Part shown: positions 1 through 64,000 of the stretch, in pieces | Position numbering within the stretch: position 1 is the stretch's first letter | Layout of the letters: each line of letters opens with the position of its first letter | DNA from: a virus | Virus record (IMG/VR): IMGVR_UViG_3300028423_000861 | Location: 62,001-126,000 of that record | Length of the DNA stretch: 64,000 nucleotides | Strand: one strand, 5' to 3' | Position numbers and translations under genes: made by a program | Notes under the pieces: generated by a model | Database searches by the model: none | What the model saw: only the letters and a program-made list of their open reading frames with translations | What the model was told of the DNA's origin: nothing

Positions 1-1
1 C

Positions 2-70
2 GACGGATCAATAGAAACCTACCCAAACAACACCTGTCTTCAAATCAAGATTATTGACGATATCGCTTAA
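2..70 (+). CDS. C-terminal end of a plus-strand gene (partial)
   Basis: An open plus-strand frame enters from the left edge and stops with TAA at 68-70. Its last residues read like real protein (ends KIIDDIA). It converges on, and overlaps by a few bases, the minus-strand gene that stops at 67. Too little is visible to assign a family. Confidence 0.4.
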   Translation, partial: DGSIETYPNNTCLQIKIIDDIA

Positions 71-882
71 CTGCGTTGACCATTTTCAAATGCACGTCGA
101 GTAACATTATACATTGCTCGAATATCTTTTATGTCAAGATCTGGGTGATGCTTTTCACGATAACGATCTAGAGCACCGTATACATCGCTCATTTCCAATT
201 GAGACATAATACGCACCCCTTGACGATGAGCATCCGCTAACTCCAGTGCCTCTTCAACAATTTTGCTGGGTTCACCAACCTCTCCGCGATCAATGTTTGT
301 CAAATGATAACCGGGCTTTCTTTGCTCAGGAAGCATTTCTCTAATCATTTCCCAACACTTATCTGCTGGAATTGGTTGACTGAACGGGCACACTTTTTCT
401 TCGCCATCACGACGAACTACGCCAGCGAAATCTTTGTATGGTGTTTGACGAACAAGATATGTAATGCAATTGTCACGTGCTCTCACAGTGTGTAAAGTAT
501 TAGCATAAATTTGATAGTATGATCCTGCAAGGTGTTCAGTATCAATCAACGGCCAGGTATGACCGCGTTCAGGGGGATGACCCTCTTTTTCATTTCCGGG
601 CTTACAATCTTCCCAAAATTTTTGATACTCACCGTCAGGACCTGGTTGCCATCCCCAAATGGTCTGGTCAAATGTTCCTTGTAAGATATAGCTAATAAAA
701 TCATAACGATGATCGTGTGGTTCTTCAGCTAAAACAGGAAGATCCTTGTGGTAAAAATGAACTCGCGCATTGGTTTTGGTTTTTAGCTGAATAAAGCCTA
801 AACCAAAATATGCAGGCTCTGCTCCAAATGATTTTAAACAGTCAATATCAAGCAGATGTTCCGAATTCTTGTTGAAATCCAT
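67..882 (-). CDS. cupin-like domain fused to MazG-like domain
   Basis: About 271 residues. The N-terminal half has a cupin-type segment (EPHDHRYDFISYILQG near residues 55-70) with the His-x-His pattern of small beta-barrel proteins. The C-terminal third carries EPSKIVEEALELADAHRQG, the helical acidic motif of MazG-like nucleotide pyrophosphohydrolases, which remove non-canonical NTPs or ppGpp-related nucleotides. ATG at 882 is preferred because AAGGA lies 7 nt upstream; a TTG directly before it is less likely. The start overlaps the end of the MTHFR-like gene, suggesting translational coupling. A cupin-MazG fusion is unusual; MazG-like function is inferred from the motif only. Confidence 0.75.
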   Translation of the reverse strand: MDFNKNSEHLLDIDCLKSFGAEPAYFGLGFIQLKTKTNARVHFYHKDLPVLAEEPHDHRYDFISYILQGTFDQTIWGWQPGPDGEYQKFWEDCKPGNEKEGHPPERGHTWPLIDTEHLAGSYYQIYANTLHTVRARDNCITYLVRQTPYKDFAGVVRRDGEEKVCPFSQPIPADKCWEMIREMLPEQRKPGYHLTNIDRGEVGEPSKIVEEALELADAHRQGVRIMSQLEMSDVYGALDRYREKHHPDLDIKDIRAMYNVTRRAFENGQRS

Positions 883-1588
883 CAATAGTCCTTTCTAGAT
901 TTCCAAAATTAAAGAAATGAACTCGTTCGCGTTCTGATCCATAATCCGTATCACGCCAGAAACGGTTAACGTCGATTCTTCCGTTGTGAATATAATTTAT
1001 ACCAGATTTGTTTATCCACAATCCTTTAAGAGAAGTTGTAACACCACACAATTTCATGTATTTCCACAATCCCTTGGCAGTTGTTTGTGTGGGTAAACAT
1101 GGAATAATAAAATTTCTCCACCAACGCATCCTTTCTGGATTGAGGCAAAGCTGATTCATACCGTAAGATATATCCCCAACTCTCAAATAGGTTATCGATT
1201 TAAGACGTTTTGTTTCGTCGAGATTGGGGTCTACACCAATATAAAATTTCCAGTTCAAAGCTAAATTTTCCTGGAGATCATAATATACATCTAGTTTGTC
1301 ACGATATATCCAATTATCACCAGCACCTCCGATAAGAAGAGCCTGTTGAGATTCATTGTTGAGGTCTTGAATGCCTTCTATCAATTCTGAAACAGAATGT
1401 AGATTACGAGCAGCAATATGCGGAAAAGCAATACGGCGTCCAGCAACATCATTGATGCGCTTGACGCCGTCTACAGTAGCAGCAAAGCTATCATTCGGGA
1501 GATGTGTTACACTAACAGCATCTACCTTATCGAGAACTTGTTGGGATACTCTACTACGGGGGGTTGCTTCAAAACTAATTTTTACCAT
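848..1588 (-). CDS. methylenetetrahydrofolate reductase-like protein
   Basis: 246 residues. The pattern FPHIAARNL..SELIEGIQ, then LLIGGAGD, then IPCLPTQTTAKGLWKYMKLCGV near residues 165-185 resembles the folate and FAD-binding barrel of MetF-type reductases (5,10-methylene-THF to 5-methyl-THF). It is shorter than the usual 280-300 residues. It could support methionine and AdoMet supply, which fits the AdoMet decarboxylase gene elsewhere in the window. The TGA stop overlaps the start of the following cupin/MazG gene, so UGA is used as an ordinary stop in this genome. Confidence 0.55.
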   Translation of the reverse strand: MVKISFEATPRSRVSQQVLDKVDAVSVTHLPNDSFAATVDGVKRINDVAGRRIAFPHIAARNLHSVSELIEGIQDLNNESQQALLIGGAGDNWIYRDKLDVYYDLQENLALNWKFYIGVDPNLDETKRLKSITYLRVGDISYGMNQLCLNPERMRWWRNFIIPCLPTQTTAKGLWKYMKLCGVTTSLKGLWINKSGINYIHNGRIDVNRFWRDTDYGSERERVHFFNFGNLERTIDGFQQEFGTSA

Positions 1589-1595
1589 ACTCTAT

Positions 1596-1724
1596 TTATT
1601 TTTCATTAGGACGATTCTTTTCCTGTGACTCACGAAATTGGCGTTTACCTTCTGCAAGCATCCATGCAAAAAAAGGACACATAGCCAGAAAAACGCAAAG
1701 TGCAAGAAGGGCTCCGGGCTCCAT
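1596..1724 (-). CDS. small single-pass membrane protein
   Basis: 42 residues: hydrophobic N-terminal helix (ALLALCVFLAMCPFFAWML) followed by a basic and polar tail. The ATG follows a GGAGG Shine-Dalgarno at a good distance. No family recognised; the form resembles small phage membrane peptides. Confidence 0.6.
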   Translation of the reverse strand: MEPGALLALCVFLAMCPFFAWMLAEGKRQFRESQEKNRPNEK

Positions 1725-1746
1725 TTTTTCCTCCTGTATTGATTTA

Positions 1747-1804
1747 GGCGGGTGTGGGGATTCGAACCCCGTCTATAGCCGACCTTTCGTCACGGCTCAC
1801 CCGT
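1747..1804 (-). ncRNA. miniature tRNA-like element
   Basis: Minus-strand RNA with an acceptor-type helix (CGGGUG at 1798-1803 with CACCCG at 1749-1754), a canonical T-arm (GGGG-UUCGAAU-CCCC) and only one further stem (AGCCG...CGGCU). There is no room for separate D and anticodon arms, so it is about 58 nt. It starts just beyond the stop codon of the upstream gene. It may be a decayed tRNA or a tRNA mimic. Confidence 0.4.
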
Positions 1805-1808
1805 CATG

Positions 1809-2027
1809 TCATGCTCTTTCGTAATTGGTAGCCCCGCCACGCGAGCGGCGATCTTGACCACGTTCAAGATAATATGGGTCCTTGTTGAGTGCAATGCAAA
1901 CTTTTGCGGCTTTTTCTTTTCCGCGAATAGTTGTATAAAGCATACCACCAACGAGGATATCCCACAAATCAGTGGTATCGCGATTGGCCGATCGACAATT
2001 TACCATTTGAAAGTCTTGATGTTTCAT
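1809..2027 (-). CDS. hypothetical protein, 72 aa
   Basis: Small basic protein starting MKHQDFQMVN, in line with the preceding esterase operon. The C-terminal half is rich in Arg and Gly. No family recognised. Confidence 0.55.
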   Translation of the reverse strand: MKHQDFQMVNCRSANRDTTDLWDILVGGMLYTTIRGKEKAAKVCIALNKDPYYLERGQDRRSRGGATNYERA

Positions 2028-2036
2028 ATTGTTCCT

Positions 2037-2576
2037 TTATTTTTTTAGGAAATTTTGTATGAGCGGCACAGCTTTTTCAATATGATCAAAGCAGTGGCTG
2101 CCGCCAGTAAACTTGTGAAACTCGTAACTGTCCTCAACTATGCTCTCGGTTTTATGAGCGCTTACGATATCGTCACCCATTTCAGATATAACGATACCAT
2201 TCCCTTCCATGCTCATGTCAGGATATTTTTCGACAATATTATCACTAAGATAGTGATCTCGTCCTTCACGATCGGTAAAACTACCTAACCAACGCTCTAA
2301 TGTTTTACTTGGTTGAGTGATAGGATTAAATGCAACGAAAGGAATATCGTATTTTTCACTCACAAAGGCAGCAATGTAACCGCCCATACTCGTTCCGATA
2401 ATTAGATCAATTTCGTGTTCTTCAACACTCCAGGATACAGTTTTAAAAACATTTTCGTATCCTTTACAAAACTCTACGTCGACACCGTAAACCTTGCCCA
2501 ACTGTTCTAGTTGTTTGACTTTTTCATGTTCGGGGTCGAATCGACTCCCGAATCCATGGACATATAGTATCTTCAT
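2037..2576 (-). CDS. YqiA/UPF0227-like alpha/beta hydrolase (esterase)
   Basis: 179 residues. It begins MKILYVHGFGS, the first strand and oxyanion loop of YqiA-type esterases, and has the nucleophile elbow GTSMGGYIA near residue 63 and a late His (GGSHCFDH). Ser-Asp-His hydrolase chemistry on small esters is expected, in the cytoplasm. Its ATG overlaps the TAA of the upstream gene (TAATG), so the two are co-translated. Confidence 0.75.
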   Translation of the reverse strand: MKILYVHGFGSRFDPEHEKVKQLEQLGKVYGVDVEFCKGYENVFKTVSWSVEEHEIDLIIGTSMGGYIAAFVSEKYDIPFVAFNPITQPSKTLERWLGSFTDREGRDHYLSDNIVEKYPDMSMEGNGIVISEMGDDIVSAHKTESIVEDSYEFHKFTGGSHCFDHIEKAVPLIQNFLKK

Positions 2577-2845
2577 TATTCGTTCCGTATAATGATCTCA
2601 CTACCGTCTTTGAAGCTCATCCAGGCTCCAATGTAGTAATCACATCCTCCGTCAACTTTTTCGAAGGCACCATATTCGTCTTCAAGTGCTTCATACGCAA
2701 CTACCGGAATAGACGTATCATAACGTTTAGCGTTATCGGGATCAAATTCCACATACATTGCAAGATCAGCAATGGAAACTGTGTTGTCATTTTCTGTTTT
2801 GGAAACTTTTACTTGAGCATTTCCCAATTCGGCAATTTTTATCAT
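2576..2845 (-). CDS. hypothetical protein, 89 aa
   Basis: Acidic 89-residue protein (MIKIAELGNAQVKVSK...). First gene after a strong sigma70-type promoter at 2871-2899, so probably early-expressed. It is translationally coupled to the esterase gene. No family recognised. Confidence 0.65.
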   Translation of the reverse strand: MIKIAELGNAQVKVSKTENDNTVSIADLAMYVEFDPDNAKRYDTSIPVVAYEALEDEYGAFEKVDGGCDYYIGAWMSFKDGSEIIIRNE

Positions 2846-2870
2846 GTCACTCTCCTTTGCTTACATTATC

Positions 2871-2899
2871 AATATAAGCAAAAACGATTGGATTGTCAA
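2871..2899 (-). promoter_or_regulatory. sigma70-type early promoter
   Basis: TTGACA (2894-2899) and TATATT (2871-2876) with 17 bp between them, followed by the segment TGATAATGTAAGCAAAGGAG that recurs behind several other promoters of this window. It reads toward the gene starting at 2845. Confidence 0.85.
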
Positions 2900-3549
2900 T
2901 CATCTTTTGGGCGCCGATGACCGATCTTTTTAGCCCAATCACGCATACGCTTGAACAAACGGGTAACTTGTGTTTCAGTATCGCTGCCTTCACTATTGTC
3001 AATTACATACATGTCATTGCCGAAATAATGTTGAAACTTGCCGATATTGTCTTGAACTGCATTCCACATCTTTTCAACTTCTTCGTCTGGAAGCTGACGG
3101 TTGCGCATCCTGTTTCTTTTCAATGCAGTTTCTAGATTGGTGTTGACAAAGATCATCGCGGTATCGTATCCCAACTCTTCTAGCTTTTCGGCTTGACGAG
3201 AGATCTTATCATAATCTTTACCAGTGCCATCGATTACAAGACCCAACGCACCTTTGAGATAATTCTGCATTTGCTTGTTAGTTATAGATTTGGCGTGGAC
3301 ACGTATTTCCTGTCCACGCCTGCTATAAATGTCATCTGGAGTAGTGGTTAACCCAGCGTCTTTTAAATATTTTTCAAATGCTGCATCGTTATTGACAACT
3401 TTAAATCCAAGAGATCTCAATGCCGAACGATCTACAATGTAGCTTTTTCCACTTCCAGGACCGCCTGCGAGGAAAACAGCTTTATATATGGAAGGATCGT
3501 TCGGTCCTTCCTCGAGAGTATTTTCCAGGATAATATCTTCTATCAACAT
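2896..3549 (-). CDS. P-loop kinase, zeta-toxin/PNK-like fold
   Basis: 217 residues. The Walker A sequence FLAGGPGSGKS lies near residues 27-37, followed by LVIDGTGKDYDKI and a lid with paired arginines (KRNRMRNRQLP). This is the layout of zeta-toxin or polynucleotide-kinase-type small-molecule kinases. The substrate cannot be told from sequence; a nucleotide, RNA end or sugar nucleotide are possible. It precedes tRNA-Leu(UAG) on the same strand order. Confidence 0.7.
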   Translation of the reverse strand: MLIEDIILENTLEEGPNDPSIYKAVFLAGGPGSGKSYIVDRSALRSLGFKVVNNDAAFEKYLKDAGLTTTPDDIYSRRGQEIRVHAKSITNKQMQNYLKGALGLVIDGTGKDYDKISRQAEKLEELGYDTAMIFVNTNLETALKRNRMRNRQLPDEEVEKMWNAVQDNIGKFQHYFGNDMYVIDNSEGSDTETQVTRLFKRMRDWAKKIGHRRPKDD

Positions 3550-3568
3550 ACATTTATTTATTTAGATT

Positions 3569-3653
3569 TGGTAGGGATGGAGGGACTTGAACCCCCACGC
3601 CTTGCGGCATCAGAACCTAAATCTGACGTGTCTGCCTATTCCACCACATCCCC
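3569..3653 (-). tRNA. tRNA-Leu(UAG)
   Basis: Complete class II cloverleaf with long variable arm. Acceptor GGGGAUG/CAUCCCU, anticodon loop UUUAGGU, T-loop UUCAAGU, 3' CCA encoded. Separated from the main tRNA cluster by 13 kb. Confidence 0.95.
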
Positions 3654-3658
3654 ACATG

Positions 3659-3997
3659 TCAATTTTTATCTTTAGGGTGATCAACATGCCTAAGTTTTTT
3701 ACGTGTATTGCGAGCTGCCTTGTTCATCGCTTCTTGTTGTTTTCTTGCATGACGAAACACAATGCATGTAATAAAAATACCACCAACAATCAAGAAATGA
3801 ATCACAACCCCAGCACCAAAAGCAAAAAAACTTCCTGTAATCCAACCAAAAATTATTGCCCACATGATGCCTAGCATTTGAAACGCTGTGTGTGACTCGT
3901 GAAATCCTAGATGACGTAGAGGTGATTTTTCTACTGCCAAAAACGTTTCTAGACATTCACCTATCCAGATAAAAAACTTTTTAAAAGGCTTACGCAC
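3659..3997 (-). CDS. membrane protein, 112 aa
   Basis: GTG start preceded by AGGAAA. It has an amphipathic N-terminus (MRKPFKKFFIWIGECLETF), two hydrophobic helices around residues 43-85 and a basic tail. A TATAAATA late-promoter box lies at 4020-4027. Function unknown. Confidence 0.65.
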   Translation of the reverse strand: MRKPFKKFFIWIGECLETFLAVEKSPLRHLGFHESHTAFQMLGIMWAIIFGWITGSFFAFGAGVVIHFLIVGGIFITCIVFRHARKQQEAMNKAARNTRKKLRHVDHPKDKN

Positions 3998-4296
3998 AAC
4001 ATGTTTCCTGGTAGTCGTTTATTTATATGATAGAACATTCTCGGTTATTGCTAAGAGGCGAGGTGAAACGCTCTTTTATCGGCTTTGCCAGCAATTCTGG
4101 CCTGCACACATTACCCCCTCTACAGTTTGGATATGAAAGGTATGAGCTTTCATAAGTAATATGTGCTTTCTGACGGCCCCGTTAAGAAGGTCCTCATCTC
4201 CTTCATAGAAGTTCTATCTCCAAATGCCTGGGTTGATCATTCCCTGTGCACTTGATATTTCATCAATATAACAAATTTGTATATAATATCAAGACT
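3998..4296 (-). other. 300-bp interval without a clear gene
   Basis: No ORF above 26 codons. The minus strand contains two tiny ATG frames joined by an ATGA overlap (about 18 and 25 codons, the first after GGAGATAG) and a hairpin-rich stretch near 4050-4080. It could hold a small RNA or leader; evidence is weak. The late promoter of the next gene is at 4020-4027. Confidence 0.3.
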
Positions 4297-4527
4297 TTAC
4301 ATGTATTGAGCTAGCATGAGTTTCGCAATAAGCAACTCATGATCGTCAAGATCAGCAACTTGATCATCAATATGTTGCAAATGCATGAGCTCAATGAGTG
4401 TATCAATTTGTTGGCGCCTGAATAGTGGTAATTGACTACGGAATTCTTCCAGTTCGGTTCTTGTATCAAATGACCAGATCATGTCGAGCATCTCGACTTG
4501 TTCAAGAGTCAGGTTTGATATTTCCAT
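4297..4527 (-). CDS. hypothetical helical protein, 76 aa
   Basis: Acidic, Leu-rich helical protein (MEISNLTLEQVEMLDMIWSFD). ATG at 4527 is preferred over an upstream TTG. It overlaps the 3' end of the next gene, indicating an operon of short genes. No family recognised. Confidence 0.6.
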   Translation of the reverse strand: MEISNLTLEQVEMLDMIWSFDTRTELEEFRSQLPLFRRQQIDTLIELMHLQHIDDQVADLDDHELLIAKLMLAQYM

Positions 4528-4858
4528 TTTCAAGATCCTCGATTGCTTGGTTAACGGCAGTAGTAAAGTTTAACGCAGCTTGACGGCGTAAAAGCAGACT
4601 ATGGTGGCGAACGCTGTTGCCGCCCCAAATAACACGCCAGGCATCTGCAAGACGCTGGTGAAACTTCCTCCAACCTTGTAGGTCTGTTTGAACATAGAAT
4701 GTTACTTCAACATCATCAATATCAGGATCTTGAGATACCTCAATCCACGCCGTGATAGAATGATCTGGATCTGAACATTCACAATCTACATTGTAAACCA
4801 TAGCATCGTGCCATGAATTACTTCTTGAAATCCCAAGTGCAGGTTTTTCAGCTTTCAT
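4502..4858 (-). CDS. hypothetical protein, 118 aa
   Basis: Mixed alpha/beta protein with a CEC motif near residue 26 and several Trp residues. Short spacing to its neighbours shows operon structure. A similar plan (beta sheet then helix) occurs in many unassigned T4-like phage proteins; no function assigned. Confidence 0.6.
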   Translation of the reverse strand: MKAEKPALGISRSNSWHDAMVYNVDCECSDPDHSITAWIEVSQDPDIDDVEVTFYVQTDLQGWRKFHQRLADAWRVIWGGNSVRHHSLLLRRQAALNFTTAVNQAIEDLENGNIKPDS

Positions 4859-4867
4859 ATTTTTTCC

Positions 4868-5119
4868 TTATGCAATAATCATGCTCATTAACAGCAAAAC
4901 AACACCAGTTACACCAAAAACAGGATTGGTTTGCGCGACTTTGGTAAAAAATTCAATAAGGTTTGGCGGCGCGTTTGTAATAAAGTTTTCAACTAGTTGA
5001 TCACTGTCAACATCGCTTTCTCGCCAATTGGGCGTAAACTTTACGATCTGCCAAAACATCCACATCCAATTGAGGACCCAAATTAAAACCAATCCTGTAC
5101 CAAATTCAAAAAACATCAT
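4868..5119 (-). CDS. two-helix membrane protein, 83 aa
   Basis: Hydrophobic N-terminal helix (GTGLVLIWVLNWMWMFWQIV) and C-terminal helix (VFGVTGVVLLLMSMIIA) around a polar loop. The start ATG overlaps the TGA of the upstream gene. With the transglycosylase two genes upstream it might belong to a lysis module (holin-like), but that is inference. Confidence 0.6.
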   Translation of the reverse strand: MMFFEFGTGLVLIWVLNWMWMFWQIVKFTPNWRESDVDSDQLVENFITNAPPNLIEFFTKVAQTNPVFGVTGVVLLLMSMIIA

Positions 5120-5403
5120 TGTGACATACTCCCAATGTTTTTTCCAAGTTCTTGCATTTCACGAGCATGTTGACGATTAATCTCACGAATATTTTCTCGT
5201 TGTTCTTCTGTCAAATCTTCCCAATCAGGACCTTCTCGTTGATAGAATTCTAAAGAAAGATAATATTCTTTTTTATGCCCGTCTTCTACAGCACAATTAA
5301 CGAACCTGATCTTGTCTTGTTCGGAAAGGCCCATATACCCTTCTTTCTCGAGTAATTTTTGCCATTCTTGTGATTTATAGAACGGTGTGAAAAATTTATT
5401 CAT
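5116..5403 (-). CDS. hypothetical charged protein, 95 aa
   Basis: Helical, highly charged protein ending MQELGKNIGSMSQ. ATG at 5403 is chosen because GGAGA precedes it and it overlaps the stop of the transglycosylase gene (ATGA). No family recognised. Confidence 0.6.
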   Translation of the reverse strand: MNKFFTPFYKSQEWQKLLEKEGYMGLSEQDKIRFVNCAVEDGHKKEYYLSLEFYQREGPDWEDLTEEQRENIREINRQHAREMQELGKNIGSMSQ

Positions 5404-5930
5404 GAATCTCTCCATGCAGATTTGTCTTGATAGTAACTGTTAATCGAACCAATCGTAATATTACCATCAGGACCGCGCCAGCCCGGATTCGCTCTCCACG
5501 CCCGAGAGCCTTTATGATAAACGATGAGCTCGTCTGTAATTGGTCGTCCGTTAGTCTTGAGTCGGAAAAATTTACCTGGCGCAGCTTGCATGAAACCCAG
5601 CGCAACCGAACCATCATATTTCCAAGCCTTAAGGTATTTGTGATATACATCCAATTGCTCTTCTGGTTTCATGTTGAGAACAAGCTCAGTATCAAGATTC
5701 ATACCATACACTCGATTGAGCCATTCAAGCGTAGATGGAATTAATTGAAATGCACCTGCCGCTCGTGATCCACGATTGTAGGAAGCAAAATTCCATTTAG
5801 GAACCGTCTCGCCATAAATGACGTCATAAAAATCACCGGGATTGATACCGTATTTCCTGGACATATACTCGAGTAATGATGTCCATCTTTTATTTCGTGC
5901 GAGGTCTTCTGGCGTTTGAATATTTGTCAT
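5400..5930 (-). CDS. lytic transglycosylase / lysozyme-like protein
   Basis: 176 residues with a soluble lytic transglycosylase-type pattern: YMSRKYGINPGDFYDVIYGE (catalytic Glu around residue 40), then SRAAGAFQLIPSTLEWLNRVYG and ALGFMQAAPGKF. It would cleave the glycan strands of peptidoglycan during entry or lysis. No signal peptide is visible, so export would need a holin or virion location. It lies next to a two-helix membrane protein. Confidence 0.75.
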   Translation of the reverse strand: MTNIQTPEDLARNKRWTSLLEYMSRKYGINPGDFYDVIYGETVPKWNFASYNRGSRAAGAFQLIPSTLEWLNRVYGMNLDTELVLNMKPEEQLDVYHKYLKAWKYDGSVALGFMQAAPGKFFRLKTNGRPITDELIVYHKGSRAWRANPGWRGPDGNITIGSINSYYQDKSAWRDS

Positions 5931-5937
5931 CTTTTTA

Positions 5938-7125
5938 TTAAACCATTTTGAGAAGCTCTTGTTTCGTGAGCTTGAATCCCGAAGTTTCCCACTCCGCCCT
6001 CAGTTGTGCCAGCTTGCGGCCCATCTCAGGACCAGGCGAATGTCCAGCAGAGATAAGATCGCTTCCGCTAAGAGGAAATTCAGGAGGTGACCAGGCCTTG
6101 AGTGCAGGAATTCGGTTCCCTTGACCAACACTGTTTAGCAATGCAAAGACATTTTCTGACTTGATTTTTGGGTCGGCAAGCATACGCTTGATGTCTTCGT
6201 CAGTGAGATCTTGATCACGATTATCGATAATAAATTTGGCGCGATTAAAGACCTCGTTGGAGAATTTCCATTTATTGCGGAGAGTCTGGAGTCCAGCGGT
6301 GTTATTTAGTGCCGCAGCAAGAGCGGCTACTGGATCGTCACCAGTGACCTGCCGCACCATACCAACACGATTATTCGGCATATCAATAGCTTCTAGAACA
6401 TCTGTTTGATCCATGCGCTTGAGAACTTCTGCACGGCTGTTAGGACGGCTGAGAATCTTTTCCATTTCCATCCAAACACGTTCTCCGCTTATATTAGCAA
6501 GTCCTTGGGCATTGCGGGCAACTGCATCCATGGTTTCTTGATCCCATGAAGGACCGTTCAAACGTCCCTGGAAACGAAAGAACCGGAGAATGCGCAAGTA
6601 ATCTTCTTGCATACGTTCATCAGGATTGCCTACAAAACGTGCAACGCCGTTTTCAAGATCTTCAACACCGTCAAAGTAATCATGCAACGTGCCATCCATT
6701 TCCATGCTCATTGCATTAAAAGTCAAATCACGACGTTCAGCATCTTTGCGCCAGTCATTTGTAAACTCTACATCGGCATGACGGCCATCGGTTTCAGAAT
6801 CGATTCTCAACGTTGTAATTTCAATAGGCTCGCCATCCAATATTGCCGTGATAGTCCCATGGTCGAGACCAGTCGGCTCGTGGCGTATTCCTGCCCGATC
6901 TAATATTTCCATCATTTGTTCAGGACGAGCGTCAGTTGCCATGTCAATGTCCTTGGGATCTTTGCCAAGAACAAGATCACGCACAGCACCACCCACAATA
7001 CGAACCTCAAAGCCAGCGGCACGGGCAGCTCGATCCAACGTTCGCACTGCCGGAGTAAGAAGATGATCAAAACGATCATGTTCAAGCTTCATTGTAGCTT
7101 CATTAAGGATATTATGTAGGCGCAT
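5938..7125 (-). CDS. cca: CCA tRNA nucleotidyltransferase
   Basis: About 395 residues. The nucleotidyltransferase head has VRIVGGAVRDLVLGKDPKDIDMATDA (metal-binding D-x-D), then GTITAILDGEPIEITTLR, then RRDLTFNAM and the RILRFFRFQGRL motif of the poly(A) polymerase/CCA-adding family. It would repair or add tRNA 3' CCA ends. Most phage tRNAs here encode CCA, so a repair role or maturation of CCA-less tRNAs such as 33063-33143 is plausible. ATG at 7125 follows GGGAG at 7 nt. Confidence 0.95.
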   Translation of the reverse strand: MRLHNILNEATMKLEHDRFDHLLTPAVRTLDRAARAAGFEVRIVGGAVRDLVLGKDPKDIDMATDARPEQMMEILDRAGIRHEPTGLDHGTITAILDGEPIEITTLRIDSETDGRHADVEFTNDWRKDAERRDLTFNAMSMEMDGTLHDYFDGVEDLENGVARFVGNPDERMQEDYLRILRFFRFQGRLNGPSWDQETMDAVARNAQGLANISGERVWMEMEKILSRPNSRAEVLKRMDQTDVLEAIDMPNNRVGMVRQVTGDDPVAALAAALNNTAGLQTLRNKWKFSNEVFNRAKFIIDNRDQDLTDEDIKRMLADPKIKSENVFALLNSVGQGNRIPALKAWSPPEFPLSGSDLISAGHSPGPEMGRKLAQLRAEWETSGFKLTKQELLKMV

Positions 7126-7148
7126 GTGTTCTCCCTTTCTCAACCTTT

Positions 7149-7177
7149 ATTATGGCCAAGAAACTTCGGTATGTCAA
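7149..7177 (-). promoter_or_regulatory. sigma70-type early promoter
   Basis: TTGACA (7172-7177), 17 bp, CATAAT (7149-7154), just upstream of the CCA-adding enzyme gene. Confidence 0.7.
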
Positions 7178-7180
7178 ACA

Positions 7181-7579
7181 CTATTTACCAAAGGGAAAGA
7201 ACTTTGGTTCAACTTCTACATCAAAAGGATCGACCGCTTGCCAATTACGGCTATCTTTGATTAGATCATTACTATCAACAGGCTTTGCTCCTGCAGAACG
7301 ATCAATACTCACAGTGATATGATAAAAACTACCATCGTCTCGCTGTGTCGTGCCATTAACCTTTACGATAGCTGCTTGAACACGGTCATTACTAGCTACC
7401 GCAGTTACACGAACAGAGTGTGTCTCGGGCGGGAGACTCTCGTAAACCCCAAATTCGTTAGTGACATGATGTGCAATAACATCCGGGTGCACAGGATCTA
7501 TATGAGCAAGTAGATGCTCCCGACCACGGGGCGTAAGGAGGTATCCATTATACCCTTTACGGAGTTTCTTTTCATCCAT
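7181..7579 (-). CDS. hypothetical protein, 132 aa
   Basis: Beta-rich protein (SVRVTAVASNDRVQAAIVKVNGT) with an N-terminal basic segment (KKLRKGYNGYLLTPRGREHLL). Overlaps the downstream end of the membrane protein gene by 8 nt. The middle resembles phage proteins that bind small ligands, but no family is recognised. Confidence 0.6.
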   Translation of the reverse strand: MDEKKLRKGYNGYLLTPRGREHLLAHIDPVHPDVIAHHVTNEFGVYESLPPETHSVRVTAVASNDRVQAAIVKVNGTTQRDDGSFYHITVSIDRSAGAKPVDSNDLIKDSRNWQAVDPFDVEVEPKFFPFGK

Positions 7580-7835
7580 GCAGATCTTCCTCCTTGACGC
7601 CTAATTGATCCAACACCTTACCGCGATAGTAAAGATGCACAAGTAATACTGGTATTCCAGGAATAGCAGTATAATCAACCCACCATGTCCAATATCCATA
7701 TACCAAATAGGAAACCGGCAAAGATAGCGCAGTGACCAATAAAAGGACCAGAAATATTAAAAAACTGGCCACAAACCATTTCTTGTCGTTTTTATTGACT
7801 CGTGACCAGTCTAGCTCATTCCTCTTCAAAGACAA
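7572..7835 (-). CDS. membrane protein, 87 aa
   Basis: Two transmembrane helices (WFVASFLIFLVLLLVTALSLPVSYLVYG and a following Trp-rich segment) with a charged C-terminus. Overlaps both neighbours, so part of the HD-hydrolase operon. Confidence 0.6.
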   Translation of the reverse strand: MSLKRNELDWSRVNKNDKKWFVASFLIFLVLLLVTALSLPVSYLVYGYWTWWVDYTAIPGIPVLLVHLYYRGKVLDQLGVKEEDLHG

Positions 7836-8358
7836 TGTCCTTCTTTTCCAGTGCCTTTGTCAGCATCCTGATGCTTTTGTCGTAACGACGATTTAGGCGC
7901 TCGGCTCTATTTCCGGGCATCTTGCTTTTATCGCCTCGACGATTGACAATGTTATCAGCAAGCTTGACCATCATAGCACCAGTGTTGTCGCTATCAATAA
8001 TACGTTGGATATTAACATGGTAATCGTCACTTGTTTTAAGTGTGAGAAGCATTACCATCTCGACAACTTCGTCGCTGTATCGCTGCGTTAGATCATTGCG
8101 TGTATACGCAGTGTCTTCTACAACATCATGGAGCAGAGCAGCGAGTGTGAGGTTGATTTGTTCAGCCGCCGTGAGCTTTGTTCCTTGTCCTGATTTAAGA
8201 ATCAGGTGGTTAACTTCCTGTGCAACTTCCACAGGATGCATAAAATACGGCATGTCATCGTATTTCTGTCCCTGGTGCGCTTCTTGGATAAAGGCAACCG
8301 TTGCTGTAATAGCAAGGTTTTTGGAGGCGGGATCATTGTATGCGTTGAGCTTCATCAT
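7816..8358 (-). CDS. HD-domain hydrolase, RelA/SpoT-type (small alarmone hydrolase-like)
   Basis: 180 residues with the MESH1/SpoT hydrolase pattern: AHQGQKYDDMPYFMHPVEVAQ, LAALLHDVVEDTAYT (the HD metal site) and MVKLADNIVNRR. In this family the enzyme removes pyrophosphate from (p)ppGpp. A phage copy could lower alarmone levels and keep rRNA/tRNA synthesis and translation running. Substrate is inferred from the motif set; nucleoside di- and triphosphates are alternatives. It lies under its own promoter at 8365-8393. Confidence 0.75.
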   Translation of the reverse strand: MMKLNAYNDPASKNLAITATVAFIQEAHQGQKYDDMPYFMHPVEVAQEVNHLILKSGQGTKLTAAEQINLTLAALLHDVVEDTAYTRNDLTQRYSDEVVEMVMLLTLKTSDDYHVNIQRIIDSDNTGAMMVKLADNIVNRRGDKSKMPGNRAERLNRRYDKSIRMLTKALEKKDIVFEEE

Positions 8359-8364
8359 ATTTTT

Positions 8365-8393
8365 ATATTAAGCTAAATTAGTTATAGAGTCAA
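8365..8393 (-). promoter_or_regulatory. sigma70-type promoter
   Basis: TTGACT (8388-8393), 17 bp, TAATAT (8365-8370), directly before the HD hydrolase gene. Confidence 0.7.
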
Positions 8394-8536
8394 TCACTAT
8401 CTGTCTCTTCACGTGCAAGAAAAAATCTAGGATCACGATTTCGCATAAGTTGATCAATAGTGAACTCGACTCGGTTGGTTTCAACAGTTTGAACAACTTC
8501 GTTCATCCTGCGATCAATCAGAGATACTTTGGCCAT
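8390..8536 (-). CDS. hypothetical protein, 48 aa
   Basis: Short charged protein MAKVSLIDRRMNEVVQ..., stop TGA inside the -35 region of the next promoter. Good codon usage and tight fit between neighbours; function unknown. Confidence 0.5.
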   Translation of the reverse strand: MAKVSLIDRRMNEVVQTVETNRVEFTIDQLMRNRDPRFFLAREETDSD

Positions 8537-8550
8537 GACATGTATTCCTT

Positions 8551-8739
8551 TTAAAGCCTGATTAATTCATGTGGTTCAAAATTAAAACGATCGCCATTGG
8601 CGAATTCAACTCGTATGAGAATTCTATCACGCTCTCTAACAAATCCTACCACGTGTCCAGGGTTCGGATCCCAGTATTGGTCTCGTTCAGCCACGACGCG
8701 GCCCCGCCAAAATTCACCTAGTTCTTCAAGATTAAACAT
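8551..8739 (-). CDS. hypothetical protein, 62 aa (small beta-barrel-like)
   Basis: MFNLEELGEFWRGRVV... followed by alternating hydrophobic strands (HVVGFVRERDRILIRVEFANGD), reminiscent of SH3/KOW-like small barrels. No family assigned. Confidence 0.55.
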   Translation of the reverse strand: MFNLEELGEFWRGRVVAERDQYWDPNPGHVVGFVRERDRILIRVEFANGDRFNFEPHELIRL

Positions 8740-8763
8740 TACACATCTCCCTGATATATTTAT

Positions 8764-8862
8764 TTAGAGGCTGGGATACCCTCCTAATACAAGAACAAAT
8801 GCAGCAGTGATTGCTTTAACACAAACAAGACCGCCTACAATTGCAAGAATATCCAAGATCAT
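8764..8862 (-). CDS. small membrane peptide, 32 aa
   Basis: Almost entirely one transmembrane helix (DILAIVGGLVCVKAITAAFV). ATG at 8862 follows GGAG; the longer upstream frame is rejected because it overlaps the 8885-8998 gene. Confidence 0.5.
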   Translation of the reverse strand: MILDILAIVGGLVCVKAITAAFVLVLGGYPSL

Positions 8863-8884
8863 TTTTAACTCCAAACAACTTACT

Positions 8885-8998
8885 TTACGAGCGGAATGCT
8901 TCAGCAAGTGCGGCGATGCGCTTGCGTTCTTGCTCTTTGCGGAATTCTTCGGCCTCACGAGCAAGCTTTTGTTCGAGTTCTTGTGCTTTTTCAGACAT
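8885..8998 (-). CDS. small helical charged peptide, 37 aa
   Basis: MSEKAQELEQKLAREAEEF...: a strongly helical Glu/Lys/Arg peptide. Start ATG overlaps the stop of the gene at 8991-9200. Confidence 0.5.
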   Translation of the reverse strand: MSEKAQELEQKLAREAEEFRKEQERKRIAALAEAFRS

Positions 8999-9200
8999 AA
9001 GCGACCTCCTCAAAGTCTTCAAGTTTCATTTCCGGATAGAACACAACACCACGGGGCAGATTTGCACCCGGGCGTTTCATCCCAATATGTGTATTGTGTC
9101 GATACGGATGAGCTTCATACCAGCGACCCAAAATTTGACGTGGAGTCACGCGATAAATGGTATACAGCAAACCGTTTTTTCTGTAGCGGAAGAGTGTCAT
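8991..9200 (-). CDS. hypothetical protein, 69 aa
   Basis: Basic, Tyr-rich protein MTLFRYRKNGLLYTIYRV. ATG at 9200 follows GAGAGGTG. Coupled to the next small gene by overlap. No family recognised. Confidence 0.6.
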   Translation of the reverse strand: MTLFRYRKNGLLYTIYRVTPRQILGRWYEAHPYRHNTHIGMKRPGANLPRGVVFYPEMKLEDFEEVAYV

Positions 9201-9204
9201 TGTT

Positions 9205-9507
9205 TCACCTCTCATCAATGAAAGTGACATGTCGCGCTTTGCGATATTCTCTCGCCTGGGGATGATCCCATAGAAGATCAGGATTATCACCTGGCCCTAC
9301 CTTTTGACCATCAAGACGATACGGCTGAGCAAGAAACATCACTTCGTTTCCGATAACATTTACCAAAGTAATACGCGCCCGCCGACCTTTGAATTTTCCA
9401 TAATTCAAAATCACATCTTGTCCAAGAAGCTGAGATTCAGCTGAATCAAGAACACTCTTGTGAACTTCGGCAATTTCTTGATTGAGTTGTTCTAGAAGAT
9501 TTTTCAC
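9205..9507 (-). CDS. hypothetical protein with KOW-like segment, 100 aa
   Basis: GTG start overlapping the TGA of the upstream gene (GTGA). An N-terminal helix is followed by VILNYGKFKGRRARITLVNVIGNEVMFL, typical of small nucleic-acid-binding barrels. Function unknown. Confidence 0.6.
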   Translation of the reverse strand: MKNLLEQLNQEIAEVHKSVLDSAESQLLGQDVILNYGKFKGRRARITLVNVIGNEVMFLAQPYRLDGQKVGPGDNPDLLWDHPQAREYRKARHVTFIDER

Positions 9508-9671
9508 GGTTCAAGAACCCTATCAATTTCCCATTGCAGGTCGCGAACACCATCAATAAGATCATCAAGTTCGCGACGTTCCCACGTGCTATCTGAATTT
9601 TCCTTGATGTCTTGAAGCCTACTTATGGCTTCATCAAGAACATCACGTCCTTTTTCGAGTTTGGATTTCAT
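9504..9671 (-). CDS. helical hypothetical protein, 55 aa
   Basis: MKSKLEKGRDVLDEAISRLQDIKEN...: likely coiled-coil. Overlaps the next gene start by 4 nt; clear Shine-Dalgarno (AAAGGAGAAT). Confidence 0.55.
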   Translation of the reverse strand: MKSKLEKGRDVLDEAISRLQDIKENSDSTWERRELDDLIDGVRDLQWEIDRVLEP

Positions 9672-9682
9672 CTGATTCTCCT

Positions 9683-9916
9683 TTACTGGATTACCGCGGT
9701 GGACTGGTGAGTGGGCTCGGGCATCACAGCCGCGTATTTGGGCTGGCCCGCTCCATCTACACCATTTTGAACAATGAGTCCTCGCCGCTTGGCAGCACGA
9801 ACCGCCGCGCTAACAGTAGCACAACCGTGACTCTGGAAAAACATAGGAATAATGTCGTTACCTTCACGGGCAAATTCAACCATGTCGTTCATACATTGTT
9901 CAGTCTTGGGATTCAT
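9683..9916 (-). CDS. hypothetical small protein, winged-helix-like
   Basis: 77 residues; SHGCATVSAAVRAAKRRGLIVQNGVDGAGQPKYA resembles a helix-turn-helix followed by a wing. It is the first gene after the promoter at 9942-9970, so an early regulator is possible. Family not certain. Confidence 0.55.
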   Translation of the reverse strand: MNPKTEQCMNDMVEFAREGNDIIPMFFQSHGCATVSAAVRAAKRRGLIVQNGVDGAGQPKYAAVMPEPTHQSTAVIQ

Positions 9917-9941
9917 GCCGTATCTCCTTGCTTACATGACC

Positions 9942-9970
9942 AATATAACCGAAGTGTCTTGGTCTGTCAA
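9942..9970 (-). promoter_or_regulatory. sigma70-type early promoter
   Basis: TTGACA (9965-9970), 17 bp, TATATT (9942-9947), then GGTCATGTAAGCAAGGAG. Nearly identical over about 45 bp to the promoter at 11081-11109. Confidence 0.85.
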
Positions 9971-9976
9971 CCAAAA

Positions 9977-10234
9977 TTAGAGGTTAATTTGGAGATCCTT
10001 GGTAACTCCAGCACCGCCTTTGTAAAGTTCGCTACCATCCAGCAGAACACTATCACGCCGATGACCGCGGACTTCAATCGGTTGGTCCAGCATAACAGTT
10101 ACAGCAAGGTCGTTGCCGTAACGACTGCGAACTTCAGCAATGACACCGGTAAAGGGCGAATCCCAATAAGTGCCAACTACAGCTTTGCCAACACCGTTGC
10201 TGTAAAGCTTGCCCATAAAGTCGTTGAATTTCAT
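9977..10234 (-). CDS. hypothetical protein, 85 aa
   Basis: Beta-rich protein MKFNDFMGKLYSNGVGKAVVG...; the repeated YGNDLAVTVMLDQP strands suggest a small barrel. No family recognised. Confidence 0.6.
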   Translation of the reverse strand: MKFNDFMGKLYSNGVGKAVVGTYWDSPFTGVIAEVRSRYGNDLAVTVMLDQPIEVRGHRRDSVLLDGSELYKGGAGVTKDLQINL

Positions 10235-10246
10235 TGCGGAGTCTTT

Positions 10247-10450
10247 CTATTTGATTTCGCTTGCGTATCCCTTGAGGGTGGCACTGTTGGCAACCCAATC
10301 AGGAATATTGTCGTTTTTGAGGATGTATTGCTTGGCTCGCTCAACGCCTTGTTGGATAGCTTGGGCGCGGGTTTCAGCTTCGATGATGTATTGTTTGCCA
10401 CCAAAGTAGCCCGCACGCCATTCAACAAGAACGCTAAAACGTTTCATCAC
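10247..10450 (-). CDS. hypothetical protein, 67 aa
   Basis: Starts MKRFSVLVEWRAGYFGGKQYIIEAET near 10447; an upstream in-frame ATG gives one more residue. A beta-alpha pattern (QAIQQGVERAKQYI) typical of small phage proteins of unknown role. Confidence 0.6.
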   Translation of the reverse strand: MMKRFSVLVEWRAGYFGGKQYIIEAETRAQAIQQGVERAKQYILKNDNIPDWVANSATLKGYASEIK

Positions 10451-10656
10451 GCAGTCTCCATCATTTTAGCGCGGACGAAGGCCATGATAGCTGCATCGCG
10501 GCTGTTAAAACCATCAAGCGGCTGGCGGTTATCGCCAAAGATAACAAACCAGGTCTTGTCGACCAGATTCTGGTCGATAATACCGCCATCATCGTTGGGA
10601 TTAACCAGCATCCCGTTTTCATTTTCTTTCCATTGGTTGTCAAGAAGGTCTTTCAT
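10447..10656 (-). CDS. hypothetical protein, 69 aa
   Basis: MKDLLDNQWKENENGML..., overlaps both neighbours by a start/stop codon. Trp and Asp rich. Unknown function. Confidence 0.6.
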   Translation of the reverse strand: MKDLLDNQWKENENGMLVNPNDDGGIIDQNLVDKTWFVIFGDNRQPLDGFNSRDAAIMAFVRAKMMETA

Positions 10657-10796
10657 TATACTGTCTCCAGCCTTGCAGAGGTGATATGGCGAGCTTTCAT
10701 GCAGTATCCGTAGAAGAACCCTTTGGCAGCTTTTTCAGTCTCAAAGGATTTTTCCTTCTGGATACGACCATAAACTTTCCAAGTAACCTTAAACAT
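10656..10796 (-). CDS. hypothetical protein, 46 aa
   Basis: MFKVTWKVYGRIQKEKSFETEKAA...: one beta hairpin and a helix. TAA overlaps the ATG of the next gene. Unknown function. Confidence 0.55.
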   Translation of the reverse strand: MFKVTWKVYGRIQKEKSFETEKAAKGFFYGYCMKARHITSARLETV

Positions 10797-10829
10797 AGTG
10801 GAATACCTCCAGTATAGGTGTTAAACGGC

Positions 10830-11054
10830 TCAGGCGCGGCGGAGCTCTTCCCAGTTATCAAGCATGTATTCGGCACTGACCTTTGCTTCACGCTTGGTGG
10901 GCAGGGGATCACTATGCAAGTCAAGTATACCAACAGCTGACGCAACCCACTCAGTGCCGTAACCATAGTCGGCGCTATATACTTCAACTTCATTGATACC
11001 ATCAGTAACAATGTAATATCCAGCACAGCTCTTGTGGGTTGCGAAACGTGTCAT
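10830..11054 (-). CDS. hypothetical protein, 74 aa
   Basis: MTRFATHKSCAGYYIVTDGINEVEVYSADYGYG...; the first gene after the promoter at 11081-11109. Unknown function. Confidence 0.6.
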   Translation of the reverse strand: MTRFATHKSCAGYYIVTDGINEVEVYSADYGYGTEWVASAVGILDLHSDPLPTKREAKVSAEYMLDNWEELRRA

Positions 11055-11080
11055 TGTGGTCTTCCTTTGCTTACATGACC

Positions 11081-11109
11081 AATATAACCGAAGTGTCTTG
11101 GTCTGTCAA
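11081..11109 (-). promoter_or_regulatory. sigma70-type early promoter
   Basis: TTGACA (11104-11109), 17 bp, TATATT (11081-11086), then GGTCATGTAAGCAAAGGAAG; a near-copy of the promoter at 9942-9970. Confidence 0.85.
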
Positions 11110-11114
11110 GCACA

Positions 11115-11558
11115 TTATCGAATTTCTTCACGAATTTCCATAATTATCCTGCCGAGCCAATTTAAACCATTGCCATCTGTTGTAACTCCCCAGAAGCGAT
11201 CACCCCATGTATTTTCTTCAATTAGCTCTTGATCACCAGTGTCGATCAATCGTTGCTTGAGCTCCGGGTTATCCTGGCTATATTTAAATCTAGTCAAATC
11301 TTTCATGACCTCAATACGGATGTCTTCCCAGTCTGGACGCAAATCGACCATTTTCCCCACCCGCTTGATTTCAGCAGGTGTCCTCTCTAAAAACCATGTT
11401 AGGTTTTCAGAAGACAGAAGTCCTTGCAATGCCATGGGATACATTTTAGACGCCACGTATGCATGTTCGACAGTGGGCCAAACGATACCATAAGCGTCAA
11501 TTTTGGCTGGATAAAAATTCGAAAGCCAGCGATACTCGCCCTGAAATCCACTAATCAT
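11115..11558 (-). CDS. NADAR/YbiA-like N-glycosidase
   Basis: 147 residues. Motifs SGFQGEYRWLSNFYPAKI, VWPTVEHAYVASKM, REEIR and WGDRFWGVTTDGNGLNWLGRIIMEIRE are those of the NADAR (YbiA/RibX) family. Members hydrolyse N-glycosidic bonds of ADP-ribosylated substrates or damaged pyrimidine intermediates. In phages this domain could undo host ADP-ribosylation-based defences or act in NAD+ turnover. ATG at 11558 follows AAGGA and overlaps the stop of the upstream gene. Confidence 0.85.
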   Translation of the reverse strand: MISGFQGEYRWLSNFYPAKIDAYGIVWPTVEHAYVASKMYPMALQGLLSSENLTWFLERTPAEIKRVGKMVDLRPDWEDIRIEVMKDLTRFKYSQDNPELKQRLIDTGDQELIEENTWGDRFWGVTTDGNGLNWLGRIIMEIREEIR

Positions 11559-11779
11559 GCAGGTTCCTTGATAAATCCTTCGCCAATTGAACGAGTGTGT
11601 TTGCAACGGCCATGCATTTGCATCCCAACGCAATCACAGGTAAAGCCGCGGTTAGTAAATTCCACGGTGTAAACATTGTCTTTGCTTCCAGGAACAACCC
11701 ACTGTGTTCCTACAGCCCAGTGGTCATTGAAATTGATTTCCTCAGGAGTATAATAGCGAGGTCCAAATTTACGTGCCAT
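11555..11779 (-). CDS. SWIM-type zinc-finger protein, 74 aa
   Basis: FTCDCVGMQMHGRCKHTRSI matches the CxCx(n)CxH pattern of SWIM zinc fingers, which bind DNA or protein. Sits between the RNA ligase and NADAR genes in one operon. Confidence 0.65.
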   Translation of the reverse strand: MARKFGPRYYTPEEINFNDHWAVGTQWVVPGSKDNVYTVEFTNRGFTCDCVGMQMHGRCKHTRSIGEGFIKEPA

Positions 11780-11780
11780 G

Positions 11781-12443
11781 TTATACCTCTTGACTGTTGG
11801 TGTTATCGGCAGCCAATTCGTTCTGAATAATCTGTTGATGCATCCAGTGTTGGTTGGACTGAACGTGGTCAGCTCTTACGTATTTTGCAACATGTAACTC
11901 AAATTTGTCAATAGGAAATTCTCGTGTGGTTCTAACCACATAACCTTCCACGGGTTCTTCAGACTGTTCAATTTTGTCTATAACGCTTTTTGTGGTATGA
12001 AGTAGCCATGGACCGCGATATAGAACACGCGGTGTCGGATAATTAAATTGATCAAGTATTTCAACAGTTCGATCCCAGGAAAGACACATGTCGTCTTGGA
12101 ATACAGCAAACCCATAAAAATAGCTGAGCAAATTTTTGTAATGAATAGAATGCTGTGCAAACAAATTCTCGCCTACAATACGCATATTGTCAGGGAGGTT
12201 ATGTGCTTTGCTAGCCCAGTCGGCTTTTATCCATGTTCTGCTCTCATGATATTTGCTATCAGTGCTGCGAGCATGAGTATAACCATCAGGATACAGTGTG
12301 GTATTTTCGCCATCCATTTTTTCAGTGATAACAACTTCACCTATAAAAAGTTGGTGATAGACCTTCATGACACGATCATCATTGGTCAGACCCGGACTCC
12401 AATTCAAATGTGGAGTTCTTGGATATTTGTAACGATCAGTCAT
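11781..12443 (-). CDS. RNA ligase (nucleotidyltransferase superfamily)
   Basis: 220 residues. Motif I is ITEKMDGEN (adenylated Lys), followed by YTHARS, IVGENLFAQHSI (motif III-like), EGYVVR (motif IV) and ELHVAKYVR (motif V). This order matches Rnl2-like RNA ligases. With many tRNAs and a CCA-adding enzyme in the same genome, tRNA repair after anticodon-nuclease attack is a likely role (inference from T4). ATG at 12443 overlaps the stop of the preceding gene. Confidence 0.85.
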   Translation of the reverse strand: MTDRYKYPRTPHLNWSPGLTNDDRVMKVYHQLFIGEVVITEKMDGENTTLYPDGYTHARSTDSKYHESRTWIKADWASKAHNLPDNMRIVGENLFAQHSIHYKNLLSYFYGFAVFQDDMCLSWDRTVEILDQFNYPTPRVLYRGPWLLHTTKSVIDKIEQSEEPVEGYVVRTTREFPIDKFELHVAKYVRADHVQSNQHWMHQQIIQNELAADNTNSQEV

Positions 12444-12852
12444 AATTTTGAAACAATTCTTCATTGCGTGAAAGGTCACTCTGGACAAATCGAACAAACC
12501 CTTCATCTTCACCACCATCGCCTAGGAACCGCTGGTAAAGTTCCCATTGATAGTTTACCCAGAGCAAATAGTCTATCACTTTTGTGTCTTCTGTGGCTTC
12601 TCGTTCAAGAAAAATATCACGCAATATTGCACCTTGGGCTTCACACTCACGCTGATACATTTTTTGTAACTCTGTCTTTACTTTAAACCAACGTTCATGC
12701 AAAGGCTTCCCGCCACGATCAAGAGTGGGTTTGAAATATTTGCTATAACGATCACGATCTAACCAGAAGAGAGGCGTTGGCCGTCTCAAATTGAGAAAGG
12801 GGACAAATGGGAAATCCACTGGTTCTGTGTGTTCAAGATATCGTTTTTTCAT
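12436..12852 (-). CDS. hypothetical protein paired with RNA ligase, 138 aa
   Basis: Trp/Tyr/Arg-rich protein (FFLNLRRPTPLFWLDRDRYSKYF-like N-terminus; positions 20-45) with a helical C-terminus. Its TGA overlaps the ATG of the ligase, so they are translated together. It could be a ligase partner; no family recognised. Confidence 0.6.
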   Translation of the reverse strand: MKKRYLEHTEPVDFPFVPFLNLRRPTPLFWLDRDRYSKYFKPTLDRGGKPLHERWFKVKTELQKMYQRECEAQGAILRDIFLEREATEDTKVIDYLLWVNYQWELYQRFLGDGGEDEGFVRFVQSDLSRNEELFQNYD

Positions 12853-12877
12853 ATGGCTATAATAGCAATACCCATAG

Positions 12878-12907
12878 AAAAAAGCAAGCCAAAAGGCTTG
12901 CTTTTTA
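12878..12907 (-). terminator. rho-independent terminator
   Basis: AAGCAAGCC-TTTT-GGCTTGCTT with U-tract on the minus strand after the outer-membrane protein gene. The symmetric A-tract means it could also work from the plus strand. Confidence 0.85.
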
Positions 12908-12932
12908 TAATTATAGATTGATTGATCTATTT

Positions 12933-13553
12933 TTAGAACTGAAACTCGAGTTCGATATTTGCATAAGCATCATCATTTGCAGTGTCAAATGGCTTAACAA
13001 CGCTTGGACGAATTGCAAGATTGTCATTTAGTGACACATCAACACCCAATTCTCCGTATCCGCCTGTTGCGGTAAAATCTTCACTCGCATTCCACGAGTA
13101 GCCAACTTCACCGAACATGTCAAGTTGATCAGTTACCATGAACTCAAGACCAACACGTGGCGTGACAAATACATCGCCGTTACCAAAGTCGCTTGTGTCG
13201 GCAGTATATGCAACTTGTCCAGCAAGTTCAAGGGTAGCGCCTTCACGGGTTTCTGTGTAGATGTATTCTGCACCTAGTGTTCCGACACCCTGATCGTTTA
13301 CTTCAGTGTATTCACCAAAAACAAAAACTTCGCTTGTGCCTGCTCCGAGTTCGTATTCTAGAACATAAGCACCAGCACCAAGTGTCCAAACATCACCAAT
13401 GCCGTTAAAATCACTTCCTACATTTGTTGTAGCGGTGAATTCAAGAGTTCCGTCGGTGACGGTTGTAGTGAGACGATTTGTGTCAAAATCACCTGCTGAA
13501 GCGACAGATGATAGACCAAGAGCCATAGCGGCTGAAATAACAAGTGTTTTCAT
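12933..13553 (-). CDS. outer-membrane beta-barrel protein with signal peptide
   Basis: 206 residues. It begins with a Sec signal peptide (KTLVISAAMALGLSSVASAG) and continues as alternating amphipathic strands, ending in Phe (ELEFQF), the typical barrel C-terminus recognised by the BAM complex. The role could be to change the infected cell surface, for example excluding competing phage or acting as a porin; this is inference. It is followed by a strong terminator, so probably a single-gene unit or operon end. Confidence 0.8.
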   Translation of the reverse strand: MKTLVISAAMALGLSSVASAGDFDTNRLTTTVTDGTLEFTATTNVGSDFNGIGDVWTLGAGAYVLEYELGAGTSEVFVFGEYTEVNDQGVGTLGAEYIYTETREGATLELAGQVAYTADTSDFGNGDVFVTPRVGLEFMVTDQLDMFGEVGYSWNASEDFTATGGYGELGVDVSLNDNLAIRPSVVKPFDTANDDAYANIELEFQF

Positions 13554-13656
13554 AATAATTAATCCTTTTATTGTTATGTTTCAATAACTTACATTAGTTA
13601 TCACTTTTTGTCTATTATCTGATGACTTATCTTGGCAATGATTTCAAAATGTTGCT

Positions 13657-14331
13657 TTAGTGCAACAAATCAAAACGCCCCTTCATCACTTTGCTACATT
13701 TTGCAGATTTGCCAGTCTGGTGGTCTTTCACTTGGTCATCCTGAAAGCGATAGGTCCTTACCTTGTCTGCTCGCATACCGGTACCCGTTAATTCGCTACG
13801 TAGAGAGCTTGTCTCTGACAGAGATCGGGTTTCATAATAATCACGAACCCGACGTTCAAGTTCATTCCAAGCTTCCGTGTAACTCTGATTTCTTTTTCGG
13901 CACTGACTTGTCGTAACAATTCCAGTAGGTAAGTGTTTTATACGACATGAATTTTGATGGCGATTGCGGTGCTGGCCTCCTTTTCCTGTGCCACTAAACC
14001 ATTCAATGGTTACATCCTCCATCAAGACGTTCACGTCTTTCGCAGCTACCGTCGCACTGGGTAGAACCGCAACGGTGACAGTAGAGGTGTGAACTCTTCC
14101 TTTTCGTTCTGTTGGGGGTATTCGTTGAATACGGTGTCCGCCCGACTCCAACTTTAACTCTGCCTCCTCCGCATGAACTACAACCTTTGCTGTTCCATCT
14201 GACTGTTCTAGACTTTGCCACTTTCAACCTTGCTTTTCAAACCATTTGATATACGCATTCATGAGTTCACCCACGAAGATTTTTGCGTCATCACCGCCTT
14301 CACCGGCACGAATTTCTATTTGATATGGCAT
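13657..14331 (-). CDS. RF1-type peptide chain release factor with in-frame UGA
   Basis: 224-codon frame beginning at ATG 14331 (AGGAG 7 nt upstream). It has the domain 2 motif EIRAGEGGDDAK (residues 5-16), ESGGHRIQRIPPTERKGR with the PxT codon-recognition motif (72-74, RF1-like, reads UAA/UAG), and GGQ at 118-120. Codon 36 (14224-14226) is TGA in the same frame, at the place where homologues usually have Trp (EKQG-W-K). Both halves are conserved, with no frameshift. The protein lacks the N-terminal helical domain of cellular RF1. It could be expressed by UGA readthrough, start internally near 14151, or be a recent nonsense mutant. Confidence 0.8.
14224..14226 (-). promoter_or_regulatory. in-frame UGA codon inside the release-factor gene
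   Basis: TGA at codon 36 with frame kept on both sides; context CAA GGT TGA AAG. A single G-to-A change from TGG (Trp) would create it. Whether it is decoded is unknown. Confidence 0.6.
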
Positions 14332-14402
14332 ATCTTTTCTCCTGGTTTGATACGTTGATATTTATCAGCTGAATAAATACATTACAATCCAAAGGACATT
14401 CT

Positions 14403-15638
14403 ATGAAAACATTTATCGTCAGAGTTGACAATCCCACCGTTCGTGACACACTTGCCAATCATGGACAAGTTGGTGATCCACAAACACTCAAAAAGATTAT
14501 TATTTTTAAAACTGATCTAACACAAGATGAGGTAGCTGATCTTCCTGGAGTATTGGAGGTTGAAGAAGAAAGTCTTGATACCCCTTTTGATATTGACGCT
14601 TATCCGTATCGAATGGATGGCGATACATCTGAAGAATCCGTTAAACAAGAACGAGAAGTTCAAGTGCAGAGTCGTCCAAGGAGTTGGTTCCTTCCCAGTG
14701 CAAGCAATACTCAGCCAGATTATACCTATACAAGAACTGGTCGTGGGATAGCAATTTATATCATGGATTCGGGCGTTCGCTTAGACCATCGAGACTTTAA
14801 TGGACGCCATATAGAAACTGTTTTTACATATGATGGTCGTGATTATGGTGGTGACGTTCGTGGCGCTGAACACGGAACCATGTGTGCTAGCTGTGCGGCA
14901 GGTAATATTTACGGTATCGCAAAAGAAGCTTCTATTTTTAATGCTCGTTATAATTGGACAAGTTCTGAAGGTATCAAAGCACTTGATACTATACTTGCGC
15001 ATCACCGCACTCATAACATGCCAAGTGTTCTTAGCATGAGCTTTAGCTCATCTAGTAACATTTATGATCAAGCTCTCACAGAATTAGCACATGATGGTGT
15101 TGTTCTTGTATCATCTGCAGGAAATTATGACGAGTCACGTCCGCGTTTCCCTGCTGTTCGTGATGATGTCATCGCTGTTGCAGCCTGTAACGAAAACTTG
15201 TATCCTAGTCGTTGGGGAGGCACTACTCCTGGAACAAACTATGGCAAAGAGGTTGATATTTGGGCTGGTGGCTCGGGTGGTCGTGCAGCAAGCATGGCAT
15301 CTACAACGTCTGAACAAAGTGCTGGGGGGACAAGTTCAGCTTGCCCATTGATTGCAGGCACCGTGGCACTCGTTCTTGAAGACAGTCCTAAACTCAAAAG
15401 CTACGCAGATGTTCTCAATGCAAAAGATATTTTGATTAAAAATTCACGCAAAGGTGTTATCAAATACAACGACGCAAAATATAATGAAACACCAAATCGT
15501 TACATTTATACTCTGATTGACGATGAAATGCCTGAACCATTACCAGTTCCAAAATCCAAGGGTGGAAATATGAAAAAAGCAGCCCTTGTTATCGGGGCTG
15601 CTCTAATACTTGGTATTGTGATATTTGGTATTTTGTAA
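14403..15638 (+). CDS. subtilisin-like serine protease with C-terminal membrane anchor
   Basis: 411 residues on the plus strand. Catalytic Asp in IYIMDSGVRLDHRDFNGR (around residue 125), His in GAEHGTMCASCAAG (around 158) and Ser in SAGGTSSACPLIAG (around 317), with the oxyanion Asn segment VVLVSSAGNYDES. Residues 1-100 look like an inhibitor-type propeptide. The C-terminus has one transmembrane helix (AALVIGAALILGIVIFGIL) after a Pro/Lys-rich linker. It may cleave virion or host surface proteins. It sits alone between minus-strand genes; AAAGGA precedes the ATG, and an ATAAATAC box lies about 25 nt upstream. Confidence 0.9.
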   Translation: MKTFIVRVDNPTVRDTLANHGQVGDPQTLKKIIIFKTDLTQDEVADLPGVLEVEEESLDTPFDIDAYPYRMDGDTSEESVKQEREVQVQSRPRSWFLPSASNTQPDYTYTRTGRGIAIYIMDSGVRLDHRDFNGRHIETVFTYDGRDYGGDVRGAEHGTMCASCAAGNIYGIAKEASIFNARYNWTSSEGIKALDTILAHHRTHNMPSVLSMSFSSSSNIYDQALTELAHDGVVLVSSAGNYDESRPRFPAVRDDVIAVAACNENLYPSRWGGTTPGTNYGKEVDIWAGGSGGRAASMASTTSEQSAGGTSSACPLIAGTVALVLEDSPKLKSYADVLNAKDILIKNSRKGVIKYNDAKYNETPNRYIYTLIDDEMPEPLPVPKSKGGNMKKAALVIGAALILGIVIFGIL

Positions 15639-16232
15639 TTATCCCCAACGCTCTTCTGGTGATGGCGGAGTTTTTCCTGTGAATGGATTAGGCTTCATGT
15701 AGTCATCACCAGGATCTGTTCCCATATTACCAATAGCATAGTCAGCCCAAATTTGGTCTAGATAATCGTGATAATCTTTTGCATCCAAATGCTTTTTTGC
15801 AGCGCGATCAAGCCAGTCGATTAGGTTATCCATTGGAACACCAATTTTACGAGCTCTTGGTGCTACGTAATCAAATGGGTCACCATCTGGAAAGGAATTA
15901 CTGACCCCGTCCTGAATCCATCTTGCTATTTTTTCTAGTGCTATATTCACTCTTTCGCGTTTTGCATCCTGACGACTTGTATCACGACGCTTGTTGACTT
16001 TCGCCTCAACGTCTTTCATGAAATCTTTACGAGCACGTTCACTACCGCGCATTTCAACTTGGTTACCGCCATGCTTTTTGATAGCTGCTGGAAGTTCACG
16101 TTTGGTAATTCCGTCCTTGTATTCACTATTAATTTTGTCAGCAACTTGTTGAACACGATCATCATATCCTTCAGTAATTGTATTTGCTTTTTCAATTGAT
16201 TCTAAAAGATTACGCATATATTCACTTGACAT
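15639..16232 (-). CDS. hypothetical helical protein, 197 aa
   Basis: Basic N-terminal half with Lys/Arg-rich helices (ERARKDFMKDVEAKVNKRRD), acidic tail ending FTGKTPPSPEERWG. Its start pattern (MSSEYMRNLLESIEKANTI) resembles that of another phage protein here (62132-63517) which also begins with a short hydrophobic-acidic segment. Function unknown. Confidence 0.6.
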   Translation of the reverse strand: MSSEYMRNLLESIEKANTITEGYDDRVQQVADKINSEYKDGITKRELPAAIKKHGGNQVEMRGSERARKDFMKDVEAKVNKRRDTSRQDAKRERVNIALEKIARWIQDGVSNSFPDGDPFDYVAPRARKIGVPMDNLIDWLDRAAKKHLDAKDYHDYLDQIWADYAIGNMGTDPGDDYMKPNPFTGKTPPSPEERWG

Positions 16233-16272
16233 AGAGTTTCTCCATTTTCAATTATTTATGATTTAATTAGAG

Positions 16273-16302
16273 AAAAAGCGCCGTGTTTCCACGGCGCTTT
16301 CT
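16273..16302 (-). terminator. rho-independent terminator
   Basis: AAAGCGCCGTG-GAAA-CACGGCGCTTTTTC hairpin on the minus strand just after the 16315-16908 gene. Confidence 0.85.
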
Positions 16303-16314
16303 AGTGTCATTGTA

Positions 16315-16908
16315 TTACTTGTTATGTCCAGGGGCGCTGCCGCTTTTTCCACGATTGCCGCCCTTGTCATTTCCCTTGCCCTTGCCTTTGCCTCCGTGCG
16401 CAGCGGATCCTTTGCCGCTGTTGCTGTCTCCATTTGCAGTGCCGTCGGTTTGGCCTCCGCCATGGTTTTCGGCATTGTTATTTGGGCCACTGTTACCAGG
16501 ACTATCCTGGTTTCCATTGCCCCAACCGTTATTTCCTTTTGGCCCACGGTCCTTGGGAGGATCTTTCGGATCTGGGTCTTTCGGATCGGGATCTTTCGGA
16601 TCTGGGTCTTTCGGATCGGGATTATCAGGATAATCAGGATCGCCAGGACTAACCGGAGTATCCAGGACTCCATCGCCATCACTATCAATCACAACAGTCC
16701 TGGATTTCTTACAAGGACCGTCAGTATACCAATAAATTAGATCTGGATGAACTAGCCAGTGTTTGCAACGAACAGTCACAGGCCCATCTGCACCATACGG
16801 CACAACTACTGGATCTTCAAGAGCTGGATTAAAATTACCAGCTGTGGCACTGCCGGTCATTGCTACAGAAGCACCAACAAGTGCAGTAACATAAAGCATT
16901 TTACGCAT
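16315..16908 (-). CDS. secreted protein with DPKDP repeats
   Basis: 197 residues. Sec signal peptide (MLYVTALVGASVAMTGSATAG), a small folded region with two Cys (CKHW...GPCKK), a calcium-loop-like segment DSDGDGVLD, then four DPKDP repeats and a Gly/Asn/Lys-rich low-complexity tail. It is probably exported to the periplasm or surface. The repeat is also visible at DNA level (16555-16620, 18-bp units). Unknown function. Confidence 0.7.
   Translation of the reverse strand: MRKMLYVTALVGASVAMTGSATAGNFNPALEDPVVVPYGADGPVTVRCKHWLVHPDLIYWYTDGPCKKSRTVVIDSDGDGVLDTPVSPGDPDYPDNPDPKDPDPKDPDPKDPDPKDPPKDRGPKGNNGWGNGNQDSPGNSGPNNNAENHGGGQTDGTANGDSNSGKGSAAHGGKGKGKGNDKGGNRGKSGSAPGHNK
16555..16622 (-). repeat. 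18-bp tandem repeats encoding DPKDP units
   Basis: Top strand repeats of GATCTTTCGGATCTGGGTC-type units (tcggatcgggatctt / tcggatctgggtctt), about four copies, inside the secreted protein gene. Confidence 0.8.
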
Positions 16909-16938
16909 GATATTTCCTTAAAGGTTAAAGTTTGTTTG

Positions 16939-17030
16939 TGGCGGACAGGGTGGGATTCGAACCCACGGTTGATGTCACCACCAACGCCGGTTTTCAAGAC
17001 CGGAGCATTCGACCGCTCTGCCACCTGTCC
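16939..17030 (-). tRNA. tRNA-Ser(UGA)
   Basis: Class II cloverleaf, GGACAGG/CCUGUCC acceptor, loop CUUGAAA, long variable arm, G73 and CCA encoded. Preceded by its own promoter at 17045-17074. Confidence 0.95.
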
Positions 17031-17044
17031 AATTTACTATTTTA

Positions 17045-17074
17045 AGTATATACTGTTTTATTCTGGATTGTCAA
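17045..17074 (-). promoter_or_regulatory. sigma70-type promoter for tRNA-Ser(UGA)
   Basis: TTGACA (17069-17074), 18 bp, TATACT (17045-17050), 15 bp before the tRNA 5' end. It lies inside the 3' end of the upstream gene. Confidence 0.7.
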
Positions 17075-17786
17075 CCTGTTTTTTTAATTTTGTGTTGATT
17101 TCATCTTGATTTAGTCGATACAAATATGCACCACCATCTTCGTGATTCGACAAATCATCTAAAAACTCAGATTCACTTTCAAACCTGAATTTATTAAGGT
17201 CTTTTTCATCATCAAACACAACATATATTCTATCATCACTGTTGCTTGCGACTGTGTGATAAAATATCATTTTCCATTCATTTTCAAACAAGTAATCAAC
17301 CATGGCTATTGTCAGTTCAACGGTTGATTGGCTAATGTCATAAAGCGAGTCGCTAACAGAATAATTTGAGAAGAATGGAAGATGGAACGCTAGAAGACCA
17401 TCAATACTAATATCCTTACTAGATAATGCTAGATATGCACATGCGCTAATGCAAGCATCTCCAGCTCTAATTTTTATTGGTATTCCATATTTGCTAATTG
17501 ATTTGGCAGGGTCACGAATTTCTACCATATTTCCACCAGGAGATGCAAGTTCTATGTGATTTAAACTCTTATGATATTTTGTAATAAATGAATCCAACGC
17601 ATATCCAGACATATATCCAATTTGACCTGAATAGCGAATAAACGTTGTTTGGTCGTCGATTTGGTATACAACAATCTGATAGGAATTCGGCATAACAATT
17701 TGTTCGATTATTTCTGGTTCATTTGCTTTTGAAATGCCAGAAGCAAATAATAGAAACAACGTAATATAGATGATGTTAATTCGCAT
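17058..17786 (-). CDS. secreted ClpP-like (COG3904-type) protein
   Basis: 242 residues. N-terminal signal peptide (IIYITLFLLFASGISKA), then IELASPGGNMVEIRD and AGDACISACAYLALSSKDISIDGLLAFHLPF, the SPGG / C-x-SAC / HxP pattern of periplasmic ClpP/SppA-fold proteins common in alphaproteobacteria. The Ser of SACAY and His of FHLPF are candidate catalytic residues. A relative is at 37199-37678. A TATAAATA late-promoter box is at 17792-17799. Confidence 0.7.
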   Translation of the reverse strand: MRINIIYITLFLLFASGISKANEPEIIEQIVMPNSYQIVVYQIDDQTTFIRYSGQIGYMSGYALDSFITKYHKSLNHIELASPGGNMVEIRDPAKSISKYGIPIKIRAGDACISACAYLALSSKDISIDGLLAFHLPFFSNYSVSDSLYDISQSTVELTIAMVDYLFENEWKMIFYHTVASNSDDRIYVVFDDEKDLNKFRFESESEFLDDLSNHEDGGAYLYRLNQDEINTKLKKQVDNPE

Positions 17787-17791
17787 ACAAC

Positions 17792-17799
17792 TATTTATA
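17792..17799 (-). promoter_or_regulatory. T4-like late promoter box
   Basis: TATAAATA on the minus strand a few nt upstream of the 17786 start; such boxes recur before other genes of this window. Confidence 0.6.
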
Positions 17800-17819
17800 A
17801 TATCAAAATATGGGTTTTA

Positions 17820-18028
17820 AATTCAGGCCTTCCACCTGATTGCCGGGTTTGGTGTGTATGCGCCCACACAGGTCTGATGCTGTTACCAGCTTGGTAGCCT
17901 AAAACCGGACTATTGCGTCAGAGTCTTGACCGCCCTCTAATAACTAGGAATTATGCACATGTGCGCCTAGCCGTTTCTAACAGGGTTGGCATTCGGGCTC
18001 TGAGGCTCAATGCAAATTTCAGAGTGTT
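17820..18028 (-). ncRNA. candidate structured RNA, about 210 nt
   Basis: No ORF on either strand. Minus strand has several stems, including UACCA-AGC-UGGUA and UGUGU/ACACA arms around GGGCGCAU, with compositional bias toward GC compared with genes around it. It lies between EctA and the secreted ClpP-like gene. 6S-type or another regulatory RNA is possible; not assigned. Confidence 0.4.
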
Positions 18029-18029
18029 A

Positions 18030-18524
18030 TTAATCCTGTTCTTCTTCACTAAAGTAACGTTCGTGGTCGATGGGTCCTACTTTGATCATTTCTTCTGATC
18101 CATGATCGTCTGGAAAATGATCTTCTTCGAATCCATCTGTCTTCCAGAACTTGGTGTCAAACTTGTCAGCAAGACTTTCAAACAGACCAAAGCTCGCCTC
18201 ATTGACTTCTTCAATTGTTGCCTGCACATAATGAGAGCCAGTATCTTCAATCAGATGATACAGCATTTTTTGTGCAAGCTTTTCCTTGCGGTATTCTGGC
18301 TGCACAGCAATCTGCCATACAAAGAGTGTATCTGGTGCTTTCTTGAATTCGAATCCAGTGACAAAGGCAACAATTTCACCACCATCTTCTACAACCATAC
18401 ACGTTTCCGAAAACAATTCAGCCATCATGAGATAGCTATAGCTTGAATTGAGATCAAGGCTGGTTTCTTTGGCGATGCGCCACATTTCACCAGCATCTTC
18501 AATAGTCGGATGTCTAAAATCCAT
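18030..18524 (-). CDS. ectA: L-2,4-diaminobutyrate gamma-acetyltransferase (EctA)
   Basis: 164 residues, GNAT fold. The sequence follows EctA closely: FRHPTIEDAGEMWRIAKET, LDLNSSYSYLM, IVAFVTGFE, PDTLFVWQIAVQPEYR (acetyl-CoA binding strand and loop), then LAQKML. EctA acetylates L-2,4-diaminobutyrate to N-gamma-acetyl-diaminobutyrate, the direct precursor of ectoine. EctB is encoded at 28533-29792. No EctC (ectoine synthase) is visible in this window. Family assignment from motif pattern is strong; no search was run. Confidence 0.85.
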   Translation of the reverse strand: MDFRHPTIEDAGEMWRIAKETSLDLNSSYSYLMMAELFSETCMVVEDGGEIVAFVTGFEFKKAPDTLFVWQIAVQPEYRKEKLAQKMLYHLIEDTGSHYVQATIEEVNEASFGLFESLADKFDTKFWKTDGFEEDHFPDDHGSEEMIKVGPIDHERYFSEEEQD

Positions 18525-18820
18525 TAGTCTTCTATCTCCAAGTTTTCATGAAGTTTATCCATTACCTTTTGCCACCTTGTTCTTCGAGCGTGCTCGGTAA
18601 GATAGAACCGGTGACAAATTTCATAGACAACAGGGCCTTTAAAATCTTCGGGATTGTCAATATGCGCGCCAATAAAATTTTCATTACGCGGACAATATGT
18701 AGATTGGAACCATCTACAAATATAGCAGTTATCATATTCAGTTGGTTCAACAGTTGGAAAAGTTCTATTCACCAAAATCCAAACCTCGTTCTGTTTTTTC
18801 TCTGGTATCACTGGTTCCAT
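18524..18820 (-). CDS. Cys-containing hypothetical protein, 98 aa
   Basis: YDNCYICRWFQSTYCPRNENF and a late CHRFYL suggest a small zinc or iron-sulfur site. The next gene (18765-19037) has a similar CRHCIKFQTYDCP pattern, so the two may be distant paralogues. Directly followed by ectA with a shared TAATG-type junction. Confidence 0.6.
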   Translation of the reverse strand: MEPVIPEKKQNEVWILVNRTFPTVEPTEYDNCYICRWFQSTYCPRNENFIGAHIDNPEDFKGPVVYEICHRFYLTEHARRTRWQKVMDKLHENLEIED

Positions 18821-19037
18821 CTAGCTTGCGCATAGTTAATATTTGCAAAGCTTCGTCTGCTTGTTCATCAGGAGTCCATTCATCACAAGCACTCATTGAA
18901 CTCCAGGGATGACAGTTGTATTTGTCCCCAGGCTCTGGTGCTTTAGGACAATCATACGTTTGAAACTTTATACAGTGACGACAGATCCGTGTCGACAAAA
19001 ACATGAGTTCATAATCGCGTTTATCATTTAGATCCAT
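18765..19037 (-). CDS. Cys-containing hypothetical protein, 90 aa
   Basis: ATG at 19037 (MDLNDKRDYELMFLSTRICRHC) fits the promoter at 19044-19072. CRHCIKFQTYDCPKAPEPGDKYNCHPW holds four Cys spaced like a metal site. Overlaps the next gene by about 55 nt. Confidence 0.6.
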   Translation of the reverse strand: MDLNDKRDYELMFLSTRICRHCIKFQTYDCPKAPEPGDKYNCHPWSSMSACDEWTPDEQADEALQILTMRKLDGTSDTREKTERGLDFGE

Positions 19038-19043
19038 TGTATT

Positions 19044-19072
19044 AGTATATATGATCAATTTTGGAAGGTCAA
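19044..19072 (-). promoter_or_regulatory. sigma70-type promoter for the ectA operon
   Basis: TTGACC (19067-19072), 17 bp, TATACT (19044-19049), reading into 19037 and then 18524-18820 and ectA. Confidence 0.75.
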
Positions 19073-19074
19073 TC

Positions 19075-19103
19075 ATAAAAAAACCCTGCACGATTGGCAG
19101 GGC
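19075..19103 (-). terminator. rho-independent terminator
   Basis: CCCTGC-CAATCGT-GCAGGG followed by seven Us on the minus strand. It ends whatever is transcribed through 19104-19371. Confidence 0.85.
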
Positions 19104-19371
19104 ATTTGTGTTGAAAATTAGCAGACCATATTTCGAATTGCCCTATCCGGCCAGCACAAGTTGCTATCTTGTGCCTGGGCATGGCGGGTAACAAGTGTCT
19201 TCTGACAACCTTTATTAGCTAGATAAAAGTTATGCCTGTCAGTGCTAACCATCCGGGACAATAATAAATTTTCGACGCATTGGCCCCCTCCCGCCATGTC
19301 GTCCGACACGCTCCAAATGATCCCCAGCCCTCAGGCGGTCACCAAGTGTGGCGCTGTCTTTCCTGTGTTGG
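19104..19371 (-). ncRNA. candidate structured RNA downstream of GIY-YIG gene
   Basis: About 265 nt between the endonuclease stop and a strong terminator, without a plausible ORF. Stems include GCACAAG-AUAGCAA-CUUGUGC (7 bp, perfect) and a longer hairpin CUGACA...CUUUUAU...AUAAAGG..UGUCAG. It could be a mobile-intron remnant or a small RNA; no known family recognised. Confidence 0.4.
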
Positions 19372-20115
19372 TTATTTTCTTCCCCGAACCCAACCATTCG
19401 GTATATCACTATCTTTCTGTATTCGTTTATTTTTAACACCATCTGTTATCCAAACAGAGCCATACGAATAATTATTTGCACCAGTCATTGCGTTCGAAAT
19501 TTTTTGCTTTGTTTCAGTAGACAATTTATTGCCTTTTCTTGATTCACTCATCTTTTGTCGGGTTGCAGTCGATTTCTTTTTACCTACCAACGCTTCTGAC
19601 AATTTCTTACGATGCTCTTGAGTAATAACCCTTGGCTTTGGCTTCACTGATTTGTTATAGTATGGAATTCCTTGGCATCTTTTTGACATATAATGTTGCT
19701 CAAATGCCGAAACACTTATCTCATTCTGACATTTTAAGCAACATATTCTGTTATGCTTTTTTCCTTTAAATCCTGATGGTCGTTGTTTAGCTTTTTTACT
19801 TATTTTATCTCGAACTTCTGTAGTAAACAAGATTCCTGTATTAATTGAATTATTGTAAAAGGTATTTCCTTCAAATATTTCTTTTTTGTGTTCAGTTAAT
19901 AACTGTCTTTCTAAATTTATTGCTTCATAAGCATTGTCAAAGACTTGAATGATCTCACGTTTCCATTTAATATCAGGATCTTTCCAGTCTTTCCAAAATT
20001 CCTCTGAGCTACTTGATGAAATATATCCATCGTCAGTAGTTCCTTTGTGATACCCTATATATCGTTTGCCTAGTGTATTAGACCATTCATACACAAAATA
20101 TTCAACACGTTTCAT
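19372..20115 (-). CDS. GIY-YIG homing endonuclease
   Basis: 247 residues. The nuclease core is EYFVYEWSNTLGKRYIGYHKGT with KREIIQVFDNAYEAINLERQLL (Arg and Glu of the active site), followed by a zinc-like CCLKCQNEIS..H segment and NUMOD-type repeats (RQKMSESRKGNKLS, ETKQKISNAMTG). Seg-type genes of T4 have this design. It sits immediately downstream of the giant RNA locus and upstream of another structured RNA, so either may be its home site. Confidence 0.9.
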   Translation of the reverse strand: MKRVEYFVYEWSNTLGKRYIGYHKGTTDDGYISSSSSEEFWKDWKDPDIKWKREIIQVFDNAYEAINLERQLLTEHKKEIFEGNTFYNNSINTGILFTTEVRDKISKKAKQRPSGFKGKKHNRICCLKCQNEISVSAFEQHYMSKRCQGIPYYNKSVKPKPRVITQEHRKKLSEALVGKKKSTATRQKMSESRKGNKLSTETKQKISNAMTGANNYSYGSVWITDGVKNKRIQKDSDIPNGWVRGRK

Positions 20116-20507
20116 AAATAAGCCTTTTAACTGTATACTTATTTATGTTAATAAGATGGAAATAGTGAGATTACCTAAATTTCCGCGGTTGCCTTTGGAC
20201 CGTACCGTAAACCTTGCGAGTCTACGTTAATCCGTTATCCACTAAGCGCCTTTCAGCTGACTTAGTATCAACCAGTGCTGCCTAGTTTAAAGTGGTGGCA
20301 TTTCCACTATCGTTACACGCTACTCGTCCTTTGATCTTCCGCCTGCCTTGCGAGCAGTTCAGAGTCGCTAAACCCTTACGTCTTCTCTCCGAACAAACAC
20401 TTCCGCCTTGCGAGCTTCCATGCACGACATTCACCGTAGTGTGTCGTATTAAGCACCTTTAACGTGCAACTGAGGCAGTCTTTGCGTTTTTGCTATAATG
20501 CATCTGC

Positions 20508-20577
20508 AGGATTTGAACCCACACATTCAGTTCCTAAAGACTGACGCTCTACCATTGAGCTAAGTTGCTAACCTACC
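20508..20577 (-). tRNA. tRNA-like domain inside the giant RNA, anticodon UUA
   Basis: GCAACUU...AGAUGC acceptor (two mismatches), good D-arm (GCUC..GAGC), anticodon stem UCAGU/AACUGA with loop CUUUAGG (anticodon UUA, complementary to UAA and by wobble UAG), and T-arm GUGGG-UUCAAAU-CCUGC. No encoded CCA. It may be a real ochre-type tRNA or a mimic fixed within the large RNA. Confidence 0.6.
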
Positions 20578-21027
20578 AAGACGTGCTGCCTCTTGTTGCT
20601 TCGCATCCTTTTGGGAAACGAAATACAACACGCCTAAATGCCTTTCTCCTTGCGGGATACTAAACGTCTTTTCAAGTATCCAGCTACCTCACTAGTCGGT
20701 AACTCTCAACTTTAAAGATAACAAGTTGCCCTCCTGCGCGAACAGTCGGACTATTTGTTTACCCGTTAACATTCTGTCTTCGCTAGATTGGAGTGCATAG
20801 CTTTGGCTCCCACCAAATTGTAACCTCGCCGGTTGGCCCTGGTTACTATCCTTTCGGGCATTTGCTCTAGCTTAGGACTTACCTCGCTCTTCACAAGGGG
20901 TGCGCTACGGCTTATAGGAATACATCCGTCTGCCACCTAGTCCGGGCTTGCGTAAATGGACCATTGCTGGCGCAAGTGCGTAGGCTTCCTTGCTTTGGCA
21001 GTGTTACCACTGTTATCCTCCTGGACG

Positions 21028-21270
21028 TCACGCCGCCCATGTTCTTGTCTTAGATGATGAGTGTGCAGACATGTTGGGATTTAACCAACGAGTCGATTGC
21101 CTGGACATTTGTGTAAGCAAAGGGAAAGGAAATTGACAATCAACACCATCACCTTTGTCTGCACACACGACATCTAAGACCATTTTACAATAATCGGCTT
21201 CTATGTTTTTATATACACACCACTCGCATTTTGATATTATCTCAACGTTTTGACTGCATGGATCTTCCAT
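21028..21270 (-). CDS. doubtful Cys-rich ORF overlapping the giant RNA
   Basis: 80 codons; the first 50 residues contain five Cys (MEDPC...CEWCVYKNIEADYC) and look protein-like, but the Shine-Dalgarno is weak and the rest coincides with perfect RNA stems. Kept as a low-confidence alternative. Confidence 0.2.
   Translation of the reverse strand: MEDPCSQNVEIISKCEWCVYKNIEADYCKMVLDVVCADKGDGVDCQFPFPLLTQMSRQSTRWLNPNMSAHSSSKTRTWAA
21047..21180 (-). repeat. long inverted repeat closing a domain of the giant RNA
   Basis: 10 bp perfect pairing (21047-21056/21171-21180), a 4x4 internal loop, then 11 bp perfect pairing (21061-21071/21156-21166). The enclosed loop contains a T-arm-like hairpin GUUGG-UUAAAUC-CCAAC. 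A possible 80-codon ORF (21028-21270) crosses this structure. Confidence 0.75.
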
Positions 21271-21419
21271 CGCGGCGCAGGAAATTTCCTTTCAGGCCCG
21301 ACGCAGCGGATTGTCCCGCGATTCCATGACCAGGCAGTGTGCATGTAAAAACATAGTTGCCTATGTTGGTCTGCTAAATTTTTAAAGAGCGTGTTGAGCT
21401 TTGCTCAACTTGTTTTACC

Positions 21420-21448
21420 AATATAGTGGTTTTATTTATGTTCGTCAA
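21420..21448 (-). promoter_or_regulatory. sigma70-type promoter of the giant RNA
   Basis: TTGACG (21443-21448), 17 bp, TATATT (21420-21425). Expected start near 21412, at the beginning of the structured region. A 7-bp hairpin GTTGAGC/GCTCAAC lies at 21391-21407, at the expected RNA 5' end. Confidence 0.75.
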
Positions 21449-21466
21449 CCACTTTTTTCAACTTTT

Positions 21467-21790
21467 TTAGTTAAGCTTGCGATTTTTGCTTTCGCCAGTC
21501 AGCTTTTCGAAAAAGAGCCCGACAAGCTCTTCATCACTCATTTCTTCAACAACATCTTCATCAAGATGGCTGAGGTCTTCAAGCATTTCGTTCAACGCTT
21601 GGAGTTCACGATCAGACATGTCATCCGGATCCAGCTTGTAAGGTTCAGCCTTTTCAAGGAGCGAACCATCATTGGCCATTTGTTCAAGCTCTGCAATGAA
21701 CTCGTCAAGTTCTTCCTGGGTGCCATCAAATTCATCAAGAGCACCCGGTGCAAACGTAATCTTTATTTTATCTTCTTTGTCATCTGTCAT
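21467..21790 (-). CDS. acidic hypothetical protein, 107 aa
   Basis: Very acidic (many Glu/Asp), helical, ends with a short basic tail. DNA-mimic or regulator proteins can look like this, but there is no direct evidence. A promoter-like TTGACT...TATAGATT lies at about 21800-21824. Confidence 0.6.
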   Translation of the reverse strand: MTDDKEDKIKITFAPGALDEFDGTQEELDEFIAELEQMANDGSLLEKAEPYKLDPDDMSDRELQALNEMLEDLSHLDEDVVEEMSDEELVGLFFEKLTGESKNRKLN

Positions 21791-21828
21791 TGTTTAATCA
21801 ATCTATACAAAAATCTCTAAAGAGTCAA

Positions 21829-22287
21829 TTATTGTGTTTTATCCAAGACGTTTTGATTATTTTGGATATTCCATGCAGGTTGGATATAATTGATGAGGAA
21901 ATTTTCTTCAACATCAATTAAACTCATCGTCTGAGACACGGCCCCAGAAAACAAATCAATATGTCTGACCTCACTGTTACAACCATAAATCATCACTCGA
22001 TCGTTTTCAAGGGTTTCGCGCAATTTATAGGCTTTGGTAATACCTGTAACGCTGTTGCCGCGCCACCCACCACGATGTTGTTTAAACCTCTGCTCAAGTC
22101 CTTTTCCGGCCTTGCCCACATAAATTACTTCATCATGGGCTACCCAAAGATAAACCTGTGGAATCTTTTGTTTGAATTTGTCTTCTTGGATAACAAAATC
22201 AACAAGATCTCGATCATTGATAAAGATTTCACCAGCATATTCAAAATATAATTTTTTTATTATTTCAGAAGCAGATTTTTGATTCAT
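21829..22287 (-). CDS. GIY-YIG domain nuclease
   Basis: 152 residues. YLWVAHDEVIYVGKAGKGLEQRFKQHRGG carries the GIY-YIG hallmark (here YLW...YVG) with the catalytic Arg, followed by E in VEENFLINYIQPAWN. No NUMOD repeats, so it is more like a free-standing nuclease than a homing enzyme. In an operon with the next two genes. Confidence 0.75.
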   Translation of the reverse strand: MNQKSASEIIKKLYFEYAGEIFINDRDLVDFVIQEDKFKQKIPQVYLWVAHDEVIYVGKAGKGLEQRFKQHRGGWRGNSVTGITKAYKLRETLENDRVMIYGCNSEVRHIDLFSGAVSQTMSLIDVEENFLINYIQPAWNIQNNQNVLDKTQ

Positions 22288-22553
22288 TTGTTTTTCAGTT
22301 TAACAACAGGAAAACTCCAACCCCGGCTGGGATTTTCGTTCATGCCAACAGCATAACCATTAGCCAATTCAACCCAGTAGTGAACATTCTTTTGCGGTCC
22401 AGGCCATGCCCGGGCATCGCCGCCAAAGAAGTTATACTGATTAATTACTTCAACATCAGCATATTTAAACGCCCGGCAATTACTATGCTCGGTGGAAAAT
22501 TCATGCGGCATGATATCAGCAAGAGTGGACATTTCAGGTTCCATTTTAGTCAT
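22284..22553 (-). CDS. hypothetical protein, 89 aa
   Basis: ATG at 22553 overlaps the stop of the upstream gene (ATGACTAA). Contains CRAFKYADVEVINQYNFFGGDARAWPG and a beta-rich tail. Unknown function. Confidence 0.6.
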   Translation of the reverse strand: MTKMEPEMSTLADIMPHEFSTEHSNCRAFKYADVEVINQYNFFGGDARAWPGPQKNVHYWVELANGYAVGMNENPSRGWSFPVVKLKNK

Positions 22554-22833
22554 AGTAGCGTTCTTCAAGGACTTCGCTCGTCTTCATATCAACAACAAGT
22601 CGAACACATGAAAAATCATAATCTTTAAAACGGAAAATAGCGCCGCCACCGATGCCCCAAAGATCACCACCAATGCCATACGGCGTGCTGGTTTTAAAAC
22701 TGTTTTCAATGTCTGAGGAGATATCACGCTGCATCACTTCGCACTCGTATGGGCTAGTCAAGGGGCCGACACGAGTTACTTCTTCTCCATTGAGTGAAAT
22801 GGCAACGAAAAAGGCAACTGTGGTCTTGAGCAT
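22546..22833 (-). CDS. hypothetical protein with signal-like N-terminus, 95 aa
   Basis: MLKTTVAFFVAISLNGEEV... begins with a short hydrophobic segment, then beta strands. First gene after the promoter at 22859-22887. Unknown function. Confidence 0.55.
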   Translation of the reverse strand: MLKTTVAFFVAISLNGEEVTRVGPLTSPYECEVMQRDISSDIENSFKTSTPYGIGGDLWGIGGGAIFRFKDYDFSCVRLVVDMKTSEVLEERYYD

Positions 22834-22858
22834 TAGTATCTCCTTTGCTTACATTATC

Positions 22859-22887
22859 AATATAAGCAATATGCCTTGGTTTGTCAA
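22859..22887 (-). promoter_or_regulatory. sigma70-type early promoter
   Basis: TTGACA (22882-22887), 17 bp, TATATT (22859-22864), followed by GATAATGTAAGCAAAGGAG as at 2871. Confidence 0.85.
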
Positions 22888-22894
22888 GTGATTT

Positions 22895-23122
22895 CTAGGA
22901 TTGTTGTATTTTTCCTGTAATTTTTTTGGTTTCTGGTTCTGTCGTGTTTTTCCTGTGGATTTTTCTAGCATCCTTTAGCTGACCTATTGCAAAATCCAAG
23001 AGGTAACCACTTTGGTCAAGTCCTCTAGTAAAGTCTTCCTCATACAGCCGCAAATTAACTCTTGCAGCATTAATCAGATCAATAACATCGTCATCATTCT
23101 TAGGAATACTAAATTTGCCCAT
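22895..23122 (-). CDS. hypothetical protein, 75 aa
   Basis: MGKFSIPKNDDDVIDLINAARVNLRLYEEDF...; helical with a basic Lys/Thr-rich tail. Same operon as the phosphoesterase. Unknown function. Confidence 0.6.
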   Translation of the reverse strand: MGKFSIPKNDDDVIDLINAARVNLRLYEEDFTRGLDQSGYLLDFAIGQLKDARKIHRKNTTEPETKKITGKIQQS

Positions 23123-23124
23123 GA

Positions 23125-23664
23125 TTATACCTCAATTTCTGGAAATCTGCTGCGAACTTCTTCAAATTCAATCGGGCCGCAGTCTGTATGCTCGATTGAA
23201 ACGTTTTCGTATCTAGTATCACGCTCATCATTAGGCAGTCTGACCAAATTACTGTGTGTATGGCCGTGAATAATGCCGCGACACCAGACCGGAATACTTT
23301 CGGGATGCAATGGATAATGTGAGAGAATAACGTCGGCTAGCTTGTGTGTCCCGCGAATATCATCAAAATATTCAGCATAGTCTTTCATTTTAAAAATGTC
23401 GTGATTGCCCCTAATCAAGACCTTTCTTCCGTGCAATCCTTCCATGCATTTGAGGCCGCGGCGGGGGATCGCAACATCGCCAAGATGATACACCTTGTCT
23501 CCAGGCCTTACACGGGCATTCCAGGTCTCTTGCATGATCTCGTCGCCTTCTCGGGCTGATTGAGCCCAGGGGCGGATTGGTTCTCCAGTTCGAGAATCTA
23601 CAAATTTAGTATAGCAGCTTTCATGACCAAAATGCGTGTCACTTATTAACCAGGTCTTTGTCAT
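23125..23664 (-). CDS. calcineurin-like metallophosphoesterase
   Basis: 179 residues with the complete metal-site set: ISDTHFGH, HLGDVA, IRGNHD, LSHYPLH and IHGHTHS. Such YfcE/MJ0936-like enzymes cleave phosphodiesters or phosphomonoesters; related phage proteins occur beside RNA ligase or kinase genes. Substrate unknown. Confidence 0.85.
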   Translation of the reverse strand: MTKTWLISDTHFGHESCYTKFVDSRTGEPIRPWAQSAREGDEIMQETWNARVRPGDKVYHLGDVAIPRRGLKCMEGLHGRKVLIRGNHDIFKMKDYAEYFDDIRGTHKLADVILSHYPLHPESIPVWCRGIIHGHTHSNLVRLPNDERDTRYENVSIEHTDCGPIEFEEVRSRFPEIEV

Positions 23665-24157
23665 AATAATCGATCTTTATCCCAAATTTTTCAAAATTTT
23701 CATGAACATGCTTGTTATGAATCCACTTGTGATCTGGTGCCCCGTATATAGTTCTTCGGTCTGAACCGCGTATCTTGAGAATTTCTCTAAACCTGTGCGA
23801 GTATCTTTCTTTGAATTGCAAGCGGGGATTATTTTTATAATGATGGCGTTCTTTATATGGAATATTCGAATCGACAGGCAACCATATTTTGTTATGGACA
23901 TTGCATTCAGAACATATGAATTCTGATTCTTCACATTCATAATGATAGTCACCCTCGGTGCAGCCACGAGGAGGTTCATATAGAAGTTCTTGAATGTAGA
24001 CTAGATCACAAATCTGAAGAATTTCACCACAGTGAGCACACGGAATTGTTTGTTGGCCCATCGTCTTGTTTTTTTCTTCTATTAGAAAATCTAAAACAAG
24101 ACGATGCTCTTGTATTTTTGATTCAAGCTGATCTAGTTGCTCTTCAATTGTCAACAT
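23639..24157 (-). CDS. zinc-finger protein, 172 aa
   Basis: N-terminal coiled coil, then two Cys pairs CAHCGEILQIC and CTEGDYHYECEES..ICSECNVHNK, suggesting a zinc ribbon, and a basic C-terminal domain with several His. Could be an HNH-like relative, but the HNH core is not clear. Overlaps both neighbours. Confidence 0.55.
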   Translation of the reverse strand: MLTIEEQLDQLESKIQEHRLVLDFLIEEKNKTMGQQTIPCAHCGEILQICDLVYIQELLYEPPRGCTEGDYHYECEESEFICSECNVHNKIWLPVDSNIPYKERHHYKNNPRLQFKERYSHRFREILKIRGSDRRTIYGAPDHKWIHNKHVHENFEKFGIKIDYYDKDLVNK

Positions 24158-24518
24158 CGACTTCTGTTAATCCATGCTCTCTATCAAGATACTTGTATTC
24201 AATTTTTACTGGATCAAATTGTTCAAGTTGTTTGAATACCACTTGGGGATCGAAAGGACCACAAGTATATACATCAAGTTGCATTAGACCAGGCTGTGCT
24301 TCGTCCCAGACATGAAGGGCGATATGACTGGTCTCGATAATTACGACTCCTGTGACACCACGATTTCCTGGCACTTCAACGTAATCAGCAAATGGACCTT
24401 TTAACGCTTTCATGCCAATTTGATCAACAAGATTACTGAGCCAATCCTCAACAAAAACAGTGTCTGCAGGAGGCGAATTAACTTCAGCACGAACAATCAA
24501 GTGTTTGTGAACAATCAT
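24144..24518 (-). CDS. speD: S-adenosylmethionine decarboxylase
   Basis: 124 residues, normal for the short prokaryotic class 1b enzyme. VIIETSHIALHVWDE contains the Ser-His of the self-cleavage/pyruvoyl site and LDVYTCGPFDP the conserved Cys. The N-terminal HLIVRAEV strand fits. It makes decarboxylated AdoMet, the aminopropyl donor for spermidine. speD is known from marine cyanophages; here it lies with EctA/EctB genes that also handle diamines. Confidence 0.9.
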   Translation of the reverse strand: MIVHKHLIVRAEVNSPPADTVFVEDWLSNLVDQIGMKALKGPFADYVEVPGNRGVTGVVIIETSHIALHVWDEAQPGLMQLDVYTCGPFDPQVVFKQLEQFDPVKIEYKYLDREHGLTEVDVDN

Positions 24519-24529
24519 ATTTTTTCCTT

Positions 24530-25078
24530 TTATTTTTTGTTGTCGTGAATTTTACGAGCAGTGTTATGACTAATACGCTGGAAAACTCTTCCAAGGCTTT
24601 TGTAGGCATTATTCCAGACCCAGATGGCCGGCTTGCGTGAAACTTCCCAAGTTAAGCTAAATGGCCAGAGGCCAACCCATGTGCCTAGACGCTCTTTGTG
24701 ATCTGATGCATTGAAATCATATGCTGAACTTTCAAGAAAGGCATCAAAACTATTATCTTGATTTGAGCCGCGTTGCATTGACCATTGTTGATACGCAGAC
24801 ATAATTTTTTCCTGATTCTTGCGAATAAACTCTGGCCAGCGCCAGATCCCAGTATATGCGGCGCCAATGCCTACGTAAAAAACCAACATTCCCACCGCCC
24901 ATAATGGATTCGCTGCAATAACTGAAAAAACAGAAATTTTCAAAACAAATTCTAACAGTGCGAACCCACCAATAAATGTGAATGCAGATGCAAAAGCACT
25001 ATCGACTTCAGCTGAAATGAATCCTGCAATTAGAAACAAGATCACAGCAATAATTTCGATAAATCCAAATCCTAGCAT
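24530..25078 (-). CDS. membrane protein, 182 aa
   Basis: Four hydrophobic helices in the first 90 residues (GFIEIIAVILFLIAGFISA, AFTFIGGFALLEFVLKISVF, NPLWAVGMLVFYVGIGAAY), then a soluble basic C-terminus. Follows the AAA+ gene. Unknown function. Confidence 0.65.
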   Translation of the reverse strand: MLGFGFIEIIAVILFLIAGFISAEVDSAFASAFTFIGGFALLEFVLKISVFSVIAANPLWAVGMLVFYVGIGAAYTGIWRWPEFIRKNQEKIMSAYQQWSMQRGSNQDNSFDAFLESSAYDFNASDHKERLGTWVGLWPFSLTWEVSRKPAIWVWNNAYKSLGRVFQRISHNTARKIHDNKK

Positions 25079-25090
25079 TGTTTTAACTCC

Positions 25091-26218
25091 TTAAAATGCA
25101 TCAGGGTGGTATCTCCACCTATCAATAGGATCGTTCCGAGTGACATGCAGTTCAGCTTCCTCGCCATTTCGCTCGATACGATAAACAAAGCAATTGTTCG
25201 TTTGATCAAATTGCTTGATATGAGTAGGATTGAACACAAGGCATTCATCTCCAAACTCATTAGATCCCGCAACTTGTTCAATGGCATTCTTAACCGAATC
25301 TTCTTTGGCAAGATCTTTGGGCATGTCATCATCTGCCCAAATAAGATATTCAAAGTTATTGGGTTGGAAACGATCATAGGTACGATCGACAACAAGTTTC
25401 TTACCACCAGCAACGATTTCAACTTTGTAAGTATCAGTGCTGCGATTTTCTGGCTTGATGTTAAGAACTTCAAGAACTTCGGCAAGGCTTTCCCCATAAC
25501 GATTCATTTCTTCAACTGCGGCATTAAGCATGTCAAAATTAAAGAAACTGAATACCTTGGTATACTTGAGAATATCTTCGATCTGGCTCTGATCCTCAAG
25601 ACGATCTTCAAGAAATTCACGAATAAAATCTTGACCAAGCGTATCAAAGGAGAAGTTGTAATAGATACGGCCCGGACGATTTTGCATGAATTCTGAAACA
25701 TCACGCTCGGTATTCGTAGTCACGAGGAAAAGCTTGCGGCTAGGGAATACTCCATCAAAAAGAGTAAGAATTTTGCGTTGCGTCCCCCAATCATAAATCT
25801 TTTCAAACTCGTCAAACATCACGATTGCAGGCATGTTAATGCTCTGAATAAATGCATTAAACTCATCACCGTGCCAATCTCGATTGATTACGATGGTAGG
25901 GATCTTCATATCACGTCCGCGCACTGCAACTTGCTTCGCAAGAAGAGTTTTCCCTGCGCCCTTGATGCCGCTAAGAAGAACACCCGTGCTGCCAGAACGA
26001 TCCTCAAAGGTTTTTAGGATACGGTCGGCGTAATTATTATTCTTTCCATAGATTTTATCCGGAAGATCGAAATTTTCAATCTGTTCAAGGAAAAACTCGC
26101 CTGCACGTTCATCAAACTTTACCGTGTAAGTTTCAGGAGGCAGATGATCATACGGCTTGATTTCTCCATCGTCACGAATTCGAATCGTGTTACCGCTCTT
26201 AAGGAAAACTTTTTTCAT
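25091..26218 (-). CDS. AAA+ ATPase
   Basis: 375 residues. Walker A GIKGAGKTLLAKQ (around residue 85), Walker B AIVMFDEFEKIYD (around 132), sensor region LFLVTTNTERDVSEFMQNRPGRIYYNF with an arginine finger. The C-terminal 100 residues form a separate beta-rich domain. A remodelling or chaperone-like role is likely; partner unknown. Start overlaps the stop of the next upstream gene. Confidence 0.85.
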   Translation of the reverse strand: MKKVFLKSGNTIRIRDDGEIKPYDHLPPETYTVKFDERAGEFFLEQIENFDLPDKIYGKNNNYADRILKTFEDRSGSTGVLLSGIKGAGKTLLAKQVAVRGRDMKIPTIVINRDWHGDEFNAFIQSINMPAIVMFDEFEKIYDWGTQRKILTLFDGVFPSRKLFLVTTNTERDVSEFMQNRPGRIYYNFSFDTLGQDFIREFLEDRLEDQSQIEDILKYTKVFSFFNFDMLNAAVEEMNRYGESLAEVLEVLNIKPENRSTDTYKVEIVAGGKKLVVDRTYDRFQPNNFEYLIWADDDMPKDLAKEDSVKNAIEQVAGSNEFGDECLVFNPTHIKQFDQTNNCFVYRIERNGEEAELHVTRNDPIDRWRYHPDAF

Positions 26219-26595
26219 TATTCATTCTCGCTTTGGTTTTTAAAGTTACAAGTCCATGACTCTTTTTCAAAATACTTTGATACTTCTTGTTTGCATACAA
26301 TAGCAGGCGGTTGTTCTGAAGTCAATAACAGATAAAGATATTCTGACTCCAAGTCTTCCAGTGATCGTTGATGTTCGCCACATAGTGCCACAGCACCTTG
26401 TATTACAGTCCCGTCTTCTTTTTCGAGACCAAGAACAACTTTGCACTCATCATTAAATTTTTCAGTCTGAACATCCATTATTGCATAAAACCCGAACTGG
26501 ACAAGAATGACAACGACTGATGATACAGTAATAATTACTTGAGTAGGCATGGGAACCATTAGGTAATGATACCATCGTTCTTCTGGTTGTATCAT
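26218..26595 (-). CDS. single-pass membrane protein, 125 aa
   Basis: One transmembrane helix (TQVIITVSSVVVILVQFGFYAIM) and a periplasmic-type domain with four Cys, perhaps two disulfides. Forms an operon with the AAA+ gene. Confidence 0.6.
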   Translation of the reverse strand: MIQPEERWYHYLMVPMPTQVIITVSSVVVILVQFGFYAIMDVQTEKFNDECKVVLGLEKEDGTVIQGAVALCGEHQRSLEDLESEYLYLLLTSEQPPAIVCKQEVSKYFEKESWTCNFKNQSENE

Positions 26596-27065
26596 TTTTC
26601 ATCTACCTCTAGGACAGGACAAACACGGGTTTTAATTGACACGGCATATTCTTTAATTAATTTCCAAAATCCATGTGAATTTTCTTGATTCTCGTCTCCT
26701 GTGATATTGGATTTGTTTTTGTTCGAATAACGATATTTTTCATACAATTCAACCATAATAATGAAGACAGCTACAAAAAACATGAGTAATAATATACCAC
26801 CAAATGTCCACATGATACCTATTGAACCATTCAAGCTCGCTGGCACTACTATAAGTGCAAGGTATAATCCTCCAAATGGAATAATATTGCTGATAATCGC
26901 CAATGGCCCCCAGACCAAAATAGTCCTCATATAAGGACATAGACCTATGCGTTTATTCTCGGGCTGTCCTGCATTGATATAATTATAGTCTCTTAACCAA
27001 ACTGCGAACCATTGTGACATAAAAACATAGAGTTTATAATGCCAACTGTTAGAACTAATCTGCAT
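26592..27065 (-). CDS. multi-pass membrane protein, 157 aa
   Basis: Three hydrophobic helices (ILVWGPLAIISNIIPFGGLYLALIV, WTFGGILLLMFFVAVFIIMV) and a soluble tail. ATG at 27065 is used; a TTG five codons earlier is possible. Overlaps both neighbours. Confidence 0.6.
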   Translation of the reverse strand: MQISSNSWHYKLYVFMSQWFAVWLRDYNYINAGQPENKRIGLCPYMRTILVWGPLAIISNIIPFGGLYLALIVVPASLNGSIGIMWTFGGILLLMFFVAVFIIMVELYEKYRYSNKNKSNITGDENQENSHGFWKLIKEYAVSIKTRVCPVLEVDEK

Positions 27066-27360
27066 ATTCAACTCTTTCAATTATAGGCATGTCATAGTGG
27101 ACAACTTCAAGTTTTTTAAGCCCGGCAAGTGGTAGGTAACGGTTGCGGCCTTCCACACTCACGCGGTAGTAACGCTGGCCCGGTTTGAGGTTGAGCCAAC
27201 GGCTCGTTCTGTGAGTAAACATGGCGGGATGGGCTGTAAGCATCTTGAGCTCACGCAACACACCACCGATTTTGATCGAAAACAATTTTTCTTTCTTTAC
27301 GTCCCAGAAATAACCAGGACAGTTTGGAACAGGCGTTAGGGTGTCAGGAAAATAGATCAT
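27055..27360 (-). CDS. hypothetical protein, 101 aa
   Basis: Basic, Arg/Tyr-rich (LKPGQRYYRVSVEGRNRYLPLAGL) with an N-terminal PDTLTPVPNCPGYFWD. The central part recalls NUMOD/AP2-like DNA-binding segments, but it is not assigned. Confidence 0.6.
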   Translation of the reverse strand: MIYFPDTLTPVPNCPGYFWDVKKEKLFSIKIGGVLRELKMLTAHPAMFTHRTSRWLNLKPGQRYYRVSVEGRNRYLPLAGLKKLEVVHYDMPIIERVEYAD

Positions 27361-27998
27361 TTGAGTCTCTCGTATGTTTCAAGAACAGCTTGAGCAATAT
27401 AACTTACATCTTCACAACCACTACGAATGTCACGCCAAACGCCATATTGTAAGTCTCTTTCAATATTGTATTCAGCAACTTTATAGAATTCTTCCATGAA
27501 GTCAATAGTATTTTTTGCTGCTTGGATAAAATCAATACCATACAATTCTTTAGCTTCATCTACTATCAACCAAAAATTTTCATATCTTTGCTGTGTGTAA
27601 GAAAGATCTGTTGTATCTAGTCGAATTAGCCAAGGATCAATTTGTGGAATGTATTTGTGATTGATTGTGTTGAGAATCATCTCGTTTGCTGAGGAAACGA
27701 TGACCCCTTCAAACCATTCAGGATATTCTTGTGCAGTTTCTTTGAGTAATTCTGCAGATCTAATTTCTTTATCTGGATGCTCGTCATAAACAACATCGTG
27801 CCATAGTATAGCAAGATCAAGCTTTGAATAATACGGAATATTAAGCAGATTGGCAATCTCATATAGTCTACGAACATGATTGATATTGTGATATTTCCGT
27901 CGAGGATCATCCATGTATTCAGCTACGAACTCTCCCATTTCACTATGAAGCAATTTACTCCAACTAGCATCAATATCATGATTTTGTTCAATGTTCAT
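27357..27998 (-). CDS. HD-domain phosphohydrolase
   Basis: 213 residues from ATG 27998. PRRKYHNINHVRRLYE, LAILWHDVVYDEHP (HD) and RLDTTDLSYTQQRYEN match predicted HD-superfamily hydrolases (COG4339 type). A nucleotide is the likely substrate. A longer upstream frame without a Shine-Dalgarno is rejected. Confidence 0.8.
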   Translation of the reverse strand: MNIEQNHDIDASWSKLLHSEMGEFVAEYMDDPRRKYHNINHVRRLYEIANLLNIPYYSKLDLAILWHDVVYDEHPDKEIRSAELLKETAQEYPEWFEGVIVSSANEMILNTINHKYIPQIDPWLIRLDTTDLSYTQQRYENFWLIVDEAKELYGIDFIQAAKNTIDFMEEFYKVAEYNIERDLQYGVWRDIRSGCEDVSYIAQAVLETYERLK

Positions 27999-28269
27999 TC
28001 CTGAACTCCTGCATTTTCTTTCGATGCACTTCAATTTCATGAATTCTGTTTTTCCAGGCTGTAACTTTTGTTTTATCCTCATCATCAAGACGATCAAAAT
28101 CCAAAATTGAAAGGCCTAGCTTTTCATCAAATTCAAGAAGTTCAAGGCAATTGATACACAGTGTAACATCGCCAGGCTCAGGAACATGGGTCACATCTTC
28201 CAATCCTGTAGCTGCATCAAGCACATGACTACAAGCAGGGCATTTAGATTTTTTGACACGATAAGTCAT
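27988..28269 (-). CDS. zinc-ribbon protein, 93 aa
   Basis: CPACSHVLDAATG and LCINCLELLEF form a Cys4 zinc ribbon; the C-terminal half is a charged helix. Resembles phage early regulators with treble-clef folds; function unknown. Confidence 0.65.
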   Translation of the reverse strand: MTYRVKKSKCPACSHVLDAATGLEDVTHVPEPGDVTLCINCLELLEFDEKLGLSILDFDRLDDEDKTKVTAWKNRIHEIEVHRKKMQEFRNEH

Positions 28270-28543
28270 TTTCCTCCAACTGAGTATCTTCTCGGGCTTC
28301 CTGGAAACTCATTTCATCGATTAGGTTAAGATCAGCATGTGTTTCAATCCAAGCACGGGCACCACAGCGCAGTTGACGTCCATCGTAGACCATTTTACTA
28401 GGGCCCAGGATTTCTACTTCACGTGCATAGCGTGTGGTGCCGTTATTCAATTTGATGGTATAAACAGGACGATTGCCGCCGTCGCTGGCATTCATACTGA
28501 TATGTTGCCTGTTTACGTGTATAATGTGAGGTTTATTTTTCAT
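28244..28543 (-). CDS. hypothetical protein, 99 aa
   Basis: Beta-rich core (YTIKLNNGTTRYAREVEILGPSKMVYDGR), acidic tail. Overlaps ectB on one side and the zinc ribbon on the other. Confidence 0.6.
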   Translation of the reverse strand: MKNKPHIIHVNRQHISMNASDGGNRPVYTIKLNNGTTRYAREVEILGPSKMVYDGRQLRCGARAWIETHADLNLIDEMSFQEAREDTQLEENDLSCQKI

Positions 28544-29792
28544 TTAAAATCTCAAGAACAGATTGTTCAACAATATCAAGACCATCATACAACGATGGAT
28601 ATGTAATTGTCAATGGTGCAAGAACCTTTACAACTTCGTCATCAGCACCTGATGTTTCGATAATCAAGCCCTTTTCAAAACAACGTGCGCAAATGCGTTC
28701 TGCTAGTTCTCCAGATCCTACGTCAATACCTTTCATCATATCACGACCTTTTACTTGGGCGCCAGGAATTAGGTCTGCAATTTCTTCTAGACGTTTGCCA
28801 AGTATTTCGCCTTTTCCACGAACCATTCGTGCAAACTTGTCATCAGACCAAAACTTTTCCAGTGCTACACGAGCAGTTACAAAGGCATGTGTGTTGCCGC
28901 GAAATGTTCCATTGTGTTCGGCGGGCTTCCAAATATCAAGTTTTGAATCCAGAAGAACCATAGCAAACGGAAGTCCATACCCACTTAGCGATTTTGCCAG
29001 TGTGATAATATCAGGTTGGACACCCATGTAATCAAACGAAAAGAAGTTCCCAGTTCTTCCTACGCCTGCTTGAATGTCGTCAACAATTAGCAGAGCTCCG
29101 TGCTGTTTTGCTAGCTGCTGAATACCTTGTAGCCATTCCTGTGATGCAGCGTTAAGTCCGCCTTCGCCTTGCACAGTCTCGACGATAAACGCAGCCGGAG
29201 CATCAACGCCGCTGCTGGTGTTGTCGAGCATTGCCCGAGCAACTTCAAGTTCGCCGCCGCCTAGTGCACCATCGTAAGGCAAGTGTGCGACATCACTAAA
29301 CGACACAGGTCCGGCACCACCGCGCTTGCTGGCGTTGCCTGTGAGTGCTAGCGAGCCCATTGTCATGCCGTGGAAGGCGTTGGTAAATGCAACAATGTTA
29401 CGGCGCCCTGTAACCTTGCGAGCAAGCTTTACAGCCGCTTCTACAGCATTAGTTCCAGTAGGTCCAGTCATCATAATTTTGTGATTCATACCGCGCGGTT
29501 CGAGAATCAAACGTTCGAAGGTTTCAATAAACTGGGCTTTTTGTGTAGTATACATGTCGAGCCCGTGCGCAATACCATCATTTGAAATATGTTCAACAAG
29601 CGCCGCTTTCATGTCTTTGTCATTATGACCATAATTGAGTGTTGAGCAGCCCGACAGAAAATCAAAATATTCATTGCCGTCTTCATCAAACAAAAATGTT
29701 CCATAAGCACTGGAAAAGACCTTGTCAAAATTACGGCAATAGCTGCGAACTTCTGATTCACGACTGGCAAAAATCTTTTTATCGGTTTTCAT
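28533..29792 (-). CDS. ectB: diaminobutyrate-2-oxoglutarate aminotransferase (EctB)
   Basis: About 419 residues, the usual EctB length. N-terminus FASRESEVRSYCRNFDKVF matches EctB; then GYAHN-type SGCSTLNYGHND, MTGPTGTNAVEAAVKLAR, FHGMTMGSLALTGN, LIVDDIQAGVGRTG (PLP phosphate and ring contacts) and DIITLAKSLSG with the PLP Lys. It converts aspartate semialdehyde and glutamate to L-2,4-diaminobutyrate, feeding EctA (18030-18524). ATG at 29792 gives the EctB-like N-terminus; an ATG six codons earlier is possible. Confidence 0.9.
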   Translation of the reverse strand: MKTDKKIFASRESEVRSYCRNFDKVFSSAYGTFLFDEDGNEYFDFLSGCSTLNYGHNDKDMKAALVEHISNDGIAHGLDMYTTQKAQFIETFERLILEPRGMNHKIMMTGPTGTNAVEAAVKLARKVTGRRNIVAFTNAFHGMTMGSLALTGNASKRGGAGPVSFSDVAHLPYDGALGGGELEVARAMLDNTSSGVDAPAAFIVETVQGEGGLNAASQEWLQGIQQLAKQHGALLIVDDIQAGVGRTGNFFSFDYMGVQPDIITLAKSLSGYGLPFAMVLLDSKLDIWKPAEHNGTFRGNTHAFVTARVALEKFWSDDKFARMVRGKGEILGKRLEEIADLIPGAQVKGRDMMKGIDVGSGELAERICARCFEKGLIIETSGADDEVVKVLAPLTITYPSLYDGLDIVEQSVLEILNEK

Positions 29793-30126
29793 TTCGTAAA
29801 AGTTCCTCATATTCTTTTATTTGTTGTTCTATTTCTTTGTCGCTTTCCCAACGACCTTCTTCGTAATTCCAATGCCGAACATCGTAGATATTGAAGTCAA
29901 AGAAATACCCAAACAGTTCAAGACTAATTCCTGGACCAGCGTGGTCATGTCCCCGCCAAGAGAGATCCAGATCAAATCTTAGAATGCTTGGTGTTGCTGC
30001 TTTTGATAACTGAATGCACATTGCTTTACGACGAGAAATTTTCGGTTCTCGCCAAAAGTAATCGTGCTGAACTCTCCCGGGATCTTTAGCCCAGGGGCTT
30101 TCAAACTTGAAAGAAAAATAAATCAT
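29779..30126 (-). CDS. hypothetical protein, 115 aa
   Basis: Aromatic, acidic protein (FKFESPWAKDP, LRFDLDLSWRGHDHAGPGISLELFGYFFDFNIYD). Overlaps the start of ectB. Unknown function. Confidence 0.6.
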   Translation of the reverse strand: MIYFSFKFESPWAKDPGRVQHDYFWREPKISRRKAMCIQLSKAATPSILRFDLDLSWRGHDHAGPGISLELFGYFFDFNIYDVRHWNYEEGRWESDKEIEQQIKEYEELLRNENR

Positions 30127-30152
30127 AATTTCTTTTCGTGTTTGATGGAAAT

Positions 30153-30255
30153 TGGCGGACCGTTAGCCCGATAAGGTTGGACTCTTGTCTGTGGACCCAT
30201 GCATTGCACGACTTTTTCGGCTCTCTTGTTCTAATAGCAAACTCCGCTACGGTCC
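30153..30255 (-). ncRNA. 103-nt tRNA-like RNA with CCA end
   Basis: Acceptor GGACCGU (30249-30255) pairs perfectly with ACGGUCC (30157-30163), followed by G and encoded CCA. There is a 3-bp D-like stem AGC/GCU and an AGUCC/GGGCU arm with a 9-nt loop lacking the UUCRA sequence. The centre does not give a normal anticodon arm. The acceptor matches that of the Lys tRNAs at 43477-43755. Confidence 0.45.
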
Positions 30256-30305
30256 TAGAGCGGTTCACCTATCAAATTATATGACAGGCTGCTGTCGAAA
30301 TTAAA

Positions 30306-30382
30306 TGGTCTCGGTGGTAGGATTCGAACCTACGGTCTCCTGGACCCAAACCAGGCGCTTTACCAGACTAAGCTACACCGAG
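30306..30382 (-). tRNA. tRNA-Pro(UGG)
   Basis: CUCGGUG/CACCGAG acceptor, loop UUUGGGU, T-loop UUCGAAU, A73, CCA encoded. Confidence 0.95.
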
Positions 30383-30390
30383 TTAATTAT

Positions 30391-30570
30391 TTATAGATCT
30401 ACTATAACACGTTTCAATCTAACAGTCGAGTCCCAGTGTCCTATTTCAAATAATTGCTCAATGTCTTTTTCAAAAGCCAAGACGTCATCTTCATTATTGG
30501 GATTGAATTGTTCACTAAATTCATCTCCACTGTCTTCGAGGGTCACTTCAAATACATAGCTCTGTGTCAT
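30391..30570 (-). CDS. hypothetical acidic protein, 59 aa
   Basis: MTQSYVFEVTLEDSGDEF...; ATG overlaps the TGA of the preceding gene. The 3' end runs close to tRNA-Pro(UGG). Unknown function. Confidence 0.55.
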   Translation of the reverse strand: MTQSYVFEVTLEDSGDEFSEQFNPNNEDDVLAFEKDIEQLFEIGHWDSTVRLKRVIVDL

Positions 30571-31103
30571 GTTTGTTGTTCTCCTTCAACTAATTCCATG
30601 ATAGGAATGACACGTGGCCTCCCCAAATGATCAAAACCCATGACAACGCCTTGAACATTCTTGAGCATATGATCTGTAATGTAGCCTTCTTTTATAGACT
30701 CATAAGTGATTTCATGATTGCCTGGGTCGCGGCGTCGAATATAACGAACATGACGACCTGTAAGGCTGTTACCATTAACCTGTTCAATTTCACGAAACTT
30801 AGTGGCACTACTAGCCTTAACTTTGACGATCATTCCGGGCTTGAGATTTTCCTGGCACCACTTGGGAATAACTTGATCGCGATATTCCTTTCGTGACCGA
30901 GCGTTTTTTCGACGGGCGGCTGCTTGTGCCGCTTGAATCTCTTTTTGCTTTTGTTGCATCTGATTGTATTTTTCTTCAATCAAGGACACAACCGAAATCA
31001 ATTGCATTTGTTGTGCTGTATCAAGACTGTCAAAATTCTTACAACGATCGACGATAACATCGAAAGCTTCGTCAAGAGACATTTCTGTATTTTGATCACT
31101 CAT
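30567..31103 (-). CDS. coiled-coil protein with small basic domain, 178 aa
   Basis: Residues 45-85 form a Gln/Lys/Arg-rich coiled coil (EEKYNQMQQKQKEIQAAQAA), followed by a beta-rich part (LKPGMIVKVKASSATKFREIEQVNG) resembling a KOW-like nucleic-acid-binding barrel. Start overlaps the stop of the upstream small gene. Confidence 0.65.
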   Translation of the reverse strand: MSDQNTEMSLDEAFDVIVDRCKNFDSLDTAQQMQLISVVSLIEEKYNQMQQKQKEIQAAQAAARRKNARSRKEYRDQVIPKWCQENLKPGMIVKVKASSATKFREIEQVNGNSLTGRHVRYIRRRDPGNHEITYESIKEGYITDHMLKNVQGVVMGFDHLGRPRVIPIMELVEGEQQT

Positions 31104-31251
31104 CTTTGTAAGGCCGTTGTTCAGTGTGCATACGACTTTGCATTACACGAAGAGCTCGATAATAGACATGACGAACTTCGTTAGAGTCCATTCTTTCGAT
31201 CATGTCTATTAGATCTTCTCCGCTGGGTTTTGGGTTGGAGGTAGTTGCCAT
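31096..31251 (-). CDS. hypothetical protein, 51 aa
   Basis: MATTSNPKPSGEDLIDMIERM...; Shine-Dalgarno AAGGG, coupled to the 31103 start by overlap, and overlaps the 3' end of the DUF1289 gene in another frame. Confidence 0.45.
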   Translation of the reverse strand: MATTSNPKPSGEDLIDMIERMDSNEVRHVYYRALRVMQSRMHTEQRPYKDE

Positions 31252-31408
31252 TTTTTACCCTTTCTGGGTCTGATAATGAGTCTAGAATAAACTTTTTTTC
31301 AGAGTCTGTCAATCGCGACCAAGCAGCGATTTCGTAAAGAGTTCTCCCACACCCAATACAGATGTCGTCTTGTATGCGACATATGTTTTGGCATGGCGAC
31401 TCAACCAC
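31181..31408 (-). CDS. DUF1289 protein, 75 aa
   Basis: GTG start. SPCQNICRIQDDICIGCGRTLYEIAAWSRLTDSEK is the complete CxxxC...CxGCxRT..EIxxW pattern of DUF1289, a short Cys4 protein common in proteobacteria and linked to the respiratory or stress neighbourhood there. Rare in phages. The C-terminal 20 residues are unusual and overlap the next gene. Confidence 0.75.
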   Translation of the reverse strand: MVESPCQNICRIQDDICIGCGRTLYEIAAWSRLTDSEKKFILDSLSDPERVKNGNYLQPKTQRRRSNRHDRKNGL

Positions 31409-31435
31409 GCTGCCGACCTTTTAAGTTGCCCAGGT

Positions 31436-31603
31436 TCAATCGACAGACTCCTTGTTAGACAGCCTTGCAAGTTCACGTTCAATTCGCTTTTTTTCTTGTA
31501 TAAGAACAGCGAGCTTTATACGATAACTTGGCAAGTGCTTCTTTTCCTCAAATTGAGCTAACAGTTTTGACAATTTTTTCTCTATTTGTTCCAAATATGT
31601 CAT
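31436..31603 (-). CDS. coiled-coil peptide, 55 aa
   Basis: MTYLEQIEKKLSKLLAQFEEKKHLPSY... a continuous charged helix. AGGAG before the ATG. Unknown function. Confidence 0.5.
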   Translation of the reverse strand: MTYLEQIEKKLSKLLAQFEEKKHLPSYRIKLAVLIQEKKRIERELARLSNKESVD

Positions 31604-31626
31604 AGCTGTTACTCCTCTTTTGGCCT

Positions 31627-31818
31627 TTATTCGATTATGAAATTAAAGGACTCTAGTTCTTCTCGTAGAACAAAATCATCAGGCAACGCTCTTGGTGTTC
31701 CTTCAAGAACGTCGTCTACTATTTTTTTACTCTCTTTTAAGCCAATCCCGGAATGTTTGTTGATTGCTTGAGTAGCATCAATTTTTCTAGCGCCGGGTCG
31801 CCATCCACTGATAATCAT
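31627..31818 (-). CDS. ribosomal protein bL12 C-terminal-domain-like protein
   Basis: 63 residues. IDATQAINKHSGIGLKESKKIVDDVLEG aligns with the first helices of the bL12 C-terminal domain (VIKAVRxxTGLGLKEAKDLVE). It lacks the N-terminal dimerisation domain of cellular bL12, so it cannot join the stalk in the normal way but could bind translation GTPases. Related single-domain proteins occur in marine phages. ATG at 31818 is preferred since AGGAG is 6 nt upstream. Confidence 0.7.
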   Translation of the reverse strand: MIISGWRPGARKIDATQAINKHSGIGLKESKKIVDDVLEGTPRALPDDFVLREELESFNFIIE

Positions 31819-31870
31819 TACCATCTCCTCAAGACAAAAATACTGGCTTCATGCCAGTATTTAACGTATT

Positions 31871-31947
31871 TGGTACGGGTGGTCGGATTCGAACCGACAC
31901 TGAACAGGGTTTGAATCTGGTGCCTCTGCCAATTGGGCTACACCCGC
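31871..31947 (-). tRNA. tRNA-Leu(CAA)-like, short variable arm
   Basis: Acceptor GCGGGUG/CACCCGU, good D- and T-arms, A73, CCA. The anticodon stem is weak (CCAGA/CCUGU, three of five pairs) with loop UUCAAAC. The body resembles the short-arm tRNA-Leu(UAG) at 45394. It may be damaged. Confidence 0.6.
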
Positions 31948-31953
31948 ATATTT

Positions 31954-32045
31954 TGGTGGTAGACCTGGGTAACGATCCCAGCCGTGCACCCTAATCTGGG
32001 GCTACAAGTTTATAAATCTCGCCTGCACACCTGTGCTATCTACCA
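31954..32045 (-). tRNA. tRNA-like, class II, undetermined anticodon
   Basis: Perfect acceptor UGGUAGA/UCUACCA plus CCA and a variable arm CCC/GGG, but the T-loop is AUCGUUA and the anticodon stem GCGAG/CUUGU closes a 9-nt loop AUUUAUAAA. Possibly decaying or non-decoding. Confidence 0.4.
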
Positions 32046-32064
32046 AATAAAAAAATTTTTAATA

Positions 32065-32145
32065 TGGCACCCCCTGGAGGAATTGAACCCCTTGGCTTCC
32101 ATCCCACTATTTTACGCCGAGAGTTTAGAAGACTCTTGTGGGGTC
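32065..32145 (-). pseudogene. 3' part of a tRNA truncated by HNH gene
   Basis: An anticodon arm AGAGU-CUUCUAA-ACUCU (UCU, Arg), a T-arm with UUCAAUU loop and a CCA end are present, but the 5' acceptor strand and D-arm are missing where the HNH gene ends (32144). Confidence 0.45.
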
Positions 32146-32827
32146 AGGAGGCAGAAATTACTTTTTTTGCCCATCTATACCAATGACTCACAGCACCAGG
32201 ATAACCCATTTCTTTTAGTGCTGCGTTTAAGCTACCTTTCTTTTTATAGAACTCTAATAGCTCTTGCTCTCTGCCATAGTATGAGGCTGTTTTTGTTCTT
32301 CTATCTTTACATTTTTTACTACATATACGCTCGTTCTTTTGAGGTCGAAAACTACCCCCACACTCTAAACATTTTACCTTTTCTTTAGGAACGTATCTGC
32401 CTTTAATCCATCCAATTTTAATATATACTTCTAATTCAGTTTTTGCAATCTTTTTATTTTGTAGAGTTATTGGATCGTATATCCAACAAGACCCGTATTG
32501 TGAATTTCTTACACCAAAAGAGTTGATCTTTGCCGCATTCTGATGCTGACGCTTGATCCATCCATAGCGTTTATTGCTTCGAATTGCCTTACTTCCAGAC
32601 ACTGTCATCATATTAAGCGCAAAGATTAACTTGGCATTATCAGGATACATTTTAACTAACAGTTGGTGTGCTACATAATGTTCTTCTGGTGTTAGATTTA
32701 CAATATTATTTTTACTATTATCCCCTCCCAAACAACGTGGAATAATGTGATGTTTTTCAAAATATCCTTCAAGTATCCGATTTTTAGCCTTTGACATAAG
32801 GCTGTTATAGTGAAAATAATAATCCAT
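32144..32827 (-). CDS. HNH homing endonuclease
   Basis: 227 residues from ATG 32827. The HNH core EKHHIIPRCLGGDNSKNNIVNLTPEEHYVAHQLL is complete, followed by a Cys4 zinc site (CLECGGSF...CSKKCKDRR) and a C-terminal helix-turn-helix-like part (GSLNAALKEMGYPGAVSHWYRW). Late-promoter box TATAAATA at 32833-32840. It sits between tRNA-Ser(GCU) and a truncated tRNA, as expected for an element that entered a tRNA gene. The longer frame through the tRNA is rejected. Confidence 0.9.
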   Translation of the reverse strand: MDYYFHYNSLMSKAKNRILEGYFEKHHIIPRCLGGDNSKNNIVNLTPEEHYVAHQLLVKMYPDNAKLIFALNMMTVSGSKAIRSNKRYGWIKRQHQNAAKINSFGVRNSQYGSCWIYDPITLQNKKIAKTELEVYIKIGWIKGRYVPKEKVKCLECGGSFRPQKNERICSKKCKDRRTKTASYYGREQELLEFYKKKGSLNAALKEMGYPGAVSHWYRWAKKVISAS

Positions 32828-32832
32828 GCTTA

Positions 32833-32840
32833 TATTTATA
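32833..32840 (-). promoter_or_regulatory. T4-like late promoter box
   Basis: TATAAATA, about 6 nt before the HNH start codon. Confidence 0.55.
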
Positions 32841-32854
32841 GAGGCATGTATTAA

Positions 32855-32944
32855 TGGCGGAGGGCCCGAGAATCGAACTCGATGCGCTTTCACGCACAAT
32901 CGGTTTAGCAAACCGTTCCAGGCACCAGCCTGATTGTACCCTCC
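32855..32944 (-). tRNA. tRNA-Ser(GCU)
   Basis: Class II, GGAGGGU/GCCCUCC acceptor, loop UUGCUAA, long variable arm, G73 CCA. Confidence 0.93.
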
Positions 32945-32962
32945 AGGTATTCATATTTATTT

Positions 32963-33052
32963 TGGCGGATAGGGTGGGAGTCGAACCCACACGACGCTTT
33001 AAGTCCTAACTGATTTCAAATCAGCGGCCACCTCCAATTGGCTTGCCTATCC
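32963..33052 (-). tRNA. tRNA-Ser(UGA), second copy
   Basis: Class II, GGAUAGG/CCUAUCC, loop UUUGAAA, G73 CCA. Body differs from the copy at 16939, so not a recent duplicate. Confidence 0.92.
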
Positions 33053-33062
33053 ATATGTTGTG

Positions 33063-33143
33063 CGGAAGGTGGAGTAATCGAAACCCGAACCTTTCGGTCC
33101 CCCTGGAGTTCGAATCCAGTTTGCCACCTTGACGGCACCTTCC
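33063..33143 (-). tRNA. tRNA-Ser(CGA)
   Basis: Acceptor GGAAGGU/ACCUUCC, anticodon arm CUGGA-UUCGAAC-UCCAG, variable arm with GAAA loop, T-loop UUCGAUU. The 3' end reads GCA, so CCA would have to be added by the CCA enzyme. Confidence 0.8.
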
Positions 33144-33233
33144 CCATATTCAAAATGCTGGTAGTCATACATGCATTCTCTTAGCTTGCCCGCCCTATGT
33201 CTTTGTATTTGACTTTGGCAAGTGCCAGCAATT

Positions 33234-33374
33234 TTATGGTCTCGGGATTGAAAATTGAACATCTTGAATGTTCTTGATGTCTTGGATTATCTGGTTACGC
33301 TCCATAGGTGTAGTTGTGGCAAAGAAACCTATTACCACACCAGCAACAACAATATAAGGAATCATTCCAATCAT
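33234..33374 (-). CDS. small membrane protein, 46 aa
   Basis: MIGMIPYIVVAGVVIGFFATTTP...: one transmembrane helix and a charged tail; AAGGAG Shine-Dalgarno. Transcribed from the promoter at 33400-33429. Confidence 0.55.
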   Translation of the reverse strand: MIGMIPYIVVAGVVIGFFATTTPMERNQIIQDIKNIQDVQFSIPRP

Positions 33375-33399
33375 TCCAATCTCCTTACTGTATGTTGGC

Positions 33400-33429
33400 A
33401 ATATACACTACTGCCAACATTGTTGTCAA
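33400..33429 (-). promoter_or_regulatory. sigma70-type promoter with flanking dyad
   Basis: TTGACA (33424-33429), 18 bp, TATATT (33400-33405). An inverted repeat TGTTGGCA...TGCCAACA brackets the -10 region and may be an operator. Confidence 0.65.
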
Positions 33430-33484
33430 CGGAAACGTCGATGCAAATAATTTTTTCGTCGAATCTGTATACATCAATACCTCC

Positions 33485-34108
33485 TTATATGTGCATTTTT
33501 GAACGTATATTACTCACCCATTGACTTACGATCCACTCATCTGGGTCATCTTCATACCAGTCATCTTCGTCAATGTAACTTTCTTCTCGATGTTTGAATT
33601 TCTCATACATCTTATAATATTCTTCATTGGGCTTGAGCTCACGAAGATCATTTGCAGTGCAGCGAAGCTTGAACATTGTAAATTCTTCATCACTATTAAA
33701 TTCAGTAATGTAGAAGGTTGTGCTACATGCGCCGCCCACCGTTTTAATGCCTACATGTTTTAATCCATCACATGCCTCTCGTAGCTGTTTTCCATAAATT
33801 GTGATAACACGGATAACAACTTCTGGTTTATCAAGCCGTTGCTTGATTTCAGGCGTAAGTTCATTCAAGTGTGCAACATTATCATCATCAATTACGAGAT
33901 GACAATTCTTGATCTTGATGCTGCCTTTTGTGTGTGAATTTTTCGGGGTTTCCTTTGTAGACCATGGAACACTACATTCAACGTGTTCGACATAATAGCT
34001 TTCGCCTTTGGCCTTGATAACCCACATAGGAATCGTGGGGTCTTCCAAATGTTTTTTATTGAAGTGGAAAACTGCTTCTTTACATGCTAATTCAAAGTTC
34101 TAAGACAT
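33485..34108 (-). CDS. hypothetical protein with in-frame UAG at codon 3
   Basis: A strong start (AAGGAG, 6 nt, ATG at 34106-34108) is followed by TCT and TAG (34100-34102), after which the same frame is open for over 200 codons to 33485. Without readthrough, translation would start at a TTG (34048). The downstream protein has mixed beta/alpha structure, an acidic C-terminus and three Cys, with no family recognised. The stop could be suppressed, used for regulation, or bypassed by reinitiation. Confidence 0.6.
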
Positions 34109-34127
34109 AATTAACTCCTTGATTGTC

Positions 34128-34532
34128 TTATGGAATATACTGCATATCGACTCCATTGTCAATATCATTATCGTTAGATTCAATTTCGAATCCTAACTTT
34201 TGATACCAGTTGACAAGTTGCTCAGTGCTCATCATGTCATCACGATATGCTTTTGCTGTGAGTTTAAGAGTGACACCATGTTCTTTTGCGAGCTTTTGTA
34301 GCAACCTCATTGCTGCTGATGCATGTCCTTTTCGTGGATCAAGTGAAGTAATATCACTTATTCTTACGTTGCCGCCTTGGCGACTTGCTTCAACGGCAGC
34401 GCCTCCAATAATACGAACACGATCATTGAAAGGGTGCTCTTCACTCATATCCAAGAAATCTTCCAAAAAGTCCTCAGCTGGACCTTTGTTAACACTTCCT
34501 AGTTTGACACGGGCTACTTCTTTAACTCTCAT
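34128..34532 (-). CDS. GNAT-like acetyltransferase, 134 aa
   Basis: VRISDITSLDPRKGHASAAMRLLQKLAKEHGV fits the GNAT acetyl-CoA motif A (RxxGxA), followed by LVNWYQKLGFEIES (motif B). Substrate unknown. A GATAAATA-type box precedes the start. Confidence 0.65.
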   Translation of the reverse strand: MRVKEVARVKLGSVNKGPAEDFLEDFLDMSEEHPFNDRVRIIGGAAVEASRQGGNVRISDITSLDPRKGHASAAMRLLQKLAKEHGVTLKLTAKAYRDDMMSTEQLVNWYQKLGFEIESNDNDIDNGVDMQYIP

Positions 34533-34545
34533 AAAAATATTTATC

Positions 34546-34624
34546 TGGTAGCCCCAGCGGGGTTCGAACCCGCACCCTCTGGCTTGAGAGGCCAGCGTCC
34601 AGATGCCACTTAGACCGTGGGGCC
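34546..34624 (-). tRNA. tRNA-Glu(CUC)
   Basis: GGCCCCA/UGGGGCU acceptor, anticodon loop CUCUCAA, T-loop UUCGAAC, A73, CCA. Confidence 0.93.
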
Positions 34625-34625
34625 A

Positions 34626-34943
34626 TTCGACATGAAAATTTTTTCATGTCTTATACAGGACTGTTTGTCCATCTGATGCACTGTTGGAGTCACCGGAGTG
34701 AACACGCTCGCTCGTTGCTCTCGTGGGGAAATTGGTCGGCCAAGCCAGGACGCCACTTCCTGCATCTCACCCCCTTTCACCGGGGCTACTCGCGATTTTG
34801 AGTTATTGGCCTCTCTAATGCCTACGTATGGTAGCTACGTGGCAAGCTTTTTGGTAGGGCAAACTGGTATCCACCCAGTATCTACGGGCCCAGCGCCCGG
34901 TGTCCTGATTTTCTAAAGTTTATTAGACGATCGCCCCGAAATT
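34626..34943 (-). other. 318-bp non-coding interval with tRNA fragments and hairpins
   Basis: No plausible ORF. Contains a perfect 10-bp hairpin GACATGAAAA/TTTTCATGTC (34628-34649) and a 48-nt tRNA-like fragment near 34855-34905 with acceptor-like GGGC/GCCC, UACCA end and a 7-nt-loop arm ACUGG-GUGGAUA-CCAGU but no T-arm. Probably tRNA remnants. Confidence 0.4.
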
Positions 34944-35020
34944 TGGTGCCCAGGAGAGGACTCGAACCTCCAACACCTACGCCCTCAACGTAGTGCGTCT
35001 GCCAATTGCGCCACCTGGGC
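34944..35020 (-). tRNA. tRNA-Leu(GAG) with short variable arm
   Basis: GCCCAGG/CCUGGGC acceptor, loop UUGAGGG, variable loop only GUGUU, A73 CCA. A leucine tRNA normally has a long arm; this one is class I in shape. Confidence 0.88.
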
Positions 35021-35094
35021 ATAAACACTTAACTTCATCCCTGGATTCATAGTCCAGGCCGGCTCCAAGACCGCATTCTGATTTAGATACTTCG

Positions 35095-35307
35095 TTATTG
35101 TGTTTGTTTACATTCAATCTTTATTTCAAGAACATCTGGGGAAATATACCTATATTCCTGAAATGGAAAAATTTGATTTAAAGTAGTTCTTCCACTCAAA
35201 TAGCAACCAGTTAGGGATCTAAAAGTATAGTTATCAACTTCAATACGTTGAGCCCTTTGTTCTCCAGATTGCATTGTAAGAATGAGGATGATTGCTAATT
35301 TGAACAT
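35095..35307 (-). CDS. short secreted protein, 70 aa
   Basis: MFKLAIILILTMQSGEQ: signal-like N-terminus, then a small beta-rich domain with two Cys. ATG at 35307 follows AAGGAT. Unknown function. Confidence 0.5.
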   Translation of the reverse strand: MFKLAIILILTMQSGEQRAQRIEVDNYTFRSLTGCYLSGRTTLNQIFPFQEYRYISPDVLEIKIECKQTQ

Positions 35308-35316
35308 GTATATCCT

Positions 35317-35391
35317 TGGTGGGCAAGGAGGGATTCGAACCCCCAACCTAATGCGTGTAAAGCACCCGCGCTACCGTTGCGCCACTCGCCC
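35317..35391 (-). tRNA. tRNA-Val(UAC)
   Basis: GGGCGAG/CUUGCCC acceptor, loop UUUACAC, A73 CCA. Confidence 0.93.
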
Positions 35392-35393
35392 TT

Positions 35394-35558
35394 TTAATAA
35401 TCTTCATCAATATCAAAAATATGAACTAAAGGAATCTTTTTAACTGGATAGTCTTTGCCACGAAAAATACAATAAAGAGGCCCTTTCGTGTATGTTGACA
35501 CTACGTTGTCAAATTCAAGTGCTTGGCTGTTTTCATATAACCTTACTTTGACTTTCAT
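35394..35558 (-). CDS. hypothetical protein, 54 aa
   Basis: MKVKVRLYENSQALEFDNVV...: compact beta protein between two Val tRNAs. AAAGGA Shine-Dalgarno. Unknown function. Confidence 0.5.
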   Translation of the reverse strand: MKVKVRLYENSQALEFDNVVSTYTKGPLYCIFRGKDYPVKKIPLVHIFDIDEDY

Positions 35559-35570
35559 TGTGTATCCTTT

Positions 35571-35645
35571 TGGTGGGTCCTACTAGGATCGAACTAGTGA
35601 CCTCCACGATGTCAACGTGATGCTCTACCTCTGAGCTAAGGACCC
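35571..35645 (-). tRNA. tRNA-Val(GAC)
   Basis: GGGUCCU/AGGACCC acceptor, loop UUGACAU, A73 CCA. Confidence 0.94.
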
Positions 35646-35652
35646 AAAAACA

Positions 35653-35728
35653 TGGAGGCGTAGGAAGGACTCGAACCTTCATAAAACCGGGTTGCAGCCG
35701 GTGACGTCGCCGTTCCGCCCACTACGCC
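35653..35728 (-). tRNA. tRNA-Cys(GCA)
   Basis: GGCGUAG/CUACGCC acceptor, loop CUGCAAC, U73 CCA, class I body. Confidence 0.93.
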
Positions 35729-35738
35729 AATAATTTTA

Positions 35739-35813
35739 TGGAGCGGGCGAGGAGGGTCGAACTCCCGACCTTCTGGATGGCAACCAGACGCTCTACCACT
35801 GAGCTACACCCGC
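35739..35813 (-). tRNA. tRNA-Gly(GCC)
   Basis: GCGGGUG/CGCCCGC acceptor, loop UUGCCAU, U73 CCA. Confidence 0.94.
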
Positions 35814-35815
35814 AT

Positions 35816-35823
35816 TATAAATA
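35816..35823 (+). promoter_or_regulatory. T4-like late promoter box (plus strand)
   Basis: TATAAATA on the plus strand, directly upstream of AGGAG and the start of the secreted lyase gene at 35846. Confidence 0.65.
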
Positions 35824-35845
35824 TTTATATAGGAGTTTTTATTTA

Positions 35846-36649
35846 ATGTTCAAATATATTACTATAATTTTGCTATTTCTGTCAACCAGTGTTTATGCTG
35901 GTGACCCAAGTATTTTACGTGTTGATGATCACCGCGGACCTTGGATGGATACAATTGACGAAGATGCAAGAGACTATGCATATCAACGTGTCAATAATCA
36001 TACATATCGTGGACCAACTGCACTTCGTTTTGAATTGCGCGATGGTGATTGCTACACTGCATATCCAGAATCGCCTTCAAGTGGCTGGGATGATTGCACC
36101 CGTGACCGTGAAAGATCTGAAGTGCGCGAGCGTTGGTCTGCACCACTAGATACTAGCATGTGGTATCAAATCAGCATGTTTATTCCTGAAGATTATGAAC
36201 CAATGTATCCCAAGCAAATCTTTTGGCAATGGCACAATGGTGACTGGGGACCAAATCTATATTTCCATTTAAACGAAAATAAATTTCATATCGACATCCT
36301 AACAAGACGTCATCAAACAACTACACAATATACCTTTGGGCGTGAGATTTTAAAATTGGGCTATTGGCATGAAATCACAGTAAATGCTGTATGGTCTGCA
36401 GATCCTGAACGTGGACGTCTGTTGGTTTTCGTAGACAACCAACTAATAGTTGAACATTTTGGACCAACGCTTGATCTAGAAACATATTTTTCAGGAACAG
36501 GACCACATGTAAAATATGGAATATACCGCAGTCACTTATACCGTTATAATGAGCCAGGCCCACATCCTACACATGTATTATTCTTTGATGAGTATCGTCG
36601 TGGATTTGATTTTGAATCAGTAGATGTTGGAAATTATCCAGGAGATTAA
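35846..36649 (+). CDS. secreted polysaccharide lyase-like protein (PL20/heparinase I-like fold)
   Basis: 267 residues with a signal peptide (MFKYITIILLFLSTSVYAGD). RERSEVRERW, WYQISMFIPEDY, FWQWHNGDWGPNLYFHL, YWHEITVNAVWS and VFVDNQLIVEHFGP are the strands and active-site region of the Polysacc_lyase (PF14099) jelly-roll family, which cleaves uronic-acid polymers. It may open host capsule or matrix. It is one of few plus-strand genes and has a late promoter (35816-35823). ATG 35846 is chosen; the longer frame through tRNA-Gly is rejected. Confidence 0.85.
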   Translation: MFKYITIILLFLSTSVYAGDPSILRVDDHRGPWMDTIDEDARDYAYQRVNNHTYRGPTALRFELRDGDCYTAYPESPSSGWDDCTRDRERSEVRERWSAPLDTSMWYQISMFIPEDYEPMYPKQIFWQWHNGDWGPNLYFHLNENKFHIDILTRRHQTTTQYTFGREILKLGYWHEITVNAVWSADPERGRLLVFVDNQLIVEHFGPTLDLETYFSGTGPHVKYGIYRSHLYRYNEPGPHPTHVLFFDEYRRGFDFESVDVGNYPGD

Positions 36650-37086
36650 TTTTTTCTTGAATCATAGAATGCTGATCGTGTTTCCCACAACCAACCACCA
36701 TAACAGTCGTGGTAAACAAATGCCTTGCTGTCTTCAATTACTAATCTTGGGTCTTCAATGTTTACAGCTAGCCTATTGAATTCATGATAACCTTCATCAC
36801 GAATTTCAGGTTTATCTTCAAAACGGGCAAGGACAGGAACACGTTCTACTTCCGTGGCTGGATCTAAAATGAACCATTCAATTCCTTTATAAACACAATT
36901 TCTTTTCTTGTGAAAAGATCCACTAAGATGAAGCCAACCTGAAGTTCTTTCATCATGAATTCTAATATCATTCTGTTCAATTTTTGCTATCTCAGTGACC
37001 GGGAATACCTTGCCATCATAACGATAAGCAAGCGCGGTTAGAATTAATAGCAACCATGGCAGGACAAAAAACAAAAAATATCTCAT
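36646..37086 (-). CDS. membrane-anchored protein, paralogue of 37675-38196
   Basis: N-terminal anchor (YFLFFVLPWLLLILTALA), then a domain with SGWLHLSGSFHKKRNCVYKGIEWF and AFVYHDCYGGWLWETRSAFYDS. The same pattern (RNC...IRWYYG, YVYHKCHGEWLWKTKSLFYSS) occurs in the gene two places upstream. Two conserved Cys suggest a disulfide outside the cytoplasm. Confidence 0.7.
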   Translation of the reverse strand: MRYFLFFVLPWLLLILTALAYRYDGKVFPVTEIAKIEQNDIRIHDERTSGWLHLSGSFHKKRNCVYKGIEWFILDPATEVERVPVLARFEDKPEIRDEGYHEFNRLAVNIEDPRLVIEDSKAFVYHDCYGGWLWETRSAFYDSRKN

Positions 37087-37091
37087 ATGCT

Positions 37092-37099
37092 TATTTATA
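37092..37099 (-). promoter_or_regulatory. T4-like late promoter box
   Basis: TATAAATA just before the start of the 36646-37086 gene. Confidence 0.55.
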
Positions 37100-37116
37100 T
37101 AACTGTCAAATGATCA

Positions 37117-37204
37117 TGGCGGATAGCGGGTGAATCGAACACCACGGATTTCTCCGCGCACCGCTTTCCAGGCGGCCGTCTGCACCAGCTAGACATCACT
37201 ATCC
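37117..37204 (-). tRNA. tRNA-Ser(GGA)
   Basis: Class II, GGAUAGU/GCUAUCC, loop CUGGAAA, G73 CCA. Its 5' end overlaps the stop codon of the next gene. Confidence 0.92.
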
Positions 37205-37678
37205 ACAACTTTTATACCCGTGACTTTTTACAAGGTCTTTTCCTGAAAGTATGGCCCATTGATCTTCCTGTGTATCTCGCCATACTTTTTCAAACCATTC
37301 AGCAAGTGAGTCACTGTAATGACTCTTCAGGGTATATACTGCAAACAGCTTGGTAACATAAAGTTCTGGCACTTTTGAATCTTTTGCTTTTCTCGGTGCG
37401 TGAAAATAAAAATCAACACCAGGATCCACACACTCTGCAACCTTCAAATACATCGTGCAGGCACTATAACATGTCTGATCTAAAATAATGGTTTCGTTGT
37501 TTTCCTGCATTTTTGATATATTTGCACGGTGTGAATAAATTTCACCACCAAACCAAGAAAATTTTGCCGGATCAACCATGATATCGGATCCCGAATAAAT
37601 CATAAACATCGTTGTAAGAAAGGTTATTGCTGGCGAAGCAGCCAGAGCCAATAACACTATTCTTAAAATTTTAATCAC
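37199..37678 (-). CDS. secreted ClpP-like protein, 159 aa
   Basis: Signal anchor (ILRIVLLALAASPAITFLTT), then IILDQTCYSACTMYLKVAECVDPGVDFYFHAP, a short relative of the SAC..H pattern of the 17058-17786 protein. The Ser and His of CYSAC/FHAP may be the catalytic pair. Flanked by two paralogous membrane proteins, so the three may act together. Confidence 0.65.
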   Translation of the reverse strand: MIKILRIVLLALAASPAITFLTTMFMIYSGSDIMVDPAKFSWFGGEIYSHRANISKMQENNETIILDQTCYSACTMYLKVAECVDPGVDFYFHAPRKAKDSKVPELYVTKLFAVYTLKSHYSDSLAEWFEKVWRDTQEDQWAILSGKDLVKSHGYKSCG

Positions 37679-38196
37679 GGGTGTGGATTCCTGGTTTTCT
37701 TTAACCTCGTTTTTTGTATCTCACTGCTATAAAACAGGCTCTTCGTTTTCCACAGCCATTCCCCATGGCATTTGTGATACACATATGCGTAACTTTCAGT
37801 TACAATTAAATCTGGACTTAACCTTACTCTTAAGTAACTAGATTTTTGGTGGCCTGGTTCACGTACAATTGGCATTTTTTCTTTTAAAGATGGATCTGGA
37901 CCAAGTAAAACCGGAACATTTACTGAATCAAGTTTTGAAAAAGATCTGCGCGTTCCATAATACCATCTTATTTCTTCTAATGAACAATTCCTGAGCTTAT
38001 CAAACTCACCTACAACTCTTGTCCAATCGTCAGTTCGATCTAGTCGCATCGACGTTATTTCTGGAGGTGTGACTACAGGATTTAATCTACCATCAAGCAA
38101 TGCATATAGCATGGTTCCGATAGTTAATGACCAGACCAAAATGCCAAGATAGATAGCATTTTTGAATCTGTTCAATTTTTTTTCATTCCATGCCAT
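37675..38196 (-). CDS. membrane-anchored protein, paralogue of 36646-37086
   Basis: 173 residues: N-terminal anchor (AIYLGILVWSLTIGTMLYALL), then SMRLDRTDDWTRVVGEFDKLRNCSLEEIRWYYG and AYVYHKCHGEWLWKTKSLFYSS, matching its paralogue. Overlaps the ClpP-like gene by 4 nt (ATGA-type). Confidence 0.7.
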   Translation of the reverse strand: MAWNEKKLNRFKNAIYLGILVWSLTIGTMLYALLDGRLNPVVTPPEITSMRLDRTDDWTRVVGEFDKLRNCSLEEIRWYYGTRRSFSKLDSVNVPVLLGPDPSLKEKMPIVREPGHQKSSYLRVRLSPDLIVTESYAYVYHKCHGEWLWKTKSLFYSSEIQKTRLKKTRNPHP

Positions 38197-38304
38197 GACA
38201 ATCTCCTTAATGAATATTTATTCATACTGGAGATTTTTTTATGTAGCATGTTAATAAAATTGTTACCCCTGATCGTATTCAAACCGACACTGGAAAAGTA
38301 ACTT

Positions 38305-38387
38305 TGGTGGGCACGGCGGGACTCGAACCCGCAAGCCGAAGCAGAAGATTTTAAGTCTCCCGTGTATACCAATTCCACCACGTGCCC
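38305..38387 (-). tRNA. tRNA-Leu(UAA)
   Basis: Class II with long variable arm, GGGCACG/CGUGCCC acceptor, loop CUUAAAA, A73 CCA. Confidence 0.94.
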
Positions 38388-38411
38388 AAATTTCTAAATT
38401 ATGTTATTTCG

Positions 38412-38564
38412 TCAAAGTCTACGCTTCATAAAATATCCCATACTGGTTATGCCAGCAAGATATGCCCTAAACAGTGCTTCTTCGGCATCGGTTTTTAATA
38501 GTTCAGCAAGTTCGTCTTGATTCTCGCGGAACCAGGCCTTCCAAGTTGTGTCGTCGTCAGTCAT
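38412..38564 (-). CDS. hypothetical helical protein, 50 aa
   Basis: MTDDDTTWKAWFRENQDELAEL...; overlaps the stop of the preceding gene. Unknown function. Confidence 0.5.
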   Translation of the reverse strand: MTDDDTTWKAWFRENQDELAELLKTDAEEALFRAYLAGITSMGYFMKRRL

Positions 38565-38820
38565 GTGTCGGATATACCCTTGTTATTTTCCAGTCACTGA
38601 ATTCGTGATATAAGTTGTGCTTAGATTTACACTGCTTCAATACTACTAGTATAGACTCAAAATCTTCTCCGGACAATATTGCCGGCACTTCGCGGCAATC
38701 CTGATAATGCAACATTTGAAAATGTCTTCCATCATCAGTATGAAAATTGATCACTGTTCGATCAATATTAAAATTAACATCTTCCAATGTCATGCCAATT
38801 AAATCAGAAACATGTGTCAT
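38557..38820 (-). CDS. hypothetical protein, 87 aa
   Basis: MTHVSDLIGMTLEDVNFNIDRTV..., beta-rich with two Cys. Operon with the 50-aa gene. Unknown function. Confidence 0.55.
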   Translation of the reverse strand: MTHVSDLIGMTLEDVNFNIDRTVINFHTDDGRHFQMLHYQDCREVPAILSGEDFESILVVLKQCKSKHNLYHEFSDWKITRVYPTHD

Positions 38821-38835
38821 TTTTTCACTTTAATT

Positions 38836-38922
38836 TGGTGCTAGCTGAAGGATTCGAACCTTCGACGGGCAATCGCCAACGGCTTACAAGACCGTTCCCT
38901 TCGTCCACTCGGGCAAGCTAGC
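38836..38922 (-). tRNA. tRNA-Thr(UGU) with long variable arm
   Basis: Acceptor GCUAGCU/AGCUAGC, loop CUUGUAA, class II variable arm GGC-GAUU-GCC, A73 CCA. Threonine tRNAs are normally class I; D-arm (CCCGAGUGGACGAAGGG) resembles class II tRNAs. G1-C72 and C2-G71 agree with known Thr identity. Confidence 0.88.
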
Positions 38923-38942
38923 ATATATATTCAAACAGTATT

Positions 38943-39030
38943 TACGACGGGACTCGAACCCGCACCTCCGGATTTCCAAAACGCTGCAATGCTGTTCCGG
39001 TGAACTACCACTTATTCTACGCGCCTACTG
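38943..39030 (-). tRNA. degenerate tRNA-like sequence
   Basis: Good T-arm GCGGG-UUCGAGU-CCCGU, but the acceptor does not pair and the centre folds as an extended CCGGA/UCCGG stem. Anticodon undetermined. Confidence 0.3.
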
Positions 39031-39054
39031 CTCGGTCCGCTCCTACGTCAAGTT

Positions 39055-39083
39055 CTTATAGCATCGTCTCCCTGTAGTGTCAA
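39055..39083 (-). promoter_or_regulatory. sigma70-type promoter inside the tRNA cluster
   Basis: TTGACA (39078-39083), 17 bp, TATAAG (39055-39060), reading into tRNA-like 38943 and tRNA-Thr(UGU). Confidence 0.7.
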
Positions 39084-39261
39084 CACTTCTGATCAGTTTT
39101 CACTTCGCTTTCGCATTGTGCCTGTCTGGCCCTTCCCCAGCTCACGGTTTTTATAGCTTTGCAACGTGTTACACAATGTTTCCGCTCCGTTTCCACATCA
39201 CCTCCGTGATGTCTTACAGTTTGGCTCAACTATCGCCCCGTGACGCGGTGGCTTGCGATTC

Positions 39262-39348
39262 TGGTGCTAACTGAAGGATTTGAACCTTCGATGGGCTTGT
39301 GCCAACGGCTTACGAAACCGTTCCCTTCGTCCGCTCGGGCAAGCTAGC
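39262..39348 (-). tRNA. tRNA-Thr(CGU) with long variable arm
   Basis: Acceptor GCUAGCU/AGUUAGC, loop UUCGUAA, variable arm GGC-ACAA-GCC, A73 CCA. Paralogue of the 38836 tRNA; the variable arm differs by one base from that of tRNA-Lys at 43668. Confidence 0.88.
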
Positions 39349-39354
39349 AATTTT

Positions 39355-39430
39355 TGGTGGAACCCCGCGGAATCGAACCGCAGTCTCCTGGGCTTCAACC
39401 AGGCGTGAGCACCAGCCTCACCAGAGTTCC
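39355..39430 (-). tRNA. tRNA-Phe(GAA)
   Basis: GGAACUC/GGGUUCC acceptor, loop UUGAAGC, A73 CCA. Confidence 0.92.
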
Positions 39431-39557
39431 AATTGTTCAAAATCTAGGTTCTCAACTATCAAGAACCTTTTATCTGTATGTTGATTGATAACAGCATTCA
39501 TTTTCTGTCTGTCATTACCCCCTGTCGCTCTACCAGTGATCTACAGAAGCGTTATTC

Positions 39558-39785
39558 TTACTCGCCTGGATCCTGGTCTCCTGGAAAATCCCAAGAAGGC
39601 AAATCTCCGATTTCTTTTAGTGTAACCGTTGCTTCATGAAGATCAATTACTTCAATTCCTGACTCATTATCAAAAATATCCGGACGATCTCGTCTTGCTG
39701 AACGTTCTGCATGTGCAGGATTTTCTGCAACAATTACAAACTGTTGATCATAATAATTTTCGGTTTGAACTAAAAATATTTTCAT
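39558..39785 (-). CDS. hypothetical protein, 75 aa
   Basis: MKIFLVQTENYYDQQFVIVAENPAHAERSAR...: beta-alpha-beta plan like several small early proteins here. Unknown function. Confidence 0.55.
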   Translation of the reverse strand: MKIFLVQTENYYDQQFVIVAENPAHAERSARRDRPDIFDNESGIEVIDLHEATVTLKEIGDLPSWDFPGDQDPGE

Positions 39786-39801
39786 CTTACACCTAAAATC
39801 T

Positions 39802-39877
39802 TGGTGGCCTATCATGGACTCGAACCATGTAACCCTTCCTTATGAGAGAAGTGCGTGAACCCTTTCGCCTATAGGCC
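39802..39877 (-). tRNA. tRNA-Met(CAU)
   Basis: GGCCUAU/AUAGGCC acceptor, loop CUCAUAA, A73 CCA. Could alternatively be a lysidine-modified Ile tRNA. Confidence 0.9.
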
Positions 39878-40013
39878 GTAAATCTTTACTATCAAAAATA
39901 CCTTTTCGTATCTTGTTTATTTCTTCTTCAGTAATAATGCAGATATTGTCCTTTACAGTAATCCATTTAGCAATATCTCGTTCTTGTATATAACCTTTTA
40001 CTTCAACATACAT
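39840..40013 (-). CDS. hypothetical protein ending inside tRNA-Met
   Basis: 57 residues, MYVEVKGYIQERDIAKWITV..., stop TAA within the anticodon loop of tRNA-Met(CAU). Codon use in the first 45 residues is normal. Unknown function. Confidence 0.45.
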   Translation of the reverse strand: MYVEVKGYIQERDIAKWITVKDNICIITEEEINKIRKGIFDSKDLRPIGERVHALLS

Positions 40014-40053
40014 TCCATTTGTTATAGAATGACATATTTTGTCATAATGTCAA

Positions 40054-40127
40054 TGGTGGAGCACCGGGGAATCGAACCCCGTGACGCCGATCTTGCAAGG
40101 ATCAGCCGTGACCCATCAACGTGCCCC
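40054..40127 (-). tRNA. tRNA-Ala(UGC)
   Basis: GGGGCAC/GUGCUCC acceptor, loop CUUGCAA, A73 CCA. Confidence 0.92.
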
Positions 40128-40267
40128 AAAAATCTTGTTAGGCAGTTTAACAACAACAATTCTGAATGCCTAGGTTGGGCGTGTTAAGAGCTCGTCCCCT
40201 TCTCACATACAGTATTTAACGTTTCGCTTTCAACGTTTGGGGATGCATGTTCACCCGCTGCCTATTT

Positions 40268-40337
40268 CTGCCCGCCTGGGATTCGAACCCATATTCATTT
40301 TTTCTAAGGCGCAGACCACGCTACCGGCCAGCAGATT
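40268..40337 (-). tRNA. degenerate tRNA, anticodon arm lost
   Basis: CUGCUGGCC/GGCGGGCAG end helix (one mismatch), D-arm and T-arm UUCGAAU present, but CUUAGAAAAAAUG in the centre cannot form an anticodon stem. Confidence 0.35.
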
Positions 40338-40343
40338 AACTTT

Positions 40344-40412
40344 GGTGGGCTGTCCAGGATTCGAACCCGTTTTCTAAAGACTCACGCTATTCCACTCATT
40401 GACTACGGGGTG
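40344..40412 (-). tRNA. degenerate tRNA, 3' half only
   Basis: T-arm CGGG-UUCGAAU-CCUG and GGACAGCCC-A-CCA end are present; no matching 5' acceptor strand. Centre CUUUAGAAAA resembles that of the preceding element. Confidence 0.3.
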
Positions 40413-40576
40413 TGTAGTATGTTGGACGTGTAGCAGCATAACCAATACCACAAAAACAGCCCGAAAAAATTTGATACTATCGCTTGCCTTACCGGTGTAT
40501 CAAACCGGCGCCAGTTTAAGGTACGGCGCTGCATACCACGTGCCTTTTCTCACGCTATCGTGGAGTTACCTATCAG

Positions 40577-40990
40577 TTAGTTGTATAGTTTATGAACCAT
40601 TTCTAACAATTCTTGGTTATCATCTATACATCCGGTATAAATTTCATCAACCTCACAGTCTGTGCAATCAAGACTGTCGATAATAAACTGTGCTGGAATT
40701 TTGCGATCATTACAAAACTCTTCGAATTCCGCAGTAGCAAGTTCGCCACCACTATCACTCACAACAACCAATTTTTTATTATCAACATCAAAAACGTTTG
40801 TTATGGTTCCTGATTCACAGTATTCATCTACATCTGGTTCCATGCAGATAGATTCAAATTGTTTGACCCATTCATTGAGTTGTTCATCATTCATGACAGC
40901 AACAACACTATCGCAACATTCAAGCAGCGATTCGGCTGTGCTATAATCATCAAAAACAAAATATTTAGAATAGCTTGGTTGGATTTTCAT
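40577..40990 (-). CDS. acidic hypothetical protein, 137 aa
   Basis: Asp/Glu-rich with eight Cys (ECCDSV, CEVDEIYTGC), MKIQPSYSKYFVFDDYSTAES start. Unknown function. Confidence 0.6.
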   Translation of the reverse strand: MKIQPSYSKYFVFDDYSTAESLLECCDSVVAVMNDEQLNEWVKQFESICMEPDVDEYCESGTITNVFDVDNKKLVVVSDSGGELATAEFEEFCNDRKIPAQFIIDSLDCTDCEVDEIYTGCIDDNQELLEMVHKLYN

Positions 40991-41020
40991 TCTATTACCA
41001 TGTTAAGTTAAAATTAATTT

Positions 41021-41087
41021 TGGCAGGGGGTAAAGGAGTCGAACCTTTTATGTTCTGATTTGGACCCAGCCCATTTGACAACCCCCC
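41021..41087 (-). tRNA. tRNA-Trp(CCA), compact
   Basis: 67 nt. GGGGGGU/ACCCCCU acceptor, minimal D-arm, loop GUCCAAA, T-loop UUCGACU, G73 CCA. Short but all decoding features are present. Confidence 0.75.
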
Positions 41088-41094
41088 TATATTC

Positions 41095-41168
41095 TGGCGA
41101 CCCATGGGAGAATCGAACTCCCGACCTCGGATAGACAATCCGGTATGATACCACTTCATCAATGGGCC
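41095..41168 (-). tRNA. tRNA-Asp(GUC)
   Basis: GGCCCAU/AUGGGUC acceptor, loop UUGUCUA, G73 CCA. Confidence 0.93.
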
Positions 41169-41174
41169 ATAATC

Positions 41175-41250
41175 TGGTCCTGCGCTGAGGAATCGAACCT
41201 CATCCTCCCGGGCCACAACCGAGCGTGACAACCTTTTTCACCTACGCAGG
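41175..41250 (-). tRNA. tRNA-His(GUG)
   Basis: CCUGCGU/GCGCAGG-type acceptor, loop UUGUGGC, A73 CCA. Confidence 0.9.
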
Positions 41251-41408
41251 ATATTCGTATAACCTGAAGACATCTGGATATTTTTTTATCCTCTCACTCG
41301 TCATTTAATAAAACATGCTTCTTTGAAAGGTGGACTCCATCATCAAGATAATTTACAATATCTTACCGCTACTGAAAACAGAGCCAAAGGTGATAAATTA
41401 ATTTAGCT

Positions 41409-41484
41409 TGGCGGTTTTATCTTGACTTGAACAAGAAACTCTGGTTTAGGAGACCAGTGTGATATCCAGTTTCACCATAAAACC
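41409..41484 (-). tRNA. tRNA-Arg(CCU)
   Basis: GGUUUUA/UAAAACC acceptor, loop CUCCUAA, T-arm UCUUG-UUCAAGU-CAAGA, G73 CCA. Confidence 0.9.
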
Positions 41485-41659
41485 AATCCAGTCGGACAGG
41501 ACATTTATTCTCGTGGTTCTTGTGGTGCTGTCCACTACCACCATCGGCTCCTGATACTTTTTACGGAGGTTGTGTCCCTCGGACAAATTTAACCACGGCG
41601 ATCTTTTAAAGTTGAGTATTTTATACTACAAATCTCTAAACGTAGATCGCACAACGTAT

Positions 41660-41734
41660 TGGCGCCCCTAGTAGGATTCGAACCCACAACACACGGTTTC
41701 GAAGACCGTTGCTCTTCCGTTGAGCTATAGAGGC
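41660..41734 (-). tRNA. tRNA-Arg(UCG)
   Basis: GCCUCUA/UAGGGGC acceptor, loop CUUCGAA, G73 CCA. Confidence 0.92.
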
Positions 41735-41741
41735 ATATATG

Positions 41742-41772
41742 GACCTCCGGGTTGGGTTCGAACCTTTAAAAG
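41742..41772 (-). pseudogene. 3' fragment of a split tRNA
   Basis: GGUUCGAAC-CCAAC-CCGGAGG-U-CCA: T-loop, 3' half of T-stem and acceptor of a tRNA. Its acceptor strand CCGGAGG pairs perfectly with CCUCCGG of the 5' fragment at 42488-42520, on the other side of the GIY-YIG gene. Confidence 0.6.
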
Positions 41773-42476
41773 TTGGATGCGCGACTAGGACTCGAACCTA
41801 GATTAGCTGGCTCAGAACCAGTTTTCCTACCATTAGAAGACCGCGCAGCATTTGTTTTGCAATTATCAAAATGCCATCTTTTCATGTTATTCGGAGACCC
41901 TTCTTTCTCGCAATGCGGACATGTTATCTTAGGTTTAGGCTTTCCTTTTGGCCAGCCACCTTCATTGGAATTAAGGGCATAATATTCTTTCATCACTTTA
42001 GAATGATTTTGTTTATATTTTTCGCTCTTCTCTCTTCCTTTAAGAGCTGCAGAACGCTTCTTTCTTTCTACATCAGGCATAGGGCCGATTAACTTACCTT
42101 TATTCCAAGGAGTGCGACTAGATGTCGCTATACCAATTTTTTCTTTTGCCTCTGGTGAATGTTGTCTTCCGAGAAACGCCGTTTTTGCTTTAACCGGATC
42201 CCAACCGCCATTGCCACCAACACAAAGGTTGTAATTGGTTTCTTGCAGCACAAATTCTTCAGTTACTAATTCAGCTTCTTTAGCATTCATGTCATCTTCA
42301 TTATCAAATATGTGTAGTATTTCCTTTTGAAAATTCTCTATACCATATTTGTTAATTGCGCGTTGAATCAATAATCCTGATCCTAAATATCCGTCATCTA
42401 AATTTGAAGTTTTATGCTTACCAATATAAATCATATTGGTAATTTGGTTAGTAATTTTATAAACAGTGTGAAACAT
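41766..42476 (-). CDS. GIY-YIG homing endonuclease inside a split tRNA
   Basis: 236 residues from ATG 42476. FHTVYKITNQITNMIYIGKHKT is the GIY-YIG core, with NKYGIENFQKEIL and NAKEAELVTEEFV supplying Arg/Glu, and NUMOD-like repeats afterwards plus a CPHCEKEGS..H zinc site. The last 30 codons translate straight through tRNA-Gln(CUG), so the ancestral stop seems lost. Tail residues are probably not part of the fold. Flanking tRNA halves mark the insertion. Confidence 0.88.
   Translation of the reverse strand: MFHTVYKITNQITNMIYIGKHKTSNLDDGYLGSGLLIQRAINKYGIENFQKEILHIFDNEDDMNAKEAELVTEEFVLQETNYNLCVGGNGGWDPVKAKTAFLGRQHSPEAKEKIGIATSSRTPWNKGKLIGPMPDVERKKRSAALKGREKSEKYKQNHSKVMKEYYALNSNEGGWPKGKPKPKITCPHCEKEGSPNNMKRWHFDNCKTNAARSSNGRKTGSEPANLGSSPSRASNF
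41774..41847 (-). tRNA. tRNA-Gln(CUG)
   Basis: UGCGCGG/UCGCGCA acceptor, loop UUCUGAG, U73 CCA. Lies within the 3' end of the GIY-YIG reading frame. Confidence 0.9.
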
Positions 42477-42487
42477 ATTCTTATTTA

Positions 42488-42520
42488 TCAGACGTCCAAC
42501 CAATTAGACCGCCGGAGGAT
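42488..42520 (-). pseudogene. 5' fragment of a split tRNA
   Basis: CCUCCGG acceptor strand followed by a complete D-arm (GUCU-AAUUGGUU-GGAC), then the sequence leaves the tRNA at the anticodon stem and enters the endonuclease leader. Complement of the 3' fragment at 41742-41772. Confidence 0.6.
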
Positions 42521-42525
42521 TATTC

Positions 42526-42600
42526 TGGTGCTCCCAAGAGGAATCGAACCTCTAACTGATCCGTACCAAGGATCTGTGTTCCCGTTATCACCATAGGAGC
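42526..42600 (-). tRNA. tRNA-Thr(GGU)
   Basis: GCUCCUA/UGGGAGC acceptor, loop UUGGUAC, A73 CCA; ordinary class I body, unlike the other two Thr tRNAs. Confidence 0.92.
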
Positions 42601-42602
42601 AA

Positions 42603-42685
42603 TGGAGCGGATAGGCGGAATCGAACCGCTTGCTCACAGCTTGGAAGGCTGCTGATAACACCAGTTACCATGAAGCTCTACCCGC
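42603..42685 (-). tRNA. tRNA-Gly(UCC) with enlarged D domain
   Basis: GCGGGUA/UAUCCGC acceptor, loop CUUCCAA, U73 CCA; the D region is extended and contains an extra GUAAC/GUUAU hairpin. Confidence 0.75.
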
Positions 42686-42949
42686 TCAGTTATAAATGTA
42701 GACAATACGAGATGTATAACCAAACTCATTGTCTAGTATTCTTTGCATGAGTTCTGCTTTTTGTGTTGCAGCTTGCTCTGTTCTAGCATCAACATAATCT
42801 CGCCCTAGCGAGAAGCTCTTAAGCAGCCTCTGACGTAATTTAGTTAGTATTTGATCACTGTAACTACGACGGACTTCATATCTTATACGATACTTTTCGT
42901 TCTCGCCCTGTGCGTATATAATAAAATCTGTATCTGCTGTAACAACCAT
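42686..42949 (-). CDS. hypothetical protein, 87 aa
   Basis: MVVTADTDFIIYAQGENEKYRIRYEVRRSY...; its stop touches the 5' end of tRNA-Gly(UCC). Beta-helix plan, unknown function. Confidence 0.55.
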   Translation of the reverse strand: MVVTADTDFIIYAQGENEKYRIRYEVRRSYSDQILTKLRQRLLKSFSLGRDYVDARTEQAATQKAELMQRILDNEFGYTSRIVYIYN

Positions 42950-42951
42950 GA

Positions 42952-43431
42952 TTATCTGCTTACATAAAAGCCCGCACCGCCCCAGGATGTGCCACTAACT
43001 TTACCGTAAAATACTCGAACACCATCGCTGGTCATGAAAGAATGACTGTCTGTGACGTCTATTTGTCCATCCGTATATACGCTTATTGTTTCTTCAAAAT
43101 CACTGATAATATCACGACGTGTGCTGAGATCAATATCTGATCCGATCTTGAGAAAAGCAATATAACGACGATCGAATTGTCCTTGAGGAATGTCGATATT
43201 GTATTCTGGTTCGATCATGCTATAGCTACGAGCGATGAATTTTCCAGTATCCGGGCCACTTGGACGTTCTTTATAGCCGGCTCCAGCTTCGCTTTCCCAA
43301 GTTCGAGCAACGTCCGCCGTTACTCTCATTAAACGACTTTCAAGACTGTCAAAGTTCATGTCGATTTCTTGTATATTATTCACAGCCTCAATCAATGACA
43401 TGATCTCTCTCATCTCTCGCCCATCTGACAT
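42952..43431 (-). CDS. hypothetical protein, 159 aa
   Basis: ATG 43431 follows GGAG. Acidic alpha/beta protein with DIDLSTRRDIISDFEETISVYTDGQIDV. Late-promoter box TATAAATA at 43455-43462. No family recognised. Confidence 0.6.
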   Translation of the reverse strand: MSDGREMREIMSLIEAVNNIQEIDMNFDSLESRLMRVTADVARTWESEAGAGYKERPSGPDTGKFIARSYSMIEPEYNIDIPQGQFDRRYIAFLKIGSDIDLSTRRDIISDFEETISVYTDGQIDVTDSHSFMTSDGVRVFYGKVSGTSWGGAGFYVSR

Positions 43432-43454
43432 TATCAATACTCCTACATTATCAG

Positions 43455-43462
43455 TATTTATA
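43455..43462 (-). promoter_or_regulatory. T4-like late promoter box
   Basis: TATAAATA between tRNA-Lys(UUU) and the 43431 start. Confidence 0.55.
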
Positions 43463-43476
43463 TGTCAACATAATAA

Positions 43477-43551
43477 TGGAGGACCGTCTGGGGTTCGAAC
43501 CCAGGACACGAGGATTAAAAGTCCCCTGCTCTACCACTGAGCTAACGGTCC
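43477..43551 (-). tRNA. tRNA-Lys(UUU)
   Basis: GGACCGU/ACGGUCC acceptor, loop CUUUUAA, U73 CCA, class I body. Confidence 0.94.
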
Positions 43552-43569
43552 ACCGTTGTTTCATGATAT

Positions 43570-43647
43570 TGGTAGACCGGGTGGGGTTCGAACCCACGTT
43601 GACAGGGATTAAGAGTCCCTCGCTAAACCAAACTCAGCTACCGGTCC
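43570..43647 (-). tRNA. tRNA-Lys(CUU)
   Basis: GGACCGG/CCGGUCU acceptor, loop CUCUUAA, A73 CCA. Confidence 0.93.
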
Positions 43648-43667
43648 ACGAATATCACGAAAGTATA

Positions 43668-43755
43668 TGGAGGACCGGGTGGGATTCGAACCCACGATGG
43701 GCTTGCGCCACTGGATTAAAAGTCCAGTCTCTTCGACCGCTCGAGTCACCGGTCC
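43668..43755 (-). tRNA. tRNA-Lys(UUU) with long variable arm
   Basis: GGACCGG/CCGGUCC acceptor, loop CUUUUAA in a perfect 6-bp stem, class II variable arm GGC-GCAA-GCC, U73 CCA. Lysine tRNAs are normally class I. Confidence 0.88.
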
Positions 43756-43861
43756 AGGTGAAATGCAACTATATTGTCATCCCATCCTGGACCGCTGCGT
43801 TGTCCAGGACAGTTAGGTTTTCTTGGCCTTGCGTTTCATTGCTCTGTCCTTTCTGTTTCAA

Positions 43862-44578
43862 TTAGAGCTGAACCTTACTGGTTCGATTAATCATAAAAGC
43901 GGCTTCGCCGTTTTCTTCAAGTAGTTTGCCCATGTCTTCAAATGTGATATAGCAATCTCCATCTATACCCCATGTTCGACCCCATGAATTGCGCAATGTA
44001 AAGTATCCTTTCTTTACATTCACCGCGCGGGCCAGGAGTGCATGGCCTCCCATAATACTTCCAGATGGTTGGATAAATCCATTTTCATCTGGCTTATACA
44101 TTCCTTCATACCATCTAACACCCAACACTGCTGGACCGTTGTAACCTACACCCAAAACTAGATCTTCAAGTCCAAATGCCCAGCGATATGATTTAAAGAA
44201 CCCAATCTTTTTCATAACTTTGATCCCAGCCAGAACACTTGTTCCTTCATACTGTGGATCTCCGCCTGGATAAACGCCACCTGGCCACGGGTCTATTTTT
44301 TGAGCTTCATGGTATACATTTTCAACCAAATAGTCAAATGTTAAACCTTTAAATTCAGCTGGTCTTGACGCTGCCTCATGTCCAAGTGCAAATCCAACAC
44401 ATGCGCCCTCGCGGCCTTGGTCAAACCATTCATTGCAACGCCAGGTATATGATCTTGGAAACTTATCAGAAACAAGTTCACTAATTGGATATTCACGGCT
44501 TCTTTCATCGAAGTTTTCTAGTCTTGTCAGTCGTGAATCCTGTGTTACGGTGCCATTTTTTAATTTTACGGATGTCAT
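43862..44578 (-). CDS. papain-like cysteine protease (C1 family)
   Basis: 238 residues. Active-site Cys in QGREGACVGFALGHEA, His in MGGHALLARAV and Asn in LRNSWGRTWG, all in C1A order, with YITFEDM near the end. ATG 44578 is used; the longer frame upstream crosses two tRNAs and is rejected. No signal peptide, so probably cytoplasmic or virion-associated. It may process phage or host proteins; proteases of this kind are rare in tRNA clusters. Confidence 0.85.
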   Translation of the reverse strand: MTSVKLKNGTVTQDSRLTRLENFDERSREYPISELVSDKFPRSYTWRCNEWFDQGREGACVGFALGHEAASRPAEFKGLTFDYLVENVYHEAQKIDPWPGGVYPGGDPQYEGTSVLAGIKVMKKIGFFKSYRWAFGLEDLVLGVGYNGPAVLGVRWYEGMYKPDENGFIQPSGSIMGGHALLARAVNVKKGYFTLRNSWGRTWGIDGDCYITFEDMGKLLEENGEAAFMINRTSKVQL

Positions 44579-44606
44579 ATCAAATCTCCCTTTACGGAGA
44601 TATTTA

Positions 44607-44682
44607 TGGTCAGGGTGGAGGGTCTCGAACCCCCGTTCTCCTGGCTCCAAACCAGGCGACTTACCAACTAGCCCACACCCTG
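44607..44682 (-). tRNA. tRNA-Pro(UGG), second copy
   Basis: CAGGGUG/CACCCUG acceptor, loop UUUGGAG, A73 CCA. Confidence 0.93.
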
Positions 44683-44766
44683 AAAAACTGGAGCAAAGAT
44701 TCGGACTGTTTACCGCCAGACAATTCTGATTAATACTCTTTGCCAATATTATCTGGATATTATATT

Positions 44767-44842
44767 TGGTAGGCGGTGGCGGAATTGAACCCCAAACCGA
44801 CGCGATCTTGTAAGGATCGCCGACTACACCATAGCTGCCGCC
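44767..44842 (-). tRNA. tRNA-Val(UAC), second copy
   Basis: GGCGGCA/ACCGCCU acceptor (one weak pair), loop CUUACAA, A73 CCA. Confidence 0.88.
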
Positions 44843-44852
44843 TATAAAAACT

Positions 44853-44928
44853 TGGTCTGGATGGCTGGATTCGAACCAGCGTTCAATCCTTCCGAGGGAT
44901 TGCGATGCGTCCACTCTCTTACACCCAG
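44853..44928 (-). tRNA. tRNA-Pro(CGG)
   Basis: CUGGGUG/CAUCCAG acceptor, anticodon arm AAUCC-CUCGGAA-GGAUU, A73 CCA. Confidence 0.9.
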
Positions 44929-44933
44929 TAATA

Positions 44934-45010
44934 TGGTGGGCCTCCTTGGATTCGAACCAAGACTCTCAACCGTTATGAGCGGCGCGTGTTAACCGTTACA
45001 CCAGAAGCCC
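44934..45010 (-). tRNA. tRNA-Met(CAU) or Ile(k2CAU)
   Basis: GGGCUUC/GAGGCCC acceptor, loop CUCAUAA, A73 CCA. Confidence 0.9.
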
Positions 45011-45024
45011 GAAAACATTCATAT

Positions 45025-45099
45025 TGGATCTCCCTGCTGGATTCGAACCCGCAACTCCGGAACCAAACTCCGACGTCCTGCCAATTAGACCAAGGGAGA
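45025..45099 (-). tRNA. tRNA-Gln(UUG)
   Basis: UCUCCCU/AGGGAGA acceptor, loop GUUUGGU, U73 CCA. Confidence 0.9.
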
Positions 45100-45193
45100 A
45101 CAAATTATTAACATAGCTAGCCCCTCCACTCCTTCCGGCACCCCGTGTGCGCTGCTATGTTGAACGACTTTCTCGTTCTTAACCACGGATCTT

Positions 45194-45281
45194 TGGTTGG
45201 GGAGGTGGGATTCGAACCCACTCACCGTTTCCGGAACGGGGTTACAGCCCGCCGCAGCTCTCCAAACTCTACCGCTCCCCA
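45194..45281 (-). tRNA. tRNA-Tyr(GUA)
   Basis: Class II, UGGGGAG/CUCCCCA acceptor, loop CUGUAAC, long variable arm, A73 CCA. Confidence 0.93.
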
Positions 45282-45393
45282 ATGAAACTTTATATTTGAC
45301 TTTTGGTGGAGATAGGGAAGGCGTGTAGTCTCTCCTAGGCGGCCCCAACTGGCCCCGCAGTTATACACTCTGCGCATATCCCCATACTTGATT

Positions 45394-45470
45394 TGGTATC
45401 CGAGGTGAGATTCGAACTCACACTGTATAGGTTCTAAGCCTACTGCCTCTGCCAGTTGGGCTACTCGGAC
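45394..45470 (-). tRNA. tRNA-Leu(UAG) with short variable arm
   Basis: GUCCGAG/CUCGGAU acceptor, anticodon arm GUAGG-CUUAGAA-CCUAU, variable loop ACAGU only, A73 CCA. The other Leu(UAG), at 3569, is a normal class II tRNA. Confidence 0.88.
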
Positions 45471-45476
45471 ACATAT

Positions 45477-45552
45477 TGGTAGCGGGTGCCGGATTCGAAC
45501 CGACGACCTAGTGGTTATGAGCCACTCGAGCTGCCCACTGCTCCAACCCGCA
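45477..45552 (-). tRNA. initiator-type tRNA-fMet(CAU)
   Basis: U1-U72 mismatch at the acceptor end followed by GCGGG/CCCGC, D-arm GAGC/GCUC, loop CUCAUAA, and T-arm GUCGG-UUCGAAU-CCGGC. The 1-72 mismatch and body follow bacterial initiator tRNA. Confidence 0.85.
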
Positions 45553-45639
45553 ACTGTTTGCTGGACTCTTTGTAAGGTTGCGAACCTTTTATTTGTTTAC
45601 GCATCTATCATAACAACCCAGATGCAACCAGCTAATTCA

Positions 45640-45724
45640 TGGTGGGAGAGTGTGGAATCGAACCACGCGCTTTTACACTCCAGTTTTACAGACCTTCTGT
45701 AGGGACCACCTACTGAACTCTCCC
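45640..45724 (-). tRNA. tRNA-Tyr(GUA)-like, weak anticodon stem
   Basis: GGGAGAG/CUCUCCC acceptor, class II variable arm, loop CUGUAAA, A73 CCA; the anticodon stem AAGGU/ACUGG has two mismatches, and ACAGA/UCUGU can form instead. Confidence 0.55.
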
Positions 45725-45733
45725 ATGTATTTT

Positions 45734-45810
45734 TGGTAGTCGAGGAAGGAATCGAACCTTCATAAGACGGTTATCGGCCGCCCGCAATTGACCAACTCTG
45801 CCACACGACT
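45734..45810 (-). tRNA. tRNA-Ile(GAU) with C33
   Basis: AGUCGUG/CUCGACU acceptor (one mismatch), loop CCGAUAA in which the nearly universal U33 is C, A73 CCA. Confidence 0.8.
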
Positions 45811-45816
45811 ATATTC

Positions 45817-45895
45817 TGGTGCCTCTGGGAAGAGTCGAACTTCCGACAGACAAGCCTTATCAGGACTCCGCTCTAACCAACTGAGCTACAGAGGC
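45817..45895 (-). tRNA. tRNA-Ile(GAU)
   Basis: GCCUCUG/CAGAGGC acceptor, loop CUGAUAA, A73 CCA; standard body. Confidence 0.92.
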
Positions 45896-45901
45896 AAATA
45901 T

Positions 45902-45980
45902 TGGTAGCGGGAGTGGGATTTGCACCCACGTCGATCGGCTTATGAGACCGATGCTGGCAACTACTCCAGTCCATCCCGAC
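45902..45980 (-). tRNA. tRNA-Met(CAU) or Ile(k2CAU), third elongator type
   Basis: GUCGGGA/UCCCGCU acceptor with mismatches, loop CUCAUAA, T-loop UGCAAAU, A73 CCA. Confidence 0.75.
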
Positions 45981-45999
45981 ATGATTCTTTAAAACGGGC

Positions 46000-46087
46000 A
46001 GCGAGGGGATTTGCACCAGGTCCCTAAACCCTCTCCTCTTTTTCACTGACTAGGGAATCAGCTACTCTAGCGCCTTGCACTGCCACT
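46000..46087 (-). tRNA. degenerate class II tRNA
   Basis: Perfect acceptor GGCAGUG/CGCUGCC, arm GCUGA/UCAGU with an 8-nt loop UUCCCUAG, T-like arm with UGCAAAU. No CCA. Anticodon uncertain (CCC possible). Confidence 0.35.
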
Positions 46088-46090
46088 AAC

Positions 46091-46166
46091 TGGCGGATGT
46101 GAAGGGATTCGAACCCTCGCATGGCGGATCGACAATCCGCTGTGTTAACCACTTCACCACACATCC
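46091..46166 (-). tRNA. tRNA-Asp(GUC), second copy
   Basis: GGAUGUG/CACAUCC acceptor, loop UUGUCGA, G73 CCA. Confidence 0.93.
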
Positions 46167-46186
46167 AAATCTTCTTGCTCAACGAC

Positions 46187-46259
46187 AATTTACATACAGG
46201 AATCGAACCTGTGTCCCCCGGTTTTTGGCCGGGCGGCATATCCACTAGCCCAATGTAGC
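46187..46259 (-). tRNA. tRNA, undetermined, loop CCAAAAA
   Basis: UACAU/AUGUA acceptor core, CCCGG/CCGGG anticodon stem with loop CCAAAAA (C33; triplet AAA), T-arm ACAGG-UUCGAUU-CCUGU. No CCA encoded. Confidence 0.5.
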
Positions 46260-46438
46260 ACAAACATGTTCCGTGTTGCAGAACAGAACACATAAGGGTC
46301 TTTGAGCAAAGGTGCTGCAACACACCTATTCAAATTCAGCCGGAAGTTTCTTTTAACGTGCTGCCGGATCAGACACACAATTGCAATGGATGTGTAGTAT
46401 TCGTTGGCGCCCCACCCATCTTATTGCAAAATGGTATT

Positions 46439-46511
46439 TGGCACCCTCGAGAAGAATCGAACTTCTGTAAGCTGGCTTCGTAGACCTGCCACCGGATCCA
46501 CCGGCGAGGGT
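46439..46511 (-). tRNA. tRNA-Arg(ACG)
   Basis: ACCCUCG/CGAGGGU acceptor, loop CUACGAA, G73 CCA; a further C-G pair could extend the acceptor. Confidence 0.85.
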
Positions 46512-46512
46512 G

Positions 46513-46674
46513 TTATAGTAATTCTTTACTCTGGAATATTTCGTAATTTACTTGTTCATCTAAACGATCACTCACTAAATTTTTAGGTTGGTTACGCTCG
46601 GCCTCTTCCCGCGTTTCGAACGGGCCATGAACTCGACTGTAATACCATCCGTTTTCTTTTACATACCACAACAT
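46513..46674 (-). CDS. hypothetical protein, 53 aa
   Basis: MLWYVKENGWYYSRVHGPFETREEAER...: resembles short SPOR/YcfA-like beta-alpha units; AAAGGAGAG Shine-Dalgarno. Unknown function. Confidence 0.55.
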   Translation of the reverse strand: MLWYVKENGWYYSRVHGPFETREEAERNQPKNLVSDRLDEQVNYEIFQSKELL

Positions 46675-46701
46675 CAAGCTCTCCTTTCTTTATAAAATTT
46701 T

Positions 46702-46778
46702 TGGCAAGGGTGGAGGGAATCGAACCCCCGTCGCAAGGTTTTGGAGACCCGCAGCTTATCCAATTAGAACACACCCCC
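46702..46778 (-). tRNA. tRNA-Trp(CCA), second copy
   Basis: GGGGGUG/CACCCUU acceptor with two G-U pairs, loop CUCCAAA, G73 CCA; full-size body. Confidence 0.88.
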
Positions 46779-46785
46779 ATTATTT

Positions 46786-46863
46786 TGGCTGGCAGAGTGG
46801 GACTCGAACCCACCTTATTCTCGGTTAACAGCCGAGCGCGATCACCTGGATTGCTTTCTGCCA
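46786..46863 (-). tRNA. tRNA-Asn(GUU)
   Basis: UGGCAGA/UCUGCCA acceptor, loop CUGUUAA, G73 CCA. Confidence 0.92.
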
Positions 46864-46873
46864 ATAATCTCTA

Positions 46874-46923
46874 GGTCCAGTATGGCCGTTACCACGTGGG
46901 TCTGCCGCCACTTGAATACTGGA
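46874..46923 (-). repeat. hairpin between tRNAs
   Basis: GTCCAGTAT / ATACTGGAC, 9 bp perfect, closing a 32-nt loop; no T-arm. One of several hairpin-closed elements in gaps of the tRNA cluster. Confidence 0.6.
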
Positions 46924-46977
46924 CTTCTGGCCCTTGCAGAACAAGCTATCCACTAGAGGGCATGTTGGTTTATAATT

Positions 46978-47073
46978 TGGCTGAGCCTAGCCCGGATTCG
47001 AACCGTGCTTCCTATGCTCGAGATACTGTGCACCTCTCTCAAGTTTGCTTTACCCTGTCTAAGCTATAAGCCC
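46978..47073 (-). tRNA. tRNA-like, extended central stem
   Basis: GGGCUUA/UAGGCUC acceptor, D-arm, T-arm with UUCGAAU and an encoded CCA, but the centre forms a 7-bp stem CUUGAGA/UCUCGAG with a 13-nt loop instead of a normal anticodon arm. Confidence 0.4.
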
Positions 47074-47154
47074 ATAATTATTATGTGATTGGCTCTTGAC
47101 CCTTCATCGGGCGACTTAGCCTTGCGGTGTCTTATAGACTACAAGGCACCATGT

Positions 47155-47229
47155 TGGCTGCGCAGGTAGGATTCGAACCTACGACCAAGTGATTAACAGT
47201 CACCTGCTCTGCCACTGAGCTACTGCGCA
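47155..47229 (-). tRNA. tRNA-Asn(GUU), second copy
   Basis: UGCGCAG/CUGCGCA acceptor, loop CUGUUAA, G73 CCA. Confidence 0.93.
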
Positions 47230-47270
47230 ATAATTTCTTGCGACTTACGGGTTCTTCACCCTGCGCTAGT

Positions 47271-47392
47271 ATTCTGATCACAACTGCTATAAAGTGCTCT
47301 GCCTGGTTTCGAACCTTCGGCCAGCATCAGGCCTACAACCTACCGCACTGCTGTATGGGAAGCAGGAGATTTATAGCATGTGAAATCAGAAT
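47271..47392 (-). ncRNA. hairpin-closed RNA element A
   Basis: Outer helix AUUCUGAU/AUCAGAAU, internal loop, inner helix UGCUAUAAA/UUUAUAGCA. The apex holds a CUGCU/AGCAG hairpin and a T-arm-like sequence. First of three related elements (A, C, D). Confidence 0.6.
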
Positions 47393-47406
47393 AGCTTTTT
47401 AGTTAA

Positions 47407-47480
47407 TGTATAAGATATCATCGCCGTTTTGTCTCTGTACAGGCGTAATCCTGCACAGAGGAACTTAGATATCTTATACA
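47407..47480 (-). ncRNA. hairpin-closed RNA element B
   Basis: 13-bp perfect outer helix (UGUAUAAGAUAUC/GAUAUCUUAUACA) enclosing an 11-bp hairpin CUCUGUGCAGG/CCUGUACAGAG with loop AUUACG. Confidence 0.65.
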
Positions 47481-47491
47481 ATAACCAACTC

Positions 47492-47597
47492 TACTTTCAG
47501 CTGCACTATTTGTCAAAGGCGGTCTCGAACCGTCCCGACAACAGTGACAATCTGCCATCGGTGCTCCATATGCAATCCTATAGTGCATGTGAAAGTA
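47492..47597 (-). ncRNA. hairpin-closed RNA element C
   Basis: Outer helix UACUUUCA/UGAAAGUA, 2x2 internal loop (CA/GC), inner helix UGCACUAU/AUAGUGCA; inside UUGUCA/UGACAA and a T-arm-like hairpin with loop UUCGAGA. Confidence 0.65.
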
Positions 47598-47605
47598 AAC
47601 TCTAC

Positions 47606-47764
47606 TTTCATCTGCTGATACATGATGGAGTCGAACCATCTCGGCGGGCCGTCGCCCTATTCGCTACACCGCGTATAAAGAAGGAATCGAACCTTCGCAC
47701 AGTCACCAAGACCCTAGTCCGGAATCGAACCGGATTACCTTACCACGTGCATCAGCATATGAAA
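47606..47764 (-). ncRNA. hairpin-closed RNA element D
   Basis: Outer helix UUUCAU/AUGAAA, 2x2 internal loop, inner helix GCUGAU/AUCAGC; the interior contains three T-arm-like hairpins (UCCGG, GAAGG and GAUGG stems with UUCGAYU loops). Confidence 0.6.
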
Positions 47765-47976
47765 ACAGAATCAGTCTTCACTACCATTCGGTCTTCTGCG
47801 GGCATTTCAGCCGACATTCTCTCGTGCTAGAAGGAAGTCCTGGGCAACTGGGCCCTCTAGCAGTTGAAAGGAGCACTCCCGGGGTGGTTAGTCCCATTAT
47901 GGCGAGCTGATATGTCGCTACTTGGCGACGCTCCTGTGTTTCGTAACAACCAACTGTGTCGCTTGCTACATGTTCT
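47765..47976 (-). other. non-coding transcribed leader of the tRNA/hairpin array
   Basis: No ORF. Lies between promoter and element D; has stems GUCGC-CAAGUA-GCGAC and GCUAGA/UCUAGC. Confidence 0.45.
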
Positions 47977-48005
47977 AAAGTAAGACATCTTGGTTTAAAT
48001 GTCAA
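47977..48005 (-). promoter_or_regulatory. sigma70-type promoter of the hairpin array
   Basis: TTGACA (48000-48005), 17 bp, TACTTT (47977-47982); reads into elements D to A and tRNA-Asn. Confidence 0.6.
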
Positions 48006-48015
48006 CTACTTTTTT

Positions 48016-48181
48016 AAAAAATTTCTTCTTTTTTTGAAACTTTATAAAACAGTAGTTTGGTATCCCCGACTGGATTCGAACCAGCACCCTCCAGAGTGAA
48101 AATCTGGCGTCCAAGACCATTTAGACCGCGGGGACATCTTTCTTCGTCTTCTTCGTCTTCTTCTTCGTGTTCGTCTTCCAT
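48016..48181 (-). CDS. acidic leader ORF running into tRNA-Glu
   Basis: AGGAG then ATG at 48181 opens a 55-codon frame: 15 residues of almost pure Glu/Asp (EDEHEEEDEEDEE), then translation across the tRNA-Glu gene. A Glu-codon-rich leader next to the tRNA reading GAA is suggestive, but it may be chance. Confidence 0.3.
48058..48135 (-). tRNA. tRNA-Glu(UUC)
   Basis: GUCCCCG/CGGGGAU acceptor, anticodon arm CCAGA-UUUUCAC-UCUGG, A73 CCA. Confidence 0.94.
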
Positions 48182-48198
48182 TACATTGCTCCTAGACT

Positions 48199-48232
48199 AA
48201 AAAACCCTCCTAAGCTTTTTGCTTGGAGGGTT
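48199..48232 (-). terminator. rho-independent terminator
   Basis: AACCCTCC...GGAGGGTT with loop and TTTTTT on the minus strand, after the 49-aa gene and before tRNA-Glu. Confidence 0.85.
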
Positions 48233-48261
48233 GCTTGAGTATACTATCTGATCTAGTTCAG

Positions 48262-48411
48262 CTAGTCTCTTGCACCCTCCCCAATAGGCTCAAAGCGATC
48301 TCCATCGAGGCGTGACTGCATAATGCCATAATTCAACGCCCAGCTTTGTTCGCTGGTATTCAGACCTTTGACGGCCTTGTTGAATATGATATGTGACATT
48401 GTTGTTTGCAT
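48262..48411 (-). CDS. hypothetical protein, 49 aa
   Basis: MQTTMSHIIFNKAVKGLNTSEQSW..., followed by a strong terminator, so a monocistronic small gene. Unknown function. Confidence 0.55.
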   Translation of the reverse strand: MQTTMSHIIFNKAVKGLNTSEQSWALNYGIMQSRLDGDRFEPIGEGARD

Positions 48412-48605
48412 TACTATCTCTGTTTGATGTAGCAGCTTTTGCTGTTACGTTTATTTATCTCTTGTTAATCAACATACGCTAAAAAATCTAACTCGTCAAC
48501 AACTTTTTTTGTTTTTTTTGACGGCAACATGTCGTCGCCGCCATGTTCTTCAATATAGTGCTTGGTGACACAAAGGTCAAGAACTTTTTTAAAATAATTT
48601 TTGCT

Positions 48606-49730
48606 TCACATATAATTGCTGTTAATCATTTTACGAACACGCTCGGAATCAATGGGTTGTGTCTCGCACAGGCCATCAATGATCCGCACACACGATGTTT
48701 TCCACATAGTGTTGTAATCTACTCCCTGCCGCCGCCAGTCATGATAACCTTCTTTCCTAGCAGCTTCCATCGCTAGATCGTTTTGTTTGATAAATTCTTG
48801 GAGTGGGTACAGAACACCGTTTTGATCATAGTATCTTGCTGAGTCGGGACCCACAAGAAAATATTTGTCTTTGCCGATCTTGGGTAGTGATTCCCCCCTT
48901 GCAATGATTTTTTTCACTTGCATCTTGCTTTTACGGAAATCAATTTCATTATCAACATTAACATATTTTGCAAATCTCTCTTCAAGACTCACTTGTTTGT
49001 AGATATGCATTGGTCCTACGTTTCGGCCTTCGAGATGATCCGGAACAATCTTATAAAATTCACGTTCAACATGTTTCTCAAAATCTTCAGGATTATCCGA
49101 GAAAAAACTAAGGAAACCATTACGCGGAACGCTTATTGTGCCGCGTTCGGCCGTTAGTTTTTCGTCAATTACACGCTCACCAATTGGAATGATATATTCA
49201 ACATTATAATATCCAATATACAACCAATCTCCCCACGTATTGGAAACCACATCACCAGGTTGATGATCTAGTGTGGTTTTTTGCTTTTTCTTGTCATGTT
49301 TTTTGACTTCACTCTTGGCTTTTTCAAATGCTTTATCTGCTGAACGAATCAAACGGTTATTCGCACCATCTCGAATCCAGACCAATTCGTCTTTGATTTT
49401 TCCGTGATTGATTTCACAGTTAAGAATTAGATCAACAAGATTGGGAATATAAATTTCCAGTTCAAACCCACGAGGATCAACTACTCTTACAACTTTATTA
49501 TCAGTTACATAACGACCAGACCACCCAACAATTTCAAACCCGGTCATAGGCTTGTTATCATAAACCTTTCCTTCTCGTCCAGCCCAACGACGAGCCGTAG
49601 CTTTTCTTTTCTTAGCACCGCTATCGTCACCATCTGGGACAGCAAATGCTAGAGGTTTTCCACTACAGGTATCTGATTTACCGGTAGTGATATAATATTT
49701 GTCAAAATATTTAGGATTCGAGAGCTTCAT
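48606..49730 (-). CDS. hypothetical protein, 374 aa
   Basis: Basic N-terminal part (KKRKATARRWAGREG), a Lys-rich helix (KSEVKKHDKKKQK) and an alpha/beta C-terminal region. ATG 49730 overlaps the previous stop. Length and charge suggest nucleic acid contact, but no family is recognised. Confidence 0.65.
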   Translation of the reverse strand: MKLSNPKYFDKYYITTGKSDTCSGKPLAFAVPDGDDSGAKKRKATARRWAGREGKVYDNKPMTGFEIVGWSGRYVTDNKVVRVVDPRGFELEIYIPNLVDLILNCEINHGKIKDELVWIRDGANNRLIRSADKAFEKAKSEVKKHDKKKQKTTLDHQPGDVVSNTWGDWLYIGYYNVEYIIPIGERVIDEKLTAERGTISVPRNGFLSFFSDNPEDFEKHVEREFYKIVPDHLEGRNVGPMHIYKQVSLEERFAKYVNVDNEIDFRKSKMQVKKIIARGESLPKIGKDKYFLVGPDSARYYDQNGVLYPLQEFIKQNDLAMEAARKEGYHDWRRQGVDYNTMWKTSCVRIIDGLCETQPIDSERVRKMINSNYM

Positions 49731-50049
49731 CACCAGACTCCAGGTCTTTGTTGCCATTCAATCTATCTTGAATTTCTGATACTGGAACAATACTATGAGC
49801 ACTGTGCACTGATGATTGCTGTTGCTCATAAAGCCACTCGGTAACCTTGTGGGTGGGCCAGAGTGCTATTTGTCCAATCGTGTCTGCAACATGAACAATG
49901 CCGATCATAATCAAACCAAACAGCACGAATGGTAAGAACAAAACAAATGTCATGATCGAAGCCAATTTGATTAGATAAACTTGTCTAACATATTGACGAA
50001 TTTCAGGACATTTACGATAAACTTCGATGTCTTTAAATATTTTTTTCAT
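49711..50049 (-). CDS. membrane protein, 112 aa
   Basis: Basic start MKKIFKDIEVYRK, one long hydrophobic helix (IKLASIMTFVLFLPFVLFGLIMIGIV) and an acidic tail. ATG 50049; the longer frame through tRNA-Cys is rejected. Confidence 0.6.
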   Translation of the reverse strand: MKKIFKDIEVYRKCPEIRQYVRQVYLIKLASIMTFVLFLPFVLFGLIMIGIVHVADTIGQIALWPTHKVTEWLYEQQQSSVHSAHSIVPVSEIQDRLNGNKDLESGDEALES

Positions 50050-50062
50050 GATATACCTGCAA

Positions 50063-50148
50063 TGGAGTTGCGGGCGAGAGTCGAACTCGCTAGGTGTTAG
50101 CCTGCCTTGGATTTGCAATCCAGCCCCTTACCGTCCGGGCCCCGCAAC
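50063..50148 (-). tRNA. tRNA-Cys(GCA) with long variable arm
   Basis: GUUGCGG/CCGCAAC acceptor, loop UUGCAAA, D-arm CCC/GGG, variable region AGG...CCU of about 15 nt, U73 CCA. The other tRNA-Cys (35653) is class I. Confidence 0.85.
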
Positions 50149-50151
50149 ATC

Positions 50152-50181
50152 TGCCAGGAGTTAAAACTCCTGGCATTTGGG
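50152..50181 (-). terminator. hairpin, possible terminator
   Basis: TGCCAGGAGT-TTTA-ACTCCTGGCA, 10 bp, immediately after the metallothionein-like gene; only a weak U-tract follows. Confidence 0.5.
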
Positions 50182-50184
50182 TGT

Positions 50185-50301
50185 TTAACCGCCCCAACCT
50201 TCAATGGCGCTTTCGCGACATGAACAGTCAGGACCACATTTGCATGATTCACCACATGGGCAAACATCAAGCAAACTGTCTCTATAACCTTCTCTAAACA
50301 T
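50185..50301 (-). CDS. metallothionein-like Cys-rich peptide, 38 aa
   Basis: DVCPCGESCKCGPDCSC gives six Cys in CxCGxxCxCGxxCxC spacing, the metal-thiolate pattern of small metallothioneins. ATG 50301 follows AGGAG. It would bind Zn, Cu or Cd; metal unknown. Confidence 0.65.
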   Translation of the reverse strand: MFREGYRDSLLDVCPCGESCKCGPDCSCRESAIEGWGG

Positions 50302-50340
50302 GTTAGTCTCCTGTTGCTGGCTATTTATCAGCAACATCAT

Positions 50341-50371
50341 TATGATGCATTTTGATATGATGCATTTTGAT
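50341..50371. repeat. 15-bp direct repeat
   Basis: Two tandem copies of ATGATGCATTTTGAT-type sequence upstream of the metallothionein-like gene. Confidence 0.7.
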
Positions 50372-50388
50372 AAAGAATTTGTCAACTG

Positions 50389-51138
50389 TTATTTGTTATA
50401 CTCGGTAAGTTCTTGATCACCAAATGCTAGCTTGAACATAGTGGCATGTTCAGGGTTGCTAAATCCCAAGGTAAAATCATTACCGAACTTGCTGAAAATT
50501 TGATATTCATGGCTACTGGTATTATCTTGTAACCATTCAATGGTCTTTGCAAAATTAAGTTCATTCAACAAAAACAAATCTCTAGGAACGCGAGTCCAGA
50601 GTATTTGTTTTGCAATGCGACGCGGGTTGAGTGAACTAATATTTTTAAGCCCCAAGGCATGTTTTTCGATTTTAGTTGCTGTCATGTATCCAAGAGACTG
50701 CGACTTACATTTAACTTCAATAACATATTTGGATAAACATTTGTTCGTCGGAGACAAAGGACTCGGTTTAAAAACGACCTTGATACTAGGAACACTTTCC
50801 GAAAAATCAAATGGATTATCAGTCAGTCCATACATATCACAATACATTTTTTCGATAAACCGTGATGTTTTTTTATAATACATTTTGAGTGGTGGATAAC
50901 CACTACCAAAAATAGAATCTAGGCGTTTTGTAGGAATCCGGATTTCATAAGACATGTTATTATCAGATGTTACTCTTTTTCTTGGATTTCGCTTTTTCGG
51001 AAAATTTTTCTTTTTTATACTAGAGGACCTTGTAAAAAGATCCTCTAGTTGTTTTTCACGCTCACGTGCTCTTTTGAGAGCGTTGTGAACCCACTGTTTT
51101 CGATTAGCTTCGTTCAAACCGACCATGCGCTGCCGCAT
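50389..51138 (-). CDS. hypothetical protein, 249 aa
   Basis: N-terminal Lys/Arg-rich region (KKKNFPKKRNPRKR), then an alpha/beta domain. Start uncertain: ATG 51138, 51126 or a TTG at 51159; none has a good Shine-Dalgarno. Unknown function. Confidence 0.6.
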   Translation of the reverse strand: MRQRMVGLNEANRKQWVHNALKRAREREKQLEDLFTRSSSIKKKNFPKKRNPRKRVTSDNNMSYEIRIPTKRLDSIFGSGYPPLKMYYKKTSRFIEKMYCDMYGLTDNPFDFSESVPSIKVVFKPSPLSPTNKCLSKYVIEVKCKSQSLGYMTATKIEKHALGLKNISSLNPRRIAKQILWTRVPRDLFLLNELNFAKTIEWLQDNTSSHEYQIFSKFGNDFTLGFSNPEHATMFKLAFGDQELTEYNK

Positions 51139-51592
51139 CTGCTCCAAAACTAGCTGCAAAACTTTCAGGCTTGAGCTTGATCTGTTCTTCAGGAAGACCT
51201 GTTACACCAAGAACATATCCAGCCGCTTCGCTAGCAGCACAGTTTGAACCGTGCTTGGGATCAGTGTTGATATCCAAGTGAACTTCGATATCAAACTCAT
51301 CAATAAATGGAATTAGCTGTGTGTAAAGTTCACATACCTTTTGAACTTCTTTCATCATCCGCATCTTGGGACGGTTGATTTTAAGATCATAATCGGGTTC
51401 TGTGCTGATGTGACTGAACAAGCGGCATCCATTCTTTCCATTCATATGGATAATGAATACTGTCGCATAGTTTGCATACCAGCGACCATTCTTGCGTGTT
51501 CTCACACTGTCACAACCGAAATATATTTTGGTGTTTGTATCTAACGTAGACAGCAATTCTACGATTTCTTCAACTTGATCCTGACTGAACAT
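51104..51592 (-). CDS. RNase H-like protein, YkuK/DUF458 type
   Basis: 162 residues. KIYFGCDSVRTRKNGRWYANYATVFIIHMNGKNG and EVHLDINTDPKHGSN..AASEAAGYVLG follow the DUF458 ribonuclease-H-like pattern with Asp at strand 1 and later acidic residues. Possible RNA or DNA nuclease. Confidence 0.7.
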   Translation of the reverse strand: MFSQDQVEEIVELLSTLDTNTKIYFGCDSVRTRKNGRWYANYATVFIIHMNGKNGCRLFSHISTEPDYDLKINRPKMRMMKEVQKVCELYTQLIPFIDEFDIEVHLDINTDPKHGSNCAASEAAGYVLGVTGLPEEQIKLKPESFAASFGADAAAHGRFERS

Positions 51593-51707
51593 TTTCTATC
51601 TCATTTCTACTTTTCCTGTTGTGCGTTTTAGAAAATAATTTTACAATTGTTACATACTCTGAATGTTTGTCAACACATTTTTATTTAGTGTGTAATCCCA
51701 AGGTTAT

Positions 51708-52040
51708 CTAAAGAATGTTGTTTTTTATAAACTCTCGCTCGTCTTCAGTGAGAACTACGTAACAATATGTTTGGAGACGTTGTGGTGTTTGCCACCATTT
51801 ATCAGGATAGGTATAATCCCCAAGTGGCAACGCGCCAATTTTTCCATTACCTTCATGTCCGTCAAACTTCCCAATGTTCTTTGGTCCGATACTTGCATTG
51901 TGTGACCAAGACCAAATCCAGTCATCCGTTGCAAGATTGTCAGGAGGTAAAGTATCCCAAACGAGACGTTCGCGCATGGTGTCACGATATTCTTTTGACC
52001 ACATCCACTTCCCGTCTTTACGTTGTGTAAATTTTTCCAT
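51708..52040 (-). CDS. hypothetical protein, 110 aa
   Basis: Trp-rich (MWSKEYRDTMRERLVWDTL, DDWIWSWSHN). Its TAA overlaps nothing known; operon with 52040-52336. Unknown function. Confidence 0.6.
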   Translation of the reverse strand: MEKFTQRKDGKWMWSKEYRDTMRERLVWDTLPPDNLATDDWIWSWSHNASIGPKNIGKFDGHEGNGKIGALPLGDYTYPDKWWQTPQRLQTYCYVVLTEDEREFIKNNIL

Positions 52041-52336
52041 TAGTAGATCTTGACCTTATTTGGTTTAAATTTACGATCAAAGCGGTTGGTGGTTCCCATG
52101 AGGGCAAAGTGATCATTCTCATCAACTGCATAGACCATTGCTGCTCTGACACGTGGAAGATGTTGATCATCATACACGGTCTCAGCAAAATTTACAACTT
52201 CTTCAAAATTTTCGTTAGAATAGTAAACACGGCTGTTCTTTTGAGGAACGTGCAAAACCACATTGTAATACACTGCGTTCTTACGAACTACCTCGTCAGC
52301 TGCATCTTGATCACTCATCTGTCCTTTGCGCGGCAT
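52040..52336 (-). CDS. hypothetical protein, 98 aa
   Basis: MPRKGQMSDQDAADEVVRKNAVYYNVVLHV...; alpha/beta, basic C-terminus. Overlaps both neighbours. Confidence 0.6.
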   Translation of the reverse strand: MPRKGQMSDQDAADEVVRKNAVYYNVVLHVPQKNSRVYYSNENFEEVVNFAETVYDDQHLPRVRAAMVYAVDENDHFALMGTTNRFDRKFKPNKVKIY

Positions 52337-52532
52337 GGCTCAAGTTCTCCCTATGGAATTTGTTTGCACACTCAACACCACAAAAATAAACATCAGCATT
52401 CATGGGCTCTGTTGGTTTTGCACCAAAATAGTATAGTGGCCATTCGCCCAGGAATTCTCCTTTATGTCCGATATAACTTCCTGTTTCACGGATGTCAAGT
52501 GTTCCGCACTGTGCACATTGAATATCTCTCAT
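52311..52532 (-). CDS. zinc-finger protein, 73 aa
   Basis: CAQCGTLDIRE and YFCGVECANKFH form a Cys4 site like small MYM/FCS-type fingers. ATG 52532 overlaps the preceding stop (ATGA). Confidence 0.6.
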   Translation of the reverse strand: MRDIQCAQCGTLDIRETGSYIGHKGEFLGEWPLYYFGAKPTEPMNADVYFCGVECANKFHRENLSHAAQRTDE

Positions 52533-52780
52533 AACCATCTCAATTTAAAAATCACTGCATCTTCTTGATCTCTGAATGCAAAAACATCTCCTGCCCAGCT
52601 ATAATTGTCGATACCAATTTTTTCACGACACCATCTATGAATTTCCTGCCATGATGACTGTTTGCGGCTCATGTCCAAATTAACAAGATAACACAGATTC
52701 CTACTCCAGAAAACGGCAGATGCAGGATGACCAAGATTGAATCTTTTTACATCGTTGTTGTATTGTTCTCTTGTTATCAT
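52529..52780 (-). CDS. hypothetical protein, 83 aa
   Basis: MITREQYNNDVKRFNLGHPASAVFWSRN..., Trp-rich alpha/beta. Unknown function. Confidence 0.6.
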   Translation of the reverse strand: MITREQYNNDVKRFNLGHPASAVFWSRNLCYLVNLDMSRKQSSWQEIHRWCREKIGIDNYSWAGDVFAFRDQEDAVIFKLRWL

Positions 52781-52792
52781 TATCTCGTTGTA

Positions 52793-53011
52793 TTAAATAC
52801 CAAGAATACGCGAGACACGCTCATCGAGCCCTTTCTCTGGGTGTCTTTGGAGGTGTTCAGCTAACTGTTCGAAATAAAACGCGGCTGACTCGTCGCCGCC
52901 TTCTTCTAGTAGACGAGCGGCTTCTGATGCAAACTCTTTCAGCCTTTGAACGTTGATTGATCCTTCACCAGGCATTGCCGCACGGTATGTCTTAGCTGGA
53001 CGTTGATTCAT
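52793..53011 (-). CDS. helical hypothetical protein, 72 aa
   Basis: Helical repeats (LKEFASEAARLLEEGGDESAAFYFEQLAEHLQ) like a TPR-type hairpin. Overlaps the Lar-like gene by 20 nt. Confidence 0.6.
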   Translation of the reverse strand: MNQRPAKTYRAAMPGEGSINVQRLKEFASEAARLLEEGGDESAAFYFEQLAEHLQRHPEKGLDERVSRILGI

Positions 53012-53195
53012 TACAGTTTCCTTTGTATCTCATATTCCATTGTTTGCCGTGATCAAATGTTTCACCGGTTTCTAGAATGCACCCACACCAGAGGCAAGCA
53101 TATATCGTGCTTTGACGTCTGTCGCCATATCGTTGGATTTCGGCCTCACCACCACAGAAAGGACAAGGGTCAAGTTCTATCACGACGTTCACCAA
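52992..53195 (-). CDS. Lar-like zinc-ribbon protein, 67 aa
   Basis: LDPCPFCGGEAEIQRYG and YACLWCGCILE, ending with KQWNMRYKG, match the restriction-alleviation (Lar/RalR) family of small phage zinc ribbons, which can modulate host restriction enzymes. Confidence 0.7.
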   Translation of the reverse strand: MVNVVIELDPCPFCGGEAEIQRYGDRRQSTIYACLWCGCILETGETFDHGKQWNMRYKGNCNESTSS

Positions 53196-53352
53196 CTAGT
53201 ATCTTGGCTTGTTCTTGCCAGGAAAAACAAGAAATTGGGTGACATGGGTCAATCAAATGCTGTGCTTGCTTGACAAGATCTTCAAGCAAGAAAATCCTGA
53301 ATTTTAATTCTTCAAGATCGTCTTCTGCACTTACCGGTTCTTCCTTAGCCAT
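53170..53352 (-). CDS. hypothetical protein, 60 aa
   Basis: Helical, two Cys near the end (DPCHPISCFSW). Overlaps the Lar-like start and the next gene. Confidence 0.5.
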   Translation of the reverse strand: MAKEEPVSAEDDLEELKFRIFLLEDLVKQAQHLIDPCHPISCFSWQEQAKILVGERRDRT

Positions 53353-53615
53353 TCTGGCACATCCTCATGTGTTCCATTCAACATACGTTCAAGGTCACTT
53401 TCTGGGCGACTATTGAATTCATTGAGTTTGCTAATAAAGAATTCTTGCCTATTGCTGTTTACTGCGTCAATAGCTTCAGACGAAAGCTTTGCCAGACGAA
53501 TATAAGCAGCGGCCCTGACAGGGTCACTGTCCTTATAACGTCCAGCCATATAAGCTTGTTTAAATCCAAAAAGCATTAGTCTTGCTTTTTGGAACGGGAC
53601 TTTGCGTAACTTCAT
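53331..53615 (-). CDS. helical hypothetical protein, 94 aa
   Basis: MKLRKVPFQKARLMLFGFKQAYMAGRYK...; all-helical plan. Unknown function. Confidence 0.6.
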   Translation of the reverse strand: MKLRKVPFQKARLMLFGFKQAYMAGRYKDSDPVRAAAYIRLAKLSSEAIDAVNSNRQEFFISKLNEFNSRPESDLERMLNGTHEDVPEWLRKNR

Positions 53616-53623
53616 TCTACCTC

Positions 53624-54049
53624 CTATGCGGCGTATTCATTCAGCCCATATTCTTCACACACAAGGACAAGGAAACGCTCGTATTCCGACATGGGGATTT
53701 CCTGCTTCCACAGGTAAAACTCGATCTCTTGCTTGGCAGTGCCATACTCCGCAAGGGCTTTCTGGACATCTACATCGAAAGATTCCATGTCCCAGCGAAG
53801 AGCAGTAGCAAGCGAGATTCCATATTCTTCAACCATGCCATTTAGGCGGGCTTCGAATTCCTCAAGTGCAATGTTCTCGTAACGCTGACGACGGGCTTCA
53901 CGATCCTCAAGCTCTTCGCAAAGGTTATTCCAGGTTTCTTGCTTCTGGGCTTGGGTCATATCATGGAACATCATCATGAAACCCTCGGTCGGCTTGACAC
54001 CGCGAGCGTCTTTGTGAAGTTCGGAAATAAGTTCAAAACCACGAGCCAT
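53624..54049 (-). CDS. helical hypothetical protein, 141 aa
   Basis: Glu-rich helical protein (LEDREARRQRYENIALEEFEARLN). First gene after the promoter at 54089-54117. Unknown function. Confidence 0.65.
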   Translation of the reverse strand: MARGFELISELHKDARGVKPTEGFMMMFHDMTQAQKQETWNNLCEELEDREARRQRYENIALEEFEARLNGMVEEYGISLATALRWDMESFDVDVQKALAEYGTAKQEIEFYLWKQEIPMSEYERFLVLVCEEYGLNEYAA

Positions 54050-54088
54050 TGCTGAATCCTTTCATCAAAGCGTCTTGCTTACAATATC

Positions 54089-54117
54089 AATATAGTATTA
54101 ATGATGCTGTTTGTCAA
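54089..54117 (-). promoter_or_regulatory. sigma70-type early promoter
   Basis: TTGACA (54112-54117), 17 bp, TATATT (54089-54094), followed by GATATTGTAAGCAAGACG. Confidence 0.85.
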
Positions 54118-54802
54118 CGTTTGATTGATATTTTTCCGAGGCTCTGAGGAAATTCTTTCCAATTGAATGTATAAGATCTGTGCTCATTACAATTTCATAG
54201 TGGGTAGCTTGAATATATTTGGTATATAGGTCTTTGCGGGCAGTCATGCTAGATACAGTGAGAACACAGTCATTGTTTTCTCCCATTCCTGGAGCACCGC
54301 CTCGTGTGCTTACATAATTGGTCCATCGACCTGGAAGATCAAATGTTCTTGCTGCTTGGATAATTTCTGATCGGGTTCCCACTTCACGGTATAGCCTATG
54401 ATTCGGAACCATATATTTGGCCCAGTCTGCTGCTTTGCTCCCGCCCCAAGGCGAAGCAATGGTTGCTCCCCCAATACACTCAACCATTTGTGACATGTGT
54501 GCAGCATAAATCCCGCCCATGCTATGACCGACAATATAAAGTGGCCCGCGCTTTTTAACCGCTGAAACCATTTCTTCAAGGTTATTGTGGAATCCTCCAT
54601 CAACACTCCATTCGATATTGATATATTCAAATCCTGGCAAAGCATGACGGAGATATTCAAATGTAACGTTTGACTGGTAGGCACCGTGTATTAGGACAAT
54701 ACTAGGAAGCGGCGCATGTTCTTCATGGACATGCGGGTGATCAATTTCGACCTGAACCGGGGCTCTGTTGAACCATTTCCAAGGACGCAAGTTCATATAC
54801 AT
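54098..54802 (-). CDS. alpha/beta hydrolase, lipase-like
   Basis: 234 residues. SIVLIHGAYQSN (oxyanion strand), IVGHSMGGIYAAHMS (nucleophile Ser) and THYEIVMSTDLIHSIG (catalytic His region). PGAP1/lipase-type fold; the Asp is less clear. Late-promoter box TATAAATA at 54811-54818. Confidence 0.8.
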   Translation of the reverse strand: MYMNLRPWKWFNRAPVQVEIDHPHVHEEHAPLPSIVLIHGAYQSNVTFEYLRHALPGFEYINIEWSVDGGFHNNLEEMVSAVKKRGPLYIVGHSMGGIYAAHMSQMVECIGGATIASPWGGSKAADWAKYMVPNHRLYREVGTRSEIIQAARTFDLPGRWTNYVSTRGGAPGMGENNDCVLTVSSMTARKDLYTKYIQATHYEIVMSTDLIHSIGKNFLRASEKYQSNVDKQHH

Positions 54803-54810
54803 ACCATCAT

Positions 54811-54818
54811 TATTTATA
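54811..54818 (-). promoter_or_regulatory. T4-like late promoter box
   Basis: TATAAATA 9-16 nt before the lipase-like start. Confidence 0.6.
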
Positions 54819-54864
54819 GTTGTATTGGACTAACCATGGTCCAATACGGAGTTATTTCTGGCTC

Positions 54865-55263
54865 TCACCCCCCTCTAATATCCTGTAACAATTCATGCGA
54901 CTGTATTACAGGTATTTCTCTTTTTTCTGCTTGTTCACACATGTTAGCAGTTCCGTCGCCTCCAGGAAATGCTAGAACCAGGTCGACAACTAACAAATCA
55001 ATCATCAATTGATTGCGTATAGGACCGGCTGCCCGATTGTATTTTGTCCAGTTGGCAGGTATTTTAACTTGGTCTATTCCTACTTCTTTACAAACTTTAT
55101 TGGCTGTGGTGTCTGCGCCTGGTGCATCACCATGAACTACAACCAAGTGATCGTATTCAGTATCAAGATACACGAGACAGTCAAAAACCGATGCAACATC
55201 ACAGAATGTTCTACCCCCGGTCACCAGAACTATAGTCGAGGAGTTGTGCGATTTCCTGTGCAA
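54865..55263 (-). CDS. SLOG-domain protein (YspA/DUF2493 type)
   Basis: 132 residues. LVTGGRTFCD, VVVHGDAPGADTTANKVC, IPANWTKYNRAAGPIRNQLMID and VLAFPGGDGTANMCEQAEKR are the Rossmann motifs of the YspA/CpYpsA SLOG family. Such proteins sense or process nucleotide-derived ligands and are common in defence and counter-defence loci. Complete and of typical length. Confidence 0.85.
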   Translation of the reverse strand: MHRKSHNSSTIVLVTGGRTFCDVASVFDCLVYLDTEYDHLVVVHGDAPGADTTANKVCKEVGIDQVKIPANWTKYNRAAGPIRNQLMIDLLVVDLVLAFPGGDGTANMCEQAEKREIPVIQSHELLQDIRGG

Positions 55264-55438
55264 GTATCTGTCTCACTTCTTGTGGTGTAATGTGTGTCTG
55301 GAAATCATTAATTCTTCGAAAGAGTTTTAATTTCAATTCTTTCAAATCATCGTCAATCCAAACAAAAAATCTGGCATTTTCATTATCTTGCCATGTCATT
55401 GATATGGTGTATTCAACACCATCCACTTCAACGCGCAT
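55211..55438 (-). CDS. hypothetical protein, 75 aa
   Basis: MRVEVDGVEYTISMTWQDNENARF...: short beta hairpins then helices. Overlaps the SLOG gene by about 50 nt. Confidence 0.55.
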   Translation of the reverse strand: MRVEVDGVEYTISMTWQDNENARFFVWIDDDLKELKLKLFRRINDFQTHITPQEVRQILAQEIAQLLDYSSGDRG

Positions 55439-55441
55439 ATA

Positions 55442-55693
55442 TCACCCGCTAATGTAAGGACCTGATTTGGGTCTATACCAAGATTTTTGGTTATGAAGAC
55501 GACCCAGGAGTTCATTTAACTCCTGGATCTCTTGGTCAATTTCTTTCACACGAGGAAGATCACTAACAGGTTTTATAGTGCTTTCCACATGTGTTAGACG
55601 CAATTTAGATAGACGACTTACTTTGTCGTGAAGTGCATTTTCTATGAGTTCGATGTCTTTAATGTCTAATTCGAAATTCTTATTATAGCTCAT
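55442..55693 (-). CDS. coiled-coil protein, 83 aa
   Basis: MSYNKNFELDIKDIELIENALHDKVSRL...; two helices with heptad spacing. Unknown function. Confidence 0.55.
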   Translation of the reverse strand: MSYNKNFELDIKDIELIENALHDKVSRLSKLRLTHVESTIKPVSDLPRVKEIDQEIQELNELLGRLHNQKSWYRPKSGPYISG

Positions 55694-55698
55694 TTACA

Positions 55699-56091
55699 CT
55701 AGTGTTTCCATCTGTTGCGTTTTTGCCAGTATTGTTTCCATTTACGATAACCACCTTTGCGATCGAAAGAAAGATTGTATTCTGCTTTTTTAATACGCTC
55801 TTCCAGTCTGTCTATCGCATCTTTTATCAGTTGTTGTTCATACGAAACTTCTGGCTTGTAGGCGAGTTTACTACCTTTTTTATTGTTACATTCAAAACAT
55901 GCTACAACACAATTACTTGATGTATGATATCCACTTGTATGACTTCGAGGTATCACATGATCCATTGTAGCTGTTTTTTTAGTAAGTAGGCGTTTACAAT
56001 AGTAACACCTATAATTTTGTTTTTGGAGAATTCGTTCTCGATCTAGTTTATAAAAAGCTCTAGCGAGTCTTTTCTTGTTTTTTCTTTTCAT
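55699..56091 (-). CDS. HNH endonuclease
   Basis: 130 residues. CYYCKRLLTKKTATMDHVIPRS and CVVACFECNNKKGS give the paired Cys of the zinc site and the DH of the HNH core. It lies immediately downstream of the tmRNA gene, a position typical of elements that home near structural RNA genes. Confidence 0.88.
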   Translation of the reverse strand: MKRKNKKRLARAFYKLDRERILQKQNYRCYYCKRLLTKKTATMDHVIPRSHTSGYHTSSNCVVACFECNNKKGSKLAYKPEVSYEQQLIKDAIDRLEERIKKAEYNLSFDRKGGYRKWKQYWQKRNRWKH

Positions 56092-56119
56092 GAAAGGTGT
56101 CCTTCTGTTTCGAGGACTG

Positions 56120-56430
56120 CCCCAATTTTTATTGTTATTATGGAGGGATTCTGTTTCTAGGCTCCCTCCGGGCCCAGCTGATTATGCCGCTAGGGCAACC
56201 TCAGCAGGTGCTGCGTTTGTGTTTGCAGTTATTAAGATGCGACTATTTCGCGTTCGCCTCCGACTAACTCCACTTCCCTACAACGTGCATCGATCCTATG
56301 TCGCCCCCATCAAAACATTACTTGCTGTTACACTATGGCCATTAACCTATTTGGTCACAAGTAACGTTATGGTGGAGGCGTCCGGTACTGCCCCGGAGTC
56401 TACTACGCTTTCAAGTTGCTTCCTCGTTAG
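56120..56430 (-). ncRNA. ssrA: two-piece (permuted) tmRNA
   Basis: Upstream acceptor piece ends CGCCUCC-ACCA (56370-56380). After a 61-nt intervening segment (with ACGUUACUUG/CAAGUAAUGU pairing) the coding piece starts GGGGGCG (56302-56308), which pairs with CGCCUCC to close the tRNA-like acceptor. The tag frame (56182-56226) encodes ANTNAAPAEVALAA plus UAA. A 7-bp GGAGGGA/UCCCUCC helix follows, with GCCUAGAAACAGAA in its loop, as in alphaproteobacterial tmRNA. It would rescue stalled ribosomes and tag products for ClpXP/ClpAP. The gene lies just before the HNH gene. Confidence 0.9.
56182..56226 (-). CDS. tmRNA proteolysis tag
   Basis: Fourteen codons from the resume codon GCA to TAA, ending ALAA, the C-terminal form recognised by Clp proteases. 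Confidence 0.85.
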   Translation of the reverse strand, partial: ANTNAAPAEVALAA

Positions 56431-56590
56431 CATGTTTATTTATACAGAAATCCCAGGGCATTGTCAACTGATTTGCAAACGGAAGTAGACAAGAACCACA
56501 GTCATAATCATCTTGTACAAGTCTTTCAAGTAATTCCTCTTCAGTTGCATAATCTTTTGTGCTAATGCCCCTGCATTGACATATTATCAT
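56411..56590 (-). CDS. Bfd-like [2Fe-2S] protein, 59 aa
   Basis: MIICQCRGISTKDYATEEELLERLVQDDYDCGSCLLPF has the CxC...CxxC spacing of bacterioferritin-associated ferredoxins. Its 3' end contains the tmRNA promoter. Iron mobilisation or redox role possible; rare in phages. Confidence 0.65.
   Translation of the reverse strand: MIICQCRGISTKDYATEEELLERLVQDDYDCGSCLLPFANQLTMPWDFCINKHANEEAT
56439..56467 (-). promoter_or_regulatory. tmRNA promoter
   Basis: TTGACA (56462-56467), 17 bp, TATAAA (56439-56444). Predicted start near 56431, just before the acceptor piece. The same -10 region also reads TATAAATA. Confidence 0.8.
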
Positions 56591-56713
56591 TTATTGAATC
56601 CATTCAACTTCAACGTTAGTGCTGCCACCACCACGCAAAAATCTCTCACTGCTTGATCCGGTCGCATAAAATTCAGGTTTATAAGGAAGTCTAGAAATAA
56701 CGTTGGCACCCAT
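56591..56713 (-). pseudogene. fibre protein C-terminal remnant, 40 aa
   Basis: ORF ending SSSERFLRGGGSTNVEVEWIQ, which parallels the end of the 56751-57626 protein (GDSGDRTLNSGYSNTTFEVEWIA). Late-promoter box at 56738-56745. Looks like a left-over C-terminus from fibre exchange, or a small separate tip protein. Confidence 0.55.
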
Positions 56714-56737
56714 GCCATTAATTCTCCGTTATTGTTG

Positions 56738-56745
56738 TATTTATA
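56738..56745 (-). promoter_or_regulatory. T4-like late promoter box
   Basis: TATAAATA between the fibre-like gene and its C-terminal remnant. Confidence 0.55.
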
Positions 56746-56750
56746 TGGTT

Positions 56751-57626
56751 TCAAGCAATCCATTCAACTTCAAAAGTGGTGTTACTGTAACCACTGTTCA
56801 GTGTTCTGTCACCACTGTCACCGTTCGCATACCATTCAGATACCATGCTAGCAACACCATCAAGAGGAAAGACGTTGCTTGTTTTGCACGACTGCCAGCG
56901 GTTATCGCCATTGTTAACCCAGGACTGGTGTTCGTATCTAATAAGAGTTCCACCGCTGTCATACAGGGCGACACGGGCTCTACCGAGCGTCGTCTGTCGG
57001 TTAGGACAATCTCCACTTGTTCTCACAACTGCGGCGTTTGCATCAGCTGGAACGTCTACACGTTTGGTTGTTGAATTGTATGCACTCAGTGTATCAAAAT
57101 CAACGTCCCAATTTGGTAGTTCAGTCCAAGTGCTTGAAGGCACAGTATATCTAGATGATAGATGTATATGCAAGAAGCCTATGCGTCCTAATGTTGCAAA
57201 GCCAAGTGATGTATAATCCGGATCCCATTGCATATCCGAACCGAATGTTCTACGACTTGTCATAAAGATTTCGTCACCCAAATTTGCTATAAAAGGACGT
57301 GTTCTGAATCCAAATGCGGCGCGGCCATCGTAACGGTCAAACGTTCCTTCTAGCATTTCAACTCCGCTTCCGTCCGTTGGATCACGTTTAACCTGTATGT
57401 CATAATCCACAGAATAGTTTGAGGAATTGAAAAATGTAGTCCCAAATACCTGTATGGGTTTTCCGTCTGCTGATGGAGGGAGAACCATTCTTGTCCCTCC
57501 AGCATCCAAAATAGCATTACTGTTAATGTTTGAAGAAGATCCAAAATATCTCCATGCAAGTTCTTGTGTGGAGGTTGTATGTGTGTTTAATGGTGAATTT
57601 TGTGCTCTAAGATATGCCCAGGTCAT
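56751..57626 (-). CDS. putative tail fibre / virion surface protein
   Basis: 291 residues, almost all beta (Ser/Thr/Asn-rich), with a globular jelly-roll-like C-terminal part. In series with 57636-59585 genes of the same character. Host recognition is likely but inferred. Confidence 0.6.
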   Translation of the reverse strand: MTWAYLRAQNSPLNTHTTSTQELAWRYFGSSSNINSNAILDAGGTRMVLPPSADGKPIQVFGTTFFNSSNYSVDYDIQVKRDPTDGSGVEMLEGTFDRYDGRAAFGFRTRPFIANLGDEIFMTSRRTFGSDMQWDPDYTSLGFATLGRIGFLHIHLSSRYTVPSSTWTELPNWDVDFDTLSAYNSTTKRVDVPADANAAVVRTSGDCPNRQTTLGRARVALYDSGGTLIRYEHQSWVNNGDNRWQSCKTSNVFPLDGVASMVSEWYANGDSGDRTLNSGYSNTTFEVEWIA

Positions 57627-57635
57627 GTTTTGTCC

Positions 57636-58133
57636 TTATGAATAGTCGTAACCCACTGCGCTCATGAATGTGTTGCTCAATCCGGGTTGCACGTATTTGG
57701 TTCTTGCATGATAAATTCTTATCTCAAGATAGTCATCTTGTACAACAGGTATGATGTTGGTCGTTCCCACAGCACCTTTTTCTTCCTTGTATTCACCAGG
57801 CTGGTCAGCAACAATGCCACCTGACCTAAAGATCTGTAGGCGGTGATATCCATCGCCCGTGTAGTTACTCGGAAACATAGCCCATGTTAAAGTAACATAG
57901 TTAATACCCGAAGGAACGTATAGTCGTCTTGAACTGAGATCTGGACGGAACCAGGGTTCTGTCGACGAAGTGTCTTCATGCAATGTATTAAAAGCTAGCC
58001 ATGTGTATGCACGACCACTTAATGTTTGTGAGCTTCCGGAACGATAAATTGTTGCATATGAAACAACATTTATTGAATCACTAAACTGACTTCCACTTCC
58101 ACTAGCAATTGAACCAGGTATAGGCATGATCAT
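57636..58133 (-). CDS. putative virion surface protein, 165 aa
   Basis: Beta-rich; SSRRLYVPSGINYVTLTWAMF and HRLQIFRSGG resemble the C1q/TNF-like knob strands also visible in 56751-57626 (KRVDVPADANAAVV). Likely a fibre component. Confidence 0.6.
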   Translation of the reverse strand: MIMPIPGSIASGSGSQFSDSINVVSYATIYRSGSSQTLSGRAYTWLAFNTLHEDTSSTEPWFRPDLSSRRLYVPSGINYVTLTWAMFPSNYTGDGYHRLQIFRSGGIVADQPGEYKEEKGAVGTTNIIPVVQDDYLEIRIYHARTKYVQPGLSNTFMSAVGYDYS

Positions 58134-58145
58134 GGTGGATTCTCC

Positions 58146-59126
58146 TTATGACGACTCTACGCCAATTTCGGCCGCTTTGGCTTCTGCTACTGTCCATGCT
58201 ACACCAGTTGCTGGATTTACGTCCCAATAATCACGAAATTGTTGATATGCAATTGTTAGCGTATTTGAAGTTTTTACATCATCAGTGGTGCCAGAACGGA
58301 TCATTAGACTTATGCTTTGGACTGGTTCTGCTGCTTTTTTCGCTCTGACCGATAGACCATAACCAATTACGTCCCAGCCAGTATCAAAGTCGGTTGTAAG
58401 AGTTGCCGGTGTAAAAGTTGCCTTGTTTCCAGCACTCTGGGTTTCAATAGTGTCAGTATCATTACGTCCATTTTCATCTACATCTGTATAAGCGCCGGTC
58501 CATGCTGTATAATTTCCAGCGCCGCCGGGTTTTGTTTGGACATATTCCATTGAAGTAGTAAGTTCATCACAAACAAAAACTCCTGAAAATGTTGTTTGTT
58601 TATCAAAAAATCTTCTTCCACCTAAACGAAATGATTTAATCTGACTTCCTGTTCGAAAAATAGTATCGCCACTGTAAGTATAAACAGAAACGCCGTCCTT
58701 CCAAAATTCAATTGAACCACTTACATCATCCAAAACAAATTTCATGTCCCAGCGATTTTTTATGCCTGAGCCTGTAAATTCAAAAGTACTTCCTGCTTGT
58801 ATCCAAGATGTTCCATCATTATACTCGACAGTGGTTGTATTGTCATCTTGTGGTTTATTAACACGCCATATTGCTTCGTCATTTTCATTATAAAGCAAAA
58901 CAGTATTTGCTGAGTTCATATCCCAGTTATCCAAGTAAACATTAAAAGCCAAATATATAGTTGCTGAGGGAGTTGCGAGGTCAAGAATGTCTGTCAATCC
59001 ATCTACCCCAGCACCCTCCGTAACATAAGGTGCAATTTCACTTGCGGCTGTAACAGAAGAACTTTCACTTGATGGTGTACCTTCCCAAAAGTCGTTGATA
59101 GATGTTCCTGTAAAAAGCAAAGCCAT
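58146..59126 (-). CDS. putative fibre protein with LamG/concanavalin-like domain
   Basis: 326 residues from ATG 59126 (GGAGA upstream). ATIYLAFNVYLDNWDMNSANTVLLYNEND and GIKNRWDMKFVLDDVSGSIEFWKDGVSVYTYSGD follow a LamG-type beta sandwich, a fold that binds glycans. The C-terminus resembles phage structural proteins. Confidence 0.65.
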   Translation of the reverse strand: MALLFTGTSINDFWEGTPSSESSSVTAASEIAPYVTEGAGVDGLTDILDLATPSATIYLAFNVYLDNWDMNSANTVLLYNENDEAIWRVNKPQDDNTTTVEYNDGTSWIQAGSTFEFTGSGIKNRWDMKFVLDDVSGSIEFWKDGVSVYTYSGDTIFRTGSQIKSFRLGGRRFFDKQTTFSGVFVCDELTTSMEYVQTKPGGAGNYTAWTGAYTDVDENGRNDTDTIETQSAGNKATFTPATLTTDFDTGWDVIGYGLSVRAKKAAEPVQSISLMIRSGTTDDVKTSNTLTIAYQQFRDYWDVNPATGVAWTVAEAKAAEIGVESS

Positions 59127-59150
59127 TTTTATCTCCATTAAATTTTAAAT

Positions 59151-59585
59151 TTATGCAAGCCCACCAACCAAAGTATAGGTATCAGACCCCTTGGGTACCA
59201 CAGTAGCAACTGAATACTGGTCTGTTAGTGTTAGAACACCATTCCTTGCATTTACTGTTGATGTGCCATCACCTTGGAAAGTTACAACATTTGATCCTGT
59301 ATTTTCGAAAGATGGTGGAATTCCGTCAAGGCCAACGGGCACAGTAATTGTGATATTACCACCACTTGTGTCAACATCTTTGTAAACACCACCCGCAAAG
59401 TCTGCTGAAGTAAGTGTATAATTTGAGCTTATGGTAGTGCCGCGAGTGAACAGTGTATCGTTTGTTGCCCCTGATTCAATACCTGATAATTTGGTTTTTT
59501 CTGCATCAGTGTAGGCGTTTGTATCTGATTCACCCTCGTATGCAGTTTTAATTACTGAACCTAATGTGCTTAGTTCTACGCTCAT
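59151..59585 (-). CDS. phage structural protein with fibre-type repeat, 144 aa
   Basis: AYTDAEKTKLSGIESGATND is a phrase widely seen in phage fibre and head-decoration proteins. The rest is beta-rich. Late-promoter box at 59632-59639 drives the 59585-56591 series. Confidence 0.75.
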   Translation of the reverse strand: MSVELSTLGSVIKTAYEGESDTNAYTDAEKTKLSGIESGATNDTLFTRGTTISSNYTLTSADFAGGVYKDVDTSGGNITITVPVGLDGIPPSFENTGSNVVTFQGDGTSTVNARNGVLTLTDQYSVATVVPKGSDTYTLVGGLA

Positions 59586-59631
59586 TATCCTATTCCAATC
59601 CTGTTTAGCGATATGCTATTTTAATTTACAG

Positions 59632-59639
59632 TATTTATA
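59632..59639 (-). promoter_or_regulatory. T4-like late promoter box
   Basis: TATAAATA about 47 bp before the structural gene start at 59585. Confidence 0.6.
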
Positions 59640-59644
59640 GGATT

Positions 59645-59893
59645 TTAGGAGTGATCGTCAAAATCACCCAAGCGCATTTCAAGAACAAAATTGGCTACCA
59701 CGAGATTAATCGCAGTAGCCAACAGAATAAGTTCTCGAGACTCGCTCGAATCAGATGACTGAATGCGTTCTAAAACACTCATAGCAAGCATGTTATAAAC
59801 AGCATCACGGTCAAGATTAAGACCATCCCATTTGATTGGATCGTCTTTTTCAATCTCTTTTGCTAGATCTATAAGTTGTTTTGAATCTATCAT
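59645..59893 (-). CDS. hypothetical helical protein, 82 aa
   Basis: MIDSKQLIDLAKEIEKDDPIKWDGLN...; helical. ATG overlaps the previous TAA (TAATG). Confidence 0.6.
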   Translation of the reverse strand: MIDSKQLIDLAKEIEKDDPIKWDGLNLDRDAVYNMLAMSVLERIQSSDSSESRELILLATAINLVVANFVLEMRLGDFDDHS

Positions 59894-59988
59894 TATTTGA
59901 AAATGTCAAGCGCCTGGAGTATTACAATTCCGAAAACCAAGAATACTGCTCCAACCGCAATCAACCCAGCCAATGTCAACCGAGCCAA
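59893..59988 (-). CDS. small membrane peptide, 31 aa
   Basis: TTG start after AGGAG; one transmembrane helix (GLIAVGAVFLVFGIVILQAL). Coupled to both neighbours. Confidence 0.4.
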   Translation of the reverse strand: MARLTLAGLIAVGAVFLVFGIVILQALDIFK

Positions 59989-59991
59989 CTC

Positions 59992-60099
59992 CTATGCAAA
60001 AAGGGCCAATCCTGTTAGCAATATACCAAACACGATGGCCCAAAATATCAATTGCCCAAGCTCATGCTTGAGTTTTTTGTATGTGCCTGGTTTAGGCAT
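59992..60099 (-). CDS. small membrane peptide, 35 aa
   Basis: MPKPGTYKKLKHELGQLIFWAIVFGILLTG...; overlaps the gene at 60092 by 8 nt. Confidence 0.5.
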   Translation of the reverse strand: MPKPGTYKKLKHELGQLIFWAIVFGILLTGLALFA

Positions 60100-60217
60100 C
60101 GCTGCCTTTAAACCAGCTCACTACACGATCATAAATTGCTTTGACCCAAGCTGGTTGTGGAAGTAGATTCCAACCAATAATGAGTCCTACACCAATCCAA
60201 AATAAAATGTCCAACAT
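60092..60217 (-). CDS. small membrane protein, 41 aa
   Basis: MLDILFWIGVGLIIGWNLLPQPAW...; one helix and a polar tail; AAGGAGATG Shine-Dalgarno. Confidence 0.55.
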   Translation of the reverse strand: MLDILFWIGVGLIIGWNLLPQPAWVKAIYDRVVSWFKGSDA

Positions 60218-60237
60218 GATACATCTCCTTTATGTCT

Positions 60238-60669
60238 TTAAGACTGAGTATTTATCATGCTTTTCTGAAACCACGTTTCTAGATCAGCCTGAAAAACCTG
60301 CTTAACTTTTTCTTGATTCAATTTTTGATCATGAACTCTTGTTCTATCTTTAACATATATTATTTTATTTTTTTCAAGTCTCACGATTATGTTTGCAGAA
60401 ATTATTAATTCAAACGGTAAAGTTTTATTTCTTGAGCGGGTGCTGAGTAAAACAAGATTTTCAGATTTACAAAAATTAGCACTCAAACGCAATGATTCAC
60501 ATCTATCAATAAGAAGCTTTCGCGGTCGTGTGTCTTGGTTAACAAAGGTTTTATAAAATTCATCTTGATACATCAAGATAACAAAATCTGGTTGCCAGGG
60601 AATATATCCTCCATATTCCCTGGCTAGAACCAACTCTTTATTATGCAATGGCATCTTCAACCATTTCAT
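60238..60669 (-). CDS. hypothetical protein, 143 aa
   Basis: Basic alpha/beta protein with three Cys (CESLRLSANFCKS). Overlaps 60641-60796. Unknown function. Confidence 0.6.
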   Translation of the reverse strand: MKWLKMPLHNKELVLAREYGGYIPWQPDFVILMYQDEFYKTFVNQDTRPRKLLIDRCESLRLSANFCKSENLVLLSTRSRNKTLPFELIISANIIVRLEKNKIIYVKDRTRVHDQKLNQEKVKQVFQADLETWFQKSMINTQS

Positions 60670-60796
60670 TAATTTCTACATATTGTGTGTTTTCTTCTTT
60701 TCGCGCACGGAAGAAGATGCACTCTGCCTGCATTTCACTCAATGCATCATATGTTTCTGTAGTTCCGTCAGATTTGATAATAACAACTTCAAACAT
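60641..60796 (-). CDS. hypothetical protein, 51 aa
   Basis: MFEVVIIKSDGTTETYDALSEMQAEC...; second ATG fits the AAGGAGG Shine-Dalgarno. Unknown function. Confidence 0.5.
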   Translation of the reverse strand: MFEVVIIKSDGTTETYDALSEMQAECIFFRARKEENTQYVEINEMVEDAIA

Positions 60797-60838
60797 CATT
60801 TCCTCCTTGTTAATTGAAAACGACATGTAACATGCTGT

Positions 60839-61387
60839 TTATAAACTGTCAACTGTATCTAAAAGCTTATCTGTTTTATGCTGTGCGGCAAGATGTATTG
60901 CAAATTCCCAATAAGCTTCACGATCAAGTTCTTGAAAAAGGAAATCACTCTCGAAATCCACAACAGTCCACATGCCGGCTTTGACTTCTTTTTTCAATTG
61001 TCCTGGCTGCCATGAACAATATCCAGTTACTAATAGATATTGATTGGGACCAACACCACGATTGATGTCACTTACAATATATTTTCCACCTGTATAAGCA
61101 ATACTGTCATTCAAAACAATGCTAGTTTCTCTTGCATAGTCAGCGGTGTGAAGAACATACCCAAGGTGGCGATCAACAGGACCTCCCATGTGAATACGCT
61201 CTGGATACGGCCATCCAATTTCTTCAGACCACTTACTAGCAATATCATAATCCATTGGAACATTCAAAATAACACCAATTGCACCAGCGGTGTCATCTGT
61301 GTGAACATAGATCACTGTTTGCCGAAATGTATCTGTATTCAGTTTGGGCGTTGCGATTAAAATCTGGCCCTCAATATTATTTGACAT
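60839..61387 (-). CDS. AlgH/YqgE-family protein
   Basis: 182 residues. GQILIATPKLNTDTFRQTVIYVHTDDTAGAIGVILNVP, IHMGGPVDRHLGYVLH and VTGYCSWQPGQLKKEVKAGMW are the UPF0301 (AlgH/YqgE) signature strands. In bacteria this family is linked to transcription regulation of surface traits but its activity is unclear. Unusual as phage cargo. Confidence 0.9.
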   Translation of the reverse strand: MSNNIEGQILIATPKLNTDTFRQTVIYVHTDDTAGAIGVILNVPMDYDIASKWSEEIGWPYPERIHMGGPVDRHLGYVLHTADYARETSIVLNDSIAYTGGKYIVSDINRGVGPNQYLLVTGYCSWQPGQLKKEVKAGMWTVVDFESDFLFQELDREAYWEFAIHLAAQHKTDKLLDTVDSL

Positions 61388-61409
61388 ACCATCCTCGTTT
61401 GTTACGACA

Positions 61410-61438
61410 AATATACTTATCTATTTGAGGTTTGTCAA
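61410..61438 (-). promoter_or_regulatory. sigma70-type promoter for algH-like gene
   Basis: TTGACA (61433-61438), 17 bp, TATATT (61410-61415). Confidence 0.8.
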
Positions 61439-61466
61439 AAAAAGAGTGAGCAATTAACGCTCACTC
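61436..61466 (-). terminator. rho-independent terminator
   Basis: GAGTGAGC-GTTAATT-GCTCACTC followed by seven Us on the minus strand; the stop codon of 61454-61585 lies in its loop and its U-tract overlaps the next promoter. Confidence 0.9.
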
Positions 61467-61585
61467 TCTAGTTCTTTTGCTTGCTTATATAAAGTATCAG
61501 CTAGGTCGGGGTAGCCCATTCGCTGCATTTCGCTTGCGGCGCGCAAGTAGCCCAAGCGTTCAAAAGTTTTCAAAATGATTTTCAT
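61454..61585 (-). CDS. hypothetical protein, 43 aa
   Basis: MKIILKTFERLGYLRAASEMQRMGYPDLADTLYKQ...; similar to the small DUF1127-like proteins of proteobacteria. Coupled to its neighbour by TAATG. Confidence 0.55.
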   Translation of the reverse strand: MKIILKTFERLGYLRAASEMQRMGYPDLADTLYKQAKELESER

Positions 61586-61707
61586 TATATCACTCCTGCT
61601 TGTTTTAGTTCTTTGATGCGTTTTTGGATCTCATCAGGATCTCTAACGCCTTCAAGATAACGTGAAGCAGTAACAGCATTTGAAAATGCACTGACAATGT
61701 TTACCAT
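61585..61707 (-). CDS. hypothetical protein, 40 aa
   Basis: MVNIVSAFSNAVTASRYLEGVRDP...; short helical peptide. Overlaps both neighbours. Confidence 0.5.
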   Translation of the reverse strand: MVNIVSAFSNAVTASRYLEGVRDPDEIQKRIKELKQAGVI

Positions 61708-61868
61708 TTGAAATATCCCATGCGCTCTAGTTCACGTTCACGACGCTCTAGATCGCAACGATCGACACTCTGCGCGAGATAATCTTCAATTTCTCGCTGG
61801 CGTCGAGTCATAATACGTTGGTTATCTTTATCATTGAAGTTGAAAAAATCAACTACTGAATTAAACAT
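61701..61868 (-). CDS. DUF3563-like protein, 55 aa
   Basis: REIEDYLAQSVDRCDLERRERELERMGYFKW follows the DUF3563/DUF1127 pattern (YL..S.D..DLE.R.REL). Such small proteins occur mainly in alpha- and betaproteobacteria. Confidence 0.65.
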   Translation of the reverse strand: MFNSVVDFFNFNDKDNQRIMTRRQREIEDYLAQSVDRCDLERRERELERMGYFKW

Positions 61869-61873
61869 ATTGA

Positions 61874-62008
61874 TCATAGTCCTGCCTCCTTGAGTAGGCG
61901 ATCATAAGCCTGTTCACGGTCTTCGATCCCATATTCCATTTCTACATAACGACGTAGACCTTTACGGTATTCGTTTCTATAAAATAAATTTTTAATAAAT
62001 TTTTTCAT
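61874..62008 (-). CDS. hypothetical protein, 44 aa
   Basis: MKKFIKNLFYRNEYRKGLRRYVEMEYGI...; basic helical peptide, ATG 62008. Same small-protein cluster. Confidence 0.5.
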   Translation of the reverse strand: MKKFIKNLFYRNEYRKGLRRYVEMEYGIEDREQAYDRLLKEAGL

Positions 62009-62131
62009 TACAAAGCCCTCTCGAATCAAGAAAAATGCAGGTACTTGCTGCACCTGCACAATAATATTTACAATATTTCGGGGCTGATCACAACTGCATT
62101 CTACGTAATCACGTCATGCATTGAATGCATA

Positions 62132-63517
62132 TCATTTTTCCATTTTGAAACCAATGCGTCCTTTGTTGCCGGTTGCAAAATAAGTTTTGTTATAGACAAA
62201 TGGTTTGTTGTTGTCTGGAAGTTTTGCATAATATGTGAACGTTACATTATTACCCTGCAAACCAACTTTGGTCAAGATTTGTATGTAACCAGTTTCGCGC
62301 AGTGTTGCATTAATAACATCTACAAATTCTTCCTCTGCATTGATTCGTGCCACCAAACGGTTGATAATAGCACTGAGCAAATGATTATGAAGTGAATATT
62401 CAGGTCTTTCAAGTGTTCCTTGATCAACGTTCTGATTTGTGATTAATTGTTTTAAGTTATCGCTTTTAAGAACTTCAGGATTCTGTTCGTTACGATCCAG
62501 TGATTCCATCTCTTCAATATCTTGCTGGTTGATAATTTTCATTCTTCTTGCAAGAACTACTGGGCCGAGTTCGCCTGCTCGTCTGGGATCACTGGAATAC
62601 GCAGGAAGAGTTGCTAGGTCTTTGACAATAGTTGCACCCTTGGGATAACGACGTGCTACATCCTGGGGCATTTCTTTGTAGATACCAAGCAAACTACTTG
62701 CTGCGCCACCTGCTTTATACATCTTGCTTGAAACACCAATGCGATTGTCTTCTGGAGTTACTACGTAACTATCAACCAACATAGCTGCTGTGTCTTGTGG
62801 GAAAATCACCTTGCTTCTTGACAAATCACTCGTATTGTATCTTTCCTGGATTTCTTCAATGTTGATATTTTGAATGTTGTCACTCATCAAAGCAATTACG
62901 CCAGCATATTCACCTGCGTATTTGGCAATAATACCTGCTTGAGATCTTTTTTCAAAATGAATTGGTTCGTTATTTCCAGCGGCGGACTGTATAACCTGCT
63001 CGATAAGTTCGCCTACGTGTTCATATTGCGTGCCTTCAAGAGATTTTGATAGATTGCTATGTATTGTTTTGATCAGTTCTTGGATCGTTCTTGGGTTTTC
63101 ATCTGGAATGAGGTCGCTGGGTTTGATTGGCAGGCTCTCTGATTCAATGGCAGCTTGGAATTTATAACCGTCAAAGGTCTTCCATTTATTATGGATTCCT
63201 TTAAGATCTTGAACGTAGCGAACCCAGTATTCTCTTTTGCCACGTGAAGTTTCAACTTCTGCGACAATTGCTGCTCGGCTTGCTGATGTTGGAGTATTAT
63301 CTTCTATGCGACGACCTATCTTGGGAATTACTTGATCAAGAGCAAGTTGCAATTCTTCAAGGTTGTCAAAGGCATAATCGTCTTGTGGACGAACAAATTT
63401 AATATCAATAATGGTGAGAGTATCTTCTGGATTGTTTACACTAACATAAACATCACCAGGTTGACGGGCGCTAACGCCTCTTGATTCATTCAAAAAGATT
63501 AATTCATTGGCTCGCAT
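62132..63517 (-). CDS. large hypothetical protein, 461 aa
   Basis: Begins MRANELIFLNESRG and has no clear enzyme motif; alternating alpha/beta, with long acidic helices. A TAAATAT box lies directly before the start (63520-63530), suggesting late expression. Similar starts occur in T4-like proteins of unknown role. Confidence 0.7.
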   Translation of the reverse strand: MRANELIFLNESRGVSARQPGDVYVSVNNPEDTLTIIDIKFVRPQDDYAFDNLEELQLALDQVIPKIGRRIEDNTPTSASRAAIVAEVETSRGKREYWVRYVQDLKGIHNKWKTFDGYKFQAAIESESLPIKPSDLIPDENPRTIQELIKTIHSNLSKSLEGTQYEHVGELIEQVIQSAAGNNEPIHFEKRSQAGIIAKYAGEYAGVIALMSDNIQNINIEEIQERYNTSDLSRSKVIFPQDTAAMLVDSYVVTPEDNRIGVSSKMYKAGGAASSLLGIYKEMPQDVARRYPKGATIVKDLATLPAYSSDPRRAGELGPVVLARRMKIINQQDIEEMESLDRNEQNPEVLKSDNLKQLITNQNVDQGTLERPEYSLHNHLLSAIINRLVARINAEEEFVDVINATLRETGYIQILTKVGLQGNNVTFTYYAKLPDNNKPFVYNKTYFATGNKGRIGFKMEK

Positions 63518-63538
63518 AGTAATATTTATGCGATTAAA

Positions 63539-63838
63539 TTATTCTTCTTCAAGCGTGATCTTTAGTGCCATTCCAGACAACCGTATAAGAACTTGTGCTT
63601 CGGAAAATTTTTGTTCGGCAATTTCGTAAGGATAAACACCTGCAATGCCTTTGCCTTGAAAATGCACAAGCATCGTGATCTCTGTAGCTTCTTCCTGGCT
63701 CTTTCCAAAAACATAATGAAGCAATTCAATTACAAAGTCCATTGGCGTTACATCGTCATTGTGCAACACCACAGCCCATTTTTTAGGCTCTTTGATTTCA
63801 ACTTCTTCTTTTTCGATTGTATCTGGGTTTGTAGACAT
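63539..63838 (-). CDS. clpS: ClpS, ATP-dependent Clp protease adaptor
   Basis: 99 residues. KKWAVVLHNDDVTPMDFVIELLHYVFGKSQEEATEITMLVHFQGKGIAGVYPYEIAEQK contains the ClpS signature (V-hNDD-TPM-FV) and the GxGxxGxYxxExAE segment. ClpS delivers N-degron substrates to ClpAP and blocks SsrA substrates from ClpA. Its presence with a phage tmRNA suggests control of host proteolysis. Confidence 0.95.
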   Translation of the reverse strand: MSTNPDTIEKEEVEIKEPKKWAVVLHNDDVTPMDFVIELLHYVFGKSQEEATEITMLVHFQGKGIAGVYPYEIAEQKFSEAQVLIRLSGMALKITLEEE

Positions 63839-63851
63839 GAAATCCTCTTGT

Positions 63852-63878
63852 AATAAGGGAGGGTAACCCCTCCCTTAT
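63852..63878. terminator. palindromic hairpin between clpS and hsp20
   Basis: AAGGGAGG-GGTTA-CCTCCCTT type stem; T-rich sequence is better on the plus-strand side. May terminate hsp20 transcription. Confidence 0.6.
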
Positions 63879-63883
63879 TTTCT

Positions 63884-64000
63884 TTAGCTTTGTGTGATTT
63901 CGATCTTTTTGGGCTGTAGTTCTTCAGGAACCACGTTTACACACTTGATAGAAAGCATACCTTGCTTCAAGGATACACCTTCGACCTCAACGGTGTCAGC
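63884..64000 (-). CDS. Hsp20 small heat-shock protein (C-terminal part)
   Basis: 39 codons visible: ADTVEVEGVSLKQGMLSIKCVNVVPEEL...KIEIT, matching the last beta strands of the alpha-crystallin domain and the I-x-I tail. Hsp20 is a frequent gene of marine T4-like phages. The rest lies beyond the window edge. Confidence 0.85.
   Translation of the reverse strand, partial: ADTVEVEGVSLKQGMLSIKCVNVVPEELQPKKIEITQS

Follow-up and report, generated by a model that had tools for sequence, protein, structure and literature searches.

In the 64-kb stretch of viral DNA analysed here (the window), the RNA encoded on the minus strand between positions 20162 and ~21051 is a member of the known GOLLD class, carried by a large, tRNA-rich phage. 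By its architecture, as read from sequence comparison, the region upstream of this RNA (21448–21380), comprising a promoter, a hairpin, and a boxA, is an antitermination leader of the type found in rRNA operons. The linker between the two domains of the RNA holds what is probably a non-decoding tRNA mimic, and the anticodon loop of this linker domain is hypervariable across GOLLDs. Within the limits of the literature searched, neither the leader nor a constrained tRNA mimic whose loop is hypervariable seems to have been described for GOLLDs.

Identity and Architecture of the RNA

The elements of the locus, in order of their coordinates in the window, are as follows.

19372–20115 (−): homing endonuclease, GIY-YIG-like, with NUMOD3 (phrog_314, E 1.8e-17); starts 46 nt past the GOLLD match
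20162–20636 (−): GOLLD 3′ domain (RF02032 model 1–416, 181.9 bits)
20498–20569 (−): tRNA-like domain in the GOLLD linker (Rfam tRNA, 50.1 bits; ARAGORN "tRNA-???(ttag)")
20637–21051 (−): GOLLD 5′ domain, placed by alignment; blastn homology to other viral GOLLDs starts here
21044–21180 (−): leader hairpin B, a 10+11-bp composite helix with an internal loop; overlaps the GOLLD 5′ edge
21182–21372 (−): leader hairpin A, which forms a long helix with branches; without a homologue among the loci collected
21380–21390 (−): boxA GCUCUUUAAAA, which fits the consensus published for gamma-proteobacteria, GYTCTTTAANA, at every position
21393–21409 (−): boxB-like hairpin GUUGAGC-AAA-GCUCAAC, ending 2 nt before boxA; a stem precedes boxA in 18 loci
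21420–21448 (−): sigma-70-type promoter, −35 TTGACG, 17 nt, −10 TATATT, with a predicted start near 21412; relatives are alike

An earlier note on this DNA had left the choice between a divergent member of the GOLLD or ROOL class and a new class of RNA, and had named the models of both classes as the check. Of these readings only GOLLD stands. In cmscan, RF02032 covers 20636–20162 (−) over the whole of the model (1–416) with a score of 181.9 bits (E 1.6e-49), well above the curated cut-off of 150, which places the RNA in a known class and rules out a new one. ROOL, which resembles GOLLD in being a large, cage-forming phage RNA encoded near tRNAs, differs in that its model has no match here at E up to 1 (among 4227 Rfam families, only GOLLD, tRNA, and a sub-threshold snoRNA were found). 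Besides GOLLD, the tRNA in the linker is the only Rfam family that reaches significance in the 1.26-kb stretch.

Homology extends beyond the Rfam model in the 5′ direction, reaching ~21051 in blastn searches against other viral GOLLDs (locus L048, 837 nt at 69%, E 3e-71). The core of the RNA, consisting of the 5′ domain, a variable linker with an inserted domain, and the 3′ domain, is therefore ~890 nt long (20162–~21051), similar in length to the GOLLD env-38 (833 nt), and the RNA of 1.26 kb previously described holds as a stretch that is made up of this core and a leader of ~360 nt. The three GCAA hairpins noticed there (CUCGCAAG) are present together with one CCCGCAAGG variant, and most of them belong to the GOLLD model. 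The opinion that the stretch holds no convincing genes agrees with the ORF tested, 21028–21270, which has no match in Pfam or PHROG. The folding energy of GOLLD proper is unremarkable (z −1.5 compared to shuffles).

The virus record, 141,983 bases long, contains one GOLLD, which shares with the members of RF02032 the full 3′ model, a homologous 5′ domain, a tRNA in the linker, and a location in a phage near tRNAs (ARAGORN makes 43 calls over the window, one being the domain within GOLLD). It differs from them in that boxA is separated from GOLLD by ~330 nt of leader that contain two long hairpins and for which a homologue was not found, and in the 8-nt loop of the linker domain.

In the cage structures published in 2025, the GOLLD linker is reportedly not resolved. 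The GOLLD env-38, comprising 833 nt, forms a 14-mer cage in cryo-EM, with its 5′ domain (1–420) as the cap and the linker inside, and it has already been stated that tRNAs can sit in the linker, inside the cage (PMC12286853). The 14-mer cage, as well as the rise of expression at lysis, are known for other GOLLD members only (PMC12286853). According to the passage of PMC7567579 that cites the work, the GOLLD of L. brevis is dispensable for phage production.

The homing endonuclease that had been placed next to the RNA is indeed its downstream neighbor, and a second GIY-YIG-type endonuclease ORF (21829–22287 (−), phrog_1111) lies upstream of the GOLLD gene. Elsewhere in the window, the phage encodes an S-adenosylmethionine decarboxylase (24144–24518 (−)), a subtilase-family protease (14403–15638 (+)), and an alphaproteobacterial-type (permuted) tmRNA (56139–56488 (−)) that provides a hint to the host. 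A tRNA-Phe call at 46188–46259 (−) carries the rare anticodon AAA. The tRNA-Sec assigned by Rfam at 32859–32944 (−) looks instead like a tRNA-Ser(GCU) missed by ARAGORN, to which its anticodon loop, UUUGCUAAA, fits.

Collection of Relatives

Search patterns taken from the conserved 3′ domain of GOLLD, picked regardless of the linker, matched 47, 60, and 6 viral contigs, with substantial overlap, and known phages with GOLLD were added via blastn. The RF02032 profile confirmed 53 of 55 and 33 of 35 of the collected records; two viral matches of the first pattern, L014 and L024, are not GOLLD. After near-duplicates and truncated ends were dropped, the final set comprised 72 distinct GOLLDs. A scan of bacterial genomes for the GOLLD motif gave 12 matches, none confirmed by the profile, and these were taken as chance. 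Xanthomonas phage XacN1 (AP018399.1) has two GOLLDs with equal scores (38570–38983 and 357365–357778), possibly in terminal repeats, and in L050 a second, partial 3′ domain is found in tandem upstream of the complete one (1819–1969 and 2479–2815).

The tRNA-like Domain of the Linker

The tRNA-like domain that had been recognized within the RNA is real, and it sits in the linker, for which tRNAs were already known. Its D, anticodon, and T arms are fully paired (4/4, 5/5, and 5/5 pairs), and the elbow motifs GG and UUCRA are in place, as in a functional tRNA. The acceptor stem, however, has 5 of the 7 pairs of a functional tRNA, with mismatches and only 2 contiguous pairs from the inner end, the anticodon loop (CUUUAGGA) has 8 nt instead of 7, and there is no CCA. 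Thermodynamic folding of the domain alone did not yield the cloverleaf, so that the support for this domain is comparative.

A parser that scores the D, anticodon, and T arms, leaving the acceptor out of the score, called the domain in 48 of the 72 linkers at a threshold of at least 18 (the maximum for 360 shuffled linkers was 17.5). Of the 24 uncalled linkers, two carry the domain in a version whose T loop has 8 nt, and one carries it permuted, while most of the others lack the domain, which is thus not essential to every GOLLD. The D, anticodon, and T arms are ~99% paired across the 48 domains, a figure inflated by the selection made by the parser, which does not affect the figures for the acceptor. 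A perfect 7-bp acceptor is found in only 2 of the 48 linker domains, compared to 523 of the 636 free tRNAs on the same contigs, and CCA in 4% compared to 90%; an 8-nt anticodon loop is present in 8/48 and 9/636, respectively. The loss of acceptor pairs is uneven, with the inner four kept in 44–47 of the 48 domains and the outer three in 25, 11, and 26. Compensatory changes are found in every arm, except for two invariant G-C pairs of the T stem. The domain is also present in the Mesorhizobium phage L149, outside the discovery set.

The linker in L028 (~7600–7690 (+)) contains a circularly permuted tRNA with a perfect 7-bp acceptor and ACCA, in which the T arm is followed by the acceptor 3′ strand with ACCA, a short loop, the acceptor 5′ strand, the D arm, and the anticodon arm. 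Its score is 24.5, with a maximum of 18.2 in 720 shuffled sequences. This single case of a tRNA shape reached via another topology is suggestive, as it would fit selection for the shape itself. The linker tRNA of L103, with 6 of 7 acceptor pairs and an encoded ACCA, resembles a recent capture.

The closest described counterpart is the tRNA inside the GOLLD gene of Mycobacterium, which was judged a non-functional pseudo-tRNA and the expression of which was not detected (Behra 2019, PMC6582537). The domain described here differs from it in that it is seen, across many phages, to covary under constraint, with a loop that is hypervariable.

Variation of the Anticodon Loop

In the linker domains, the anticodon loop varies 6–8 times faster than the body, whereas in free tRNAs the corresponding ratio is 0.3–0.5; variation of this kind was beyond the reach of the earlier note, made from one sequence. 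Among pairs of linker domains with body divergence of ≤5%, the loop differs at 21% and the body at 2.7% of positions (ratio 7.7), compared to 0.6% and 1.3% (ratio 0.5) among pairs of free tRNAs; since the domain pairs are not mutually independent, these ratios are descriptive of the sample rather than a test. The choice of pairs by the similarity of their bodies exaggerates the difference from the remainder of GOLLD, and leaves the comparison with free tRNAs, for which the same choice was made, unaffected.

Two examples are provided by closely related phages. In the Caulobacter phages phiCbK and CcrMagneto, the anticodon loop is almost the sole difference between the two GOLLDs, and U33 is lost in the linker domain of phiCbK. 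Between the two groups of Caulobacter phages, the fixed differences over 2.7 kb amount to five adjacent bases of the loop (UCUUA in one group, GUCCU in the other) and one other site. In the loop, 5 of 8 positions have changed, compared to 3–9% in the flanks. The more distant BL57 has AUCCU in the same place, with 43/415 changes in the GOLLD 5′ domain and 0/70 in the body of the tRNA-like domain. In the second case, L055 and L044 differ by five changes between −1486 and +276 around the domain; the 8-nt anticodon loop accounts for three of these and the D loop for one, leaving 1 change in ~1.7 kb outside the tRNA-like domain. These two contigs, otherwise near-identical, are also distinguished by a tRNA-gene-like insertion of ~117 nt that lies upstream of GOLLD, ~1486 nt before the conserved AAAGGTG motif. 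L044 and the otherwise diverged L022 have an identical domain, loop included, and exchange of the whole domain as a cassette is therefore possible beside mutation.

Two simple accounts of the loop were rejected. Only 7 of the 26 distinct loops are also found in free tRNAs of these phages, which is more than for shuffled loops, although it speaks against strict mimicry of real anticodon loops at the tip. Pairing of the loop with another site in GOLLD would require changes that co-segregate with it, and in the Caulobacter phages none was found save one base, at +426.

The loop may instead be where the domain adapts to a partner that is itself changing, a possibility that we put forward tentatively. 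Its main competitor, which we consider rather unlikely, treats the linker domain as a tolerated spacer, the arms of which are kept for a compact fold within the cage while the loop drifts under relaxed constraint. The loops do look arbitrary, as 19 of the 26 distinct ones are absent from free tRNAs and U33 is present in 77% of them compared to 98% in free tRNAs, and some GOLLDs have unrelated linkers. A plain spacer, however, would not need an intact elbow of the D loop and T loop, nor would it explain why the loop changed far beyond its near-neutral flanks in two independent cases, the Caulobacter phages and L055/L044, each of which could nevertheless reflect a single replacement.

The Promoter–Hairpin–boxA Leader

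boxA recruits NusB/S10 and renders RNA polymerase resistant to Rho. In rrn leaders it is preceded by the promoter and boxB (PMC10250234), and its published consensus is GYTCTTTAANA (PMC5725501). The earlier note had reported the promoter of the RNA and lacked the boxA signal next to it. The promoter, TTGACG-17-TATATT at 21448–21420, is present, and its support comes from the same order of promoter, hairpin, and boxA in the relatives, as promoter-like matches overall are no commoner than expected by chance (7 found, 5.3 expected). The same is true of boxA, for which the single match in the window is at the level of chance (0.96 expected), with 6 matches in a pattern search of the whole record compared to 4 for a control pattern, so that the case for boxA also rests on the relatives.

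A slightly widened form of the published consensus, YGYTCTTTRANAA, matches 16 times in the 68 kb upstream, in the sense orientation, of the 72 GOLLDs, where ~0.6 matches are expected, compared to 0 in the antisense orientation and 11 in 1210 kb elsewhere, an enrichment of ~25-fold relative to the remaining sequence of the contigs. At 18 loci boxA is preceded by a hairpin that ends 0–3 nt away, and in nearly all of them a promoter resembling TTGAC...TATATT is found just before the hairpin. The composite of promoter and boxA lies upstream of 19 of the 72 distinct GOLLDs, as well as in L137, a locus outside the discovery set. All 13 additional matches of the composite, in 1224 kb, have the same strand and a 5′ position, and 11 of them precede tRNA arrays (in L048, L054, L038, L022, L026, L028, L035, L012, L027, L017, and L051). 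The distance from boxA to GOLLD is variable, being ~10 nt in L048 and its kin, ~170 nt in L038, L026, and L054, and ~330 nt in the phage described here.

Like the E. coli rrn leader (boxB-boxA-boxC), the leader thus places a promoter, a hairpin, and a consensus boxA before a long, untranslated, structured RNA; it differs in being located in a phage and in that boxC was not recognized, and its dependence on Nus factors is one that we infer. No paper that treats boxA together with GOLLD or ROOL was found in the literature searched.

The boxA-like element could also be real and conserved while serving another role, for example in the titration of NusB/S10 or as the partner of an N-like protein of the phage. 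boxA can repress, as in the case of suhB (PMC5725501), and phage N acts through boxA plus boxB (PMC10250234). The hairpin could bind a phage protein. Such a role seems unlikely to us, since the order of promoter, hairpin, and boxA is that of rrn leaders (PMC10250234), the leader precedes operons of long untranslated RNAs, both GOLLD and tRNA arrays, and the 18 hairpins have 17 different arm sequences, with no sign of one conserved sequence for the binding of a protein.

The ~330-nt insert between boxA and GOLLD, for which no homologue was found among the collected loci, is highly structured, with z −5.70 for the folding of the whole leader (21052–21412). The 10+11-bp composite helix reported previously forms hairpin B, with a folding energy of −52.8 kcal/mol compared to −32.2 kcal/mol for shuffles (z −5.75). 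Straddling the 5′ edge of GOLLD, this hairpin is a possible site of processing by RNase III.

Proposed Mechanism and Significance

The roles of the leader and of the tRNA mimic proposed here are inferred from comparison of sequences. We consider it likely that the RNA is a GOLLD with an rrn-type leader that forms a cage carrying a non-decoding tRNA mimic in each subunit, an estimate that excludes the step in which the loop changes with a partner. The leader would load host Nus factors on RNA polymerase, allowing the long untranslated RNA to be made in quantity without termination by Rho. Trimming would follow, possibly through cleavage of hairpin B by RNase III, and the RNA would assemble as a 14-subunit cage, as env-38 does, with one tRNA mimic of each subunit held in or near the cavity. 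Because of its short acceptor stem, the mimic would escape both cleavage and use by RNase P, RNase Z, and the charging machinery, and in barring tRNA maturation the stem would keep the RNA of the cage whole. Most likely, the mimic would offer its tRNA shape as a handle, or bait, to a factor of the host or the phage that binds tRNAs.

Two other accounts of the domain are far less probable. Chance capture of a tRNA that is now a dying passenger, decaying as a pseudo-tRNA, would agree with the location of GOLLD among mobile tRNA arrays and with the nearly intact tRNA with CCA in L103. This account, which we regard as very unlikely, is largely contradicted by the compensatory changes that keep the arms, as well as by the unchanged body of the domain in BL57 next to a diverged 5′ domain and by the presence of the domain in two thirds of the distinct GOLLDs. 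Also very unlikely is a working tRNA excised from GOLLD, possibly one that suppresses +1 frameshifts through a 4-base anticodon (UUAG), since, although ARAGORN and Rfam call a tRNA and such tRNAs are annotated in GenBank records, the acceptor has ~4 pairs, CCA is almost absent, U33 is lost in phiCbK, the loops are unlike those of free tRNAs, expression of the mycobacterial pseudo-tRNA inside GOLLD was not detected (PMC6582537), and excision would split GOLLD in two.

Returning to the non-decoding mimic, we can speculate that the cages, produced via the leader with an output like that of rRNA, show in each subunit a tRNA shape that can be neither processed nor charged, and that the loop is a variable recognition tip, subject to diversifying change or to the exchange of cassettes, that serves as a changeable bait or guide in the conflict between phage and host; in this full form the proposal is somewhat doubtful.

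The function of GOLLD has been a question since 2009, and concrete handles on it are provided by the rRNA-type leader and by the constrained, probably non-decoding tRNA mimic, the loop of which is hypervariable. Both are open to laboratory testing, as the GOLLDs of phiCbK and CcrMagneto constitute a pair that differs almost only in the loop. As the same kind of leader also precedes tRNA arrays, the use of host Nus factors for the production of stable RNAs may be more general among large phages.
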